Part shown: in pieces, positions 1 to 52,482 of the stretch
Position numbering within the stretch: the stretch's first letter is position 1
Layout of the letters: every line of letters starts with the position of its first letter
From: Gammaproteobacteria bacterium
Lineage (GTDB): Bacteria; Pseudomonadota; Gammaproteobacteria; Pseudomonadales; Azotimanducaceae
Assembly (NCBI GenBank): GCA_009843635.1
Contig: VYDB01000084.1
Span: forward strand, 1-52,482
Direction: 5' to 3'
DNA length: 52,482 bases
Program-made: the position numbers and the translations under genes
Notes under the pieces: model-generated
What the model saw: the letters and a program-made list of their open reading frames with translations, nothing else
What the model was told of the DNA's origin: nothing
The model's database searches: none

Positions 1-96
1 AAACCAACCGGAAACCTCAGCCAACCGCCGTCAGGACTTTTGAATAGCCCTGGGCCCAATCGAGGGCGGGACGGCGCGATTCAAGTACACTAGCGC

Positions 97-113
97 CCCT
101 CATGCGATGAGGG
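97..113 (+). promoter_or_regulatory. Small hairpin in the gor leader
   Basis: CCCTCAT (97-103) and ATGAGGG (107-113) form a perfect 7-bp stem with a GCG loop, just before the GAGG that precedes the gor start. A TACACT at 86-91 could be a -10 box, but no -35 sits at the right distance. The hairpin is seen; a role in translation control is only a guess. Confidence 0.3.
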
Positions 114-129
114 CGGCGAGGCTTTTGGG

Positions 130-1494
130 GTGGCGAGGAAGTTTGACTACGATCTCTACGTGATCGGTGCGGGCTCCGGCGGCGTGCGGGCCAGCCGGGT
201 TGCCGCGCAGCTCGGCGCCCGGGTGGCGGTGGCCGAGTCCACCCATCTTGGTGGCACCTGCGTCAACGTGGGCTGCGTGCCGAAGAAGCTCTTCGTCTAC
301 GGTTCGCACTTTGCTGAGGATTTTGACGACGCCGCGGCCTATGGTTGGCGCGCCGCCCCGCCGAGCTTTGATTGGCCCACCCTGCGCGACAACAAGACCA
401 CGGAAATCAAGCGCCTCAATGGCGTTTACCGCAACTTGCTGACCGCCGCCGGGGTCGATATCCACGAAGGCCAGGCGCGGTTGGGCGATCCGCATCGCAT
501 CGAGATCAACGGTCAGTCGCATACCGCTGAACGGGTCTTGGTGGCCACCGGCAGCCGCCCCTGGATGCCGGAGTTTCCCGGCGCCGCGCACGTCATCTGT
601 TCCGATGACGCCTTCTACCTGCCGCGCTTCCCGCGCCGCGTCCTGGTGGTCGGCGGCGGTTACATCGCCGTGGAGTTCGCCGGCATCTTCGCCGGCCTTG
701 GCGCCGAATCCCGGCTGGCCTATCGGGGCCCGCTGTTCCTGCGGGGATTTGACGATGGCGTGCGGGAATTCGTCGCGGAGCAGTTGGCTGAGAAGGGCGT
801 CGCCCTGCAGTTCAACACCGAGGTGGTGAAAATCGAACTCGATGGCGATGAACGGCTCGTGACGCTGTCTGATGGCAGTCGGCTGCGCACCGACTTGGTG
901 ATGTTCGCCACTGGACGCCGCCCCAATGTGGAGGGCTTAGGCCTGGCGGAGTGCGGGGTCGCCTTGGGCGGCAACGGCGCTGTGTTGGTGGACGAGGAAT
1001 ACCGCAGCTCCGTGCCGCACATCCTGGCCATCGGCGACGTCATCGACCGGGTGCAATTGACGCCGGTGGCCATCGAGGAAGCGATGTGCGTGGCGTACGG
1101 CCTGTTCGGCAACGGCGAGCCGCGCCGCCTGAACTACGAGAACATCGCCACGGCCGTTTTTTGCCAGCCCAACATCGGAACCGTGGGCGTGACCGAGGCC
1201 GAGGCCCGGCAACGCTTCGAGCGCATCGAAGTGTACGAATCCGCGTTTCGGCCCATGAAGCACACGTTGACGGGCCGGGCTGAGCGCACGTTCATGAAGT
1301 TGATCGTGGACGCCGCCAGCGACCGAGTGATTGGCATCCACATGGTTGGCCCGGAGGCCGGTGAGATCATTCAAGGCATGGCGGTGGCGGTGACTGCCGG
1401 GGCTACCAAGCGGCAGTTCGACGCCACGGTCGGCATTCACCCCACCGCCGCCGAGGAATTTGTAACCATGCGGGAGGCTCGCACATGCGCCTGA
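130..1494 (+). CDS. gor: Glutathione-disulfide reductase
   Basis: A 454-residue cytoplasmic flavoprotein that reduces oxidised glutathione with NADPH. The N-terminal FAD-binding GAGSGG (residues 13-18) is followed by the redox-active disulfide motif [13 protein letters not shown], with C44 and C49. A second dinucleotide fold starts at [13 protein letters not shown], and the C-terminal HPTAAEEF carries the catalytic His of the disulfide reductase family. Length is normal for the family. The start is GTG, preceded by GAGG at about 8 nt. The 3' end overlaps the next gene by 10 bp, which suggests translational coupling. Glutathione reductase is preferred over the related mercuric or lipoamide enzymes because of the NVGCVPKK form of the motif. 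A MAPEG protein that may use glutathione lies at 12.97 kb. Confidence 0.95.
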
Positions 1495-2927
1495 TTGGAA
1501 AGGCTTTTTTTGCTCTTGGACTCGCTGCCATCGCCTTGGCGGGCTGCGGGGAACCCCAGACAACCGCCGAACGGGTCGAACCCGCTTCGCCGAGGGGTGT
1601 CATCCTCTTCCTGGGTGATGGCATGGGCGTCTCGACCGTGACCGCGGCGCGGATTTTTGCCGGACAACTCGCCGGGGGGACGGGCGAGGAGCACAGCCTC
1701 TCCTTCGAGGGCTTTCCCCACGTGGCGCTCGTCAAGACCTACAACGTGGATGCCCAGGTGCCGGACAGCGCCGGCACCATGACCGCCATCGTCACCGGCG
1801 AGAAGACCCGCGCCGGTGTGCTGAGCGTCAGTGCCGCAGTGGAGCGCGGTGATTGCGCCGCAGGCTTGGCCGAGCCGCTGACCACCCTGCTGGAGCAAGC
1901 CGAGGCGGCGGGTTTCGCCACCGGCATCGTCTCCACCGCGACCATCACCCACGCCACGCCCGCAGCCACCTACGCCCATGCCGCGGACCGCAATTGGGAG
2001 GACAACTCCGCGCTGCCGGAAGAGGCTGTCGCTGCGGGTTGCCGGGACATCGCCCGCCAACTGGTGGAGTTCGATGGGGGCGATGGCATCGAAGTGGCGC
2101 TGGGCGGCGGGCGAGGGCACTTTCTGCCAGCCGGCGAACCGGATCCGGAATACCCGGATCAGGCGGGCTTTCGCACCGATGGGCGCAACTTGGTTGCCGA
2201 GTGGCTGGCTGGGGACGGGCGTGCCTACGCTTGGAACCTGCCGCAGCTCGAAGCCCTGCAAGCGACGCCCGGGCAGCAGGTTCTCGGCCTGTTCGAGCCT
2301 TCTCACATGCAATTTGAAGTGGACCGGGCCCAGGACGCTGAACCGTCCTTGGCCGCCATGACCGAATTTGCGCTCAACAGGCTCATGGATCGCAGCCCAG
2401 GCTACTTCCTGATGGTCGAAGGCGCTCGCATCGACCATGGGCATCACTTCGGCAACGCTTACCGAGCGCTGCATGACACCTTGGCCCTGGATGCCGCCGT
2501 GGCGCGGGCACTGGCAATGACCGACAGCGCCAACACCCTGATCCTGGTGACCGCCGACCACAGCCACACCTTGACGATCAGCGGCTACCCGCGGCGCGGC
2601 AACCCCATATTGGGCAAGGTCGAATTCGCGTCCGGGCAGCTCATGAAGGACGCGCAAGGACGTCCCTACACCACGCTGGGCTACGCCAACGGCCCGGGCG
2701 CCTTGGCGGAACCCGTTGATCTTTCGGACACGGACACCGAGGCGGCAGGCTACCAGCAGGCCGCTGCCGTGCCCATGGCCATTGAGACCCATGGCGGCGA
2801 GGACGTGGCCGCCTACGCCCAAGGCCCGGGTGCTGCGGGGGTAGCCGGGGTCATGGAGCAGAACCGGCTGTACGACGTGCTGTACGAGGGCCTGTTCGGG
2901 CACCCGCCGCCCGTGCCTGAGCACTAA
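1485..2927 (+). CDS. Alkaline phosphatase, PhoA family, predicted lipoprotein
   Basis: A 480-residue metal-dependent phosphomonoesterase predicted to be anchored in the cell envelope. The N-terminus is a lipoprotein signal with lipobox LAGC, Cys21 being the lipidated residue. The family metal and nucleophile motifs are present: LGDGMG near residue 45, [10 protein letters not shown] with the likely nucleophile Ser95, [10 protein letters not shown] and TADHSHT. Length is typical for PhoA-type enzymes. It overlaps gor by 10 bp and lies 5 bp before the symporter gene, so the three look like one transcript. I infer phosphate scavenging from organic phosphates; no Pho box was recognised. The substrate cannot be read from sequence. 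Confidence 0.9.
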
Positions 2928-2932
2928 AGTCC

Positions 2933-4585
2933 GTGTTTGAATCTGCGATTCACTTTCTCGACGGCCTGCTTGGCGGCGCCTTCTACTTCCCCTTCCTGCT
3001 GCTGGGCGTGGGCCTGTTCTTCACGCTCTACTTGGGCTTTCCGCAGGTTCGCTACTTCCGCCATGCCTGGGGCGTGCTGCTGGGCAAGCATTCCAAGGCC
3101 GGGGCGCCGGGGGACACTAGCCACTTTCAGGCCCTGTCCACTGCCCTGTCCGGCACCGTCGGCACGGGCAACATCGGCGGCGTTGCCTTTGCCATCTTCC
3201 TGGGTGGCCCAGCGGCCCTGTTTTGGATGTGGATGACGGCTTTTCTGGGCATGACAACCAAGTGCGTGGAGGTGACCATCAGCCACCGCTACCGGGTGAC
3301 CGACGAGCAAGGGCGAATTGCTGGCGGGCCCATGTACTTCATGGAGCGGGGCCTGAACCTGAAGTGGCTGGCCGTGTTCTTCGCCGTGGCCACGGTCATC
3401 AGTTCCTTCGGCACCGGCAACCTGCCGCAGAGCAACAACATGGCGACCGGTCTTGAGGCTTCCTTCGGTTTGCCCGCCTGGATATCGGGATTGGCGCTCG
3501 CCACCCTGCTGGGCTTGGTCATCGTCGGCGGCATCCGCCGCATCGCCTTGGTCGCTGCCGCCATCGTGCCGCTCATGGGAGTGCTCTATGCAGTGGGCGC
3601 ATTGGCGGTGGCCATCACCAACTTCGAGAACATCGGTCCCTCGTTTGCGGCGGTGTTCGAGGGAGCCTTCAATGGATCGGCGGCGGCTGGCGGCTTTCTC
3701 GGCGCAACCTTTGCCTATGCCTTCAACCGGGGCGTCAATCGGGGCCTTTTCTCCAACGAGGCTGGCCAAGGGTCGGCGCCCATCGCCCACGCCTCGGCGC
3801 GCACCGAAGATCCGGCCGCCGAAGGGATGGTGTCCTTGCTTGAGCCGTTCATCGATACCCTGGTCATCTGCACCTTGACGGGATTGGTGATTCTCTCGTC
3901 GGGCGTGTGGACGGAGAAGTTCGATACGGATTTTGCGCCGTTCGACACCGAGTTCCTGGCTGGCACCTACAGCGAGGGGAGCGCGGATGATGTGCAAGCC
4001 CTGTTTACTCATCTCAGTGGCGGCGAGGCGGCGGCACGCTATGTCGGCTCAATCGACGTCGTGGATGGCGTAGGGGCTTTGGCGGGCATTACCGTGCTGC
4101 ACAATCGCTCCATTGCCGAGGATGTGCGCTTCCTGGTAGGCGGCGAACCGTTCACGGGCGTGGTGCAGGTTGAGTCCGGCGCACTGGCCACCGAGGGCAT
4201 CGACCTTAGGGGCCGGTCCTTGTTGCATTCGGTGCCGCTGACCGCTGAGGCTTTCAAGCGCAGCTTCTTCGGCCACTATGGCCAGTACGCGGTCACCTTG
4301 GGGTTGGTGCTGTTCGCGTTTTCCACTGCCATCGCCTGGTCCTACTACGGCGACCGTGCCATGACCTACCTGCTTGGCCTGCGTGCCGTCACGCCGTACC
4401 GAATCTTGTACGTCGCGGGGTTTTTCGTGGCGACCATTGCCGACACGTCGTTGGTCTGGCTGATTTCCGCGGTGACCTTGGCCCTGATGACCATTCCCAA
4501 CCTAGTGGCTCTGCTGCTGGGTGCCAAGGAAATCAAGGCGTTGATCAACGGCTATTGGCGCAAGTCCAAAGGCGGCGGTTTGTAG
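2933..4585 (+). CDS. AGCS-family sodium:alanine/glycine symporter
   Basis: A 550-residue inner-membrane transporter of the alanine/glycine:cation symporter family. Multiple hydrophobic segments are visible, with conserved [15 protein letters not shown] near residue 78, TGNLPQSNN near residue 163 and [19 protein letters not shown] near residue 270. It starts at GTG, 5 bp after the phosphatase stop. It is longer than the usual family size of about 450 because of a polar stretch at roughly residues 326-449, between two membrane segments (after VILSSGVW and before [12 protein letters not shown]). The substrate is likely alanine, glycine or a related amino acid with Na+ or H+; this is family knowledge, not shown here. 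Confidence 0.88.
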
Positions 4586-4658
4586 TATGGTATGGCGCTG
4601 TCAGGCGGAGCAGCCGATTGGGAAGCTTGACGAAATTCCGAGTGAATAAGGGGACATC

Positions 4659-5222
4659 ATGCCACTGAGAGTCGTTTTTGACCTTGAAGACAAGGACCTG
4701 GAGTACTTCAAGGCGAGCATGCAGCGGGCTCGAAAAGCCGCTGCGAACGCCAGCGAGGACGAGATCATCGGCAGTGCGCTAGCCATGATCGAGCAGGTCA
4801 GCACGCCGGCGACACCGGCTTTCGTGCAGCAGCGCCTTGAGCGGCTTTCACGCCTGATCGAGATGCTGCGCGATGAGGAATGGCCGTTGGCTGAGGAGGA
4901 GCGCGGCGACATCCTCACAGCGCTCTCCTACTTTGCCGATCCGGAAGACATCATTCCGGACAACGTGCCGGTGCTCGGCTACATCGACGACGCCATCATG
5001 ATCGAGTTGGTGGTCAAGGAGCTGCGGCACGAAATCGACGCCTTTGAGGACTTTGCCCGCTTTCGGGCTGGCGAACTGGCCCGCAAGCGGGATGACAAGG
5101 TGTCTCGCGAGGACTACCTCGACCACAAGCGCCGCGATTTGCAGCTGCGCATGCGGCGGCGGCGGAGCACCATGCGCCGGGCTTCCAAGGGTGCCACCCG
5201 GCCGCGCTTCAGGCTGTTCTAG
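4659..5222 (+). CDS. YkvA-like (DUF1232) protein
   Basis: A 187-residue protein with the DUF1232/YkvA core DIIPDNVPVLGYIDDAI around residues 94-110, a short segment often predicted to be membrane-associated. The N-terminal half is charged and helical. The C-terminus is very basic (RRRRSTMRRASKG), which could bind nucleic acid or acidic lipids. AAGGGG lies at about 6 nt before the ATG. It follows the symporter gene by 73 bp and is tail-to-tail with sppA. The biochemical role of the family is unknown to me. Confidence 0.75.
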   Translation: MPLRVVFDLEDKDLEYFKASMQRARKAAANASEDEIIGSALAMIEQVSTPATPAFVQQRLERLSRLIEMLRDEEWPLAEEERGDILTALSYFADPEDIIPDNVPVLGYIDDAIMIELVVKELRHEIDAFEDFARFRAGELARKRDDKVSREDYLDHKRRDLQLRMRRRRSTMRRASKGATRPRFRLF

Positions 5223-5226
5223 CCTG

Positions 5227-7035
5227 CTAGCCTCCGTCCGAGAGTCCTAAGCAGGGTTCGCAGAGGGCATAGCGGTGGCCGGGGTCGTTCAGGCTGTTGG
5301 CCAGCGCCCACGCGCGGCTGAGCCGTTGCCCTAAATCGGATGCCGCCGCGTCGTGCGGGAGCAAGGCTTGGGACTCCATCAACTGCTGCAGCAACTCCTC
5401 GCCCGGTTGCTTGGGCGGCTGAAAGCGCTTGACGCCATAAGTTTCAACGTCCGCGAGTTCCGCAGCCAAGGCCACCGCGTCATCCAAGTCGCCGAGTTGG
5501 TCCACCAGGCCGATGTCCAGCGCTTTGCTGCCCAGCCACACGCGGCCCTGGCCGATCTCGTCCACCGCTTCAGGCGTCATGTCCCTGCCTCTGGCAACCA
5601 GATGGATGAATCGGTCGTAAATGCCGCTGACGCTGGCTTGAATCAAGCGCTTGGCCGGTTCGCTCAGATCTTGGCCTAACGTCGGCCACGAAAGCGGCAG
5701 GCTCTCGACACCATCGGATTCTATGCCTACGTTGGACAGCGCCTTCTCCAAATTGGGAAACACGCCGATGACCCCGATGGAGCCAGTAATGGTGGTCGGG
5801 TGGGCAACGATGCGGTTGGCGGTGGATGCGATCCAGTAGCCGCCGGAGGCGGCGACCGGTCCCATCGAAGCCACCACCGGCTTGTCGTGCTGCTGCATCA
5901 CCTCAAGCTCCTCGCGGATCAGCTCCGAGGCCGTGGCGCTACCGCCGGGAGAGTCGATGCGCAGCACCAGGGCGGCCACCGATTCGTCCTTGCGGGCCTT
6001 TCGTATGAGCGCCACCAGATTGTCGGCCGCTGCGGCGTTGCGCTCATCCCCCATCATGATCGGCCCCTGGGCGGTGACGATGGCGATCTGCCGCTTTGAG
6101 GGAGCCTTGGGCGGCAGGGTCTGGAGATACTGTCGGTAGCCGATGCGGGGGTGGTCGTTGTCGGATTGCTCGCCAACTGCTGTGCCGACGCGGTCGTTCA
6201 GATGGTCGGGCGTCAGCAGTTCATCGACCAAGCGGAACTCCAGCGCGGCCCGGGCCGGGTCGCCGTTGAATTCCTCAATGACAGCATCGTAGGCCTTTGC
6301 GTAGCGGTCGAAGGCGTCGGCTTCCAACGAACGATTGGTCAGAACCAGTTGGCGGTAGGCACCCCAGCGACCGTCAACCAGCTCTTGACTGTTTTCCCGC
6401 GCCTCCGGCGACATGCTGTCGCGAACCAGGAACTCGCCAGCCGATTTGTAGTCGCCCACCCTGAAGAGATGCACGTTGATGTCCAGCCGGTCCAAGAGGC
6501 CCTTGTAGTAGCTCTGAATGAGCCTGTAGCCGGAAAAGCCCACTTCGCCGAAGGGATGGAGGTAGATGGCGCTGGCGAAGCTGGCGATGGCGTACTTGGA
6601 TTGGCTGTAGGTGGTGCCGAAGGCGATGACTTCCTTGCCGGCCGCCTTGAAGCCTTCGAGGGCATTGCCGAGCTGCAGGGCGTGGGTCGTGTCGGCATAA
6701 ACCAAATCCTCCAGCCTCAGCACGATCGCCCGGATGCGGTCATCGTCGGTGGCGTGGTCCACGGCCCGCAGCAAATCGTTTATGCCGGTCTGCCCCGGCC
6801 CGCCTGGCTGGCTGAGCAGGCCGGTGAGGCTGTAGTCCGGACGGGCCTCCTCGACGATCACACCCGCTGGGTCGATCACCAAGGCGCTGCCATCCTCGAC
6901 CTGCAGGCTCATGGCGCCTTGGACGATGCCGACGATGATGCCAACCACCAGCAGCAGGAAGATCGCGTTGATGACAAAGTTGCGCACGCGAGTGATCGCG
7001 AGCCCGATTCGAGAGAGCAAGTTGGGTTTTTCCAT
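5227..7035 (-). CDS. sppA: Signal peptide peptidase SppA, 67-kDa type
   Basis: A 602-residue inner-membrane serine protease that degrades cleaved signal peptides. An N-terminal anchor is visible ([19 protein letters not shown]). Two tandem S49 domains follow. The first holds the presumed catalytic lysine in [11 protein letters not shown]; the second holds the nucleophile in [14 protein letters not shown] followed by TTITGSIGV. This matches the Lys-Ser dyad layout of the long E. coli-type SppA. I chose the ATG at 7033-7035 (MEKPNLL). An in-frame ATG at 7045-7047 is possible, but a TATAGT that could be a -10 box overlaps it. The gene is divergent from the Rieske gene with only 50 bp between starts, and convergent with the YkvA gene. 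Confidence 0.92.
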
Positions 7036-7085
7036 GCCGCAAAGCATACTATAGGCAAGCAAAGGCTCGCTATTGGAGGAACATC

Positions 7086-8444
7086 ATGGCCGAACCCCTA
7101 CCGTCACGGGAAATTCTCAGTTGGCCCGAACAGCGGCTTCGCGGCCATCGCATTCCGGGCTATCGATACACCTCGCGGGAATTCGCGGAGCAGGAATGGG
7201 AGGGCATGTGGACCAAGGTTTGGTTGCTGCTTGGCCGTGAGGAGGAACTGCCCAACCCTGGCGACTGGCAATGCGAGCAGTTGGGTCCGGAATCGATTCT
7301 CATGGTGCGGCAAAAGGACGGTAGCGTGAAGGCTTTCTACAACGTCTGCCAGCATCGCGGCAATCCGTTGGTGGACGGCGAAAAGGGCAGCGTTCGGCGG
7401 TTTGTCTGCAAGTACCACAGTTGGGCCTTCATGCCTGATGGGGAACTCAACTTCGTGCCGGACCGGGAGGACTTTCCGGAAGGCAACCCCTGCGGCAAGG
7501 TGCGCCTGGCCGAGCTGGCCTGCGAAACCTTCGCTGGCTTCGTCTGGGTGAACATGGACACCGAGTGCATGAGCCTGAAGTCCTTCCTCGGCCCCATCTG
7601 GGACGAATGGAGCCGCTACGACTTGGAATCTTGGCGGCGCTACCAAGCCCGCACCGTCCACCTGCCCTGCAACTGGAAGGTGGTGCTCGACAACTTCAAC
7701 GAGTCCTACCATGTGCCCACGGTTCACATGGGCGCAACCACCAAGTTCGACCGCACCAAGATCCAAGGCCAGATCAACACCAACTACCGAGAGACCCGCT
7801 TCGACCTGTCCGACGAGGGCCACAACCGGATGGTCATGGAGGGCGGCTACGGCGTCGGCTCCACCGACAAGGCCGGCAACATCCTGGAGCCGCTGGCCAG
7901 CAACCTGCGCCACTGGGAGCTTGACCCGGCGGATTTCAAGGGCCGGCCCGAGGCCACCCGCCAGGCCATCCAGCAAGCCAAGCGACGGCTAGGCCCGGAG
8001 CGCGGTTACACCCACTATGACAAGGTGCCGGACGAGCAGTTGACCGATGCCTTCCACTACACCCTGTTTCCCAATTTCGCCGTCTCCATCTGGTCCGACG
8101 GCTTCCACTTCCTGCGCGCCCGGCCCCACGCCTCGGACCCGGAGCGGTGCGTGTTCGACAACTGGTGGTACGCGAGCTGTCCCGAGGGCGACCTGCGCCC
8201 GGTGCCAACGGGCATTGGCATGGTGGAGCGCGACGCCGAAGTCGAAACCGAGGTCTTCGACTACGGCGAGAAGTGGGTCGGCGCCGCCATCGACGAAGAC
8301 GTGGAGGTGTTTGTCCGCCAACAGCGGGGATTTCGCTCCCGGGGCTTCACCGGCGTTTATCTTTCAAGACAGGAAAGCCGGGTGCGCCGCTACCACGAAC
8401 TGATCGACGACTACATCGAAGGCCGCTTGCCCAAGCGGCCTTGA
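7086..8444 (+). CDS. Rieske non-heme iron ring-hydroxylating oxygenase, alpha subunit
   Basis: A 452-residue oxygenase large subunit. The Rieske [2Fe-2S] ligands are C88-x-H90 (CQHRG) and C108-x2-H111 (CKYHSW). The mononuclear iron site carries D202, H209 and H214 in DNFNESYHVPTVH, the classical D-x2-N-x3-H-x4-H pattern. Both sites needed for dioxygen activation are therefore intact. GGAGG lies 6 nt before the ATG. No reductase, ferredoxin or beta subunit is adjacent, so electrons must come from elsewhere. It is 8 bp from an APH-fold kinase gene and heads a block rich in small-molecule enzymes and TonB receptors, which suggests a catabolic role on an aromatic, steroid or quaternary-ammonium-like substrate. 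The substrate cannot be named. Confidence 0.92.
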   Translation: MAEPLPSREILSWPEQRLRGHRIPGYRYTSREFAEQEWEGMWTKVWLLLGREEELPNPGDWQCEQLGPESILMVRQKDGSVKAFYNVCQHRGNPLVDGEKGSVRRFVCKYHSWAFMPDGELNFVPDREDFPEGNPCGKVRLAELACETFAGFVWVNMDTECMSLKSFLGPIWDEWSRYDLESWRRYQARTVHLPCNWKVVLDNFNESYHVPTVHMGATTKFDRTKIQGQINTNYRETRFDLSDEGHNRMVMEGGYGVGSTDKAGNILEPLASNLRHWELDPADFKGRPEATRQAIQQAKRRLGPERGYTHYDKVPDEQLTDAFHYTLFPNFAVSIWSDGFHFLRARPHASDPERCVFDNWWYASCPEGDLRPVPTGIGMVERDAEVETEVFDYGEKWVGAAIDEDVEVFVRQQRGFRSRGFTGVYLSRQESRVRRYHELIDDYIEGRLPKRP

Positions 8445-8452
8445 GTCGTACG

Positions 8453-9553
8453 ATGACCGGCGCACCCCTGCCGCCGATGCCGTCCGGCCTCACCCCGATT
8501 TGGCTGACCGAGGCATTGCGGGAAACCGGCCTGCTGGCGGGGGACGTCGCCATCGAGGCCTTGGAAGTCCGCCAAGTGGGGGAGGGCGTGGGCATGATGA
8601 GCGAGCTGTCACGCTTGGTGCCCACATATTCCGGGGCCGCGGCGGGGGCGCCAGCCTCCTTTATCGCCAAGTACCCGTCGCAGAACCCAACCAACCGTCA
8701 GATCGCCATGGACTTCAATCTCTACGAACGGGAGGTGCGCTACTTCGCCGAACTGGACCCGCTAACCACAGCGGTTTGCCCGGCCACCTACCTGACCGAG
8801 CTTGACGGTGACAACTTCATCATCCTGATGGAGGACTTGGCCGACTACCGGGTGGGTGACCAGATCGTCGGCGCCACCCTTGAGGAGACCGAGCTCGCGA
8901 TTGACGAACTGGCCAAGCTGCATGCCGCTTTTTGGGAGAAGGTGGACGGCATCGCCTGGATTCCTCATGTCTGCGGCAGCCAGCACGCCCGCAACATGCA
9001 GGCGGGCACGGTGTCCGGCTGGGAGCAGATGGTGTCGGTGTTCGGCGACTTCCTAAGCGCGCCCGTGCTGGCGGCCCGGGCGGACATCCAACGCTCGGTG
9101 GCGCCCTTGCAGGCGTACCTTGACCGGCCACCGATCACCTTGGCCCACGGTGATTTCCGCATGGAGAACCTGCTGTACGGCACGGCAGCCGATCATCACC
9201 CCATGGCGATCATTGACTGGCAGGGACCGCTGCTCGGGCGCGGCATGCAGGATGTGACGCTGCTGCTCGGCCAGAGCACCCAAACCGAAGTGCGCCGCCG
9301 GCACGAACGGGCGTTGCTTGAGCGCTACGTTGATGGCTTGGCACAGCTCGGTGTTGATGGCTACGGCCTAGATGAGGCCTGGCAGGACTACCGCCATGGC
9401 CAACTGTACAACTGGGCCTACACGACCGTCGTTGCCGGCACCTTGGATGCCGGCAACGAACGCGCCTTCGCCTGGATGTCGCAGATGATCGCCCGGCAGG
9501 TGGCGGTCACCGAAGACTTGGGCTTGCTGAAACTGCTCCCGTTCGCAAGTTAG
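8453..9553 (+). CDS. APH-fold phosphotransferase (aminoglycoside phosphotransferase family)
   Basis: A 366-residue protein-kinase-like small-molecule kinase. The catalytic loop is LAHGDFRMENLL, with the likely catalytic base D234 and metal ligand N239. The DFG-equivalent is IIDWQGP, with D255. I start it at the ATG 8 bp after the Rieske gene; the frame is open further upstream, but that part only shadows the Rieske gene. No clear Shine-Dalgarno sequence is present, so it may depend on coupling to the upstream gene. Many members of this family act on natural substrates rather than antibiotics, and pairing with a Rieske oxygenase suggests phosphorylation of a pathway intermediate. It ends 4 bp inside the convergent receptor gene. 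Confidence 0.82.
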   Translation: MTGAPLPPMPSGLTPIWLTEALRETGLLAGDVAIEALEVRQVGEGVGMMSELSRLVPTYSGAAAGAPASFIAKYPSQNPTNRQIAMDFNLYEREVRYFAELDPLTTAVCPATYLTELDGDNFIILMEDLADYRVGDQIVGATLEETELAIDELAKLHAAFWEKVDGIAWIPHVCGSQHARNMQAGTVSGWEQMVSVFGDFLSAPVLAARADIQRSVAPLQAYLDRPPITLAHGDFRMENLLYGTAADHHPMAIIDWQGPLLGRGMQDVTLLLGQSTQTEVRRRHERALLERYVDGLAQLGVDGYGLDEAWQDYRHGQLYNWAYTTVVAGTLDAGNERAFAWMSQMIARQVAVTEDLGLLKLLPFAS

Positions 9554-12078
9554 AAGCTGTAGGTCGCCTGCAGCGTCACCAAGCGCGGCGGCGCGACTTG
9601 CGCGGTCATGTCTCCTCTTACCCCGGCGTTGATCTTGGCCAGCGGCCGGTTGCCGATGCTCTGGACATAGACCTCGTTGAAGCAGTTGGAGCAGATCAGG
9701 CGCGCTTCCCAATTGCCGCCCCCTTGGCGCAGGGTGGCGCCCACGTGGGTCACCGTGCGGCTCGGCACTTCCGTAGAGGGCTGATTGAGCACCCGCTTGC
9801 CCTTGGAGTGGTGGATGGTGTCCCAGTCGAAGCTGAGGCGCCAGCCATCGGCTAGCATCCAGTCGTAGGTGAAGCCAGCGTTGACCTGCAGTGGCGCATT
9901 GCCATAGCGCACGCCGGAGAGATCTTGGATGGCGGCCCCGTCAGGGCCAATGTGGCAGCCCGGACCCGTGGTGGGTTTGTTGGCGACGGCGCCGTCAACC
10001 GGATGGCAGCCGGCGTCCTCCCATTCGTCATACTCCAAGTTGTTGTACTGGCCGGACAGCCGTAGCTGCAGACCCTCGGTGGCTTGGGCAATGATGTTGG
10101 CCTCAAACCCCCAGTTGTGCGCCACTGCCGCATTTTGCAGGGTGAAGGAAGTGGTGTTGGAGTTGAAAATGCCCACTTGCAGATCCTTGGCTTCGTACCA
10201 GAACGCGGCCAAATCCGCCCGCACCCGGCCCTCGAGGAAGGTGCCTTTCAAGCCGGCTTCGAAGCCTTCAATCGTGGTCTCATCGAAGATCAGCGTATCG
10301 TTCTGCACATCCACCGGCAGGCTGCGAAGATCGGACACCGTGCCGGGATTGGAGATGCCGGCTGACTGGAAGCCTGTCTTGTAAGCCAAGTAGGTCATCA
10401 CGTCGTCGGTCAGATCGTAGGCCAGCGTCACTTCGGGGGACACGTTGTTCGACTTGTCGCTGGGGTTGTATACGTAGCCCGCTGGGCTGAACCCGAAAAA
10501 GCTCGAGTTCTCGAACACGTTGCCACCGATGGCACTGCGATCCTCTTCGGTCCAGCGCAGGCCGCCGGAAATCTCCAAGCGTTCCGACACTTGCCAGTCA
10601 ACGCTGCCGAACAGGGAGAAACTCTCCACGTCGTTGTCCCAGATCTGGTGGTAGTTGATGTAGGTGCCGTTGTTGGGGCCCGGTCCGGTCCAAGGCATCG
10701 GCGAGACCGGGAAGCCTAAGATCAGGAAGAAGCCCGCTGGCACGAGCTGGGTGCCGGCGTTGAGCCTCCGCTCGCCGTTCTCGTAGAACGCCCCCACCGT
10801 GAAGTTCGCCGGACCGTCGAAATCCGAGGCGAGCCGCACTTCCTGGGTGAAGGCCTCGCCGGACTCGCCCTGCTTGGAGGCCACGATGCCCCAACTGGTG
10901 TAGCCGTAATTGGTGTACTCGCGATGCCGGTAGTCCCAGTACCCGGTGGCGGAGGACAGCGTGAAATTCTCCAAATCCAGGTTCATTTGCAGGGTGTGCA
11001 CGTACTGTGCCAGCTTGTAGTGAAAGCGCGCGTCCTCGCTGACGTAGGGCAGGCTGGTGGCCACTTCCACCGGCAGCAGCGGGCCGGTTCGCTCCAGCCG
11101 GGCGCGGTCGTCTGGACAGGTTTGGGTTGGATCGGCCCAAATGCCCAGATGGGTAGGGTGCGCTCCCGGCCCATCCGCACAGGCGTAAAGCACGGTTGTG
11201 CCGGCGTCGTTGCGCTTGGTGTAGGAGCGGAAGTTCTTGAGCGTGGCATTGAACCGTTCGTTGGGCTCGAAGACCGTGGTGAAGCGCACCACGACTTGCT
11301 TTTGGGCCGGATACTCGTCGTAGGAGGCGCCGCGGGTTGACCAACCCGTTCCGGGATAGAGCCCCGGTGTGCTCAGGTCCAAGGGTTCGGCTACGTTGTC
11401 CAGCCAACCGCCCTTCATGTCCTGCCCACGCGCCGCCAAGCGGAATGCCAAGGTATCGCCGACCGGCAGGCTTAAGCCCGCTTCGATGGCCGGGTCTTCG
11501 GTCACGAATTCGTAGGAGGCCCGCACGAAGCCCTCCATCTCGCCGCCCACCTCGGGCGACTTGCTGCGAATGGCGATGACCCCGGCGGGGCTGTTCTTGC
11601 CGAAGTAGAGCGCTTGGGGCCCCTTGAGCACTTCGACCGCCTCGGAATCGAAGAAGCCGGTCATAATCATGTGGTTACGGGAGAAGGGCATGCCGTCGAT
11701 GATCAGCGAAACCGGCGCGTCGATGCCATAGTCCGCCGTGCCGGGCGGCTTGCCGATGCCGCGGATGGTGATGTTGCCGCCCGCGCCGCCGCCCGCGCCA
11801 TGGATCACCTCCAGGCCGGGTACGCGTTGGCTGAGCTCGGTGAGGTTGCGGGTGTAGTAGCGGTCAAGATCCTCCTCGGTCATCACCGAGACGGCCACCG
11901 GCGTGTCGATCGCCCGCTCCTCCCGTTTCCGGGCGGTGACGATGACCTCCTCGATGGTGATGTTGTCCGCTTGCTCCACGCTGTCCTGAGCGATGGCTGG
12001 CACCGCTACCGCGAAGCTGGCCAGAGCGGCTGCACAGGCCCCGATGGCCGCTATGCGGCCCATGATGCGTTCGGTCAT
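9550..12078 (-). CDS. TonB-dependent outer-membrane receptor (first)
   Basis: An 842-residue receptor that imports a ligand across the outer membrane using TonB energy. A signal peptide ends near VAVPAIAQ. A TonB-box-like stretch follows (ITIEEVIVTARKRE), then a plug domain with LSQRVPGLEV and NITIRGIG, and a 22-strand-type barrel ending in the C-terminal Phe of YSF. I chose the ATG at 12076-12078 because GGAGG lies at about 5 nt; an upstream in-frame ATG has no such site. The plug sequence resembles the broad family common in polymer- and hydrophobic-substrate users, but the ligand cannot be read. It lies downstream of a SnoaL-like gene on the same strand. Confidence 0.93.
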   Translation of the reverse strand: MTERIMGRIAAIGACAAALASFAVAVPAIAQDSVEQADNITIEEVIVTARKREERAIDTPVAVSVMTEEDLDRYYTRNLTELSQRVPGLEVIHGAGGGAGGNITIRGIGKPPGTADYGIDAPVSLIIDGMPFSRNHMIMTGFFDSEAVEVLKGPQALYFGKNSPAGVIAIRSKSPEVGGEMEGFVRASYEFVTEDPAIEAGLSLPVGDTLAFRLAARGQDMKGGWLDNVAEPLDLSTPGLYPGTGWSTRGASYDEYPAQKQVVVRFTTVFEPNERFNATLKNFRSYTKRNDAGTTVLYACADGPGAHPTHLGIWADPTQTCPDDRARLERTGPLLPVEVATSLPYVSEDARFHYKLAQYVHTLQMNLDLENFTLSSATGYWDYRHREYTNYGYTSWGIVASKQGESGEAFTQEVRLASDFDGPANFTVGAFYENGERRLNAGTQLVPAGFFLILGFPVSPMPWTGPGPNNGTYINYHQIWDNDVESFSLFGSVDWQVSERLEISGGLRWTEEDRSAIGGNVFENSSFFGFSPAGYVYNPSDKSNNVSPEVTLAYDLTDDVMTYLAYKTGFQSAGISNPGTVSDLRSLPVDVQNDTLIFDETTIEGFEAGLKGTFLEGRVRADLAAFWYEAKDLQVGIFNSNTTSFTLQNAAVAHNWGFEANIIAQATEGLQLRLSGQYNNLEYDEWEDAGCHPVDGAVANKPTTGPGCHIGPDGAAIQDLSGVRYGNAPLQVNAGFTYDWMLADGWRLSFDWDTIHHSKGKRVLNQPSTEVPSRTVTHVGATLRQGGGNWEARLICSNCFNEVYVQSIGNRPLAKINAGVRGDMTAQVAPPRLVTLQATYSF

Positions 12079-12123
12079 TCTCTCCTCCAAATGAGCCATG
12101 TCGTCAAAATTTGCCAAGCGCAA

Positions 12124-12151
12124 TCTATACCAGTCCAGCCTGCTTGTGCAA
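12124..12151 (-). promoter_or_regulatory. Candidate sigma70 promoter for the first TonB receptor
   Basis: On the minus strand TTGCAC (12146-12151) and TATAGA (12124-12129) are separated by 16 bp, and the receptor start is 45 bp downstream. The -10 is good and the -35 is weak. It lies in the 88-bp gap between the receptor and the upstream SnoaL-like gene, so the receptor may be transcribed on its own. Confidence 0.4.
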
Positions 12152-12166
12152 TTGTGTGTGCGCGCG

Positions 12167-12673
12167 CTAAAGCGGGCGATACATTGGGTGGCCGCTCTCG
12201 GCGATGTTCAGCACGTGCAGGGCGAAGTCCTCGCCGGTGGCGGTGTCCAAGGCGTCGGGGAATTGGTGGCTCCAATCCAGGATGTAGGTGCGCTTGGAGA
12301 TGCGCCACTCGCCATCGCGCTTCTCGAGTTCGTCCAGGTAGCGGCCGCCGTACATGGTGTTCTGCAGTCCACCGTCCCCCGGCCTGCCGCCTACGGCGAT
12401 GCCGTAGCACTCCGCTTTGGCCGTCTCGCCCTGTACTTGGACAATGACGCTGGTGCAGAGGTGCCAACGCCTCGGGGCCTCCCGTTCATGGGCCATCACC
12501 GTGGTCACCCAGTCCGCGCCGTTGCCCTTGAAGAAGCCGAAATCGACCTCGGCATCCGGCCAGAAGCAGGTCATCTGGCCGTCGTCGTCCAGCCAGTCCT
12601 GGGTGCGTCCGTAGCGGTGAATGACCTCTTCGCAGGCTTTCTTGTCCAGCAATTCCTGAAGTTGCGGGTCCAT
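12167..12673 (-). CDS. SnoaL-like / NTF2-fold protein (first)
   Basis: A 168-residue protein of the SnoaL-like NTF2 superfamily. The N-terminal helix motif EEVIHRYGRTQDWLD is followed by CFWPDAEVDFGFFKG and the strand pair YLDELEKRDGEWRISKR, the usual cone-shaped fold pattern. AGGAGG lies 4-5 nt before the ATG. Members act as isomerases, dehydratases, small oxygenase subunits or ligand binders, so the reaction is open. The Rieske oxygenase nearby has no beta subunit of its own, and ring-hydroxylase beta subunits share this fold. A role as a separately encoded partner is possible but is only inference. A paralogue lies at 14496-14996. Confidence 0.8.
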   Translation of the reverse strand: MDPQLQELLDKKACEEVIHRYGRTQDWLDDDGQMTCFWPDAEVDFGFFKGNGADWVTTVMAHEREAPRRWHLCTSVIVQVQGETAKAECYGIAVGGRPGDGGLQNTMYGGRYLDELEKRDGEWRISKRTYILDWSHQFPDALDTATGEDFALHVLNIAESGHPMYRPL

Positions 12674-12747
12674 GGTTCCTCCTTGGCGTTGCGGGTTGCT
12701 GTGGCGTCATAATGCCAGCGCCTGAACGGAGATTGAAAGGAGAGCCC

Positions 12748-12969
12748 ATGAACTGGCTTTTGATCGTTGGCCTCGGCGCCGCCTGGCTCGGCTGGCAAAT
12801 CGTCTGGGTGGCGCCGCTGCCGCGCCAACTTCGGCGCGGCGAGGTGCCCACCGCGCCCAAGGGCAGCCCCGAGGCGTTTTCGCTGTTCTGGATCGATCAG
12901 TACGGTTGGCTCGGCTTGGCGTTGCTGGGCTTGGGGCTGGCCGCCGCCCTCGCCGGGGTGGGACGATGA
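12748..12969 (+). CDS. Small membrane protein upstream of the MAPEG gene
   Basis: A 73-residue protein with two hydrophobic segments: residues 3-20 (LLIVGLGAAWLGWQIVW) and a C-terminal one (WLGLALLGLGLAAALAGV), joined by a basic, Pro-rich loop. AAAGGAG lies about 6 nt before the ATG. Its stop overlaps the MAPEG start as ATGA, so the two are surely co-translated. I do not recognise the family. Small size, two helices and coupling suggest an assembly partner of the MAPEG protein, which is inference. Confidence 0.7.
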   Translation: MNWLLIVGLGAAWLGWQIVWVAPLPRQLRRGEVPTAPKGSPEAFSLFWIDQYGWLGLALLGLGLAAALAGVGR

Positions 12970-13343
12970 TCCCCGTGTCGCTGGCTTATGCGGGAGTCAT
13001 GGCGCTGCTCAGCGTTCTGCTGGCCAACCAGGTGCTCTACGTGCGTTTGCGCGGCGGCAAGATGCCGGACTGGAAGCCCCATGCCACGGAACGCACCCAG
13101 GCCAATTTTGTCGAAAACGTGCCCTTGGCGTTGGTGCTGCTCTACCTGCTGGAAGTAGCTGGCGCCGGTGCGGTCGCCGCGCATGTCCTGGGCTCTTCAC
13201 TGGTGGTGCTGCGCCTTCTTCATGCCTGGGGCATGAGCGCCTACGCCGGGGCCAACTATCCCCGGCTGATCGGGGCCCAGGGCACCTTTCTGCTGCTCTC
13301 GGTCATGGGCGTTGCGGCACTTTACCTTGGGCTCGCTGGCTGA
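12966..13343 (+). CDS. MAPEG-family membrane protein
   Basis: A 125-residue integral membrane protein with four hydrophobic segments. The typical early loop of the MAPEG family (membrane-associated proteins in eicosanoid and glutathione metabolism) reads ERTQANFVENVPLALVLL, and the later motif is LRLLHAWGMSAY. Bacterial members are thought to be glutathione-dependent transferases or peroxidases acting on lipophilic compounds. The gene is fused by an ATGA overlap to the preceding small membrane protein. Its place between SnoaL-like genes and near a Rieske oxygenase would fit detoxification of reactive intermediates; that link is inference. Confidence 0.85.
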   Translation: MIPVSLAYAGVMALLSVLLANQVLYVRLRGGKMPDWKPHATERTQANFVENVPLALVLLYLLEVAGAGAVAAHVLGSSLVVLRLLHAWGMSAYAGANYPRLIGAQGTFLLLSVMGVAALYLGLAG

Positions 13344-13446
13344 AATTGGAAGGAATGCCAGCCGGATGGCCCGTTCGTCGGAATAGGATGGCGGAGTCTG
13401 ATTGGCGCCCGGTAACATGGCGATACAGAAATTCGAGGACAGCCCC

Positions 13447-14520
13447 ATGTCTGCACATTCACCAGCGCGCCTGCCATCGTCAGCGCGCCCGATCGAGGAA
13501 CCCGCGCTAGATTTCGACTTCCCCGGCTGCGACGCCCATCGCATGACTTGGGCGGAGGTTGAGAGCCTGGAGGGCCGAATAGAGTTCTGGGATGCAGCTT
13601 CTCAGACCGCTTGGATCGCCCGTGATGGCGGGCCGGACCACGAAGGGCCTCCCCAACAGCTCGCCGCCATGCTGGAGCGCATTGCCCAAGTGCGCGGCTC
13701 TCCCATTCGCGCCTATGGCGCCACTTACCTGATGGAGCACGACGTTCAGGGCAAGCCGCGCCGCGTCATGGTGGCTGATCAGACCATTTACCTGCGCCCA
13801 AGGGTCTGGAGGCCGGGCGGCATGAAAATTTTGAAAGGGCGCGACCCGCTGCCGGACGTCATCATGGAGGTGGATAACACCACGGATGTTCGGCGCAACA
13901 AGCTTGAGTTCTATGAGTCCTGGGGCTTCCCGGAGCTATGGGTGGAGGTGCCCAATGCGCCCGCCCGCAACCGCCCGAAGGGCCTCCGGCCGGGCTTGAC
14001 CATCCATGTGCTTGAGGACGGCGCCTTTGTCCAAGTGAGCCGCAGCCGGGCGTTCCCGGATTGGCCAGCCGGATTGATTCACTTGGCGCTGAACGAGCCG
14101 GAGCTGTCGAGCCTGACCATGCAGGAACTGACGCGGGTGGGTCGGGCGCTCGGTGAACCGGAAGGCACGGGGCCGGATGACGATTTGCTGCTCGGCGCTT
14201 TCCGCCGTCAGGCCCATAGCGCGGGCCACGCCCAAGGCCGTGCCGAGGGCCATGCAATTGGCCGAGAGGAAGGCTGGCGCGAAAGTCAGGAGGAGGGCCG
14301 GCGGCAGGGCCGCCAAGACGGCATCGAGGCCCGCCTTGCCGATCAGAGGGCTTTGCTGGTCCGCCAATCCTCACGAAAGTTTGATGCGCAAATCGCCCGC
14401 CAAGTGGCGGAACACCTCAATGGCATTCGCGACCTAGCCGCCTTGGCAGAAGTGGGCGACTGGATCATCGACTGCTCCAACGGCAACGAGTTGATTCAGC
14501 GGCTGGCGAATTTCCCGTAG
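13447..14520 (+). CDS. Uma2-family (DUF820) PD-(D/E)XK nuclease-like protein with Rpn-like tail
   Basis: A 357-residue protein. The N-terminal half holds the Uma2/DUF820 restriction-endonuclease-like core: DVIMEVDNTTDVRRNKLEFY followed by GFPELWVEV, which supplies the acidic and lysine residues expected of a PD-(D/E)XK site. The C-terminal third is a charged, Gly-rich helical repeat (GHAQGRAEGHAIGREEGW) ending in a short LxxLAEVGDWIIDCS segment, like the tails of Rpn/YhgA-like proteins. I chose the ATG at 13447 because GAGGA lies 8 nt upstream; a TTG at 13402 and an ATG at 13417 have no clear site. It overlaps the convergent SnoaL-like gene by 25 bp. Cellular role unknown. Confidence 0.75.
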   Translation: MSAHSPARLPSSARPIEEPALDFDFPGCDAHRMTWAEVESLEGRIEFWDAASQTAWIARDGGPDHEGPPQQLAAMLERIAQVRGSPIRAYGATYLMEHDVQGKPRRVMVADQTIYLRPRVWRPGGMKILKGRDPLPDVIMEVDNTTDVRRNKLEFYESWGFPELWVEVPNAPARNRPKGLRPGLTIHVLEDGAFVQVSRSRAFPDWPAGLIHLALNEPELSSLTMQELTRVGRALGEPEGTGPDDDLLLGAFRRQAHSAGHAQGRAEGHAIGREEGWRESQEEGRRQGRQDGIEARLADQRALLVRQSSRKFDAQIARQVAEHLNGIRDLAALAEVGDWIIDCSNGNELIQRLANFP

Positions 14521-14996
14521 GAATAGTCGTCCGGCTTGCGTGCGCCGATTAAGCAGCCGCTGCCCTCCAAGTAGGTGTCCGCGTCCGCCTCCAGGCGCGC
14601 CCAGTCGTTGACTTCCGAGCGAAAGCTGATCTTCCACACGCCGTCGCGCCGTTCGTAGCGGTCCACGTAGCGCCCGCTGATGAACAGATCCTGCTCCTCG
14701 CCGTCCTGCACGACCTTGTGGAAGGCTTGAAAGTAAACTTCGCCGACGGCTTGGTTCCCATCGACCTTGATGTTCACCTGCCCGATCATGTGGTGGTTGG
14801 CCAGATGGTCCTTGAGCGCGTTCTGCGCAAAAGCCACGAAGTCCTTGCCGGAGCCTTGGAAAAAACCGTAGTCCACGGTCGCGTCCTCGTGGAAGACGGT
14901 GTGCATCAGTTCTGCGTCCAAGCGGTCCAGGCCCCGCATGTAGTTGCAGCTCAGTTCGTAGATTTCCTGCTTGGCGAGCAATTCGTCGAGTGTCAT
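14496..14996 (-). CDS. SnoaL-like / NTF2-fold protein (second)
   Basis: A 166-residue paralogue of the protein at 12167-12673. Shared signatures are the N-terminal EIYELSCNYMRGLDRLD, the acidic VFHEDATVDYGFFQG (compare DAEVDFGFFKG in the first copy) and the strand YVDRYERRDGVWKI. It is 4 bp from the DUF1330 gene upstream on the same strand, probably in one transcript. Two diverged copies in one block suggest two ligand-specific isomerases, dehydratases or binding proteins of the same pathway. The exact reaction is unknown. Confidence 0.8.
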   Translation of the reverse strand: MTLDELLAKQEIYELSCNYMRGLDRLDAELMHTVFHEDATVDYGFFQGSGKDFVAFAQNALKDHLANHHMIGQVNIKVDGNQAVGEVYFQAFHKVVQDGEEQDLFISGRYVDRYERRDGVWKISFRSEVNDWARLEADADTYLEGSGCLIGARKPDDYSYGKFASR

Positions 14997-15000
14997 GGGG

Positions 15001-15441
15001 CTACTGTCCTGCGCTGCGGCCTGTCATTGCCTGTGAATGGGTGGTTTCGATGTTGAGCTGGCCCTTGAGTCCGGCTTCCCGATGGGGTGCGATTTCGGCA
15101 TAGGCGGCGGAGGTGGACATCGCCACCAGAGCGCCTCGGTTGGGGTACTCCGCGAGTGCCACGTCGTCCCAGAGCTCATCGACCACGCCGATGGTCAGGT
15201 GGCTGACTTGGCCTGCGAAGATGATCCGGCCGCCGTGCGCCTCCACCAGCTTGGCGACGGCCTGGCCGTAGATCGCATAGGCTTCGCGTCCGCTCAAGTC
15301 GGTCTCCCGACCGTCTGAATACTCCGCTTTTTCCCTATATTTCAATAGGTTGACCATGACAATCGGCCCATCGGGACCGGCTTCAAGCATGGCTTTCGTC
15401 TGTTCGTCCCCGACGGGGTAAAGCTCGTTCGATACTTCCAT
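15001..15441 (-). CDS. DUF1330 domain protein
   Basis: A 146-residue protein with the ferredoxin-like (dimeric alpha-beta barrel) DUF1330 fold. It contains GPIVMVNLLKYREKA, YGQAVAKLVEAHGGRI and the late strand VALAEYPNRGALVAMSTSAAY. Such proteins are often found beside degradation genes, without an assigned reaction. It is 4 bp upstream of the second SnoaL-like gene on the same strand and divergent from 15505-16146, which carries a similar fold between membrane segments. Confidence 0.8.
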   Translation of the reverse strand: MEVSNELYPVGDEQTKAMLEAGPDGPIVMVNLLKYREKAEYSDGRETDLSGREAYAIYGQAVAKLVEAHGGRIIFAGQVSHLTIGVVDELWDDVALAEYPNRGALVAMSTSAAYAEIAPHREAGLKGQLNIETTHSQAMTGRSAGQ

Positions 15442-15504
15442 TCAAGACGCCCCAGTGCTTATATGTGGCGTTCATGTTACTCGATCAACCGGCACGGAAA
15501 GGCC

Positions 15505-16146
15505 ATGACCTCTCGAATCCCCCAACTTGCCCGACGGGGCCGCACTTGGCTCTGGGCACTGCCGACCTTGGCTTGGCTGTTGTTTTGCGCGTGGTACACC
15601 AACACGTCCGGCCCGCTCACCGAAGACGAAATCGCCGCTTTCACCGCCCAAGCTGAGCGCATTGGACGGCCAGCAGAGGTGGTGCAGCGCCTGCGCCGCT
15701 TCATGGTGGAGGACACCGGCGATCAATTCCTCATGGCGAACCTGATCGACATGGCGGATGCTGACGAGACGGCGCCGCTGTCCCCGGAAGCGTCCATGGG
15801 CCGCTACATGGAACACATGTACCCCGAGTTGTTCCGGCGCGCCAGCCATCCGGTCCTCGCCGGGCCAGTGGTGTTTCCTGCCATGGACTTGGTTGGCATT
15901 GAAGGGGCGGAAAGCTGGGATAGTTTCGCCATCATGCGCTACCGCAGCCGTCGCGATCTCATGGAGATCGCCCTGAACCCCATCTTTGACGAGAAGCATC
16001 ACTTCAAGATAGCGGCTTTGGACAAAACCATCGCCGTGCCGGTCGAGCCGCAGATCTACTTGAGCGACCCCCGCTTGCTCCTCTTCCTGATCCTGTTTTT
16101 CTTGGTGGCGGTGGCCGATGCGCTGATTTTCCGCCGGGACAACTGA
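15505..16146 (+). CDS. Membrane-anchored protein with a DUF1330-like domain
   Basis: A 213-residue protein with a hydrophobic segment near the N-terminus (WLWALPTLAWLLFCAWY) and another near the C-terminus (LLLFLILFFLVAVADALIF), leaving about 150 residues between, probably in the periplasm. The middle part looks like a DUF1330-type alpha-beta barrel: FLMANLIDMAD, GRYMEHMYPELFRRAS, DSFAIMRYRSRRDLMEIA. I start at the ATG at 15505 (MTSRIPQ). The frame is open to 15463, but that part is less protein-like. It is divergent from the soluble DUF1330 gene, 63 bp away. Function unknown. Confidence 0.65.
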   Translation: MTSRIPQLARRGRTWLWALPTLAWLLFCAWYTNTSGPLTEDEIAAFTAQAERIGRPAEVVQRLRRFMVEDTGDQFLMANLIDMADADETAPLSPEASMGRYMEHMYPELFRRASHPVLAGPVVFPAMDLVGIEGAESWDSFAIMRYRSRRDLMEIALNPIFDEKHHFKIAALDKTIAVPVEPQIYLSDPRLLLFLILFFLVAVADALIFRRDN

Positions 16147-16149
16147 GCG

Positions 16150-16503
16150 CTAGGCGCGCTCCGCGGGCTTGATGAGCGACTCCGTTGCCCAAGAGACCAA
16201 GCTGACGATGATGGCGCCGAACAGGGCGCTGAAAAAACCTTCCACGTGGAAGCCGGACACGAACCAAGCGGCGAGGTGCAGCATGGCGGCGTTGATCACC
16301 AGCAGGAAGACCCCGAGGGTGAGCACGGTGGCAGGCAGGGTCAGGAGGATGACCAGCGGGCGCACGAGAGCGTTGACCAGCCCCAAGGCGATGGCCGCCC
16401 AAATCAGTGTGCCGTTGCTGTCTACCCGGATGTCGTCGATCAGCAGGGTGGCCACATAGAGGCCGATGGCTGTGATGACCACTCGGATTATTAGCCGCGC
16501 CAT
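16150..16503 (-). CDS. Phage-holin-family / YvlD-like membrane protein
   Basis: A 117-residue protein with four hydrophobic helices: LIIRVVITAIGLYVATLLI, IWAAIALGLVNALVRPLVIL, VLTLGVFLLVINAAMLHLAA and the last from FFSALFGAIIVSLVSWA. NALVRPL is typical of the YvlD-like branch of holin superfamily IV, which is chromosomal and not tied to phage. I chose the ATG at 16501-16503, with GGGAG at about 8 nt. No phage genes are nearby. It is convergent with 15505-16146, 3 bp away. Confidence 0.8.
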   Translation of the reverse strand: MARLIIRVVITAIGLYVATLLIDDIRVDSNGTLIWAAIALGLVNALVRPLVILLTLPATVLTLGVFLLVINAAMLHLAAWFVSGFHVEGFFSALFGAIIVSLVSWATESLIKPAERA

Positions 16504-16567
16504 GGTGTTATGCTCCCATTCGACTGTTTGCGGACCCTTTGGGAACCCTAACATAGTGAGCCCATGA

Positions 16568-17065
16568 ATGAGTTGGATCGCCACCGCCGGAGACTCGCCG
16601 CCACTTGAAGGGCTGTTCGCCCATCGCCCGGAGTTGCTGACCTGCTACAAGGCCTTCTACAGCACCTTGTGGGACGATGATCTGGTGCCGCGGCGCGTTC
16701 TCGAGCTCTGCCGCTTGCGGATTGCGGCGATTCACGATTGCGCCGCCGAATGGGCGGTACGCGATGCGGGCGTCGCCTTGGACAACCCCGAAGCAGCGGC
16801 CTTGAAGCGCGGGGACTTTGCCGCCTTCGCAGCCTCGGAGCAGGCGGCGCTCGCCATCGCCGAGCGGTTTCCCTTCGAGCATCACGGGGTCAGCGATGCG
16901 GATGTCGCCGAAGCGGCCAAGACGTTTGGCGAAGCGGGCACGGTGGCACTCATGGTGGCGCTGGCGTTTTTTGACGCAACCTGCCGATGGAAGCTGGCTT
17001 TCGACTTGGCAGAGCTGCCTGCCAATCTGAATTCTCCGCCGCTCCACCAAGGCGCGTTGGTTTAG
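16568..17065 (+). CDS. Carboxymuconolactone-decarboxylase/AhpD-like protein (first of a pair)
   Basis: A 165-residue all-helical protein that aligns by eye with the CMD/AhpD family: RRVLELCRLRIAAIHDCAAEWAVRDAG lines up in two blocks with the helix that carries the CxxC motif. Here the first Cys is kept (DC) but the second position is Glu (C-A-A-E). A thiol pair is therefore missing and peroxidase activity of the AhpD type is unlikely. Another helix, ALMVALAFFDATCRWKLAF, follows. The start codon has only a weak GTGAG upstream. The gene ends 8 bp before the next CMD-like gene, so the two probably form an operon and perhaps a complex. Confidence 0.7.
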   Translation: MSWIATAGDSPPLEGLFAHRPELLTCYKAFYSTLWDDDLVPRRVLELCRLRIAAIHDCAAEWAVRDAGVALDNPEAAALKRGDFAAFAASEQAALAIAERFPFEHHGVSDADVAEAAKTFGEAGTVALMVALAFFDATCRWKLAFDLAELPANLNSPPLHQGALV

Positions 17066-17073
17066 GCGGGAAC

Positions 17074-17583
17074 GTGTCCACCCGTCCCAGAATGCCATCC
17101 GCCATTCCCGGCCAGCCACCGGACTTCGGCTCGGTGATGGCCCATGTGCCGAAACTCGCAGGCCTGTTCTTCGAGCTCTACGGGGAGTTTTGGCGCAACG
17201 GGGTCGCCGACCCCGCCATCAAGGAGATGACCCGAATTCGCAACGCCCGCATCACCGACTGCGGCTACTGACGCCGGGTGCGCTTTGACTCCGCCCGTGC
17301 GGCGGGGCTGAACGAAGAACGGGTCGAACGCATCGCGGACGGCTACGAGCAAGCGCTGGAACCCGCCCAAGTGGCGGCATTGAAGCTCACCGACGCCATC
17401 ATCGGAGTCCCCGCGCCGCCCGGCGACGACATCCAGCAAACCCTGAAGGCGAACTACAGCGAGGCGGAAATCGCCGAACTCGCCATGGGCGTGGGCCTGT
17501 TCCTCGGCATGTCGAAGGTGCTCATCAACTTAGGTCTAGAGCCGGAGGACATGCCGGTCACGGTGGTGCCGACGCCGGGATAG
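17074..17583 (+). CDS. Candidate selenoprotein: AhpD/CMD-like protein with in-frame UGA at the CxxC site
   Basis: A 169-residue reading frame read through one in-frame TGA at 17269-17271. Before it comes EMTRIRNARITDCGY; after it, in the same frame, RRVRFDSARAAGLNEERVE. The helix pattern R-x-R-N-A-R-x3-C-x2-C-R-x-V-R is that of CMD/AhpD-like proteins, so the UGA stands exactly at the second redox Cys (position 66, with Cys63). The rest is full length and shows no other stop or shift. The downstream helices (LKLTDAIIGVP, LAMGVGLFLGMSKVLINL) look intact. A GTG start at 17074 has GGCGGGA just upstream; an ATG at 17092 is an alternative. AhpD-like selenoproteins are known from marine metagenomes. 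Alternatives are a TGC-to-TGA mutation or a sequencing error. No Sec machinery is seen in this window. Confidence 0.72.
17289..17307 (+). promoter_or_regulatory. Candidate bacterial SECIS hairpin
   Basis: CTCCGCC (17289-17295) and GGCGGGG (17301-17307) form seven pairs (one G-U) around the five-base loop CGTGC. The stem begins 17 nt and the loop 24 nt after the UGA. The loop has a G in its second position followed by U. These traits agree with the loose consensus for bacterial SECIS elements (small apical loop with an early G, loop roughly 16-37 nt past the UGA). GC-rich DNA makes such hairpins by chance fairly often, so this is supporting and not decisive evidence. Confidence 0.5.
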
Positions 17584-17591
17584 CTTCGCTT

Positions 17592-18335
17592 CTAGGGAAT
17601 CCCGACCATCTCGGTCTGCGCCCGCAGGACGAGCACGCCGTCGTTCGCCACCCAGCGCTCCATGCCGTCCGGGCGGATGGTCTTGCGGTAGGCATCCCAA
17701 CTGTTGGCGTCATGGAAGTAGAGTTCCGCCAAGCCCGCCCATGGCTCATCGGCGGGGGCGAGGCTGTGGCTGATGACGTAGCGAAAGCCGCCCACCTGCG
17801 CCATGACGCCGCGCACGTTGGCCGCGTGAACGCTGAGCCAGTGATCGAAAAAGGCGTCGAAGTCGGTGCCTGACTTCGCCTTGACGAAGAAGGACACCTT
17901 GAAGAACCCCGAGCGGGTGGTGGGGTAGGGGGCGTTCAAGGTCAGCGGGGCGCTATCGAGGTGCTCTGCGCCATCGATCACTTGGTATTCCTGGGTAGCC
18001 CACGGCAGGTAGGGTTCCGCCTTCTGTTGAAAGCTGTCCATCGGCTCGGTGCCGTGGGGCGCGTCCGGCTTGGGCAGCGCTTGATCCCACCAAAGCTGCG
18101 CCATGCCGTCGATGGGGTGGTTGCCATCCCGGCTGGCGTCGAAGAGGGTGGCGATGTAGCGTTTTGCGTGGGGTTTGCCACGCTCCGCGGCCCGCGCTTG
18201 CATGGCGATGACGCCGGGCATGTGGTTGGCGAACCAGTGTGCGACCAGCTCCTCCCGGGAGGCCGACGCCCGGCGCCGAATGAGGTAGATCATCTTGGCG
18301 CCGGGCACCCTGGAGGGCAGCGCATCTGAGGCCAT
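17592..18335 (-). CDS. EthD-domain protein (two domains)
   Basis: A 247-residue protein with two EthD-like alpha-beta barrel repeats. The first has MIYLIRRRASASREELVAHW and PGVIAMQARAAERG; the second has FFKVSFFVKAKSGTDFDAFF, DHWLSVHAANVRGVMAQVGG and YFHDANSWDAYRKTIRPDG. EthD-fold proteins occur in degradation clusters (ethers, polyketide-like and aromatic compounds), mostly with unclear reactions. GGAAGC precedes the ATG. It is convergent with the candidate selenoprotein gene, 8 bp apart, and lies downstream of the second TonB receptor on the same strand (106-bp gap). Confidence 0.8.
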   Translation of the reverse strand: MASDALPSRVPGAKMIYLIRRRASASREELVAHWFANHMPGVIAMQARAAERGKPHAKRYIATLFDASRDGNHPIDGMAQLWWDQALPKPDAPHGTEPMDSFQQKAEPYLPWATQEYQVIDGAEHLDSAPLTLNAPYPTTRSGFFKVSFFVKAKSGTDFDAFFDHWLSVHAANVRGVMAQVGGFRYVISHSLAPADEPWAGLAELYFHDANSWDAYRKTIRPDGMERWVANDGVLVLRAQTEMVGIP

Positions 18336-18441
18336 GTTGCTTCCTTGCGGTCTTGTCGAATCTCAGGATGAGGTTGTCATATGAGCAACCTCAGCGTTCG
18401 GCGACCGCCGAATTACAGCAGCAACCCTGTTGCGCCGCCCG

Positions 18442-20922
18442 TTAGAAGCTAAATCGAACGCCAACCAGAAAACGCCTTCCGAACGACTCGGATTGGTTTG
18501 GGTTCCACCTGGCTCCGGTGTAGCGAACGTCCTTTTCGTCCGTGATGTTGTTTAGGTCGACGAAGATGGATGCTTGGTATCCGGTCAGTTCGTAGAGGCT
18601 GTAACGCAACGCCACGTCAACGCGCTCCTGCGGAGCCCAATAGATGGCGGAATCAGCTTCAATGAGCGCGACTTCCGTCTCGTCCAACCACTCGCTTCTG
18701 TAGCGGTAAGTCACACGGGCGGAAAAGCCGTAGTTCTCGTAGAACAACGACAAGTTGTAGTTGGTGTCCGACTGGCTGGGCAGGTTGAACTTGCCGCCTT
18801 CAGGCGCGGTGTACTCGGAGTCGATGAGCGAAAGATTGGCTTCCACCCCGAAGCCGGAGAAAAACCCTTCGAGGTAGTTGTCCAACCGCCCGGTGAAGGC
18901 GAGTTCGATGCCTTGCAGCTTGCCGTCCTTGCCGTTGCCAAATCCCGAAAGGTCCCATAGCTCCCCCGGTGCGGCAAGGTCGGAGTAGATGCTGCCATCC
19001 ACTTTTTCGGTGGATTCGGCAATCACATTGTCAATGTCGCGATGGAACAGCGTCAAAGAGAATAGGCTTGCCTCATCGAAGTACCATTCATAGGCCAAGT
19101 CAACGCCCCACGACTCCTCCTGCTTGAGGAATGGGTTGCCGCCGCTTATGGAGTTGCTGATTGGGCTGATGGTTGCTGCGGCCCTCGCCTCGATGTACGT
19201 AGGACGGCTCAAGCCGGTTGAGAAGGAGGCGCGAACCTTCTGCTCGTCATTGATGTCGTAGTTGACATGCACGCTCGGCAGAACGTTTGTGTAGCTGCGC
19301 TTGACGGCCAATGGCTCATGTTCGGTGCCCACCAGCCTTGAACCGATGGTTTCGTACTCCGTGTCCTCGATGCGAACCCCGGCAATCACGTTGCCCCAGG
19401 CCATGTCGAAGGTCTGCATGACATAGCCGGACAGCAGCGTCTCGTCGATGCTGATTCGTTCCTCTTCGGGAAAGTCCGAACGCGTTAGCCCGTTAGCCTC
19501 CAGGCAATCCCGCAGCCCGCGGTTGTCGGCATAAAAGGCGCCGATGCCGTCGTCCAAAGTCGTTGACCAGGGGCCCTCGGTGTAGTCCGTCGCTGGGCAG
19601 GCATCGACTGGATATGGCTTGACAATGAGAGAGAGAGGTGCGCCGCCTCCGGTCGCGCTCCGGTCATCGTACTTGGCGCCGAACTTCAATTCGCCCCAAG
19701 GGTTCTCACGCGCAACATCCACCTTGAATTGATCGTTGTCGGTGTACAGGCCACCAATCGCGTCCACCAGTATGTGGACGGCGTAGCCCACGCTGGCCAA
19801 GTCTTCGTCGAATCGGACGATGGGGTCGTGCGGATTGGTCAGATCATAGAAAACGTTGGACACTTGGCCGCCGCCGATAAAATAGGGTATGGGCAGATAG
19901 GTGTCGAAAGTGGTCTCGATGTTGCTGTAGCTCGCCTGCACATCCCAATCCCCAATCGGCGTGTCAAGGCCAAAAGTGTTCACTTCGGTTTTGTTGAGAT
20001 AGGTGCCGTCTTCGAGCAGGCGCCTGATGTTGCCGCGCTCGGCAGTGCCTGTTTGAGGGGGAACGCCGCTCAGGTAAACGCGGAAGTCGTTGCGCTCCTC
20101 GCGGTCCGTGAACTTGGTGTTCAACGAGTTGAAGTAAACTCTGCCGCCGTTCCCAAGGTAGAACTCCAAGGTGCCGCCATAGGCTTCGTCTTCCCTTTCG
20201 ATCCTGTAGTTTCGAAACTCGATCTGGTTGGGCAACAGGGCGCCTTCAGTGCCACCGTAGGTGGGCTCACGGTTGTCCGTGATCTGCTTTCGGCTGTTGA
20301 TTGAGCCGTAAACCACCGCCCCGAATCGATCGTCGGAGTAGGAGAGCCGCAGATTCCCTTTGTCAATGCCGCCCCCGCCTAGATTCTGCTCCCCGAGCCC
20401 GCCTTCGATCGACCCGGAAAATCCCTTGATATCCGATGGCGAAAACGTCTTGATGTTGATGTAGCCGGAGACGGACTCGCCCGGCATGTCAGGCGTGATC
20501 GCCTTGTTGGCCACGACCTGGGAGGTGATGACCGCCGGATAGGCGTCAAACCTGGGAATTCGGCCGTTTTCCACGCCCGGAATGCTGATGCCGTTGAATG
20601 CGGTGGTGGTGTAGCGCTTTGGCGTGCCGCGAAAGCTGACATACCTGGCTTGCCCTTGGTCCCTTTCGATTGCAATGCCAGGAACACGGCCTAGCGCATC
20701 AGCCAGGTTCTGGTCCGGGAACCGTCCTATGGCATCCGCGGATATGATGTCGGCTACGTTGTTTGCGGCGCGCTTTGCCTCAATGGCGGCCTGCTGGCTG
20801 GCCTTGATTGGCTTGGCAACCACCAGCACTTCTTCGATCACCTGTGCCTTCAGCCCTACGGCCCACAGGACCGACACAACTGACAAAAGGGCTCCTTGGA
20901 ACAACCGTTGGTCAATTCTCAT
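18442..20922 (-). CDS. TonB-dependent outer-membrane receptor (second)
   Basis: An 826-residue receptor. A signal peptide covers about the first 27 residues (ending near VGLKAQ). The TonB-box region is VIEEVLVVAKPIKAS, the plug shows NVADIISADAIGRFPDQNLA and LGRVPGIAIERDQG, and the barrel ends in VRFSF. The plug wording GRFPDQNLADALGRVPG is that of the large subfamily tied to uptake of carbohydrates and other nutrients in marine gammaproteobacteria. I chose the ATG at 20920-20922 for its GGAGG at about 8 nt; an upstream in-frame ATG lacks one. It is only distantly similar to the first receptor. An inverted repeat lies just upstream. Confidence 0.93.
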   Translation of the reverse strand: MRIDQRLFQGALLSVVSVLWAVGLKAQVIEEVLVVAKPIKASQQAAIEAKRAANNVADIISADAIGRFPDQNLADALGRVPGIAIERDQGQARYVSFRGTPKRYTTTAFNGISIPGVENGRIPRFDAYPAVITSQVVANKAITPDMPGESVSGYINIKTFSPSDIKGFSGSIEGGLGEQNLGGGGIDKGNLRLSYSDDRFGAVVYGSINSRKQITDNREPTYGGTEGALLPNQIEFRNYRIEREDEAYGGTLEFYLGNGGRVYFNSLNTKFTDREERNDFRVYLSGVPPQTGTAERGNIRRLLEDGTYLNKTEVNTFGLDTPIGDWDVQASYSNIETTFDTYLPIPYFIGGGQVSNVFYDLTNPHDPIVRFDEDLASVGYAVHILVDAIGGLYTDNDQFKVDVARENPWGELKFGAKYDDRSATGGGAPLSLIVKPYPVDACPATDYTEGPWSTTLDDGIGAFYADNRGLRDCLEANGLTRSDFPEEERISIDETLLSGYVMQTFDMAWGNVIAGVRIEDTEYETIGSRLVGTEHEPLAVKRSYTNVLPSVHVNYDINDEQKVRASFSTGLSRPTYIEARAAATISPISNSISGGNPFLKQEESWGVDLAYEWYFDEASLFSLTLFHRDIDNVIAESTEKVDGSIYSDLAAPGELWDLSGFGNGKDGKLQGIELAFTGRLDNYLEGFFSGFGVEANLSLIDSEYTAPEGGKFNLPSQSDTNYNLSLFYENYGFSARVTYRYRSEWLDETEVALIEADSAIYWAPQERVDVALRYSLYELTGYQASIFVDLNNITDEKDVRYTGARWNPNQSESFGRRFLVGVRFSF

Positions 20923-20963
20923 GTTGATGTCCTCCCTCAGATCAACATAGATTTTTGCCACAG

Positions 20964-20983
20964 GAACAGGCGATTGCCTGTTC
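20964..20983. promoter_or_regulatory. Perfect inverted repeat upstream of the second TonB receptor
   Basis: GAACAGGC and GCCTGTTC are exact reverse complements separated by GATT. They lie 41 bp upstream of the receptor start. A shorter TTGAG/CTCAA-type pair follows at about 20988-21001. No T-run follows the hairpin in either direction, so an operator for a regulator is more likely than a terminator. The regulator is not in the window, as far as I can see. Confidence 0.45.
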
Positions 20984-21116
20984 GCAGTTGAGTATGCTCA
21001 AATCGGAGGGGATGTCCACCCTTCTGTTCATGTCTGCTTGCTTGGCGCCATGAAGTGTGCGCTGCTGCGCCATTCGGCCTGTGCGCTGGGTGTTGCGGCG
21101 GGACGGCCGCGACGGA

Positions 21117-21833
21117 TCAGCCGAGGATCTTGACGACGTTTTGCGCGTGCAGACCGCATTCCCGGGCGGTGGCCTCCTCCCACCACCAGCGACCGGTCCG
21201 TTCGTGCTCGTGGGGGCCAACGGCGCGGGTGCAGGGCTGGCAGCCGATGGAAACGTAGCCTTGGTCGTGCAACTCGTTGTAAGGCACCTTGTGGGTGCGG
21301 ATGTAGGCCCAAACGTCCCGCGACGACCAGTCCGCCAAGGGATTGAACTTGAGCAGCCGGTGCGCTTGGGTGGAGAAGGCCCGATCCTCCTGCTCCAAGG
21401 GGAGGTCGGTTCGCGTAACGCTTTGGTCCTTGCGCTGGCCGGTGACCCAGGCGTCGAGCTCGCCGAGCTTGCGGCGCAGCGGCTCGATTTTGCGCACCGC
21501 GCAGCACTCGCCGTGGCCGTCCTTGTAAAAGCTGAACAAGCCCTTGGCGCGCACTAGGTCAGCGACCGCGGCGGGGGAGGGCATCAGCAGCTCGATGGCG
21601 ACGCCGTAGTGTTCGCGCACCCGCTCGAAGTAGGCGTAGGTTTCTGGGTGCAGCCGTCCCGTATCCAGCGAAAAGACGTTGAAGTCGAGGCCTTCCCGAT
21701 GCGCCATGTCGATCAGAACCACGTCTTCGGCGCCGCTGAAGGAAATGGCCACCCGTTCGCGGTCAAAGCGATTGGCGATGTCCCGCAGCAGGTGCTGCGG
21801 CTCGGTGTAGGCGCTCGCCTGTTGGAAATCCAT
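21117..21833 (-). CDS. cysH: Adenylyl-sulfate (APS) reductase, CysH family
   Basis: A 238-residue cytoplasmic enzyme that reduces activated sulfate to sulfite with thioredoxin. The PP-loop reads SFSGAEDVVL. Two Cys pairs that bind a [4Fe-4S] cluster are present: C110-C111 in GECCAVRK and C198-x2-C201 in IGCQPCTR. The catalytic Cys226 is in ECGLH near the C-terminus. The cluster pairs mark the APS-reducing form, as in Pseudomonas and plants, not the PAPS form of E. coli. I start at the ATG at 21831-21833 (MDFQQAS); the frame extends upstream only to a TTG. It is divergent from thrH. Confidence 0.95.
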   Translation of the reverse strand: MDFQQASAYTEPQHLLRDIANRFDRERVAISFSGAEDVVLIDMAHREGLDFNVFSLDTGRLHPETYAYFERVREHYGVAIELLMPSPAAVADLVRAKGLFSFYKDGHGECCAVRKIEPLRRKLGELDAWVTGQRKDQSVTRTDLPLEQEDRAFSTQAHRLLKFNPLADWSSRDVWAYIRTHKVPYNELHDQGYVSIGCQPCTRAVGPHEHERTGRWWWEEATARECGLHAQNVVKILG

Positions 21834-21848
21834 AATTTGTCTTAGCCG

Positions 21849-21878
21849 TTGACGTTGGGAAAAAAAGTCTAGCAATAT
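21849..21878 (+). promoter_or_regulatory. Weak candidate promoter for thrH
   Basis: TTGACG (21849-21854) is a good -35 box. CAATAT (21873-21878), 18 bp on, is a poor -10. They lie about 70 bp upstream of the predicted thrH start, in the gap shared with cysH. Confidence 0.3.
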
Positions 21879-21946
21879 CAACTTGCGCGATGAAAATACC
21901 CTCTTGGCATATGCTTAACTCGGTATGGGTAGTTGAGGAGATTTGG

Positions 21947-22543
21947 TTGAACATCCTGTGCTTGGACCTCGAAGGGGTGCTGATCCCTGAAATCTGGCAG
22001 GCGGTGGCCGAGCGCCCCGGTCTTGGCAATCTGAACAAAACCACTCGTGACATTCCGGACTACGGTGAGCTGATGCGCTACCGCATGGACGTGCTGGCGC
22101 GGGCGGACCTGCGCTTCTCGACGATTCGCACGGTCATTGATGGCCTTGAGCCTCTGCCCGGCGCCCGTGCCTTTCTGGATTGGGCGAGGCAGGACCGGCA
22201 GGTGATCATCGTCTCCGACACCTTCTACGAGTTCGCCAATCCACTGATGGCGAAGCTCGGCCACCCGACCCTGTTCTGCCATCACCTGAAAGTCCGGGAT
22301 GATCGGATTGCCGGCTACCAACTGCGCCAGCCGGATCCCAAACGCAGCGTCGTCAAGGCTTTGAAATCCCTGAACTTCCCGGTCATGGCGGCGGGTGACT
22401 CCTACAACGACATCCCCATGCTGGAGGAAGCCGACAAGGGCGTTCTGTTCAGCGCCCCGCAGCGGGTGCGCCGCGAGCACCCGCAGTTCGCCGCCGCCGA
22501 GAGCTACGGCGAACTGCAGGCATTGCTTGGCGGATCGCCCTAG
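21947..22543 (+). CDS. thrH: HAD phosphatase ThrH (phosphoserine phosphatase / homoserine phosphotransferase)
   Basis: A 198-residue HAD-superfamily enzyme. Motif I is LDLEGVL with nucleophile D7, then TTRDIPDYGELM, motif II IIVSDTFYEF, the PDPKRSVVKALKSL lysine region and motif IV AAGDSYNDIPML. This set matches ThrH of Pseudomonas, which dephosphorylates phosphoserine and can pass the phosphate to homoserine. I choose a TTG start because GAGGAG (21935-21940) lies 6 nt before it and the protein then begins like known ThrH. An in-frame ATG at 21911 would add 12 residues with no good ribosome site. It is divergent from cysH, as in Pseudomonas by my recollection. Confidence 0.88.
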   Translation: MNILCLDLEGVLIPEIWQAVAERPGLGNLNKTTRDIPDYGELMRYRMDVLARADLRFSTIRTVIDGLEPLPGARAFLDWARQDRQVIIVSDTFYEFANPLMAKLGHPTLFCHHLKVRDDRIAGYQLRQPDPKRSVVKALKSLNFPVMAAGDSYNDIPMLEEADKGVLFSAPQRVRREHPQFAAAESYGELQALLGGSP

Positions 22544-22550
22544 AGGTTCG

Positions 22551-24164
22551 CTAGAACTGATTCATCGTATTCGCCGCGCCGCCAGCCAGCAGGGCCTTTT
22601 CGCCAAGGAAGTACTCCTTGTGGTCGTCGCCAATGTTGGAGCCAGCTAGGTCCTGATGCTTGACCGCCGCCAATCCGCGGCGGATTTCACGGCGTTGCAC
22701 GCCCTTCACGTAGGCCAGCATGCCTGCGTCACCAAAGTAGCCTTCCGCCAGCACATCCGTGCCGAGGGCGGTTTCATGGTAGGTGGGCAAGGTGATCAGG
22801 TGATGGAAAATGCCGGCCTCCCGGGCCGCGTCCCGTTGGAAGCGGGCGATGAGCTCGTCCGCGGCCGCCGCTAGGGGCGTCTCGTCGTAGTCGGCTGCCA
22901 TCAGGCCCTTGTCGACCACCGCCGGGTCGGGATAGGCCGACACGTCCTTGCCTGCCTCCCGCCACTCGGCATAGACCTGCTCGCGGAACGCGAGGGTCCA
23001 GTTGAACGACGGCGAGTTGTTGTACACCAGCTTGGCTTGCGGGGCCTTTTCGCGCACCGCATCCACCAAGCCTTTGATTTGCTTGAGGTTGGGGCGCTCG
23101 GTTTCGATCCATAGCAGGTCGGCGCCATGTTCCAGGCTGGTGACGCAGTCCAGCACCACTCGGCCTGCGCCGGTGTCTTCGCGAAAGGCGTAGAGGCCAT
23201 TGTCGAGGCGCAGCGGGCGGCACAGCTTGCCGTTTTGGTGGATGGTGATGTCGCCATCGCGCAGTTCCTCAAGGTCATGCACCTCGGTGGCCTCAAGAAA
23301 GCCGCAGTACTGGTCGCCGAGGTCGCCGGGCTCCTTGGACACCGGAATCTTCATCGTCAGGCCGGCACCCAAGGAGTCGGTGCGGGCGACGATGATGCCG
23401 TTCTCGACGCCGAGCTCCAGAAAGGCGTAGCGTACCGCGTTCAGCTTGGAGACGAAGTCTTCGTGGGGCACGGTGACTTTGCCGGCTTGGTGGCCGCACT
23501 GCTTGGCATCGGAGACTTGGTTTTCGATCTGGATGGCGCAGGCGCCCGCTTCGATCATGCGCTTGGCCAGCAGGTAGGTGGCCTCCTCGTTGCCGAAGCC
23601 AGCGTCGATGTCGGCGATCATGGGCACCACATGGGTCTCGTAGCGGTCGATGCGCGAGAGCGCCTCCGCCACGTTGCCGCCTTGGGCGCGGGTCTCGTCG
23701 AGTGCCGTGAACAGATGCCTTAGCTCCCGGGCGTCCGCTTGGCGCAGGAAAGTGTAGATCTCCTCGATCAAGTCCGGCACCGTGGTCTTTTCGTGCATGC
23801 TCTGGTCCGGCAGCGGGCCAAAGCTGGAACGCAGCGCCGCCACCATCCAACCGCTCAAATAGATGTAGGACTTGTCCGTGGTTTGGCGGTGCTTCTTGAT
23901 CGACATCATCACCTGCTGGGCGGTGAAGCCATGCCAGCAGCCGAGGGATTGGGTGTACTTCCCCGGGTCATTGTCGTATTCGGCCATGTCCCGCCGCATG
24001 ATGTCGGCGGTGTAGCGGGCGATGTCGAGGCCGGTGCGGAAGCGGTTCTGCAGCCGCATGCGGACCACGTACTCCGGGTTGATTGCCCGCCAGTTCGGCT
24101 GGCTGATCAGTTCCTTCTTGACGTCTTCGACCTGTTGCAGGTAGTCGGAAAGATACGCGGACAT
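22551..24164 (-). CDS. aceA: Isocitrate lyase
   Basis: A 537-residue glyoxylate-shunt enzyme that splits isocitrate into succinate and glyoxylate. The catalytic Cys223 sits in DAKQCGHQAGK; further family blocks are IADIDAGFGNEEATYLLAK, LVYNNSPSFNWTL and the C-terminal LAGSNIGDDHKEYFLG. The KQCGH wording and the length match the Pseudomonas-type long form rather than the E. coli one. I start at the ATG at 24162-24164, with AGGAG 6 nt upstream; the open frame runs on into purB but that part is not protein-like. Together with icd at 29.6 kb it sets the isocitrate branch point. Confidence 0.95.
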   Translation of the reverse strand: MSAYLSDYLQQVEDVKKELISQPNWRAINPEYVVRMRLQNRFRTGLDIARYTADIMRRDMAEYDNDPGKYTQSLGCWHGFTAQQVMMSIKKHRQTTDKSYIYLSGWMVAALRSSFGPLPDQSMHEKTTVPDLIEEIYTFLRQADARELRHLFTALDETRAQGGNVAEALSRIDRYETHVVPMIADIDAGFGNEEATYLLAKRMIEAGACAIQIENQVSDAKQCGHQAGKVTVPHEDFVSKLNAVRYAFLELGVENGIIVARTDSLGAGLTMKIPVSKEPGDLGDQYCGFLEATEVHDLEELRDGDITIHQNGKLCRPLRLDNGLYAFREDTGAGRVVLDCVTSLEHGADLLWIETERPNLKQIKGLVDAVREKAPQAKLVYNNSPSFNWTLAFREQVYAEWREAGKDVSAYPDPAVVDKGLMAADYDETPLAAAADELIARFQRDAAREAGIFHHLITLPTYHETALGTDVLAEGYFGDAGMLAYVKGVQRREIRRGLAAVKHQDLAGSNIGDDHKEYFLGEKALLAGGAANTMNQF

Positions 24165-24228
24165 GTTTGCTCCTGTTTGGTTATGGCGAATGGGCGTTGG
24201 TTCGGCGTCGAACGGCGCGAGGCGTGAA

Positions 24229-24234
24229 TTTATA
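24229..24234 (-). promoter_or_regulatory. Candidate -10 box for aceA
   Basis: TATAAA on the minus strand, 65 bp upstream of the aceA start, in the 148-bp gap after purB. No good -35 box stands 16-18 bp further up, which would suit an activator-dependent promoter. Confidence 0.3.
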
Positions 24235-24312
24235 TGAAAACAACTGGAATGGGTGGATACTAATAGTTTCCTGACGGGAAATGAATTCGGGGCCGCAGGG
24301 GCCGAAACGCCG

Positions 24313-25686
24313 TCAGTCGGGCAATCGGGCCAACTGGGTGGCCAACCCGACGTAGGTGTGCGGCTGCAGTTGCGCCAGCTCCCGCCGGGCGTCGTCGGGC
24401 AGATCGAGCGCGTCCAGCAACTCGGCGAATCCGTCGGCGTCCAGCCGCCGTCCCCGCGTGGCCGCCTTGAGCCGTTCATAGGGCTCGGCCAAACCGTGCT
24501 TGCGCATCAGGGTCTGCACGGCTTCCGCCAACACCTCCCAATTGTTCGCCAAATCCGCTTCGATGCGCGCCCGGTTTATGGAGAGCTTGGCCAGGCCCTT
24601 GTCCGCCGACTGGTAGGCGATGCTGCTGTGGGCCAAGGCCGCGCCCATGTTGCGCAGCACGGTGGAATCGGACAGGTCGCGCTGCCAGCGGGACACCGGC
24701 AGCTTCTCCGCCATGTGGCCGAGCAGGGCGTTGGCGATGCCGAGATTGCCTTCCGCGTTCTCGAAGTCGATGGGATTGACCTTGTGCGGCATGGTGGAGG
24801 AGCCGGTCTCGCCCGCCACCTGGCGCTGCCCAAAGTAGTCAATGGCGATGTAGGCCCAGATGTCGCGCACCAAGTCCAGCAGCACGGTGTTGAAGCGCAT
24901 GAAAGCATGGAACAGCGCCGCCAAGCCGTCGTGGGGCTCGATTTGGGTGGTCAGGGGATTGTGGGCCAAGCCGAGCCCGGTGACGAAACCCTCGCTCACG
25001 GCTGGCCAGTCGATGTCTGGATAGGCCGCCGCATGGGCGTTGAAGTTGCCGACCGCACCGTTCAGCTTGCCCGTCAGCGGCAATGCGCTTAGGGCGTTGA
25101 GCGCCTTGGAGAGGCGGGCGCTGAACACCCGCAGCTCCTTGGCCAAGGTGGTGGGCGAAGCGGGCTGGCCGTGGGTTCGGGCTAACATCGGCAGATCGCC
25201 CGCTTGCCGCGCCAGCCCGTCGATGGCCTCGATGAGACGTCGCATTTGCGGTTCGAGCGCCTCGCGCGCAGCCTTGAGCATCAGCGCATGGGCCAGATTG
25301 TTGATGTCTTCGGAGGTGCAGGCGAAGTGGACGAACTCCGTGTGCGGCGCCAGCCCCTCGATCCGGCCGATGCGCTCCTTGACGAAGTACTCCACCGCCT
25401 TCACGTCGTGGTTGGTGGTGGCCTCCAAGGCTTTGACCCGTTCGGCGTCCGTCACGGAAAAGTCGGCATGCACGGCTCTCACCGCCTTGCCGGCGGCGGC
25501 CGACAGGGGCGGCAGCTCCGCCACCCCGGAGAGCGTCGCCAAGGCGGCAAACCACTCGCACTCGACTTGAACGCGGAAGCGAATCAAGCCGTACTCGCTG
25601 AAGATGGGCGCCAGCGCTTCGGTCTTGGCGCGGTAGCGTCCGTCGATGGCGCCGATGGCGATAAGGGGGTTCAAGCTGCTGTTCAC
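24313..25686 (-). CDS. purB: Adenylosuccinate lyase
   Basis: A 457-residue enzyme of the fumarase/aspartase superfamily, acting twice in purine synthesis (SAICAR and adenylosuccinate cleavage). The signature SSTMPHKVNP is at residues 296-305, catalytic His171 is in THGQPASP, and TSEDINNLAHA is near residue 125. Length matches E. coli PurB (456). It starts with GTG, and this GTG overlaps the hflD stop (GTGA), so the two are translationally coupled, as in the usual mnmA-hflD-purB operon. Confidence 0.96.
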   Translation of the reverse strand: MNSSLNPLIAIGAIDGRYRAKTEALAPIFSEYGLIRFRVQVECEWFAALATLSGVAELPPLSAAAGKAVRAVHADFSVTDAERVKALEATTNHDVKAVEYFVKERIGRIEGLAPHTEFVHFACTSEDINNLAHALMLKAAREALEPQMRRLIEAIDGLARQAGDLPMLARTHGQPASPTTLAKELRVFSARLSKALNALSALPLTGKLNGAVGNFNAHAAAYPDIDWPAVSEGFVTGLGLAHNPLTTQIEPHDGLAALFHAFMRFNTVLLDLVRDIWAYIAIDYFGQRQVAGETGSSTMPHKVNPIDFENAEGNLGIANALLGHMAEKLPVSRWQRDLSDSTVLRNMGAALAHSSIAYQSADKGLAKLSINRARIEADLANNWEVLAEAVQTLMRKHGLAEPYERLKAATRGRRLDADGFAELLDALDLPDDARRELAQLQPHTYVGLATQLARLPD

Positions 25687-26282
25687 GCGAGTTTCCTTTT
25701 GAGTTCATCCATGGTTGCCAGCGCCTTGCGGCGCCCCACGATCAGGTGCCAGCGGCGTCCACCGAGTTGCCGCCATAGCCAGGCGAAGCGCACCGCGGCC
25801 AGCAGCAGCGCACGGATGCGCGCTGCGACTTGGGGCTGCCGGAGGGCAGCGGGGTCGCCGGTCACCTGAATGCGCTTGCCCAACCGTCCGATGGTTTCCT
25901 GATAGACATCGTCCAAGGCCAGCAACAGGGCGGCATCACGGGGCGCATTGGCCAAGGCGTTCAAGCGTTGGCTCAACTGCCCGGCAATGCGGTCCTCGCG
26001 CTTGAGCAGCGTGGCCAGCTCCATCACGGCAAAGGCGGTGTTGAGCAGGCGCAACGCGTTGCGCTCACCGGCAATGGCGCTGCCCGCGGTCTTGACGCCC
26101 TTCAAGTAGCGGGCGGGCGGCGCAAAGACGGCCGCCACGGTGTCCGCGTCAATGGCGAACAGCGGCGCGAGCAGGTGCTCGATGTCATTGTCGCCGCTGC
26201 GCCCCTCGGCGACGTCCTGCACCTCGGCCAGTGCCTCGAACAGGGCGGCCAACGCCAGTGAGCGATAATCGAGATTAGTCAT
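25683..26282 (-). CDS. hflD: HflD-family high-frequency-lysogenization protein homologue
   Basis: A 199-residue helical protein placed between mnmA and purB, the invariant position of hflD in gammaproteobacteria. The family pattern is visible: [32 protein letters not shown] and a C-terminal [20 protein letters not shown]. It is a peripheral inner-membrane protein in E. coli, known for destabilising phage lambda CII; its normal role is unclear. I choose the ATG at 26280-26282 (MTNLDYRS), 8 bp inside mnmA; upstream residues in the frame only shadow mnmA. Confidence 0.9.
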
Positions 26283-27390
26283 GGACGGGGATGTTGGCTT
26301 CGACGTTGCTGAAAGACTCGATGACGCCGCCACCGAGGCAGATGTCGGCGTCGTAGAAGCAGACGTACTGGCCCGGCGTGATGGCTCGTTGCGGCGTATC
26401 GAAGCGCACCGTCACGCTTCCCGGCTTGTCGCAGGATACCCACGCGGCCTGGTCCGGCTGGCGGTGGCGCACCTTGGCCGTGCAGCGCAGGGGCAGCGGT
26501 GGCGGCTCGCCCAACCAATTGAGGCGGCTTGCGATGAGCCGGTCGTTGCAGAGCGCCGCCGGGTCTTGGGTGACGATGAGGCGGTTGGCGGTCATGTCCT
26601 TGTCGAGCACGTACCAAGGTGCTTCCCGGCGCCCCGCCACGCCACCCACGGCCAAGCCCTGACGCTGGCCGCGGGTGTAGTAGGGCAAGCCGATGTGTTC
26701 GCCCAACGTCACGCCAGCCTCGTCCACCATGGGGCCCGGGTTATGCGGCAGGTAACGGTGCAGAAAGTCACGGAAACGCCGCTCGCCGATGAAGCAGATG
26801 CCGGTGGAATCCTTCTTGCCGTGATTGTGGAACCCCTGCTTGCGGGCGATGCGGCGCACTTCGGTCTTTTTCATGTCACCCAATGGGAAAATGGCGGTGG
26901 ACAACTGGTCGATGTTGAGCGCCTGCAGAAAGTAGCTTTGGTCCTTGCCGGCATCGGCGCCCTTAAGGAGCCTGAGACGCCCGCCGCGCATGGCGATGCG
27001 GGCGTAGTGCCCGGTGGCGGTTTGATCCGCGCCGAGCGCCTCGGCGTAGCGGGCGAACTGCTTGAACTTGATTTCCCGGTTGCAGAGCACGTCCGGATTC
27101 GGGGTGCGTCCGGCCTCGTACTCCCGGAGGAAGGCGCTGAACACGTCGTCCCAATACTCGGCAGCGAAGTTGGCCGTGTGCAGTTCGATGCCGATCCTCT
27201 CGCACACCTTGGTTGCGTCTTCTAGATCTTGCTTGGCGGTGCAGTAGGGCTCGCCATCGTCTTCGTCCCAGTTTTTCATGAACAGCCCGGACACGCGATG
27301 GCCTTGCCGCTTGAGCAGCAGCGCGGCCACCGACGAATCGACGCCGCCGGACATGCCGACGATGATGTGGTTGCTGTCGAGCGAATGCAC
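26275..27390 (-). CDS. mnmA: tRNA-specific 2-thiouridylase
   Basis: A 371-residue enzyme that adenylates and thiolates U34 of tRNA-Lys, -Glu and -Gln. The PP-loop is [12 protein letters not shown] (residues 12-23). The two catalytic cysteines lie in [13 protein letters not shown] and [12 protein letters not shown], and MKNWDEDD is family-typical. It starts at GTG. It receives sulfur from the TusBCDE relay encoded at 42.85-44.18 kb in the same window. It is the first gene of the mnmA-hflD-purB run and is divergent from moaC. Confidence 0.96.
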
Positions 27391-27480
27391 GGCTGGGCTC
27401 GTCTGCGAAATTCGCCGAACTGGCGGGCTGTGGATAAGTCCTTAATCTTACCGGATAGAAGCCCGCTACGCCTTCCGCGC

Positions 27481-27486
27481 TATACT
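27481..27486 (+). promoter_or_regulatory. Candidate -10 box giving a near-leaderless moaC mRNA
   Basis: TATACT ends 7 bp before the moaC ATG at 27494, so transcription would start at or within a few bases of the start codon. No Shine-Dalgarno sequence lies between (CTCCCTC only). No convincing -35 box is seen. Confidence 0.35.
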
Positions 27487-27493
27487 CTCCCTC

Positions 27494-27979
27494 ATGAGCC
27501 AGCTCACGCACCAGAACGCTCGGGGCGAAGCCAACATGGTCGATGTGTCCGCCAAGGCGGAGACCGTGCGTGTCGCGGTGGCCGAAGCCCGGCTGCGGAT
27601 GCAGGCCGGCACCCTGGCGGAGATCTTCGATGGCGGCCTTGCCAAGGGCGATGCGGTGGCAGTGGCGCGGGTGGCGGGCATTCAGGCCGCGAAACGATGC
27701 GCCGAGCTGATTCCCCTGTGTCACCCGTTGCCCTTGAACCGGGTCTCCATCGACTTTGAGCCGGCCCCTCCGGACCAGGTTCGCATCAGCGCCGAATGTC
27801 GCGTAACTGGCCGCACGGGGGTGGAGATGGAGGCCTTGACCGCAGCCAGCATTGCCGCCTTGACGCTCTATGACATGTGCAAGGCGATTGACCAGGGCAT
27901 GGCCATCGAGCAGGTGCGCCTGCTGCGCAAGGAAGGCGGCCGCAGCGGCCTTTGGCGGCGCGAGGAGACGGGGCCGTGA
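27494..27979 (+). CDS. moaC: Cyclic pyranopterin monophosphate synthase
   Basis: A 161-residue enzyme that, after MoaA, forms the cyclic pyranopterin of molybdenum cofactor synthesis. Family blocks are [16 protein letters not shown] at the N-terminus, [16 protein letters not shown] near residue 75 and [20 protein letters not shown] followed by KAIDQGM. Length is standard. Its stop overlaps the moaD GTG start. moaA is not in the window. Confidence 0.96.
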
Positions 27980-28242
27980 TACGCGTGCTGTTCTTCGCCT
28001 CGCTCCGGGAGGCGGTCGGCATGGACGCTTGGACTTATTCCCCGGGCTCGGCCGGCTCGTCCCTGCGGTTGAGCGCTTTGCTGGCCGCCTTGAAGCCGGC
28101 GCTGGGGCCGGAAGGCTATGCCGCCCTCACGGCCGAAAACGTGCGCATCGCCGTCAACCAGGAGTTTGTGGATGGTCCTGCGCGAGTCGATCTCAAGTCC
28201 GGCGACGAGGTGGCGTTCCTGCCGCCGGTAACAGGCGGGTGA
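27976..28242 (+). CDS. moaD: Molybdopterin synthase small (sulfur carrier) subunit
   Basis: An 88-residue ubiquitin-fold sulfur carrier. It begins [14 protein letters not shown] and ends in the GG tail (LPPVTGG) that becomes thiocarboxylated. The GTG start overlaps the moaC stop as GTGA. moaE begins 6 bp after its stop, so MoaD and MoaE, the two subunits of molybdopterin synthase, are made from one message. Confidence 0.94.
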
Positions 28243-28248
28243 CCGGTT

Positions 28249-28707
28249 ATGCAGCGCATCCGGATTCAGACTGACGACTTCTCCGTCGATGGGGAATGGA
28301 AGGCGCTTCGCGAACAGCTTGACGCCAATGCCGGCGCGGTGGCCGCGTTCGTGGGGTTGGTGCGGGAGGTCCAGGGCGATCGCGGCTCCAGTTTGGAACT
28401 AGAGCACTACGCCGGCATGACCGAGCGGAGCGTCGCGGCCATCGTTGCCGAAGCCGAACGGCGCTGGCGCCTGGCTGCGGTGACGGTCATTCATCGAGTG
28501 GGGCGTTTGCGGCCCACGGATCAGATCGTCCTGGTGCTTACCGCTTCGGCCCACCGCTCGGACGCCTTGGCGGCCTGTGAGTTCATCATTGACCGCCTAA
28601 AGACCGACGCCATCTTCTGGAAGCGGGAAACCGCGGACGGCGACACCCGTTGGGTGGAAGCGACCGAGCAGGACGTGGAGCGGGCCAAGGGCTGGGTTGG
28701 CCGATAG
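28249..28707 (+). CDS. moaE: Molybdopterin synthase catalytic subunit
   Basis: A 152-residue catalytic subunit that inserts sulfur from MoaD into precursor Z. The family blocks are AVAAFVGLVRE, LELEHYAGMTE, VIHRVGRLRPTDQIVLV and the active-site LKTDAIFWKRE with its two lysines. It is the last gene of moaCDE and convergent with the PH-domain gene, 31 bp apart, with no clear terminator between. Confidence 0.95.
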   Translation: MQRIRIQTDDFSVDGEWKALREQLDANAGAVAAFVGLVREVQGDRGSSLELEHYAGMTERSVAAIVAEAERRWRLAAVTVIHRVGRLRPTDQIVLVLTASAHRSDALAACEFIIDRLKTDAIFWKRETADGDTRWVEATEQDVERAKGWVGR

Positions 28708-28738
28708 CCATCACGACTAGGGCCTATCCCCGCCCGGC

Positions 28739-29359
28739 TTAGGGTTGGCGCCCCGCACGGCTAGCTAACGCCAGTCCGGATCTCGCGGCAATGGCCTGGA
28801 TTCGGCGTGCAATATGGGGATCCACCAATAAGTAACATCCGTCGCGAGTCATGAGCGCCCGCGCTCTTCGTTTTCGGCTGAGGCATGCAAAGGCGACCGC
28901 GCCGTTTCGAAGTACGAACCAACCCACGTTGAAGCATGGCAGCCGAGTTCCGCGGTGGAGTTTCTTGAAGCCTAGGTTGGCGTCGCGGTAGAAGTCGAAC
29001 TTCTGCAACGCGGCGACTTGGATGTTCTCCAAGTCGTCGGAAAATGAGTAGCAGAGATACCGAATGGTAAGCCGGTTTTCGGAGTCGATCTCTACCGTCG
29101 CTCTCAACGACACGCTGGTCATTGCGGCAAAGGCCAATGTGATGGCCAACAGGCCAGGCACATAGCCAATTTCACCTGCTATCACGGGACCGAGCAACAC
29201 GACCGAACTGACCCCCCAAATGAAGGCCACAGTCGTTCGACGTGCTCGGACTTTATGCGTCAATGCGACGTTTCCGAGTAGCGCATTTTCCGCTCCGCGA
29301 CGCTTCTTTTGGACCTCCCCTGCGCCTACGCTATCGAGCCGAGAGACAATGCCAGTCAT
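28739..29359 (-). CDS. Membrane protein with a bacterial PH-like domain
   Basis: A 206-residue protein with two close hydrophobic segments (TTVAFIWGVSSVVLLGPVIA and YVPGLLAITLAFAAMTSVSL) followed by a soluble region of beta-rich character. The C-terminal pattern FNVGWFVLRNGAVAFACLS then TRDGCYLLVDPHIARRI resembles bacterial pleckstrin-homology-like domains in which the last part reads DGxxYLLxP. Start at ATG 29357-29359. It sits alone between moaE and icd and has lower GC than its neighbours. Function unknown. Confidence 0.6.
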   Translation of the reverse strand: MTGIVSRLDSVGAGEVQKKRRGAENALLGNVALTHKVRARRTTVAFIWGVSSVVLLGPVIAGEIGYVPGLLAITLAFAAMTSVSLRATVEIDSENRLTIRYLCYSFSDDLENIQVAALQKFDFYRDANLGFKKLHRGTRLPCFNVGWFVLRNGAVAFACLSRKRRARALMTRDGCYLLVDPHIARRIQAIAARSGLALASRAGRQP

Positions 29360-29591
29360 ACAGATTACTCCGACCAATCAAACTCTTCACCGTTCGGCCC
29401 CAATCAATCGACGAGCCTTTTGGTTGTCGTAGAGTCCTTTGGCGTCACAGTATTAGGTCTTTAGTTCCTACGGATAAATTTACCTATATGGCTTGGCTAT
29501 TGCAACCCCTTGTTTTTGCGCTTGGTTTTGCGCATGTAGTGGCCCTTTCAATGGCTCTCTTCCGCGTCTCACCCAGTTCACGAGACTAGGC

Positions 29592-29597
29592 TATACT
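29592..29597 (+). promoter_or_regulatory. Candidate -10 box for icd
   Basis: TATACT lies 45 bp upstream of the icd ATG. No clear -35 box stands 16-18 bp upstream. The 283-bp gap between the PH-domain gene and icd holds no convincing gene; it is AT-richer than its surroundings. Confidence 0.35.
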
Positions 29598-29642
29598 TCG
29601 TCGTTTTTCCCAATACCACTGCCCAAAATTGGAGCGAAGCCG

Positions 29643-30902
<1,260 letters not shown>

Positions 30903-30906
30903 TCGG

Positions 30907-31167
30907 CTAAGGGCCGTCGTCAGATTCGGCGCGGATGTCGTCGTCATCGGCGCGAATGTCGTCGTCATCGGCGCGGATGTTAACGGCGTGATGGCCCTTG
31001 GGACCTTCCTCGACGTCAAAGACCACTTGCTGGCCCGCCTTTAGGGTTTTGTAGCCGTCCATTTGGATGGCGGTGTAGTGTGCGAAGAGGTCTCCCCCGC
31101 CATCGGACGGCAAGATGAAGCCGTAGCCCTTGGCGTTGTTGAACCACTTTACTGTCCCTGTTGCTAT
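30907..31167 (-). CDS. cspD: Cold-shock-domain protein CspD, probable AUA start
   Basis: An 86-residue single cold-shock domain with RNP1 KGYGFI and RNP2-like DLFAHY. The run IQMDGYKTLKAGQ and the place between icd and clpS identify CspD, an inhibitor of replication in E. coli. Where other members have the initiator Met, the codon is ATA (31165-31167), with GGAGG 8 nt upstream. The only conventional alternative is a TTG at 31204-31206, which has no ribosome site and would add 13 atypical residues. The C-terminus carries 22 extra residues, RADDDDI twice and RAESDDGP, absent from usual CspD. Such an acidic tail could compete with nucleic acid binding; this is inference. Confidence 0.85.
   Translation of the reverse strand: MATGTVKWFNNAKGYGFILPSDGGGDLFAHYTAIQMDGYKTLKAGQQVVFDVEEGPKGHHAVNIRADDDDIRADDDDIRAESDDGP
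30927..30980. repeat. 21-bp tandem repeat in the 3' end of cspD
   Basis: Two full 21-bp units (30927-30947, 30948-30968) differ by one base, followed by a 12-bp partial unit to 30980. They encode RADDDDI repeats. The unit is a multiple of three, so copy-number change would keep the frame and only alter tail length. Confidence 0.85.
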
Positions 31168-31219
31168 TGTTCTGCCCTCCCGGCACTGTGCTCGGCCACT
31201 CGCCAAGCAAAAACAGATG

Positions 31220-31232
31220 CCCCTCGGAGGGG
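31220..31232 (-). promoter_or_regulatory. Small hairpin at the 5' end of the cspD leader
   Basis: CCCCT (31220-31224) pairs with AGGGG (31228-31232) around a 3-nt loop, where the cspD transcript is predicted to begin. A 5'-terminal hairpin can protect mRNA; that function is a guess. Confidence 0.3.
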
Positions 31233-31233
31233 G

Positions 31234-31261
31234 ATTATTGGGAATTTGCGGCAGATTGCAA
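31234..31261 (-). promoter_or_regulatory. Candidate sigma70 promoter for cspD
   Basis: On the minus strand TTGCAA (31256-31261) and AATAAT (31234-31239, five of six consensus bases) are 16 bp apart. The predicted start near 31227 leaves a leader of about 60 nt before the AUA codon. Confidence 0.5.
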
Positions 31262-31327
31262 AGTACCTTCCCCGATGCGCGGCGCGCCTCCTATGATCAA
31301 CTCTCCATAATGGATAAGTTTTGGAAC

Positions 31328-31356
31328 TTTGCAGGGTAGGTGCCTGCGGGTATTAT
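31328..31356 (+). promoter_or_regulatory. Candidate sigma70 promoter for clpS-clpA
   Basis: TTTGCA (31328-31333) and TATTAT (31351-31356) are exactly 17 bp apart, a good match. The predicted start near 31363 lies about 87 nt before the chosen clpS ATG. Confidence 0.55.
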
Positions 31357-31449
31357 CGCCCCATGCGGCATGATTCCTGTCCTAACGGTTGCGCATCCGA
31401 AGGCCCGAACCTTCGGATTGCAGCAGCCCAGCCGCATCTTCATGGCGGG

Positions 31450-31797
31450 ATGAGCGGACATTGGCGCGCCCAGGACGGCGATGACCCCGGCCTTGGCGAG
31501 GACCGCGGAGTGGCAGTCGCCGAGGCCAAGCCGAAGCTGAAAAAGCCGCCCATGTACAAGGTCATTCTGCTCAATGACGACTACACGCCGATGGAGTTCG
31601 TGGTCCATGTGCTGGAGATCTTCTTCGGCATGAACCGCGAAAAGGCGACCCAAGTCATGCTGGCGGTGCACACCCAGGGCAGCGCGGTCGTGGGCATCTT
31701 TCCCCGGGACATCGCCGAGACCAAATCCGAGCAACTCAACCAATACGCCCAGGACAATCAGCACCCGTTGGTTTCCAGGGTGGAAATGACGGATTAA
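31450..31797 (+). CDS. clpS: ATP-dependent Clp protease adaptor ClpS
   Basis: A 115-residue adaptor that delivers N-end-rule substrates to ClpAP. The conserved core runs from [20 protein letters not shown] (the [10 protein letters not shown] block binds N-degrons) to [18 protein letters not shown] and [12 protein letters not shown]. The first 30 residues are acidic and variable, as in the family. I choose the ATG at 31450; an in-frame ATG at 31363 coincides with the predicted transcription start. It lies 18 bp before clpA, the normal pairing. Confidence 0.93.
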
Positions 31798-31815
31798 TCC
31801 GCTAAAGTTAGGACC

Positions 31816-34092
<2,277 letters not shown>

Positions 34093-34100
34093 CCAGTTCG

Positions 34101-34115
34101 AGGGCAAGATGCCCT
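34101..34115. terminator. Possible shared hairpin between clpA and infA
   Basis: AGGGCA (34101-34106) and TGCCCT (34110-34115) form a 6-bp stem with a 3-nt loop between the convergent genes. No T-run follows on either strand, so this is a weak terminator candidate. Confidence 0.25.
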
Positions 34116-34124
34116 TGCTCCGGG

Positions 34125-34340
34125 TTACTTGCGGAACGTGATTCGGCCCTTGCTGAGGTCGTAGGGCGTCAGTTCGACCTTGACCTTGTCCCCGGTGAGG
34201 ATGCGGATGTAGTTCTTGCGGATTTTGCCCGAAATGTGGGCGGTCACCACATGGCCGTTGTCCAGCTCAACGCGGAACATCGTGTTCGGAAGGGTGTCAA
34301 CCACCGTTCCATCCATTTCAATTTGCTCTTCCTTCGCCAT
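34125..34340 (-). CDS. infA: Translation initiation factor IF-1
   Basis: A 71-residue S1/OB-fold factor, [18 protein letters not shown] at the start and [18 protein letters not shown] near the end, the universal IF-1 pattern. Start at ATG 34338-34340. IF-1 and IF-3 together monitor start-codon choice, which is of interest given the suspected AUA start of cspD 3 kb away. It is followed in its strand only by the end of convergent clpA; aat lies 37 bp upstream on the same strand. Confidence 0.97.
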
Positions 34341-34377
34341 GGGGTTCCAGTGCAATCAGGCGGCGGCATTCTGCCCT

Positions 34378-35100
34378 TTAAGGGTGACTGGAATCAACCG
34401 GGCAGCAGTCGGCGTCAAAGGTCCAAGCGCCAACCCGGGTTTGGGATTCGTCATTGATTGCCAAGGCGGCAAGGAATTCGGCGCGCGGCATCGTCTTGGC
34501 GCCCAGCGAGCTCAGATGGCGGTTGGGAATTTGGCAGTCGATGAGTTGGAAGCGCCAGCGCTTGAGCTGTTCGCTGAGGTGGGCAAGCGCCACCTTGGAG
34601 GCGTCCGGAATGTGGCTGAACATGGATTCGCCGAAGAAGAAGGTGCCGATGGATAGGCCGTACAGCCCGCCGGCGAGACGCCCTTCGCGCCACACCTCAA
34701 GGGAGTGGGCATAGCCTAACTCGTGCAGGCGGCCGTAGGCGACGCCCATGCCAGGTGTGATCCAAGTACCCGATTGGCCTTCGCGTTCGGTGGCGCAGCC
34801 TTTGACCACCTCGGCAAAGGCGCGGTCGAAGGACACTTCGAAGCCACCGTTGCGCAGCCGCTTGGCGAGGCTTCTGCTAATGCGCATCTCGCCCGGCACC
34901 AGCACCGCTCTGGGATCCGGGCTCCACCAGAGAACCGGTGCTTGGTCGTCGTCGAACCAAGGAAAGATGCCAGCTCGGTAGGCGGCTAGCAGACGCTTCG
35001 CTGAGAGGTCACCACCGACCGCGAGCAGGCCGCCAATCGAATCGTCCGCCTGTTGGGCATCAGGGAAGCTGATGCCGCTTTGGATGAAGGAAACCGCCAT
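34378..35100 (-). CDS. aat: Leucyl/phenylalanyl-tRNA--protein transferase
   Basis: A 240-residue enzyme that adds Leu or Phe to proteins with N-terminal Arg or Lys, making N-degrons for ClpS-ClpAP. Family blocks are FPDAQQADDSIGGLLAVGGD, AYRAGIFPWFDDD, PVLWWSPDPRAVL, GGLYGLSIGTFFFGESMFS and LIDCQIPNRHLSSLGA. I take the ATG at 35098-35100; a GTG two codons up is also possible, and neither has a clear ribosome site. The related Asp/Glu transferase (bpt), often adjacent in Pseudomonas, is not here. A PA4642-like gene is 14 bp upstream. Confidence 0.95.
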   Translation of the reverse strand: MAVSFIQSGISFPDAQQADDSIGGLLAVGGDLSAKRLLAAYRAGIFPWFDDDQAPVLWWSPDPRAVLVPGEMRISRSLAKRLRNGGFEVSFDRAFAEVVKGCATEREGQSGTWITPGMGVAYGRLHELGYAHSLEVWREGRLAGGLYGLSIGTFFFGESMFSHIPDASKVALAHLSEQLKRWRFQLIDCQIPNRHLSSLGAKTMPRAEFLAALAINDESQTRVGAWTFDADCCPVDSSHP

Positions 35101-35114
35101 TGTCACGCGGAGGG

Positions 35115-35411
35115 CTAACGGCTGGCCCCGGCGGCTTGGAGAATGTCCCTGAAGGGCTGCGCCAACCGATGCTCCTCAATAATGTCCAGAAGGGTCTCAC
35201 CGTGGTCGTTTTCCGCCTCCAGATTGCGCCCCGCTTGGCGGAACCAATTGATGAAGACCTCAAAGTCACTCGGCCTCATGCTGCGGTAGGCATAGAGCAG
35301 GGCGCTGAAGTCAGGATCCATGCCTTTCGCCAAGGGTGCCTTGTCGAGAAAGGATCGAATGCGCTGCTCGTCCCAGACTTCGTCGACCACCTTTGCCTTG
35401 TCGGGCCGCAT
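35115..35411 (-). CDS. PA4642-like small protein
   Basis: A 98-residue soluble protein that resembles the PA4642 family of pseudomonads: MRPDKAKVVDEVWDEQRIRS at the start, then LLYAYRSMRPSDFEVFINWF and LLDIIEEHRLAQPFRDIL. No known function. It starts at ATG 35409-35411 and leads aat by 14 bp, so both are likely on one transcript. Confidence 0.65.
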   Translation of the reverse strand: MRPDKAKVVDEVWDEQRIRSFLDKAPLAKGMDPDFSALLYAYRSMRPSDFEVFINWFRQAGRNLEAENDHGETLLDIIEEHRLAQPFRDILQAAGASR

Positions 35412-35479
35412 ATCGAGTTTTGCCGTCGTTTGTGTTCGGCCAATGATATCACCGGGTCAGCCGCGTTGGACCCAGCGCA

Positions 35480-35501
35480 GAGTTTCGCGTTAGCGAAACT
35501 C
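35480..35501. repeat. Perfect 9-bp inverted repeat upstream of ftsK
   Basis: GAGTTTCGC and GCGAAACTC are exact reverse complements around the loop GTTA. It stands 5 bp before a second, longer hairpin. It could be an operator or the first of two RNA hairpins. Confidence 0.6.
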
Positions 35502-35505
35502 CATA

Positions 35506-35540
35506 CGCCCCTTGGCCCCCAAGGGCCAAGGGGCGCTTTT
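35506..35540 (+). terminator. Strong terminator-like hairpin just upstream of ftsK
   Basis: CGCCCCTTGGCCC (35506-35518) and its exact complement (35523-35535) form a 13-bp stem with loop CCAA, followed by CTTTTG. It reads as an intrinsic terminator on the plus strand, yet no plus-strand gene lies upstream within 6 kb except clpA. It ends 7-12 bp before the annotated ftsK start. It may stop antisense transcription into ftsK or act as an attenuator in the ftsK leader. Confidence 0.6.
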
Positions 35541-35567
35541 GTGAGGGGTGACAAATGCCGTTACACT
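35539..35567 (+). promoter_or_regulatory. Candidate promoter overlapping the annotated ftsK start
   Basis: TTGTGA (35539-35544) and TACACT (35562-35567) are 17 bp apart. Transcription would begin near 35574, after the GTG at 35548, so if used, ftsK would have to begin at TTG 35584 or TTG 35602. Confidence 0.35.
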
Positions 35568-37851
35568 AGATACCCACCAACGATTGCCAGCGGTTGCGCC
35601 TCTCTTGACCACCTACCGCGCCCCAATACGCGAAATCGGCTTGATTGGCGTCGGCGCCTTTGCCCTTTACCTGTTGCTGGCGGTGGTCTCCCATTCGCCT
35701 TCGGATCCGTCGTACACCTTTAGCGGCGAATCCGGTGAAGTGCGCAACTGGGTGGGCGCCAGCGGGGCCTACGTAGCGGATCTGTTCCTATTCGTGTTCG
35801 GCTGGGTCGCCTACATGATGCCGCTTGCGGTTCTGGCCATCGGGGTGCGCGTCGTGGTTCGAAGCGGCAATCGCTCCCCTTGGTTCACGGCCACCTTGCG
35901 CAGCGTGGGCTGGGTTGTCGTGACGCTTTGCGCCTGCGTCCTCGTGCAAGCGCATGTGCCCTCGGAAGGCTTTGCAATGCCCGCTGGCTCCGGCGGCACG
36001 CTTGGCGAGTGGTTGGCTCAATATGGACTCCCCGCCTTCGGCTTCGTGGGGCTGACCCTGCTGGGCGTGGCGGGCGTCCTGGCCGGTGCCCAGACGGCAC
36101 TTGGCTTTTCCTGGCTCGATGTTGCCGAATGGCTGGGCGCGCGAATACACCATGTTTTCATGGCCGTTGCCGCCTTTGCCGCCCGCCGGGTCGAGGCGGC
36201 GACCCAACGGCGAACGGCCCGCAAGGCCACCCGCTCGGCGGTTCGCAAGCGCGAACAGACCCGCGAGAAAGATCGCCGGCGGCGTCAAAAGCGCCAGCCA
36301 CCGAACATCGAACCCCCCGCAGTGAAGGAGGTCAAGCCTGAGCAGGCGAACCTCTTTGATACGGCCGGCATGGGCCCGGTTCCCGACATGGCCCTGCTCG
36401 ATGACAAGTCCGCCGATGACCCAGGCGGCTTTTCGGAGGAATCACTCAAGGCGATGTCCCGGCAACTGGAGTTGAAGCTTGCCGAGTTTGGGGTGGAGGC
36501 GGAAGTCACCTCGGTGTTGCCGGGGCCAGTGGTCACCCGCTTTGAAATGCAGCCGGCACCGGGAGTGCGCGCGCAGAAAATCACCACTCTGGCGAAGGAT
36601 TTGGCTCGCTCCCTGGCCGTGATCAGCGTCCGCGTGGTCGAAGTGATTCCCGGCAAGTCGGTGATTGGCATCGAGATTCCCAACGAAAACCGGGAAATGG
36701 TGCGGCTCAAGGAGATTTTCGCCACTAGCGAGTACGAGAAGTCAAAATCGCCGCTGACGTTGGCGCTAGGCAAGGATGTTGCTGGTGCGCCAGTGGTGAC
36801 CGACATCAACCGCATGCCGCATCTTCTCATTGCCGGCACCACCGGCTCCGGCAAGTCGGTGGGCGTCAACGCCATGTTGATCAGCATCCTCTACAAGGCC
36901 TCCGCAGAGGATGTCCGCTTGATCCTGGTGGACCCGAAGATGCTGGAGTTGGCGGTCTATGAGGGCATTCCGCACTTGCTGGCGCCGGTGGTGACGGACA
37001 TGAGCCAGGCTGGCCATGCGCTCAACTGGTGCGTTGCCGAGATGGAGCGCCGCTACCGGCTGATGGCGGCGCTCGGCGTGCGCAACCTGGCCGGGTTCAA
37101 CAGGAAGGTTCGCGATGGGCAAAGAAAGGGAGCGCCCTTGGTCGATCCGCTTGCCGAGGAGGACGGGCTGGAGGAGGCGCCTGAATTGGCCACGTTGCCG
37201 TTCATTGTCGTGGTGATCGACGAATTCGCGGACATGATGATGGTGGCTCGAAAACAGGTGGAGCAGTTGATCGCCCGCATTGCCCAAAAGGCCCGCGCCG
37301 CCGGCATCCACTTGGTGCTCGCCACCCAGCGCCCGTCGGTGGATGTCATCACCGGCCTCATCAAGGCCAACATCCCGGCCCGCATCAGCTTTCAGGTTTC
37401 CTCGCGGGCCGACTCCGGCACCATCCTCGATCAAGGCGGGGCCGAGCAACTGCTCGGCCACGGCGACATGCTTTTCCTGCCGCCGGGCACCAGCGTTCCC
37501 AACCGGGTGCACGGGGCCTTCGTCTCCGATGATGAAGTGCATCGCGTGGTCCAGGACTGGAAGAAGCGGGGTGAGCCCAACTACGACCACGACATTTTGC
37601 GCGGCGGCGCGGGAGGGGCGTTCGTCGATCTGTCTTCCGGTTCAGGGGACACCGAGCAGGACGACCCGCTCTACGACGAGGCGGTGGCTTTCGTGATCGA
37701 GACCCGCAGGCCCTCCATATCGGCCGTGCAGCGCAAGCTACGCATCGGCTACAACCGTGCGGCCCGCCTCATCGAAGCCATGGAGCTGGCCGGGGTGGTA
37801 ACGCCCATGAACAGCAATGGCAGCCGCGACGTGCTGGTGGGTGGTGAGTAG
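35548..37851 (+). CDS. ftsK: DNA translocase FtsK
   Basis: A 767-residue septal DNA pump. The N-terminal part has about four membrane helices ([20 protein letters not shown] is the first). A short basic linker follows ([10 protein letters not shown]). The RecA-like motor has Walker [16 protein letters not shown] and Walker [15 protein letters not shown], then [20 protein letters not shown], and the C-terminal winged-helix gamma domain is present ([20 protein letters not shown]). The start is uncertain: GTG 35548 has GAGGG too close, and a promoter-like sequence overlaps it, so TTG 35584 or 35602 may be used; membrane helix 1 would be kept. It leads lolA by 29 bp. Confidence 0.95.
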
Positions 37852-37880
37852 TGCGCCATCCAACTCATTAGGTTGAATCA

Positions 37881-38477
37881 GTGCTGAGGCTCTGCGGGTG
37901 CGTTCTATTGGCGGCGGGAATGGCGGCCCCTGCCTTGAGCGATCCCCGTTCGGAGCTGCAGGAGCGCCTCGATGCCCTCGGTCGCTTAGCGGCGGACTTC
38001 ACCCAAGCGCAATACGGTACCCGCGGCGAATTGTTGGAGACGGCCCATGGACGGGTGCGTTTGGCAAGGCCGAAGTTTCGCTGGGAGTTGTTTGAACCCT
38101 ATCGGCAGATCATCGTCGCCGATGGCGAAACCCTCAAGATCTATGATCCGGATCTCGAACAGGTCAGTGTGCGGCCGATCGAGGAGGCGCTGACGGATGC
38201 CCCCTTGGCCGTGCTTACCGGCTCAGAGGCTACTTTGAACGCCGAATACGAGGTGGCCCGCCTGGAGCCGGAACGGTTCAGCCTGCGGCCGCTGGCCGAT
38301 GACGCGCTCATCGCGGAGATCATCCTGGCCTTTGACAGCAGCCGCCTCAGCAGGATCGCCATTCGCGGCCCGTTGGGCCAGCGCACCGACGTCCACCTGA
38401 ACCGTTTCGAGGATGTCTCGGTTGTGCAGCCGAGCGACTTTGAACTCAACCTCCCGGAGGGCGTGGAGGTCTATTGA
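37881..38477 (+). CDS. lolA: Outer-membrane lipoprotein carrier protein LolA
   Basis: A 198-residue periplasmic chaperone that carries lipoproteins from LolCDE to LolB. A signal peptide (LCGCVLLAAGMAAPALS) precedes the mature chain, which shows ADFTQAQYG, ARPKFRWELFEPYRQIIVAD and IYDPDLEQVSVRP, the usual LolA pattern. It starts at GTG. The place between ftsK and rarA is the standard one. The lipoprotein phosphatase at 1.5 kb would be a client. Confidence 0.93.
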   Translation: MLRLCGCVLLAAGMAAPALSDPRSELQERLDALGRLAADFTQAQYGTRGELLETAHGRVRLARPKFRWELFEPYRQIIVADGETLKIYDPDLEQVSVRPIEEALTDAPLAVLTGSEATLNAEYEVARLEPERFSLRPLADDALIAEIILAFDSSRLSRIAIRGPLGQRTDVHLNRFEDVSVVQPSDFELNLPEGVEVY

Positions 38478-38520
38478 ACTGAATGCGCTAAAATTGCCGT
38501 TCAAGCAGGCGCTTAAGCAC

Positions 38521-39813
38521 ATGGGCGACGACGGGCTTCAGGCAGATGACGGGCGGCCGCTGGCGGATCGGCTGCGTCCTCGGACATTGGCGGACTTTGC
38601 GGGCCAGGCGCACTTGGTGGGGGAGGGCGCTCCCTTGGCGCGTCTGGCCGCCAACGGGCGGATGCACTCCATGATACTGTGGGGGCCGCCCGGTTCCGGC
38701 AAGACCACCTTGGCCCGCCTGCTTGCTGATCACGCCGGTCTCGGCTGGATTGCCTTGAGCGCCGTGCTCGCCGGCGTCAAGGACGTGCGCGAAGCGGTGC
38801 GCAGCGCCGAGGCGGCGCGCCGCCTCGGACAAGGCACGGCGCTGTTCGTCGATGAAGTGCATCGCTTCAACAAGGCGCAGCAGGACGCCTTTCTGCCCCA
38901 TGTGGAGCGGGGCGTGGTGACCTTCGTCGGCGCAACCACCGAGAATCCCTCGTTTGAAGTCAATGCGGCCCTGCTTTCCCGTGCCCGGGTGCACGTCCTC
39001 AAGGCCCTCGACGCCGACGCGTTGCGCCAAGTTCTGGACCGGGCTGCCAATGCCTTGAGCGTCGCTGTGGACGATGATGCCGCAGCCCTGTTGATTGAGT
39101 TGGCTGATGGCGACGCCCGGCGCCTGCTCAACCTGCTTGAGACCGTTGCCCAACTGGGCGGCGAGCGCATCGACCAGGGTCTCGTCGAGCAGGCTGCGCC
39201 GGCGCGTAAGCGCCGTTTCGACAAGGGCGGCGATTTGTTCTACGAGCAGATTTCGGCGTTGCACAAGGCCGTGCGCGGCAGCGCCGTCGATGCGGCTCTC
39301 TATTGGTTTTGCCGGATGCTGGACGGTGGCTGCGAGCCGCTCTACATCGCCCGGCGGCTGGTGCGCATGGCCAGTGAGGAGGTGGGCAATGCCGACCCCC
39401 GCGCCCTGCAGTTGGCGCTGGCCGCTTGGGATGCCTATGACCGCCTAGGGTCACCGGAGGGGGAGTTGGCCATTGCCCAAGCGGTGATCTACTTGGCGAG
39501 CGTTCCCAAGAGCAATGCCGCCTACCGAGCCTTCGGGGCGGCCCAAGCCCACGTGGCGAAAACCCCATCCCTTGAGGTGCCCATGCATCTGCGCAACGCC
39601 CCCACCCGGTTGATGAAGGGCCTCGGCTACGGGAAGGGCTATCGCTACGCCCATGATGAAGCCGAAGCCTACGCGGCCGGCGAAAGTTACTTCCCCGACA
39701 ACCTCGACCCGCAGCGCTACTACCGGCCAGTGGACCGGGGGTTGGAGGCCAAGATCAAGGCCCGCTTGGAGCGCCTGCAGGCGCTTGACGAACGGGCGGA
39801 GCCAACCCGATGA
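38521..39813 (+). CDS. rarA: Replication-associated recombination protein RarA (MgsA)
   Basis: A 430-residue AAA+ ATPase of the clamp-loader-like RarA/WRNIP1 family, acting at stalled forks. Walker A is GPPGSGKT (residues 55-62), Walker B FVDEVHRFNKAQQDAFLPHV, sensor-1 FVGATTENPSFEVN. The C-terminal part has KGGDLFYEQISALHKAVRGS and the end motif NAPTRLMKGLGYGKGYRY. I choose the ATG at 38521; an in-frame TTG upstream has no better site. The stop overlaps crcB as ATGA. Confidence 0.94.
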   Translation: MGDDGLQADDGRPLADRLRPRTLADFAGQAHLVGEGAPLARLAANGRMHSMILWGPPGSGKTTLARLLADHAGLGWIALSAVLAGVKDVREAVRSAEAARRLGQGTALFVDEVHRFNKAQQDAFLPHVERGVVTFVGATTENPSFEVNAALLSRARVHVLKALDADALRQVLDRAANALSVAVDDDAAALLIELADGDARRLLNLLETVAQLGGERIDQGLVEQAAPARKRRFDKGGDLFYEQISALHKAVRGSAVDAALYWFCRMLDGGCEPLYIARRLVRMASEEVGNADPRALQLALAAWDAYDRLGSPEGELAIAQAVIYLASVPKSNAAYRAFGAAQAHVAKTPSLEVPMHLRNAPTRLMKGLGYGKGYRYAHDEAEAYAAGESYFPDNLDPQRYYRPVDRGLEAKIKARLERLQALDERAEPTR

Positions 39814-40187
39814 CCGGTGTGGTGGCAGTTGCCTTGGGCGGTGCCTTGGGCGCGGTGGCGCGCTACTTGGTGTCAGTCGCAGTCTCAAGCGCTCCCGGAG
39901 TTGGCGTCGGGTTTCCGTGGGCCACCCTGACCATCAACCTAACGGGCAGCCTCGGCATCGGCTTGGCTTGGGGAAGCTGGTCGCATCTGCCGTGGTTCCA
40001 GGATTGGGGTAGGGCCTTTCTGGTCGTCGGCGTGCTCGGTGGCTTCACCACTTTTTCCGCGTTTTCCCTTGAGGGCCTCATGCTGATCAATGCCGGGCGT
40101 TGGAGCGCTGCCGTTGCGTATGCCATGGCCAGTGTGATCGGTTGCCTGTTCGCCGCTTGGCTGGGACAGCGTTTTCTGGGAGTTTGA
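39810..40187 (+). CDS. crcB: Fluoride-specific ion channel CrcB/Fluc
   Basis: A 125-residue four-helix membrane protein that exports fluoride as a dual-topology dimer. Conserved parts are GGALGAVARYLVS at the N-terminus, TLTINLTGSLGIGL (the Asn-rich helix) and GGFTTFSAFSLE with the Phe-box residues. The ATG overlaps the rarA stop (ATGA). No fluoride riboswitch was recognised upstream, as expected for an internal operon gene. Confidence 0.93.
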   Translation: MTGVVAVALGGALGAVARYLVSVAVSSAPGVGVGFPWATLTINLTGSLGIGLAWGSWSHLPWFQDWGRAFLVVGVLGGFTTFSAFSLEGLMLINAGRWSAAVAYAMASVIGCLFAAWLGQRFLGV

Positions 40188-40190
40188 GCG

Positions 40191-41474
40191 ATGCTGGACC
40201 TCAAGCAATTGCGGCAGGATCCCGACGAGGCCGCCCGTCGGCTTCTAGTCCGGGGATTCAACTTGGACACGGCGGAGTTTCGCGCCTTGGAGGAGGAGCG
40301 CAGGCAGTTGCAGTCCGAGACTGAAGAGCTGCAGCGCGAGCGCAACGCCCGCTCGAAAGCCATTGGCGCGGCCAAGGCTCGGGGCGAGGACATCGCGCCC
40401 CTCGTGGCCGAGGTGGGTGACTTGGGCCAGCGCCTGAATGCGGCCAAGGCGAAGTTCACCGACCTCCAGGAGCGGCAGCATCGCTTTCTTTCCGAAATTC
40501 CGAACCTCCCCGATGCCTCGGTGCCCGAAGGCGCGACGGAAGCCGACAACCTGGAGCTCAGGACCTGGGGGCGGATGCCGCAGATTGACTTTGAGCCCTT
40601 GGACCATGTGGACCTCGGCGCGGGCGGCGCGTTGGACTTTGCCGCCGCGGTGAAGATATCCGGCACCCGCTTCGTGGTCATGAAGGGCGCGGCGGCGCGT
40701 CTGCATCGGGCGCTCACCCAGTTCATGCTCGACACCCACGTTGAGGCGCACGGCTACACCGAGGTTTACACCCCTTACATCGTCAATTCGGCGTCGCTGT
40801 TCGGCACCGGCCAACTGCCCAAGTTCGCCGACGAGCAATTCACGATAGAGGGCGCGGACGGCATGCACCTGATTCCCACTGCGGAAGTGCCGGTCACCAA
40901 CCTCTATCGCGACGCCATCATCGACGCCGACGCGTTGCCCATCCGCCACGTCTGCCACACCCCTTGCTTTCGCAGCGAAGCGGGCAGCTACGGCAAAGAC
41001 ACCCGGGGCATGATCCGCCAGCACCAGTTTGAGAAGGTCGAGTTGGTGCAGTTCGTGCAGCCTGAAGCGTCTTGGCAGGCGCTTGAGGAACTGACCGGCC
41101 ATGCGGAGGCCATCCTGAAGAAGCTGGAGCTGCCCTACCGGACGGTGGCGCTGTGCGGCGGCGACCTCGGCTTTGCCGCGGCCAAGACCATCGACCTCGA
41201 GGTCTGGCTGCCGGGACAGGGCCGCTATCGGGAGATCTCCTCGTGCAGCAACTTCCTGGACTTCCAGGCGCGGCGCATGATGGCCCGCTACAAGGACGCC
41301 GGCAGCGGCGCCAATGAATACGTCCACACCCTGAACGGCTCGGCACTGGCTGTTGGACGCACCTTGGTTGCGGTGCTGGAGAACTTTCAGGACGGGGCCG
41401 GCGACGTGTCCATTCCGGAAGTCCTGAGGCCCTACATGGGCGGCGCGGCCACGCTCGACCTCAGCGCCATCTGA
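40191..41474 (+). CDS. serS: Seryl-tRNA synthetase
   Basis: A 427-residue class II synthetase. The N-terminal coiled coil that holds the long variable arm of tRNA-Ser is visible ([20 protein letters not shown] and following). Motif 2 is [21 protein letters not shown] and motif 3 [16 protein letters not shown]; motif 2 is quoted from residue 263 onwards in parts. TAEVPVTN lies between. It starts 3 bp after crcB. Its substrate tRNA-Ser(UGA) is encoded at 46959. It would also charge tRNA-Sec with serine if that tRNA exists in the genome. Confidence 0.97.
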
Positions 41475-41488
41475 AGGACGCGGAGGTC

Positions 41489-42847
41489 ATGGACTACCTC
41501 CCGCTGCACATCAACCTGCGCGGCCAGGACTGCTTGGTGGTGGGCGGCGGCGCGTTGGCGCTGCGCAAGATCGAGTTGCTGATAAGGGCGGGCGCGGCGG
41601 TCAGCGTGGTCGCCAAGGCCTGTTGCGATGAAGTGCGCGGCTTGGCCGAGAGTGGTGCCGTGCAACTGACCGAGCGCGGCTACCGCTCCACTGACGCCGA
41701 TGGCCGCCGGCTGGTGATAGCCGCCACCGACGATGCGGCCATCAACGCCCGGATCTACGCGGACTGTGAAGCGCGCGCCACGTGGGTGAACACGGTGGAT
41801 GCGCCCGAGCTCTGCTCGGCAATCTTTCCCGCCATCGTGGACCGCGGCTCCGTACAGGTCTCCGTTTCCACAGGTGGCCGATCGCCTACCTTGGCCAGGA
41901 TCGTGCGGGGCTGGATTGAAGCCCGCCTGCCGCCGCGCTTGGGCGAGCTGGCGGACTTTGTTGCCGAGCGCCGTGAACGGGTTGCGGCGGCGGTGCCGGA
42001 CCTTGGAAGGCGGCGAGCCTTCTGGGAGCGGATCCTCAACGGACCGGCCGCCGAGCGTTTGCTGGCCAGTGGCCCAGCGCCGGCGGAGGAGAGCTTTGCA
42101 GAAGCCCTTGCGGCCCCTGCCCAGGGCGGCACCGGCTTGGTGGCCCTGATTGGCGCCGGCCCTGGCGATCCGGAGTTGCTGACCCTCAAGGGTCTGCGGC
42201 TGCTTCAGGAGGCTGATGCGGTGCTCTACGACAACTTGGTCAACGAGCGGATCCTGGACTTCGCTCGCCGCGACGCGGAGCGTATCTACGTCGGCAAGCG
42301 GCAGCGTTACGCCGGCGTGCGCCAGGCGGTCATCAACGAATTGCTCGCCGAGCGGGCACAGGCGGGCCAGCGCGTGGTGCGCCTCAAGGGTGGCGACCCC
42401 TTCATCTTCGGCCGTGGCGGCGAGGAGGTGGAGACGCTGGCTGCCCAAGGCATCGACTGCGTGGTCGTGCCCGGCATTACCGCCGCCCTAGGCGCGGCCA
42501 GCGTTGCCGGCGTCCCTTTGACCCATCGCGACCTGGCCCAGTCCGTGCGCTTTGTCACCGGCCACCGGGTCAACGACCAAGTGAACCTGGATTGGCCGGA
42601 ACTGGTCAATCCCCACCAAACCCTCGTGGTTTACATGGGTCTGCTGGGCTTGGCGGAAATCGTCGAGAAGCTCATCGCCCAAGGCATGAACCCGCAAACC
42701 CCGGCGCTGCTGGTCGAGCGCGCCACCTTGCCGGAGCAGCGCCAAATCCAAGCGCCCTTGCGCGAATTGCCCGCCGCCGTCGCTGCGGCCAACGTGAGCG
42801 GCCCAACCCTCATCATCATCGGCGAGGTGGTCAATCTGCGGGTTTAG
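41489..42847 (+). CDS. cysG: Siroheme synthase CysG (trifunctional)
   Basis: A 452-residue fusion. The N-terminal half is the NAD-dependent precorrin-2 dehydrogenase/ferrochelatase (CLVVGGGALALRKIELLI, then STGGRSPTLARIVRGWIE). The C-terminal half, from about residue 215, is the SAM-dependent uroporphyrinogen III methyltransferase (IGAGPGDPELLTLKGLRLL, VVRLKGGDPFIFGRGGEE, VVPGITAALGAASVAGVPLT). Siroheme is needed by sulfite reductase, downstream of CysH. It lies 14 bp after serS, as in Pseudomonas. Confidence 0.96.
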   Translation: MDYLPLHINLRGQDCLVVGGGALALRKIELLIRAGAAVSVVAKACCDEVRGLAESGAVQLTERGYRSTDADGRRLVIAATDDAAINARIYADCEARATWVNTVDAPELCSAIFPAIVDRGSVQVSVSTGGRSPTLARIVRGWIEARLPPRLGELADFVAERRERVAAAVPDLGRRRAFWERILNGPAAERLLASGPAPAEESFAEALAAPAQGGTGLVALIGAGPGDPELLTLKGLRLLQEADAVLYDNLVNERILDFARRDAERIYVGKRQRYAGVRQAVINELLAERAQAGQRVVRLKGGDPFIFGRGGEEVETLAAQGIDCVVVPGITAALGAASVAGVPLTHRDLAQSVRFVTGHRVNDQVNLDWPELVNPHQTLVVYMGLLGLAEIVEKLIAQGMNPQTPALLVERATLPEQRQIQAPLRELPAAVAAANVSGPTLIIIGEVVNLRV

Positions 42848-42850
42848 CCC

Positions 42851-43162
42851 TTACAGGCAGTTGGTCGGTCGGGGCAACCCGGCAATTTTGGCGGTGAGGC
42901 GGGCGGGACTGCCGGGGAACAGCTTGAGCAAATGGAGGCTTGAGCCCTTCTCCTCGCCTAGCTTGGCGCGCACCCATTTGACCAGGGGGCGCATGTCTGG
43001 ACTCAAGTCGTAGGTGCGGTAGAACGCCTGGGCCAGTTCGATCACCTGCCAATGCGCGGCGGTGAGCGTAATGCCGCTCTGCTGGGCAATTTCCTCCGCA
43101 ACTGCAGGGCTCCAATCAGCCAAGTTGCGCAGGTACCCGTCCTTGTCGGTTCCCGGCAACAC
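42851..43162 (-). CDS. tusE: Sulfur relay protein TusE/DsrC
   Basis: A 103-residue DsrC-fold protein, last in the TusBCD-TusE sulfur relay that passes persulfide to MnmA. The N-terminal TDKDGYLRNLADWSPAVAEE and SGITLTAAHWQVIELAQAFY are family-typical, and the conserved penultimate Cys102 ends the chain (RPTNCL). The GTG start is one base after the tusB stop and has GGAG about 8 nt upstream; residues further up in the frame only shadow tusB. It is convergent with cysG, 3 bp apart. Confidence 0.92.
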   Translation of the reverse strand: MLPGTDKDGYLRNLADWSPAVAEEIAQQSGITLTAAHWQVIELAQAFYRTYDLSPDMRPLVKWVRAKLGEEKGSSLHLLKLFPGSPARLTAKIAGLPRPTNCL

Positions 43163-43163
43163 C

Positions 43164-43430
43164 TCAAGCGCTCCAAGTGACCACGCGCTCGCAGCTCTCC
43201 ACGAGGCGGACGAAGTCATCGAAGGAGGCCGGACGGATGTTGCTGTGGATGCGTTGCGAGAGACCCCGGGCGCGAATGTCAGGCTCAAGCGCGTAAAGCG
43301 TTGCTCCGCTGAGCGCTTGCTGTGCGAGGTAGGTGCCGTCCTCGATCAGCAAAACGGCATCCTCGGCATCGAGCAACGGATGGCAGCCTTCCCAGGCCGC
43401 AGGCTTGTTCACCATGTGCAGGGTCGCCAC
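43164..43430 (-). CDS. tusB: Sulfur relay protein TusB/DsrH
   Basis: An 88-residue small subunit of the TusBCD hexamer. It begins VATLHMVNKPAAW (GTG start), matching the TLHxVNKSP pattern of the family, and has DAVLLIEDGTYLAQQ. The GTG lies 2 bp after the tusC stop. It is part of the tusD-C-B-E run on the minus strand. Confidence 0.88.
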   Translation of the reverse strand: MATLHMVNKPAAWEGCHPLLDAEDAVLLIEDGTYLAQQALSGATLYALEPDIRARGLSQRIHSNIRPASFDDFVRLVESCERVVTWSA

Positions 43431-43432
43431 GA

Positions 43433-43789
43433 TCAGCCCGTCACAATGTCTTGGCGGTTGATCAGGCGCCTTTGTTCGGCGTAGTCCAGCCAAGTTACGG
43501 GCAGGCACAAGTTGGCGTCGCCGAGGCCAAGGCGCTCCGCCGAAGGGCGGCAGGCGAACAGGTCGGTTACGCCGTACTCCGGCACGGCACCGAGCATCTT
43601 GCCCACCGTTCGTCCGCCCACTGCGCCACCGTCCTGCTCATCGAGCAACTGGTACAACCCATCACCCTTGAACAGCACGCTCACTTCCTGGTCAAAGACG
43701 CCGGCCACCAGAACGGACTCGATGGTCTCCAAGGCGTAGCTCGAGCCATAGGGCGCCCGGTTCAACAGAAACAGGATGCGTTTGGCCAT
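43433..43789 (-). CDS. tusC: Sulfur relay protein TusC/DsrF
   Basis: A 118-residue DsrE/F-fold subunit. It begins MAKRILFLLNRAPYGSSYAL, the family start, followed by ALETIESVLVAGVFDQEVSV and FKGDGLYQLLDEQD. The ATG shares its A with the tusD stop (TGATG), so the two are translated in step. Confidence 0.9.
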   Translation of the reverse strand: MAKRILFLLNRAPYGSSYALETIESVLVAGVFDQEVSVLFKGDGLYQLLDEQDGGAVGGRTVGKMLGAVPEYGVTDLFACRPSAERLGLGDANLCLPVTWLDYAEQRRLINRQDIVTG

Positions 43790-44181
43790 CAGGCGGCGAA
43801 GGTCACAAAGCGGTCGGATGCGGTCATGGCTTCGATAAGCTGCCCCAAGCCGACAATGGTGAACGCCGGATGGGCGGTGGCGACATCTTTCTCGTAGCGT
43901 TCGCGCTCCGCCTCGTCGAGCATGCCGCGCTTTAGTGCATTGGCGATGCAAACAGCGAGTTCGACCCCATGGGACTCACCGAGGCGAACCCAACTGGCAT
44001 GCAGGTCTTCCTCGTCCTGGGGCGCCACGCCCTGCCCGGCGGCGGCGAGCACCCCGTCATGGTAGAAGAACACCCGGTGAATCCGATGCCCCAAGCGCAG
44101 GGCGCTTTCAGCGAAGCGCAACGCCGTTCTTGAGCCTGCGCTGGCGTACGGGGCACCGTGTACGGCAATGGAAATGACCAA
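43789..44181 (-). CDS. tusD: Sulfurtransferase TusD/DsrE
   Basis: A 130-residue subunit that takes sulfur from TusA. The active-site Cys is in GVELAVCIANALKRG, as in TusD, and FFYHDGVLAAAG is family-typical. I propose a TTG start at 44179-44181 with GAGGCGG upstream, because the protein then begins LVISIAVHGAPYAS like other TusD. The frame stays open further but is not protein-like. First gene of the tusDCBE operon, which serves MnmA. Confidence 0.88.
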   Translation of the reverse strand: MVISIAVHGAPYASAGSRTALRFAESALRLGHRIHRVFFYHDGVLAAAGQGVAPQDEEDLHASWVRLGESHGVELAVCIANALKRGMLDEAERERYEKDVATAHPAFTIVGLGQLIEAMTASDRFVTFAA

Positions 44182-44210
44182 GGCCTGCCGCCTCGCTGAA
44201 CGTTGCGCGG

Positions 44211-44219
44211 AGTATAGCA
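44211..44219 (-). promoter_or_regulatory. Extended -10 promoter of tusDCBE
   Basis: TGCTATACT on the minus strand fits an extended -10 (TGnTATAAT-like), 30 bp upstream of the tusD start. No -35 box is evident, as usual for extended -10 promoters. Confidence 0.5.
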
Positions 44220-44275
44220 GCGCCGGGTTGCGTTGGATTCCGGCAACGCGCAATCCGGTCAAGTAGAATGGCCGC

Positions 44276-44575
44276 ATGACGTCAGAGAAACGCAATCCCT
44301 AACTCGGCAAGGTTTCGGAAAGCGACCGAGCCTACTTCAGGCGCTTGGGAGAGGCGAATGCGGCCATAACCCGAATGGACCAGCCGGCCGGCACGCTCGC
44401 CGAAGCGCTTGACCGCATGAAGCGGCTTGAGCGGTCCAGGGGCATTGATGTTGTGGCAATCGCGCAGGACCACTGGCCGGACTACGAATCGCACAAGAAC
44501 TACCTCGAGGCCGTGCGCAGGATGGCGGCTAAGGAAAGAGCAATGCGTGCCAACACCTCAATCCCCGATAGATAG
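44276..44575 (+). pseudogene. Small gene with an early nonsense codon
   Basis: From ATG 44276 the frame reads MTSEKRNP, then TAA at 44300-44302, then continues for 91 codons of coding character to a TAG stop just before 44576: LGKVSESDRAYFRRLGEANA and LAEALDRMKRLERSRGID, ending RAMRANTSIPDR. Unlike the UGA at 17269, TAA cannot be decoded as selenocysteine. A TAGAAT (-10 like) ends 7 bp before the ATG, which suggests a leaderless mRNA. Either the gene is broken, or translation starts later, for example at TTG 44345. I do not recognise the family. It is divergent from tusD. Confidence 0.5.
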
Positions 44576-44600
44576 GCTTTGGACTTTCACTCTGCGGGAA

Positions 44601-46823
44601 ATGGAAGGAATGCTGGCGCGGCTTGGCGTTGGGACTAACTTGGCATTGCGCTTGAGAGCCAATGGGTTCGTTGCGGTCGCCTTGGGCACTGTCCTTACGT
44701 TCGCCAATCCAGGGCCGCTAGCTCGGGAGGGCGGCATTGGGACTGACCCGGCGCCCTTTGCCGAGGCTGTTGACGACAACTGCATGGTTACGCATGCGTA
44801 CCGTGCCCAAGGCGAGGAAGTTCTCTGCGAGGGGGATTTTAGCGGAGCCATCCAGAGTTTTGCAGAGGCGATCCGCCAGCTTCCGGAAAGCCTGATCGTC
44901 TACTATGGGTTCAATATGACCGATCCCTTGCGCCAGCGCCATGCGCGGGCGATGCGCGCCAAGGTGGATGCTCTCGCCACCCATGCGCCCAAGGATGGTG
45001 CGACGGCCTACTTGATGCGCGGTGCGCTCGGGTTGTGGAGCGGAGACTTCCAAGGCGCCGTTCAGGACTTTGACGAAGCGATCCGCCTTAATCCAGAACG
45101 AGCAGCCCCGTATCATCTGCGTGGCGCTGCCTGGTTCGGCGCAGGCAACTGGCAAAGGGCCATTCGCGACTACGATGAGGCCATTCGCCGTGACCCCGAA
45201 GACGCAATCGCCCACTACAGCCGCGGCATGGCGCGATTCTGGGAGTGGGACCACCAGGGGGGCATCGAGGACTATGGCGTGGCCCTTGACCTGAATCCGA
45301 ATAACCCGGTAATTTTCCAACTGCGCGGGTTTGCCTCAGGTGTGGTGAAGGATCACGAGCAAGCCATAAAGGACTACGGGGAGGTCATCCGCCACCTTCC
45401 CGAAGAGTCTTCCGGGTACTACGATCGGGCAGGCGCGTGGCTGATGACGGGAAACGCCAATGAAGCGATCCGGGACTTGGACGCGGCTGTGCGCCTCGAC
45501 CCGGAGGCAGCGCTCAACTACTACCAGCGGGGAGTCGCTTGGCATCAGGAGAAGGACTTTGCAAAGGCGATGCAAGACTTCGACCAAGCTCTTCGGCTGA
45601 ATCCCGAGGATCCCCACGCCTACTACTCGCGCGGAATGGTTTGGCACGATCAGAACGACTTCGAGCGAGCCGTTGCTGACTTCGGCGAAGCGATTGCGCG
45701 CAGGCCTGAGGATGCGTACCTGTATCACGCACGGGCGAGGGCTTGGCTCCGAAAAGACGAGTTCGATCGAGCTGTTCAGGATTTCGATCAGGTCATTCGC
45801 CTTGATCCACAAGACGCCAACGTAGCGTTGGCGTATCTGGAGCGTGGTCGTGCCACCTGGCTCAAGGGGGATCACGCTCAAGCCATTGAGGATTACGGCA
45901 ACGCCATCCGTCTCGACCCGAAAGCTGCCGAAGCCCACCACGTCCGAGCCTTCCTTTACTCGCAACAGGCGGACTACGACCGCGCAATCAGCGAGTACAG
46001 CAAGGCCATCGAAATAGAGCCTGCCGATGCAGTAGCGTACTCCGGCCGTGGCGGCATGTGGCAGCGTAAGGGCGATCTCAAGTTGGCGATCCGGGATTAC
46101 GGCGAAGCGATCCGCCTGCAGCCGGATGAGGCTGCCCATTACGTTTCAAGAGGCTTGGCATCGCTTGGAATCAAGAACTACCAGTCTGCTGTCGGTGACC
46201 TTGACCAAGCCCTCCTTATCAAGCCTGGAGATGCGGCGGCTCACCTCATCCGCGGCCTGGCTTTGGACAGAATGGGGATTCAAGACCGAGCAACGGCGGA
46301 CTTTGACCGTGCAGTGCAACTCGCCGACGATGACGTCACGGCCCTCCGGCAGATGGCGTGGCGCTTGTCAGCCGGCCCTTGTGGCGTGCGGGATGGCCGA
46401 AGCGCGATCAAGTTGATCGACAAGGCACTGACGCTGGACAGCGATCCCTTCCTTCACGAACTGCGGGCGCTTGCCTTGATCGAAGCCGGCGAGTTTGAAA
46501 AGGCGATTGAAGCGTACGAAGCAGCGTTGGCGACAAGCGAACCGCCCAGTGGATCATCCCTTGCGCCCGAGGGAGCCCGTCAGACGTTGGGTCAGAACTT
46601 GCAGCGTGCCTTGATTCGGAATGGATATGCCATTGAGGCGGTTAGTGGGGTGTTCGATCCAGTGACGCGACAAGCGCTGATTGCTTGTGTTCTCTCCGGG
46701 TGTCGTCCCCGGCTGGGCATTGCCGCTTGCGCAGCGGAAAGTGTCCCGCCACCGAGCCGCAATCTCCAAGCAGCGTTGCGGAGCCTCGGCCCCCCTGAAG
46801 TTGCCATTGAAGACGAAAGCTAA
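44601..46823 (+). CDS. Large TPR-repeat protein with peptidoglycan-binding-like end
   Basis: A 740-residue protein. A hydrophobic N-terminal segment (NGFVAVALGTVLTFANPGPLA) suggests export or anchoring. About 15 tetratricopeptide repeats of 34 residues follow, with consensus like AVQDFDEAIRLNPE and AYYSRGMVWHDQNDF. The last 100 residues contain NLQRALIRNGYAIEAVSGVF followed by DPVTRQALIA, which resembles a PG_binding_1 domain, then Cys-containing GCRP and IAACA. I start at ATG 44601; the open frame upstream overlaps the small pseudogene and looks non-coding. Likely a periplasmic scaffold; partner unknown. Confidence 0.75.
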   Translation: MEGMLARLGVGTNLALRLRANGFVAVALGTVLTFANPGPLAREGGIGTDPAPFAEAVDDNCMVTHAYRAQGEEVLCEGDFSGAIQSFAEAIRQLPESLIVYYGFNMTDPLRQRHARAMRAKVDALATHAPKDGATAYLMRGALGLWSGDFQGAVQDFDEAIRLNPERAAPYHLRGAAWFGAGNWQRAIRDYDEAIRRDPEDAIAHYSRGMARFWEWDHQGGIEDYGVALDLNPNNPVIFQLRGFASGVVKDHEQAIKDYGEVIRHLPEESSGYYDRAGAWLMTGNANEAIRDLDAAVRLDPEAALNYYQRGVAWHQEKDFAKAMQDFDQALRLNPEDPHAYYSRGMVWHDQNDFERAVADFGEAIARRPEDAYLYHARARAWLRKDEFDRAVQDFDQVIRLDPQDANVALAYLERGRATWLKGDHAQAIEDYGNAIRLDPKAAEAHHVRAFLYSQQADYDRAISEYSKAIEIEPADAVAYSGRGGMWQRKGDLKLAIRDYGEAIRLQPDEAAHYVSRGLASLGIKNYQSAVGDLDQALLIKPGDAAAHLIRGLALDRMGIQDRATADFDRAVQLADDDVTALRQMAWRLSAGPCGVRDGRSAIKLIDKALTLDSDPFLHELRALALIEAGEFEKAIEAYEAALATSEPPSGSSLAPEGARQTLGQNLQRALIRNGYAIEAVSGVFDPVTRQALIACVLSGCRPRLGIAACAAESVPPPSRNLQAALRSLGPPEVAIEDES

Positions 46824-46958
46824 ATCCGGGCCTGAATTTTGTTGCAACTGCGATGATGCTCTGCTGAAACACGTACCGAACTCCGTGTCCTAGCTTCACC
46901 ACTCTCGGCGGACCGTGAACTTGAAGCTACAGGGCAAAGCGGGGAAACTGAGCGCCCC

Positions 46959-47046
46959 GGAGGGGTGGCTGAGCGGTCGAAAGCGCTGGTCTTGAAAACC
47001 AGAGAGGTGAGAGTCTCCCAGGGTTCGAATCCCTGCCCCTCCGCCA
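46959..47046 (+). tRNA. tRNA-Ser (anticodon TGA)
   Basis: An 88-nt class II tRNA. The acceptor stem GGAGGGG pairs with CCCCTCC, the discriminator is G, and CCA is encoded. The anticodon stem CTGGT/ACCAG encloses CTTGAAA, with anticodon TGA at 46993-46995. A long variable arm (GAGGTGAGAGTCTC-like) and GGTTCGAATCC T-arm follow. It reads UCA codons; it is not tRNA-Sec, which would have anticodon TCA and an 8-bp acceptor stem. Confidence 0.97.
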
Positions 47047-47087
47047 AACGCTCACTTCGGGTTGGGGCCAAAAGACGCTGCGGTGTC

Positions 47088-47116
47088 TTGATTCGGGATG
47101 CCAAAGCGCATATCTT
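47088..47116 (+). promoter_or_regulatory. Candidate promoter of vapBC
   Basis: TTGATT (47088-47093) and TATCTT (47111-47116) are exactly 17 bp apart, 36 bp upstream of the vapB start. Downstream, ATGTTCCGAAC (47136-47146) and ATGTCCGAAC (47152-47161) form an imperfect direct repeat that could be an operator for VapB autoregulation. Confidence 0.45.
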
Positions 47117-47151
47117 ACTTCTGACTTACTTGAGCATGTTCCGAACGCAGA

Positions 47152-47427
47152 ATGTCCGAACCCCAATTTCTGACCACCACAGTATCCACCAAGGGTCAAG
47201 TCATTCTTCCCAAGGCGATCCGCACCCTGTTGGGCTGGCGGGCGGGAACCCGTGTGGTCGTTGAAAACACGCGCGACGGCGTGCTCCTGAAACCCTTGCC
47301 AGTGTTTGACGAAACCCGCCCAGAGCAGGTTTTCGGCAGCCTTGGCTATCGCGGCGCCCCCCGATCGGTTGAGGACATGGACGCGGCAGTTCTCGCCGAA
47401 GCCAAACGTCGCCATGCGGGCAATTGA
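47152..47427 (+). CDS. vapB: AbrB/MazE-type antitoxin VapB
   Basis: A 91-residue antitoxin with the swapped-hairpin AbrB DNA-binding domain: TTVSTKGQVILPKAIRTLLG followed by GWRAGTRVVVENTRDGVLLK. The C-terminal half (RPEQVFGSLGYRG onwards) is the likely toxin-binding part. It overlaps the vapC start by 14 bp. VapB-VapC complexes usually repress their own promoter. Confidence 0.88.
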   Translation: MSEPQFLTTTVSTKGQVILPKAIRTLLGWRAGTRVVVENTRDGVLLKPLPVFDETRPEQVFGSLGYRGAPRSVEDMDAAVLAEAKRRHAGN

Positions 47428-47800
47428 CACCAATGTCGTTGTCCGCTACCTGACCGACGACGAACCCTCCCAGTCGGCTCGCGCCAGGGCCGCGATAGAT
47501 GCCGGCGACATTTTCGTGAGTACAACGGTGTTGCTGGAAAGCGAGTGGATTCTGCGTAGCGCATACGGATTTTCCAGCCAGCAGGTCGCAGCGGGGTTGC
47601 GCGGGTTGGCTGGGTTGCCGACGGTGACGGTGGAAAGCCCCGCATTGCTGGCCGCTGCCTTGGAACGGGTGGAGAACGGCATCGACTTCGCCGATGCGCT
47701 GCATCTAGGTTCAGCGGCTCGCTGCGAGGCGCTGTTGACCTTTGACCGGCGGTTCATCGAAGCGGCCGGGGATGGACCAGTTCCGGTGAAGGAACCCTGA
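47414..47800 (+). CDS. vapC: PIN-domain ribonuclease toxin VapC
   Basis: A 128-residue PIN-domain endoribonuclease. It begins MRAIDTNVVVRYLTDDEPSQ with the first catalytic Asp. The middle acidic residue is in VLLESEWILRSAYG, the third in GIDFADALHLGSA, and the fourth in LLTFDRRF. All four acidic positions are intact, so it should be active. The ATG is 14 bp inside vapB. It stands right after the tRNA-Ser gene, a frequent landing zone for mobile modules. Its target (often tRNA) is unknown. Confidence 0.9.
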   Translation: MRAIDTNVVVRYLTDDEPSQSARARAAIDAGDIFVSTTVLLESEWILRSAYGFSSQQVAAGLRGLAGLPTVTVESPALLAAALERVENGIDFADALHLGSAARCEALLTFDRRFIEAAGDGPVPVKEP

Positions 47801-47886
47801 TGCCGACACTGGATGCGTGCAACGCCTAGGTTCAATGCTGGGCTAGGATGCCGCAACTACGGACAACCGCCATCCAAGGCTCGCGA

Positions 47887-48213
47887 TCAATAGCAAGCGA
47901 TGTCTCCCTCGACCACCTGAACGATCCGCTTGCCGCCGCCCGTTGACTCGAACATGTCCATCAGTGCGCGCGGCATCGCCTCGAAACCGCTGACGACATC
48001 AACTGGCGCCTTCAGTTTGCCTTCGGTCAGCCAAGCGGCCATGGCCGCTTCCGCCGCATCGAATTCGGCGCTGTGGTTGTAAACGAAGAAGCCGCGCATG
48101 TCGGCGTTGGCTCGGCGCAGGTTCGTGTAGTTTCTGGGGCCGAAGGGCGTCTGGCGTTGGTATCCCGAAATGGAACCGCACAGCACGACCCGAGCGTCCG
48201 GAGCGAGATGGCC
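47887..48213 (-). pseudogene. C-terminal fragment of a zinc-free MDR NADP-dependent oxidoreductase
   Basis: The last 109 or so codons of a medium-chain reductase of the prostaglandin/alkenal reductase-like type: LAPDARVVLCGSISGYQ, FGPRNYTNLRRANADMRGFF, then WLTEGKLKAPVDVVSGFEAM and GKRIVQVVEG. The N-terminal 200-plus residues, including the cofactor fold start, are missing: at about 48213 the homology stops where another broken gene begins. No start codon or ribosome site fits here, so it is a remnant. Confidence 0.75.
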
Positions 48214-48445
48214 TAGTGAGAATTTGCGTGACAATTTCTGGTTTGTCATGGATCCCAGCGAATGCTCGATATCGGCAAAATGCGATTTGCTGGATGAATC
48301 ACACTTCTTGTGGGGGTCTGATTACCCGCACATCGACTCCCACCTTAACGCTCCAGATGAAGTTAAGGCGGTACTTCAGTCGGTTGAGCCTGATCGGAGA
48401 GATAGAATTCTGGGGGGTAATGCGCAAGCGCTCTTTGGGTTCTGA
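48214..48445 (+). pseudogene. C-terminal fragment of an amidohydrolase-family gene
   Basis: The final 76 codons of an amidohydrolase_2-type enzyme: ENLRDNFWFVMDP, then HFLWGSDYPHIDSHLNAPDE with the metal-site Asp of the SDYPH motif, and the usual end RILGGNAQALFGF. Everything upstream is missing and replaced by the oppositely oriented reductase remnant. The stop is intact at 48443-48445. The abutting of two decapitated genes shows a past deletion or inversion. Confidence 0.75.
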
Positions 48446-48876
48446 TCAGGTGCATTGCAAAGCGGAGGCGCGCGTGGAGTTATCGAGGTTGCCGGTAATG
48501 TCCCCGCCAGCGTAGCCGTGGTCCAATCGAGCGGTATGGAACCTGTGGCCTTTGAATATCTCGAGCCCGGGAACTGCTTGAAATGTTCTCAATGCTTGAA
48601 TCATCTACATGAAATGCGTAAATTTATATGAATGATATCTATTGCGCATTTATTTAAGTTATAGTATATGCAAAATATCGAACATCGCCTGACTACTGAA
48701 CATGCGAATGCATCAATATTCGGTTTAACACGAAGCAAATATAGTGCTAGGAATATGCGGATAGTCAGACCTCCATAAGAAGTGTGATTCGCTCAGCAAA
48801 TCGCATTGCGCGGATATCGAGCGTTCAGTGGGATTCATTTGTCAGGGTCAGCAAGACCAACAACAACGAGGATGCC
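48446..48876. other. 431-bp gap without a gene, AT-rich in the middle
   Basis: No coding pattern is visible. From about 48590 to 48780 the sequence is far richer in A and T than the rest of the window. It contains an inverted pair AAATGCG (48612-48618) / CGCATTT (48645-48651), and TTGCGC (48642-48647) with TATATG (48665-48670), 17 bp apart, a weak promoter candidate for the acyl-CoA ligase with a leader of about 200 nt. It may be the trace of an insertion. Confidence 0.5.
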
Positions 48877-50424
48877 ATGTATCCGGGAAAATACGCAGTT
48901 GCCCATCCAGATCGTCCTGCCGTCATCATGGCCGGGTCAGCGGAAGTCATCACCTACCGGGAATTCGAGGCAGGCGCCAATCGGCTCGCGCACTTCCTGC
49001 GCGACCGGGGTCTCAAGCGGCTGGACCACTATTCCATTTTCATGGAAAACAATGCGCCGTACCTGGTGACGTGTGCCGCGGGGGAGCGCACGGGCCTGTA
49101 TTACACCTGCATCAATTCCTATCTGAAGGCCGATGAACTCGCGTACATTTTGAACAACAGCGAATCGCGTGTGCTGATCACCTCTGCTGCCAAGCTCGAA
49201 GTCGCCCGCGAGGCGCTGAAGCTGACGCCGGACATCGAGTGTGTGCTGGTGGTTGGCGGTGCCGGCGATGGCGAGCTCGAACAGAACTACGAGAAAGCGG
49301 TAGCGAACTTTCCGAATGAGCCGGTGGCCGACGAGCAACTCGGCGCGGCAATGCTCTATTCATCCGGCACAACGGGCCGCCCCAAAGGTATTCTGCGTCC
49401 GCTGCCCAAATGTTTGCCGGTGGAGCAACTGCCGCTGTTCGAGTTTCTTATGGAGCAATGGCGGTATCGGGACGACATGGTTTATCTATCACCGGCGCCC
49501 CTTTACCACGCCGCACCGCAGGGGGCCACTGGGTTGACCATCCGCAAGGGTGGCACGGTGGTCATCATGGAACGGTTCGACCCCGAAGTTTTCCTCGACC
49601 TGGTCGGCAAATATCGGGTGACCCACAGCCAGCTTGTGCCCACCATGTTCAGCCGCATGTTGAAGCTCCCGGAAGAAGTCAGGGCCAGCAAAGATTTGAG
49701 CTCCCTGGAACTCGCAGTGCACGCGGCGGCGCCGTGCCCGGTGGCCGTAAAGGAGCAGATGATCGAATGGTGGGGCCCCATCATCGTCGAGTATTACGGG
49801 TCAACAGAGGGTCTGGGATTAGCCATTTGTGATTCGCAGGAATGGCTGGCGCACAGGGGTACGGTGGGCAAGGTGATTCTGGGTGAGCTGCATGTTCTGG
49901 ACGAGGAAGGCCACCCATGCCCGCCAGGGGAGCCCGGTGAGCTCTGGTTCGAGGCCGCCACGGAATTCAGCTATTTCAACGACGAAGAGAAAACCCGCGA
50001 AGCCACGTCCACTGACGGGCGGTTGACCACTGTGGGCGATGTGGGATATGTAAAAGACGGTTATCTGTATTTAACAGACCGCGCCACGTTCATGATCATC
50101 TCGGGCGGCGTGAACATCTATCCTCAAGAAACCGAAAATCTGCTCATCACGCATCCGAAAGTCATGGATGCGGCGGTGTTCGGTGTGCCCAATGAAGACT
50201 TGGGTGAAGAGGTCAAGGCGGTTGTGCAGCTTGTCGACGACATTGCTGGGGACGACGACACGGCGGCGGAACTCCTGGCTTTCTGTTCCGAGAATCTGGC
50301 CCGCCAAAAATGTCCCCGCTCGATTGACTTCGAGGCGGAGTTACCGCGTCTGCCGACAGGCAAGCTCTACAAACGCTTGCTGAAAGACCGCTATTGGGCC
50401 GAACACGAGAACCGCATCCTATAG
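48877..50424 (+). CDS. Acyl-CoA ligase (AMP-binding, ANL superfamily)
   Basis: A 515-residue ATP-dependent carboxylate:CoA ligase. The P-loop-like A3 motif is MLYSSGTTGRPKGILRP; A5 is EYYGSTEGLG; A7/A8 read GDVGYVKDGYLYLTDRATFM and ISGGVNIYPQETEN; the catalytic Lys is in LPTGKLYKRLL near the C-terminus. All steps appear intact. I start at ATG 48877 (MYPGKYA), with GAGG about 8 nt upstream; the frame is open to 48784, but in AT-rich DNA. Substrate (fatty, aromatic or steroid acid) unknown. Followed by CoA-transferase remnants and an enoyl-CoA hydratase, so a CoA-dependent degradation cluster is likely. Confidence 0.92.
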   Translation: MYPGKYAVAHPDRPAVIMAGSAEVITYREFEAGANRLAHFLRDRGLKRLDHYSIFMENNAPYLVTCAAGERTGLYYTCINSYLKADELAYILNNSESRVLITSAAKLEVAREALKLTPDIECVLVVGGAGDGELEQNYEKAVANFPNEPVADEQLGAAMLYSSGTTGRPKGILRPLPKCLPVEQLPLFEFLMEQWRYRDDMVYLSPAPLYHAAPQGATGLTIRKGGTVVIMERFDPEVFLDLVGKYRVTHSQLVPTMFSRMLKLPEEVRASKDLSSLELAVHAAAPCPVAVKEQMIEWWGPIIVEYYGSTEGLGLAICDSQEWLAHRGTVGKVILGELHVLDEEGHPCPPGEPGELWFEAATEFSYFNDEEKTREATSTDGRLTTVGDVGYVKDGYLYLTDRATFMIISGGVNIYPQETENLLITHPKVMDAAVFGVPNEDLGEEVKAVVQLVDDIAGDDDTAAELLAFCSENLARQKCPRSIDFEAELPRLPTGKLYKRLLKDRYWAEHENRIL

Positions 50425-50451
50425 AAACGCGAGAGGGCCGCGTTTTGTCCA

Positions 50452-50948
50452 GTTGATGTCTCTGCGCAGGCGGCCATGACGTGGACAATGATGCAGGCAA
50501 TGACAGCGGCAGCAATTCAGGGTTTTGACTACCAGCGGGATGGCTCGCTCGCACAGCTTGGGCCTCGAAAGATACCGACCGTCCATCCAGCGAAAGGTGG
50601 TTATGTGACCGGGTCGTGATGTGGAATCAACTCGAGAAAATGGTCCCATGGATGAAAGAGGCAGGTGCCATTGATGATGAGTGGCTCGCGAGAGAAGACT
50701 GGGAAGACAATGCGCCCAGTGGTCCCTGGCATGCGTACACCGATACGATTGCACCGCGACTTCTTATAGCGACGTTACTTGCCGCTATTGATCGTCACAG
50801 GAGAACAGGTGAGGGTCAGTACATTGACCTCAGCCAGATGGAGGCGGCGATTCACTTCGGTGAACACAGTTTTGAATGACTGACTGAGTCGTTCGGACTC
50901 AGCACTGAGCAGGTTGCTGATCTTATGGCGAACCAGGTGATCGAGTAG
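50452..50948 (+). pseudogene. Degenerate CoA-transferase (CaiB/BaiF family III)
   Basis: Three pieces of one family in two or more frames. 50452-50619: VDVSAQAAMTWTMMQAMTAA and following, up to KIPTVHPAKGGYVTGS and a TGA. 50616-50879, shifted frame: MWNQLEKMVPWMKEAGAIDD, then a join to GPWHAYTDTIAPRLLIATLL and RTGEGQYIDLSQMEAAIHF, then a stop. 50883-50948: TESFGLSTEQVADLMANQVIE, the usual C-terminal end. The first half of the gene is missing, a frameshift lies near 50612, and much of the second domain is deleted. No active enzyme can be made. Confidence 0.75.
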
Positions 50949-51032
50949 TGGATGCAGAGTACATTTCAGTAACGCATGATATGAGATGCGCGAAGAATAA
51001 TGTAAACCCAGACAAAAATATTGGAGGTGCGT

Positions 51033-51845
51033 GTGGCAAGCTACAATACAATTGAATGCGAAGTGACAGGCAGGATTGCAGCGGTGACACTAAATCGCCC
51101 TGATAAACTGAATGCCATTTCATTTAAGATGCAGAATGAGTTAGTTGCTACGCTTGAAGAGGTCGCAGCAGATCCAAATGTACGTGTTGCCATTATTCAA
51201 GGCGCAGGCAAGGCATTTTCTGCAGGTTTCGACATCACAGTGGGTAGCACCGCTGGTGGAGGTGGAGGCGTTCCTAAAGATCGCGCAAATATAGAAAAGT
51301 TGATGCTTAACTGGTTACGGATTTGGGATCTGCCAATCCCGGTCATTGGCAAGGTGCGCGGTTATTGCCTTGCGGGCGGGGCGCAACTGGCAGCAATTTG
51401 TGATATTACATTTGCCGCGAATGAGGCCAAAATAGGTACGCCAAAATTACCGTTGGGCGCTGGTTTTGCTGGTACTATTTGGACTTGGTTTGTGGGGCCT
51501 AAAAAAGCTAAAGAAATGTTTTTCCCCACAGGTGAAATCATCTCCGGTGCCGAAGCCACAGAATGGGGCTTGTTTAATCGTGCCGTGCCAGATGCAGAAC
51601 TCGATGAAGCGGTATCCGCCTATGCTGCCAAGGTTGCGAAAACCCCCAAAGATATACTTGAGTTGCACAAAAAATCCTTTAACCGAATGCAGGAGATTCA
51701 GGGTTTTAGGGAAGCATTGCTACAAGGTGTAGAAATTGATGCGATCGCACATGCAAGCCCCGCAGTAAGATTGTTGAACAACCACATCAAAGAAAACGGC
51801 CTGCAGGAAACACTTGAAGCTTTCAATCGGGGGGAGGTGCCCTAG
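51033..51845 (+). CDS. Enoyl-CoA hydratase/isomerase family protein
   Basis: A 270-residue crotonase-fold enzyme. ITLNRPDKLNAIS-like text (VTLNRPDKLNAISFKMQ) opens the fold; the oxyanion-hole stretches are GAGKAFSAGFDI and VRGYCLAGGAQLAAICDI, followed by KIGTPKLPLGAGFAG. In the second active-site region the usual Glu is not obvious (PKLPLGAGFA), so hydratase activity is uncertain. GTG start with GGAGG 5 nt upstream (51023-51027). The gene is much more AT-rich than the others, which suggests a different origin. Confidence 0.87.
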   Translation: MASYNTIECEVTGRIAAVTLNRPDKLNAISFKMQNELVATLEEVAADPNVRVAIIQGAGKAFSAGFDITVGSTAGGGGGVPKDRANIEKLMLNWLRIWDLPIPVIGKVRGYCLAGGAQLAAICDITFAANEAKIGTPKLPLGAGFAGTIWTWFVGPKKAKEMFFPTGEIISGAEATEWGLFNRAVPDAELDEAVSAYAAKVAKTPKDILELHKKSFNRMQEIQGFREALLQGVEIDAIAHASPAVRLLNNHIKENGLQETLEAFNRGEVP

Positions 51846-51931
51846 CAGTAGCAATGTGCTTATATGTAGTAGTTCCGATCTGATCTGATGCGCAGCTTGA
51901 ACCGCTTATCCGCGCCGCCTTGTTGCGTCCG

Positions 51932-52378
51932 TTAGCGAAACTGCTCGGGGACCGCGGCTGCATCGACGATTTCGATCCACACGCCGGACGTGTCGTCCGG
52001 ACTGAGAAAGCCGACACGGAGCTTGGTCCCGTCACCTTGGTCCATTTCCGCTTCATCGAAGTCGTAACCCTTGCCCCTGATGTTGGCGACGTCGGCATCG
52101 TAATCATCGGAAAACATGCACAGGTGAAACAGGCCTTCGCCCCGTTTCTCTATTTGATCTAAGATGCGCTTCGCGCTCTGTCCAGGCGGCGGGTCCGCCG
52201 CCTCCATGAACTCGAGCGGGGTGGCGCCAGTAGGCGCAAAGCCCATCTTCACTCCATGCGACTCGTGATTGACGATACCCATTTTGTCTAGCTCGAGACC
52301 CAACATGTCTTTATATGCGGCCGCGGTTTTTGCGGCGTCACGGCTGATGATGCCTATGTGATGCAATGTCATTGCCAT
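51932..52378 (-). CDS. VOC-family (glyoxalase/epimerase-like) protein
   Basis: A 148-residue metal-binding vicinal-oxygen-chelate protein with two beta-alpha-beta-beta-beta units: MTLHHIGIISRDAAKTAAAY, then GEGLFHLCMFSDDYDADVAN and VWIEIVDAA. The likely metal ligands are the His of HHIGI, the His of LFHLC and the Glu of WIEIV, as in methylmalonyl-CoA epimerase. Ligand spacing fits that branch, but the substrate is open. GGAGAAG precedes the ATG. Confidence 0.85.
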   Translation of the reverse strand: MAMTLHHIGIISRDAAKTAAAYKDMLGLELDKMGIVNHESHGVKMGFAPTGATPLEFMEAADPPPGQSAKRILDQIEKRGEGLFHLCMFSDDYDADVANIRGKGYDFDEAEMDQGDGTKLRVGFLSPDDTSGVWIEIVDAAAVPEQFR

Positions 52379-52403
52379 GGTACTTCTCCAGTCTGTTTTG
52401 ATT

Positions 52404-52426
52404 TTCTACCTATTACCTTCTACCTA
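52404..52426. repeat. 9-bp direct repeat upstream of the VOC gene
   Basis: TTCTACCTA occurs at 52404-52412 and again at 52418-52426, a 14-bp period, in the AT-rich leader of the VOC gene. It could be a regulator site or chance. Confidence 0.35.
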
Positions 52427-52482
52427 AATTCGTAACTACTCGCACCCCCGCGCCTTTGGCTGACGCCTGAGTGGGGGGGCAT

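What the first reader, a model, noticed from the sequence alone, without database searches (positions are those of the whole stretch)
17074..17583. Candidate selenoprotein: AhpD/CMD-like protein with CxxU in place of CxxC
The frame is intact on both sides of one UGA (17269-17271), with Cys63-Gly-Tyr before it and Arg-Arg-Val-Arg after. In this family the UGA position is the second redox Cys. Chance mutation would hit this codon rarely. The stop context is UGAC, as in formate dehydrogenase. AhpD-like selenoproteins have been reported from marine metagenomes, but not, to my knowledge, in this gene setting. If real, standard annotation will have cut it into a 65-residue and a 101-residue piece.
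Basis: partly seen in the sequence, partly recalled or inferred. Interest (0 to 1): 0.9.

Follow-up and report, generated by a model that had tools for sequence, protein, structure and literature searches.

The report
Selenocysteine redox protein with inactive partner
A marine-type bacterium very probably reads a stop codon inside a small redox-protein gene as the rare amino acid selenocysteine; this kind of selenium protein was already known, but here it travels with a look-alike partner gene that lacks the second redox residue.

Summary
Frame 17074-17583 holds one TGA (17269-17271) at the second redox position of a CMD (PF02627) protein. The genome has selA, selB, selD, tRNA-Sec and a SelW-like gene with CGVU. 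In 200 genomes of the same family, 43 orthologous loci carry 41 TGA and 2 TGC at this codon. Of 126 relatives in named genomes, the 80 kept have TGA (50) or TGC (30), no other codon. selA is found in 37 of the 41 family genomes with TGA, in 20 of 20 TGA-form named genomes tested (of 50), and in 0 of 28 alphaproteobacterial TGC-form genomes. A hairpin 20-34 nt after the UGA shows silent compensatory changes (204 of 205 pair cells kept). So this is very probably a real selenoprotein with a SECIS element. CMD/AhpD-like CxxU selenoproteins have been in print since 2005, so the kind is not new. What my literature searches did not turn up is the pairing: a CMD-fold neighbour without the second redox residue lies beside the gene in 78 of the 80 relatives (upstream; downstream in alphaproteobacteria). 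Function, a thiol/selenol oxidoreductase working with that partner, is inferred. No structure model could be made (server busy).

The parts
17074..17583 (+). CMD-family selenoprotein gene, 169 aa with Sec66 (CGYU); GTG start
   Evidence: (PF02627 30.8 bits, cut-off 23, with C for U)
17269..17271 (+). in-frame UGA, predicted to be read as selenocysteine
   Evidence: TGA in 41 of 43 family orthologues, TGC in 2; TGA 50 / TGC 30 in 80 relatives (35 of the 80 contain a sequence of the first set)
17289..17307 (+). SECIS-like hairpin: conserved stem 17291-17295 with 17301-17305 (7 bp when 17289-17290 / 17306-17307 are counted), loop CGUGC 17296-17300
   Evidence: silent compensatory changes; loop Arg codon CGT 41 of 41
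16568..17065 (+). partner gene: CMD-fold paralogue, 165 aa, with CxxE (DCAAEW) in place of CxxU
   Evidence: hhalign to the selenoprotein profile, probability 99.0, E 3.3e-18; a relative of it directly upstream in 48 of 50 TGA relatives

Best explanation
The UGA at 17269-17271 is decoded as selenocysteine by SelB and tRNA-Sec, directed by a short hairpin (SECIS) 20-34 nt downstream. The product is a 169-aa CMD-fold oxidoreductase whose active pair is Cys63-Sec66. Most likely the selenol of Sec66 attacks the substrate (a peroxide, disulfide or other electrophile) and is then released by Cys63 as a Se-S bridge, as in AhpD-type enzymes. It most likely works together with the product of the gene just upstream (16568-17065), a CMD-fold paralogue without the second redox residue, probably as a heteromer. 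Shown by sequence: the UGA/Cys column, the covarying hairpin, the Sec machinery, purifying selection, the conserved neighbour. Inferred: actual Sec insertion, the redox chemistry, the complex. The confidence given is for the selenoprotein reading; for the redox chemistry I would say about 0.7, and for the heteromer about 0.5.
For: selA 504.6, selB 419.7 and selD 255 bits, all over the curated cut-offs; tRNA-Sec near selB (RF01852 75.2 bits). Orthologues in the family: 41 TGA and 2 TGC of 43 loci. Named genomes: 50 TGA and 30 TGC of the 80 relatives kept out of 126. selA in 20 of 20 TGA-form genomes tested (7 of the 37 gammaproteobacterial ones and all 13 others) and 0 of 28 alphaproteobacterial TGC-form genomes. 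SECIS stem: 204 of 205 cells paired, 28 cells changed on both sides at two pairs, reached by 0 of 500 shuffles; slid versions have 0-4. The four positions concerned are third codon positions. CGT 41 of 41 at the loop Arg against 21 of 195 (10.8%) elsewhere in 27 of the genes. The two gammaproteobacterial TGC forms keep 3 and 1 of the 5 pairs. SelW-like CGVU gene in the same genome. Partner beside the gene in 48 of 50 TGA and 30 of 30 TGC relatives.
Against: No protein or read data. Hairpin energy alone is not unusual: z +0.71 for 17260-17330; z +1.27 for 17272-17316, where the minimum-energy fold is another one and the SECIS hairpin is only the centroid. The 13 TGA relatives outside the gammaproteobacteria keep only 1-3 of the 5 pairs; hairpins elsewhere are predicted for those folded, with no covariation test. 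Four of the 41 family genomes with TGA show no selA: G102, G107 and G117 are 68-82% complete, and G107 has tRNA-Sec, but G187 is 96% complete and shows neither selA, nor selB or tRNA-Sec over the cut-offs. The two gammaproteobacterial TGC forms lie in genomes that keep selA. L066 has no partner detected. The AhpD His residues (recalled) are Tyr/Phe65 and Arg70 here, so the AhpD mechanism cannot simply be carried over.
Confidence: 0.96

Rival explanations
1. Pseudogene or sequencing error: a Cys codon mutated to TGA or was misread, and the gene is dead.
For: A single base separates TGC/TGT from TGA; the genome is a draft in 152 contigs.
Against: The same codon is TGA in 41 of 43 family orthologues and 50 of 80 relatives from four phyla by record label; dN/dS is low on both sides; silent covariation downstream.
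Confidence: 0.01
2. UGA is reassigned genome-wide (to Cys or another residue), not recoded locally.
For: A UGA=Cys code would also fit the TGA/TGC column.
Against: selA, selB, selD and tRNA-Sec are present; a hairpin with silent covariation would be unexplained; the six other CMD matches of this genome carry no in-frame TGA, one of them a TAA. UGA use as an ordinary stop was not counted genome-wide.
Confidence: 0.01
3. Function rival: a reductive dehalogenase or decarboxylase of a catabolic cluster, not a peroxide or disulfide reductase.
For: The profile matches the CMD-family debrominase Bmp8 in the PDB, E 7.6e-4; Bmp8 is reported as dehalogenating and decarboxylating (PMC7918430, passages). 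Neighbours here include EthD, SnoaL, DUF1330 and TonB receptors; some neighbours in relatives look like acyl-CoA dehydrogenase, SDR, LLM-type or Rieske proteins (read by eye, not scanned).
Against: The match is weak, and CMD structures without a stated substrate match better. The window's EthD and TonB neighbours were found only in near relatives, within flanks of at most 1.5 kb.
Confidence: 0.2
4. The partner gene is a neighbour kept for shared expression only, and the selenoprotein works alone as a homo-oligomer.
For: No interaction data; the CMD and AhpD structures that I recall are homo-oligomers.
Against: Adjacent in gammaproteobacteria, Chloroflexota, and MAGs labelled Myxococcales and Actinomycetota, and, with the order swapped, in 28 of 28 alphaproteobacteria.
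Confidence: 0.35

Closest known systems
CMD domain-containing selenoprotein of the Sargasso Sea (Pfam02627, CXXU, 4 sequences), PMC1088965
   Same: Same Pfam domain, same CxxU motif, Sec at the second position, predicted bacterial SECIS (passages).
AhpD-like 2 (pfam02627, CxxU, 70 selenoproteins in GOS), PMC2398784
   Same: Same domain and motif (passages).
   Different: Subfamily membership untested; the gene linkage reported in the passage seen is Prx-like 1 with AhpD-like 2, not a CMD pair.
NCBIfam NF053654 'YciW-related (seleno)protein'; also NF041047, NF041238, TIGR01926
   Same: Nearest curated models; NF053654 matches 20 of 20 orthologues scanned at E <= 0.01.
   Different: The four matches of the window protein are all below the curated cut-offs (NF053654: 20.9 of 310 bits).
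AhpD family core domain, TIGR00778
   Same: Matches the Glu and CxxC/CxxU region, residues 44-88.
   Different: 20.1 bits, cut-off 27.8; the AhpD His positions (recalled) are Tyr/Phe65 and Arg70 here.
Debrominase Bmp8 (PDB 6ohi)
   Same: CMD-family chain matched by the profile.
   Different: Weak match (E 7.6e-4); function not transferable.

Membership tests
Bacterial selenoprotein | in-frame UGA aligned to Cys of homologues | tested here: met
   41 TGA / 2 TGC of 43; 50 TGA / 30 TGC of 80
Bacterial selenoprotein | SECIS hairpin just downstream with a G in a small apical loop | tested here: met
   loop CGUG invariant in 41 of 41; criterion as in PMC1088965 (passages). Met by covariation; stability alone is not unusual
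Bacterial selenoprotein | SelA, SelB, SelD and tRNA-Sec in the genome | tested here: met
Bacterial selenoprotein | selenium found in the protein | not testable with these tools
   needs 75Se labelling or mass spectrometry
CMD family (PF02627) | score over Pfam's gathering cut-off | tested here: met
   30.8 bits, cut-off 23, with Cys for Sec
AhpD core domain (TIGR00778) | score over curated cut-off; catalytic Glu, Cys, His, Cys, His (residues recalled) | tested here: not met
   20.1 of 27.8 bits; Glu51 and Cys63 present, the two His positions are Tyr/Phe65 and Arg70
NCBIfam selenoprotein families NF053654, NF041047, NF041238 | score over curated cut-off | tested here: not met
   window protein: NF053654 20.9 of 310 bits; NF041047 and NF041238 not listed for it at E <= 0.01
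Sargasso CMD / GOS AhpD-like 2 selenoproteins | clustering with those sequences | not tested
   I did not have those sequences

The most novel reading that the evidence does not exclude
A two-gene selenoenzyme: a CMD subunit with a Cys-Sec pair and a related subunit that lacks the second redox residue form an obligate hetero-oligomer, kept in Pseudomonadota, Chloroflexota and MAGs labelled Myxococcales and Actinomycetota, with the Sec subunit in a Cys form in alphaproteobacteria in which no selA was found.
Probability: 0.5. Interest if true: 0.6.

Novelty: new member of a known kind. Interest (0 to 1): 0.45.

Why it matters
Annotation that takes UGA as a stop cuts this gene in two, and the NCBIfam release searched has no model that reaches its cut-off on the window protein, so the gene is probably misannotated in dozens of genomes (inference; annotations were not checked). 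The natural Sec and Cys forms, both beside the same kind of partner, make a clean test of what selenium adds to a CMD enzyme and of whether a paralogue without the redox pair is a structural or regulatory subunit. The Cys form occurs in named Erythrobacter and Porphyrobacter strains.

Tried and rejected
Hairpin stability as evidence: rejected, since z-scores are positive for the longer stretches and only -1.18 for 17287-17315; the covariation is the evidence. UGAC context as evidence: rejected (17 C, 24 A of 41). Conserved operon beyond the partner: EthD, 16150-type and 15463-type neighbours were found only in L013 (the window itself), L014 and L015, the TonB receptor only in L013, L015 and L016 (flanks of at most 1.5 kb, so genes further off would be missed). 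The wider neighbour clustering shows families recurring in 4 to 62 loci, but it joins families by single linkage and was not used for counts. The other three UGA read-through candidates in the window (14081 -, 28240 +, 38732 -) show no CxxU or UxxC motif and were not pursued. Stem pairs were scored for 52 of the 80 relatives; the 28 alphaproteobacterial TGC forms were missed by the motif used and were not scored. The partner profile used 14 sequences. Partner peptides are stop-to-stop pieces, so an in-frame stop inside a partner could not show there; in the stretch printed no partner of an orthologous locus has one. The script stopped on an error after writing its file, which read. My second notebook entry says 42 genomes for the 43 loci; it is 43.

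Literature: listings; passages only, no whole text or full section, of PMC1088965, PMC2398784, PMC13188914, PMC9312934, PMC1242214, PMC7918430. That the pairing is not in print rests on these alone, of which only (CMD with pseudoenzyme, 0 papers) came near the question. In one search (Azotimanducaceae or selenocysteine; papers with more of the terms come first) the 10 listed have 0 for Azotimanducaceae.

Full report
Observation. The frame at 17074-17583 is open except for one TGA at 17269-17271, in the context DCGY-UGA-RRVRF. Read with Cys at that codon it matches Pfam CMD (PF02627) at 30.8 bits, cut-off 23. Third-position GC is the same before and after the UGA (0.83, 0.84). The start GTG aligns with the ATG of relatives.

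Machinery. The window is contig C61 of a 4.49 Mb draft genome. That genome has selB (419.7 bits) and selA (504.6 bits) side by side, tRNA-Sec on the same strand about 0.6 kb from selB (Rfam RF01852 75.2 bits), and selD (255 bits) in a 742-aa frame. It also has a SelW-like gene with an in-frame TGA in CGVU. The known requirements for reading UGA as Sec are there.

Relatives in the same family. A search of 200 genomes of the family found a match at E <= 1e-5 in 91. Of the listed matches, 43 loci in 43 genomes are orthologues at 54% identity or more; the one in G076 was matched in two pieces and is counted once. At the codon 41 have TGA and 2 have TGC. selA is found at E <= 0.001 in 173 of the 200 genomes, over the cut-off in 163. 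Of the 41 genomes with TGA, 37 show selA and 4 do not (G102, G107, G117, G187). Three of the four are 68-82% complete; G107 has a tRNA-Sec (72.7 bits) and a C-terminal selB piece on the same contig, and G102 a selB-like N-terminal piece at a contig end. G187 is 96% complete and shows no selA, and no selB or tRNA-Sec over the cut-offs. Since selA, selB and tRNA-Sec lie together in the window's genome, one missing contig could explain it, but it stands as an exception.

Relatives in named genomes. The genome-contig scan matched 158 stretches; 126 encode relatives and 80 were kept. All 80 have TGA (50) or TGC (30) at the column. 35 of the 80 contain one of the 41 sequences of the first set, and the two gammaproteobacterial TGC loci have the contig lengths of the two in the first set, so the sets overlap. 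By record label, TGA forms come from Pseudomonadales and other gammaproteobacteria, Chloroflexota (Dehalococcoidia, Tepidiformaceae), one Myxococcales and one Actinomycetota MAG, and one MAG called only 'bacterium'; TGC forms from 28 alphaproteobacteria (Erythrobacter, Porphyrobacter and kin, some named strains) and two gammaproteobacteria. The nearest relative with a family label is Candidatus Azophilus lithoversatilis, Candidatus Azotimanducaceae. selA was sought in 50 of the 80 genomes: found in 20 of 20 TGA forms (7 of the 37 gammaproteobacterial and all 13 others), in both gammaproteobacterial TGC forms, and in 0 of 28 alphaproteobacterial TGC forms. A quick tree of the protein needs 2 changes of state; 41 of its 78 inner forks are weak, and direction is not inferred.

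SECIS. In the 41 TGA orthologues, aligned without gaps, RNAalifold proposes a 5-bp stem with a 5-nt loop starting 25 nt after the UGA. 204 of 205 cells form standard pairs; 28 cells are changed on both sides, at two pairs (C-G to U-A in 12 and 16 sequences). 0 of 500 shuffles reach the paired percentage, the number of double changes or the covariation score; slid versions show 0-4 double changes. Two other measures, pairs with a double change and further pair types, do not exceed the shuffles (480 and 500 of 500 reach them), because only two pairs vary freely. Shuffles ignore kinship, so this is not a probability. The four positions of the two changing pairs are third codon positions, so the protein does not explain the coupling. 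The loop CGUG is invariant; its arginine codon is CGT in 41 of 41, while CGT is 21 of 195 Arg codons elsewhere in 27 of the genes and the nearby invariant Arg70 uses six codons. The two gammaproteobacterial TGC forms keep 3 and 1 of the 5 pairs. Against: single-sequence energies are ordinary, and in the window's own 45 nt after the UGA the minimum-energy fold is another one, the hairpin being the centroid. The 13 TGA forms outside the gammaproteobacteria keep only 1-3 of these 5 pairs; other hairpins are predicted in those folded, untested by covariation.

Selection. dN/dS in six comparisons is 0.02-0.30 upstream and 0.00-0.29 downstream of the UGA, the 0.00 being a case of saturated dS. The downstream part therefore evolves as translated protein.

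The partner. The gene just upstream (16568-17065) has no Pfam match at E <= 0.001, but a profile of 14 such genes aligns with the selenoprotein profile over 150 columns, hhalign probability 99.0, E 3.3e-18. In these 14 the first redox position is Cys and the second Glu. Among 78 partner peptides, 72 have a residue at the second position and none is Cys (Glu 37, Ala 21, others 14); the first position is Cys in 32 of those 72; in several the loop is shortened. A partner lies directly upstream in 48 of 50 TGA relatives and in both gammaproteobacterial TGC relatives. Exceptions are L064 (contig end) and L066; L142 is weak (E 3.3e-9). In 28 of 28 alphaproteobacterial TGC relatives a similar gene lies directly downstream (E 3e-13 to 2e-18). 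The profile used for this was built from 47 upstream partners of the set itself (the window's included), so the upstream hits partly match by construction (tblastn with the window's partner alone finds an upstream hit in most of them); no alphaproteobacterial sequence went into it. The alphaproteobacterial CMD gene itself also matches the profile (about 1e-10 to 1e-13), so the downstream gene is safely a CMD paralogue without the CxxC, and its orthology with the upstream partner is likely but not proved.

How it most likely works. Sec66 as attacking selenol and Cys63 as resolving thiol follow from the CMD/AhpD fold and from CxxU motifs in known selenoproteins; this is inference. Glu51, Cys63 and Arg70 are invariant in the 20 aligned. 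The AhpD His residues (recalled) are not there, so substrate and proton path are probably different. The best-matching solved chains are CMD proteins named without a substrate, best E 1.1e-12; Bmp8 debrominase at E 7.6e-4 is a weak hint to dehalogenation.

Compared with what is known. CMD-domain CxxU selenoproteins were listed from the Sargasso Sea in 2005, AhpD-like 2 (pfam02627, CxxU) in the GOS survey of 2008, and both reviews seen list a CMD-like selenoprotein (passages). NCBIfam release 20 has several related selenoprotein models, none of which reaches its cut-off on the window protein. I therefore call it a new member of a known kind. The conserved pairing with a paralogue lacking the second redox residue is the part that may be new.

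Verdict. The finding is real and correctly interpreted. Interest 0.45: solid and widely conserved, but of a known kind; the pair raises it somewhat.

Noticed in passing
L150 (G000:C116:14167-14376): SelW-like protein with in-frame TGA in CGVU, a second likely selenoprotein gene of the same genome.
   Followed up: partly
L010:307-2535: SelD in a 742-aa frame with a CGGC motif and an N-terminal part that looks like an NADH dehydrogenase (by eye), like the Ndh-SelD fusions reported from GOS (PMC2398784 passage).
   Followed up: no
one search matches at 23-34% identity, e.g. in L056-L059, L061, L062: More distant CMD/AhpD-like paralogues with one or two in-frame TGA in many genomes of this family: probably further selenoprotein families.
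   Followed up: no
L065:4001-4594 and L052: The Candidatus Azophilus copy spans 594 nt instead of 507 and was matched in two pieces, with the TGA present; it looks like an insertion in the second half.
   Followed up: no
   Followed up: no
G187: A 96% complete family genome with the TGA form but no selA, and no selB or tRNA-Sec over the cut-offs: a missing contig or a recent loss.
   Followed up: partly
window 28240 + (27892-28704): Another TGA with a long open frame and high GC3 on both sides, without a CxxU or UxxC motif.
   Followed up: no
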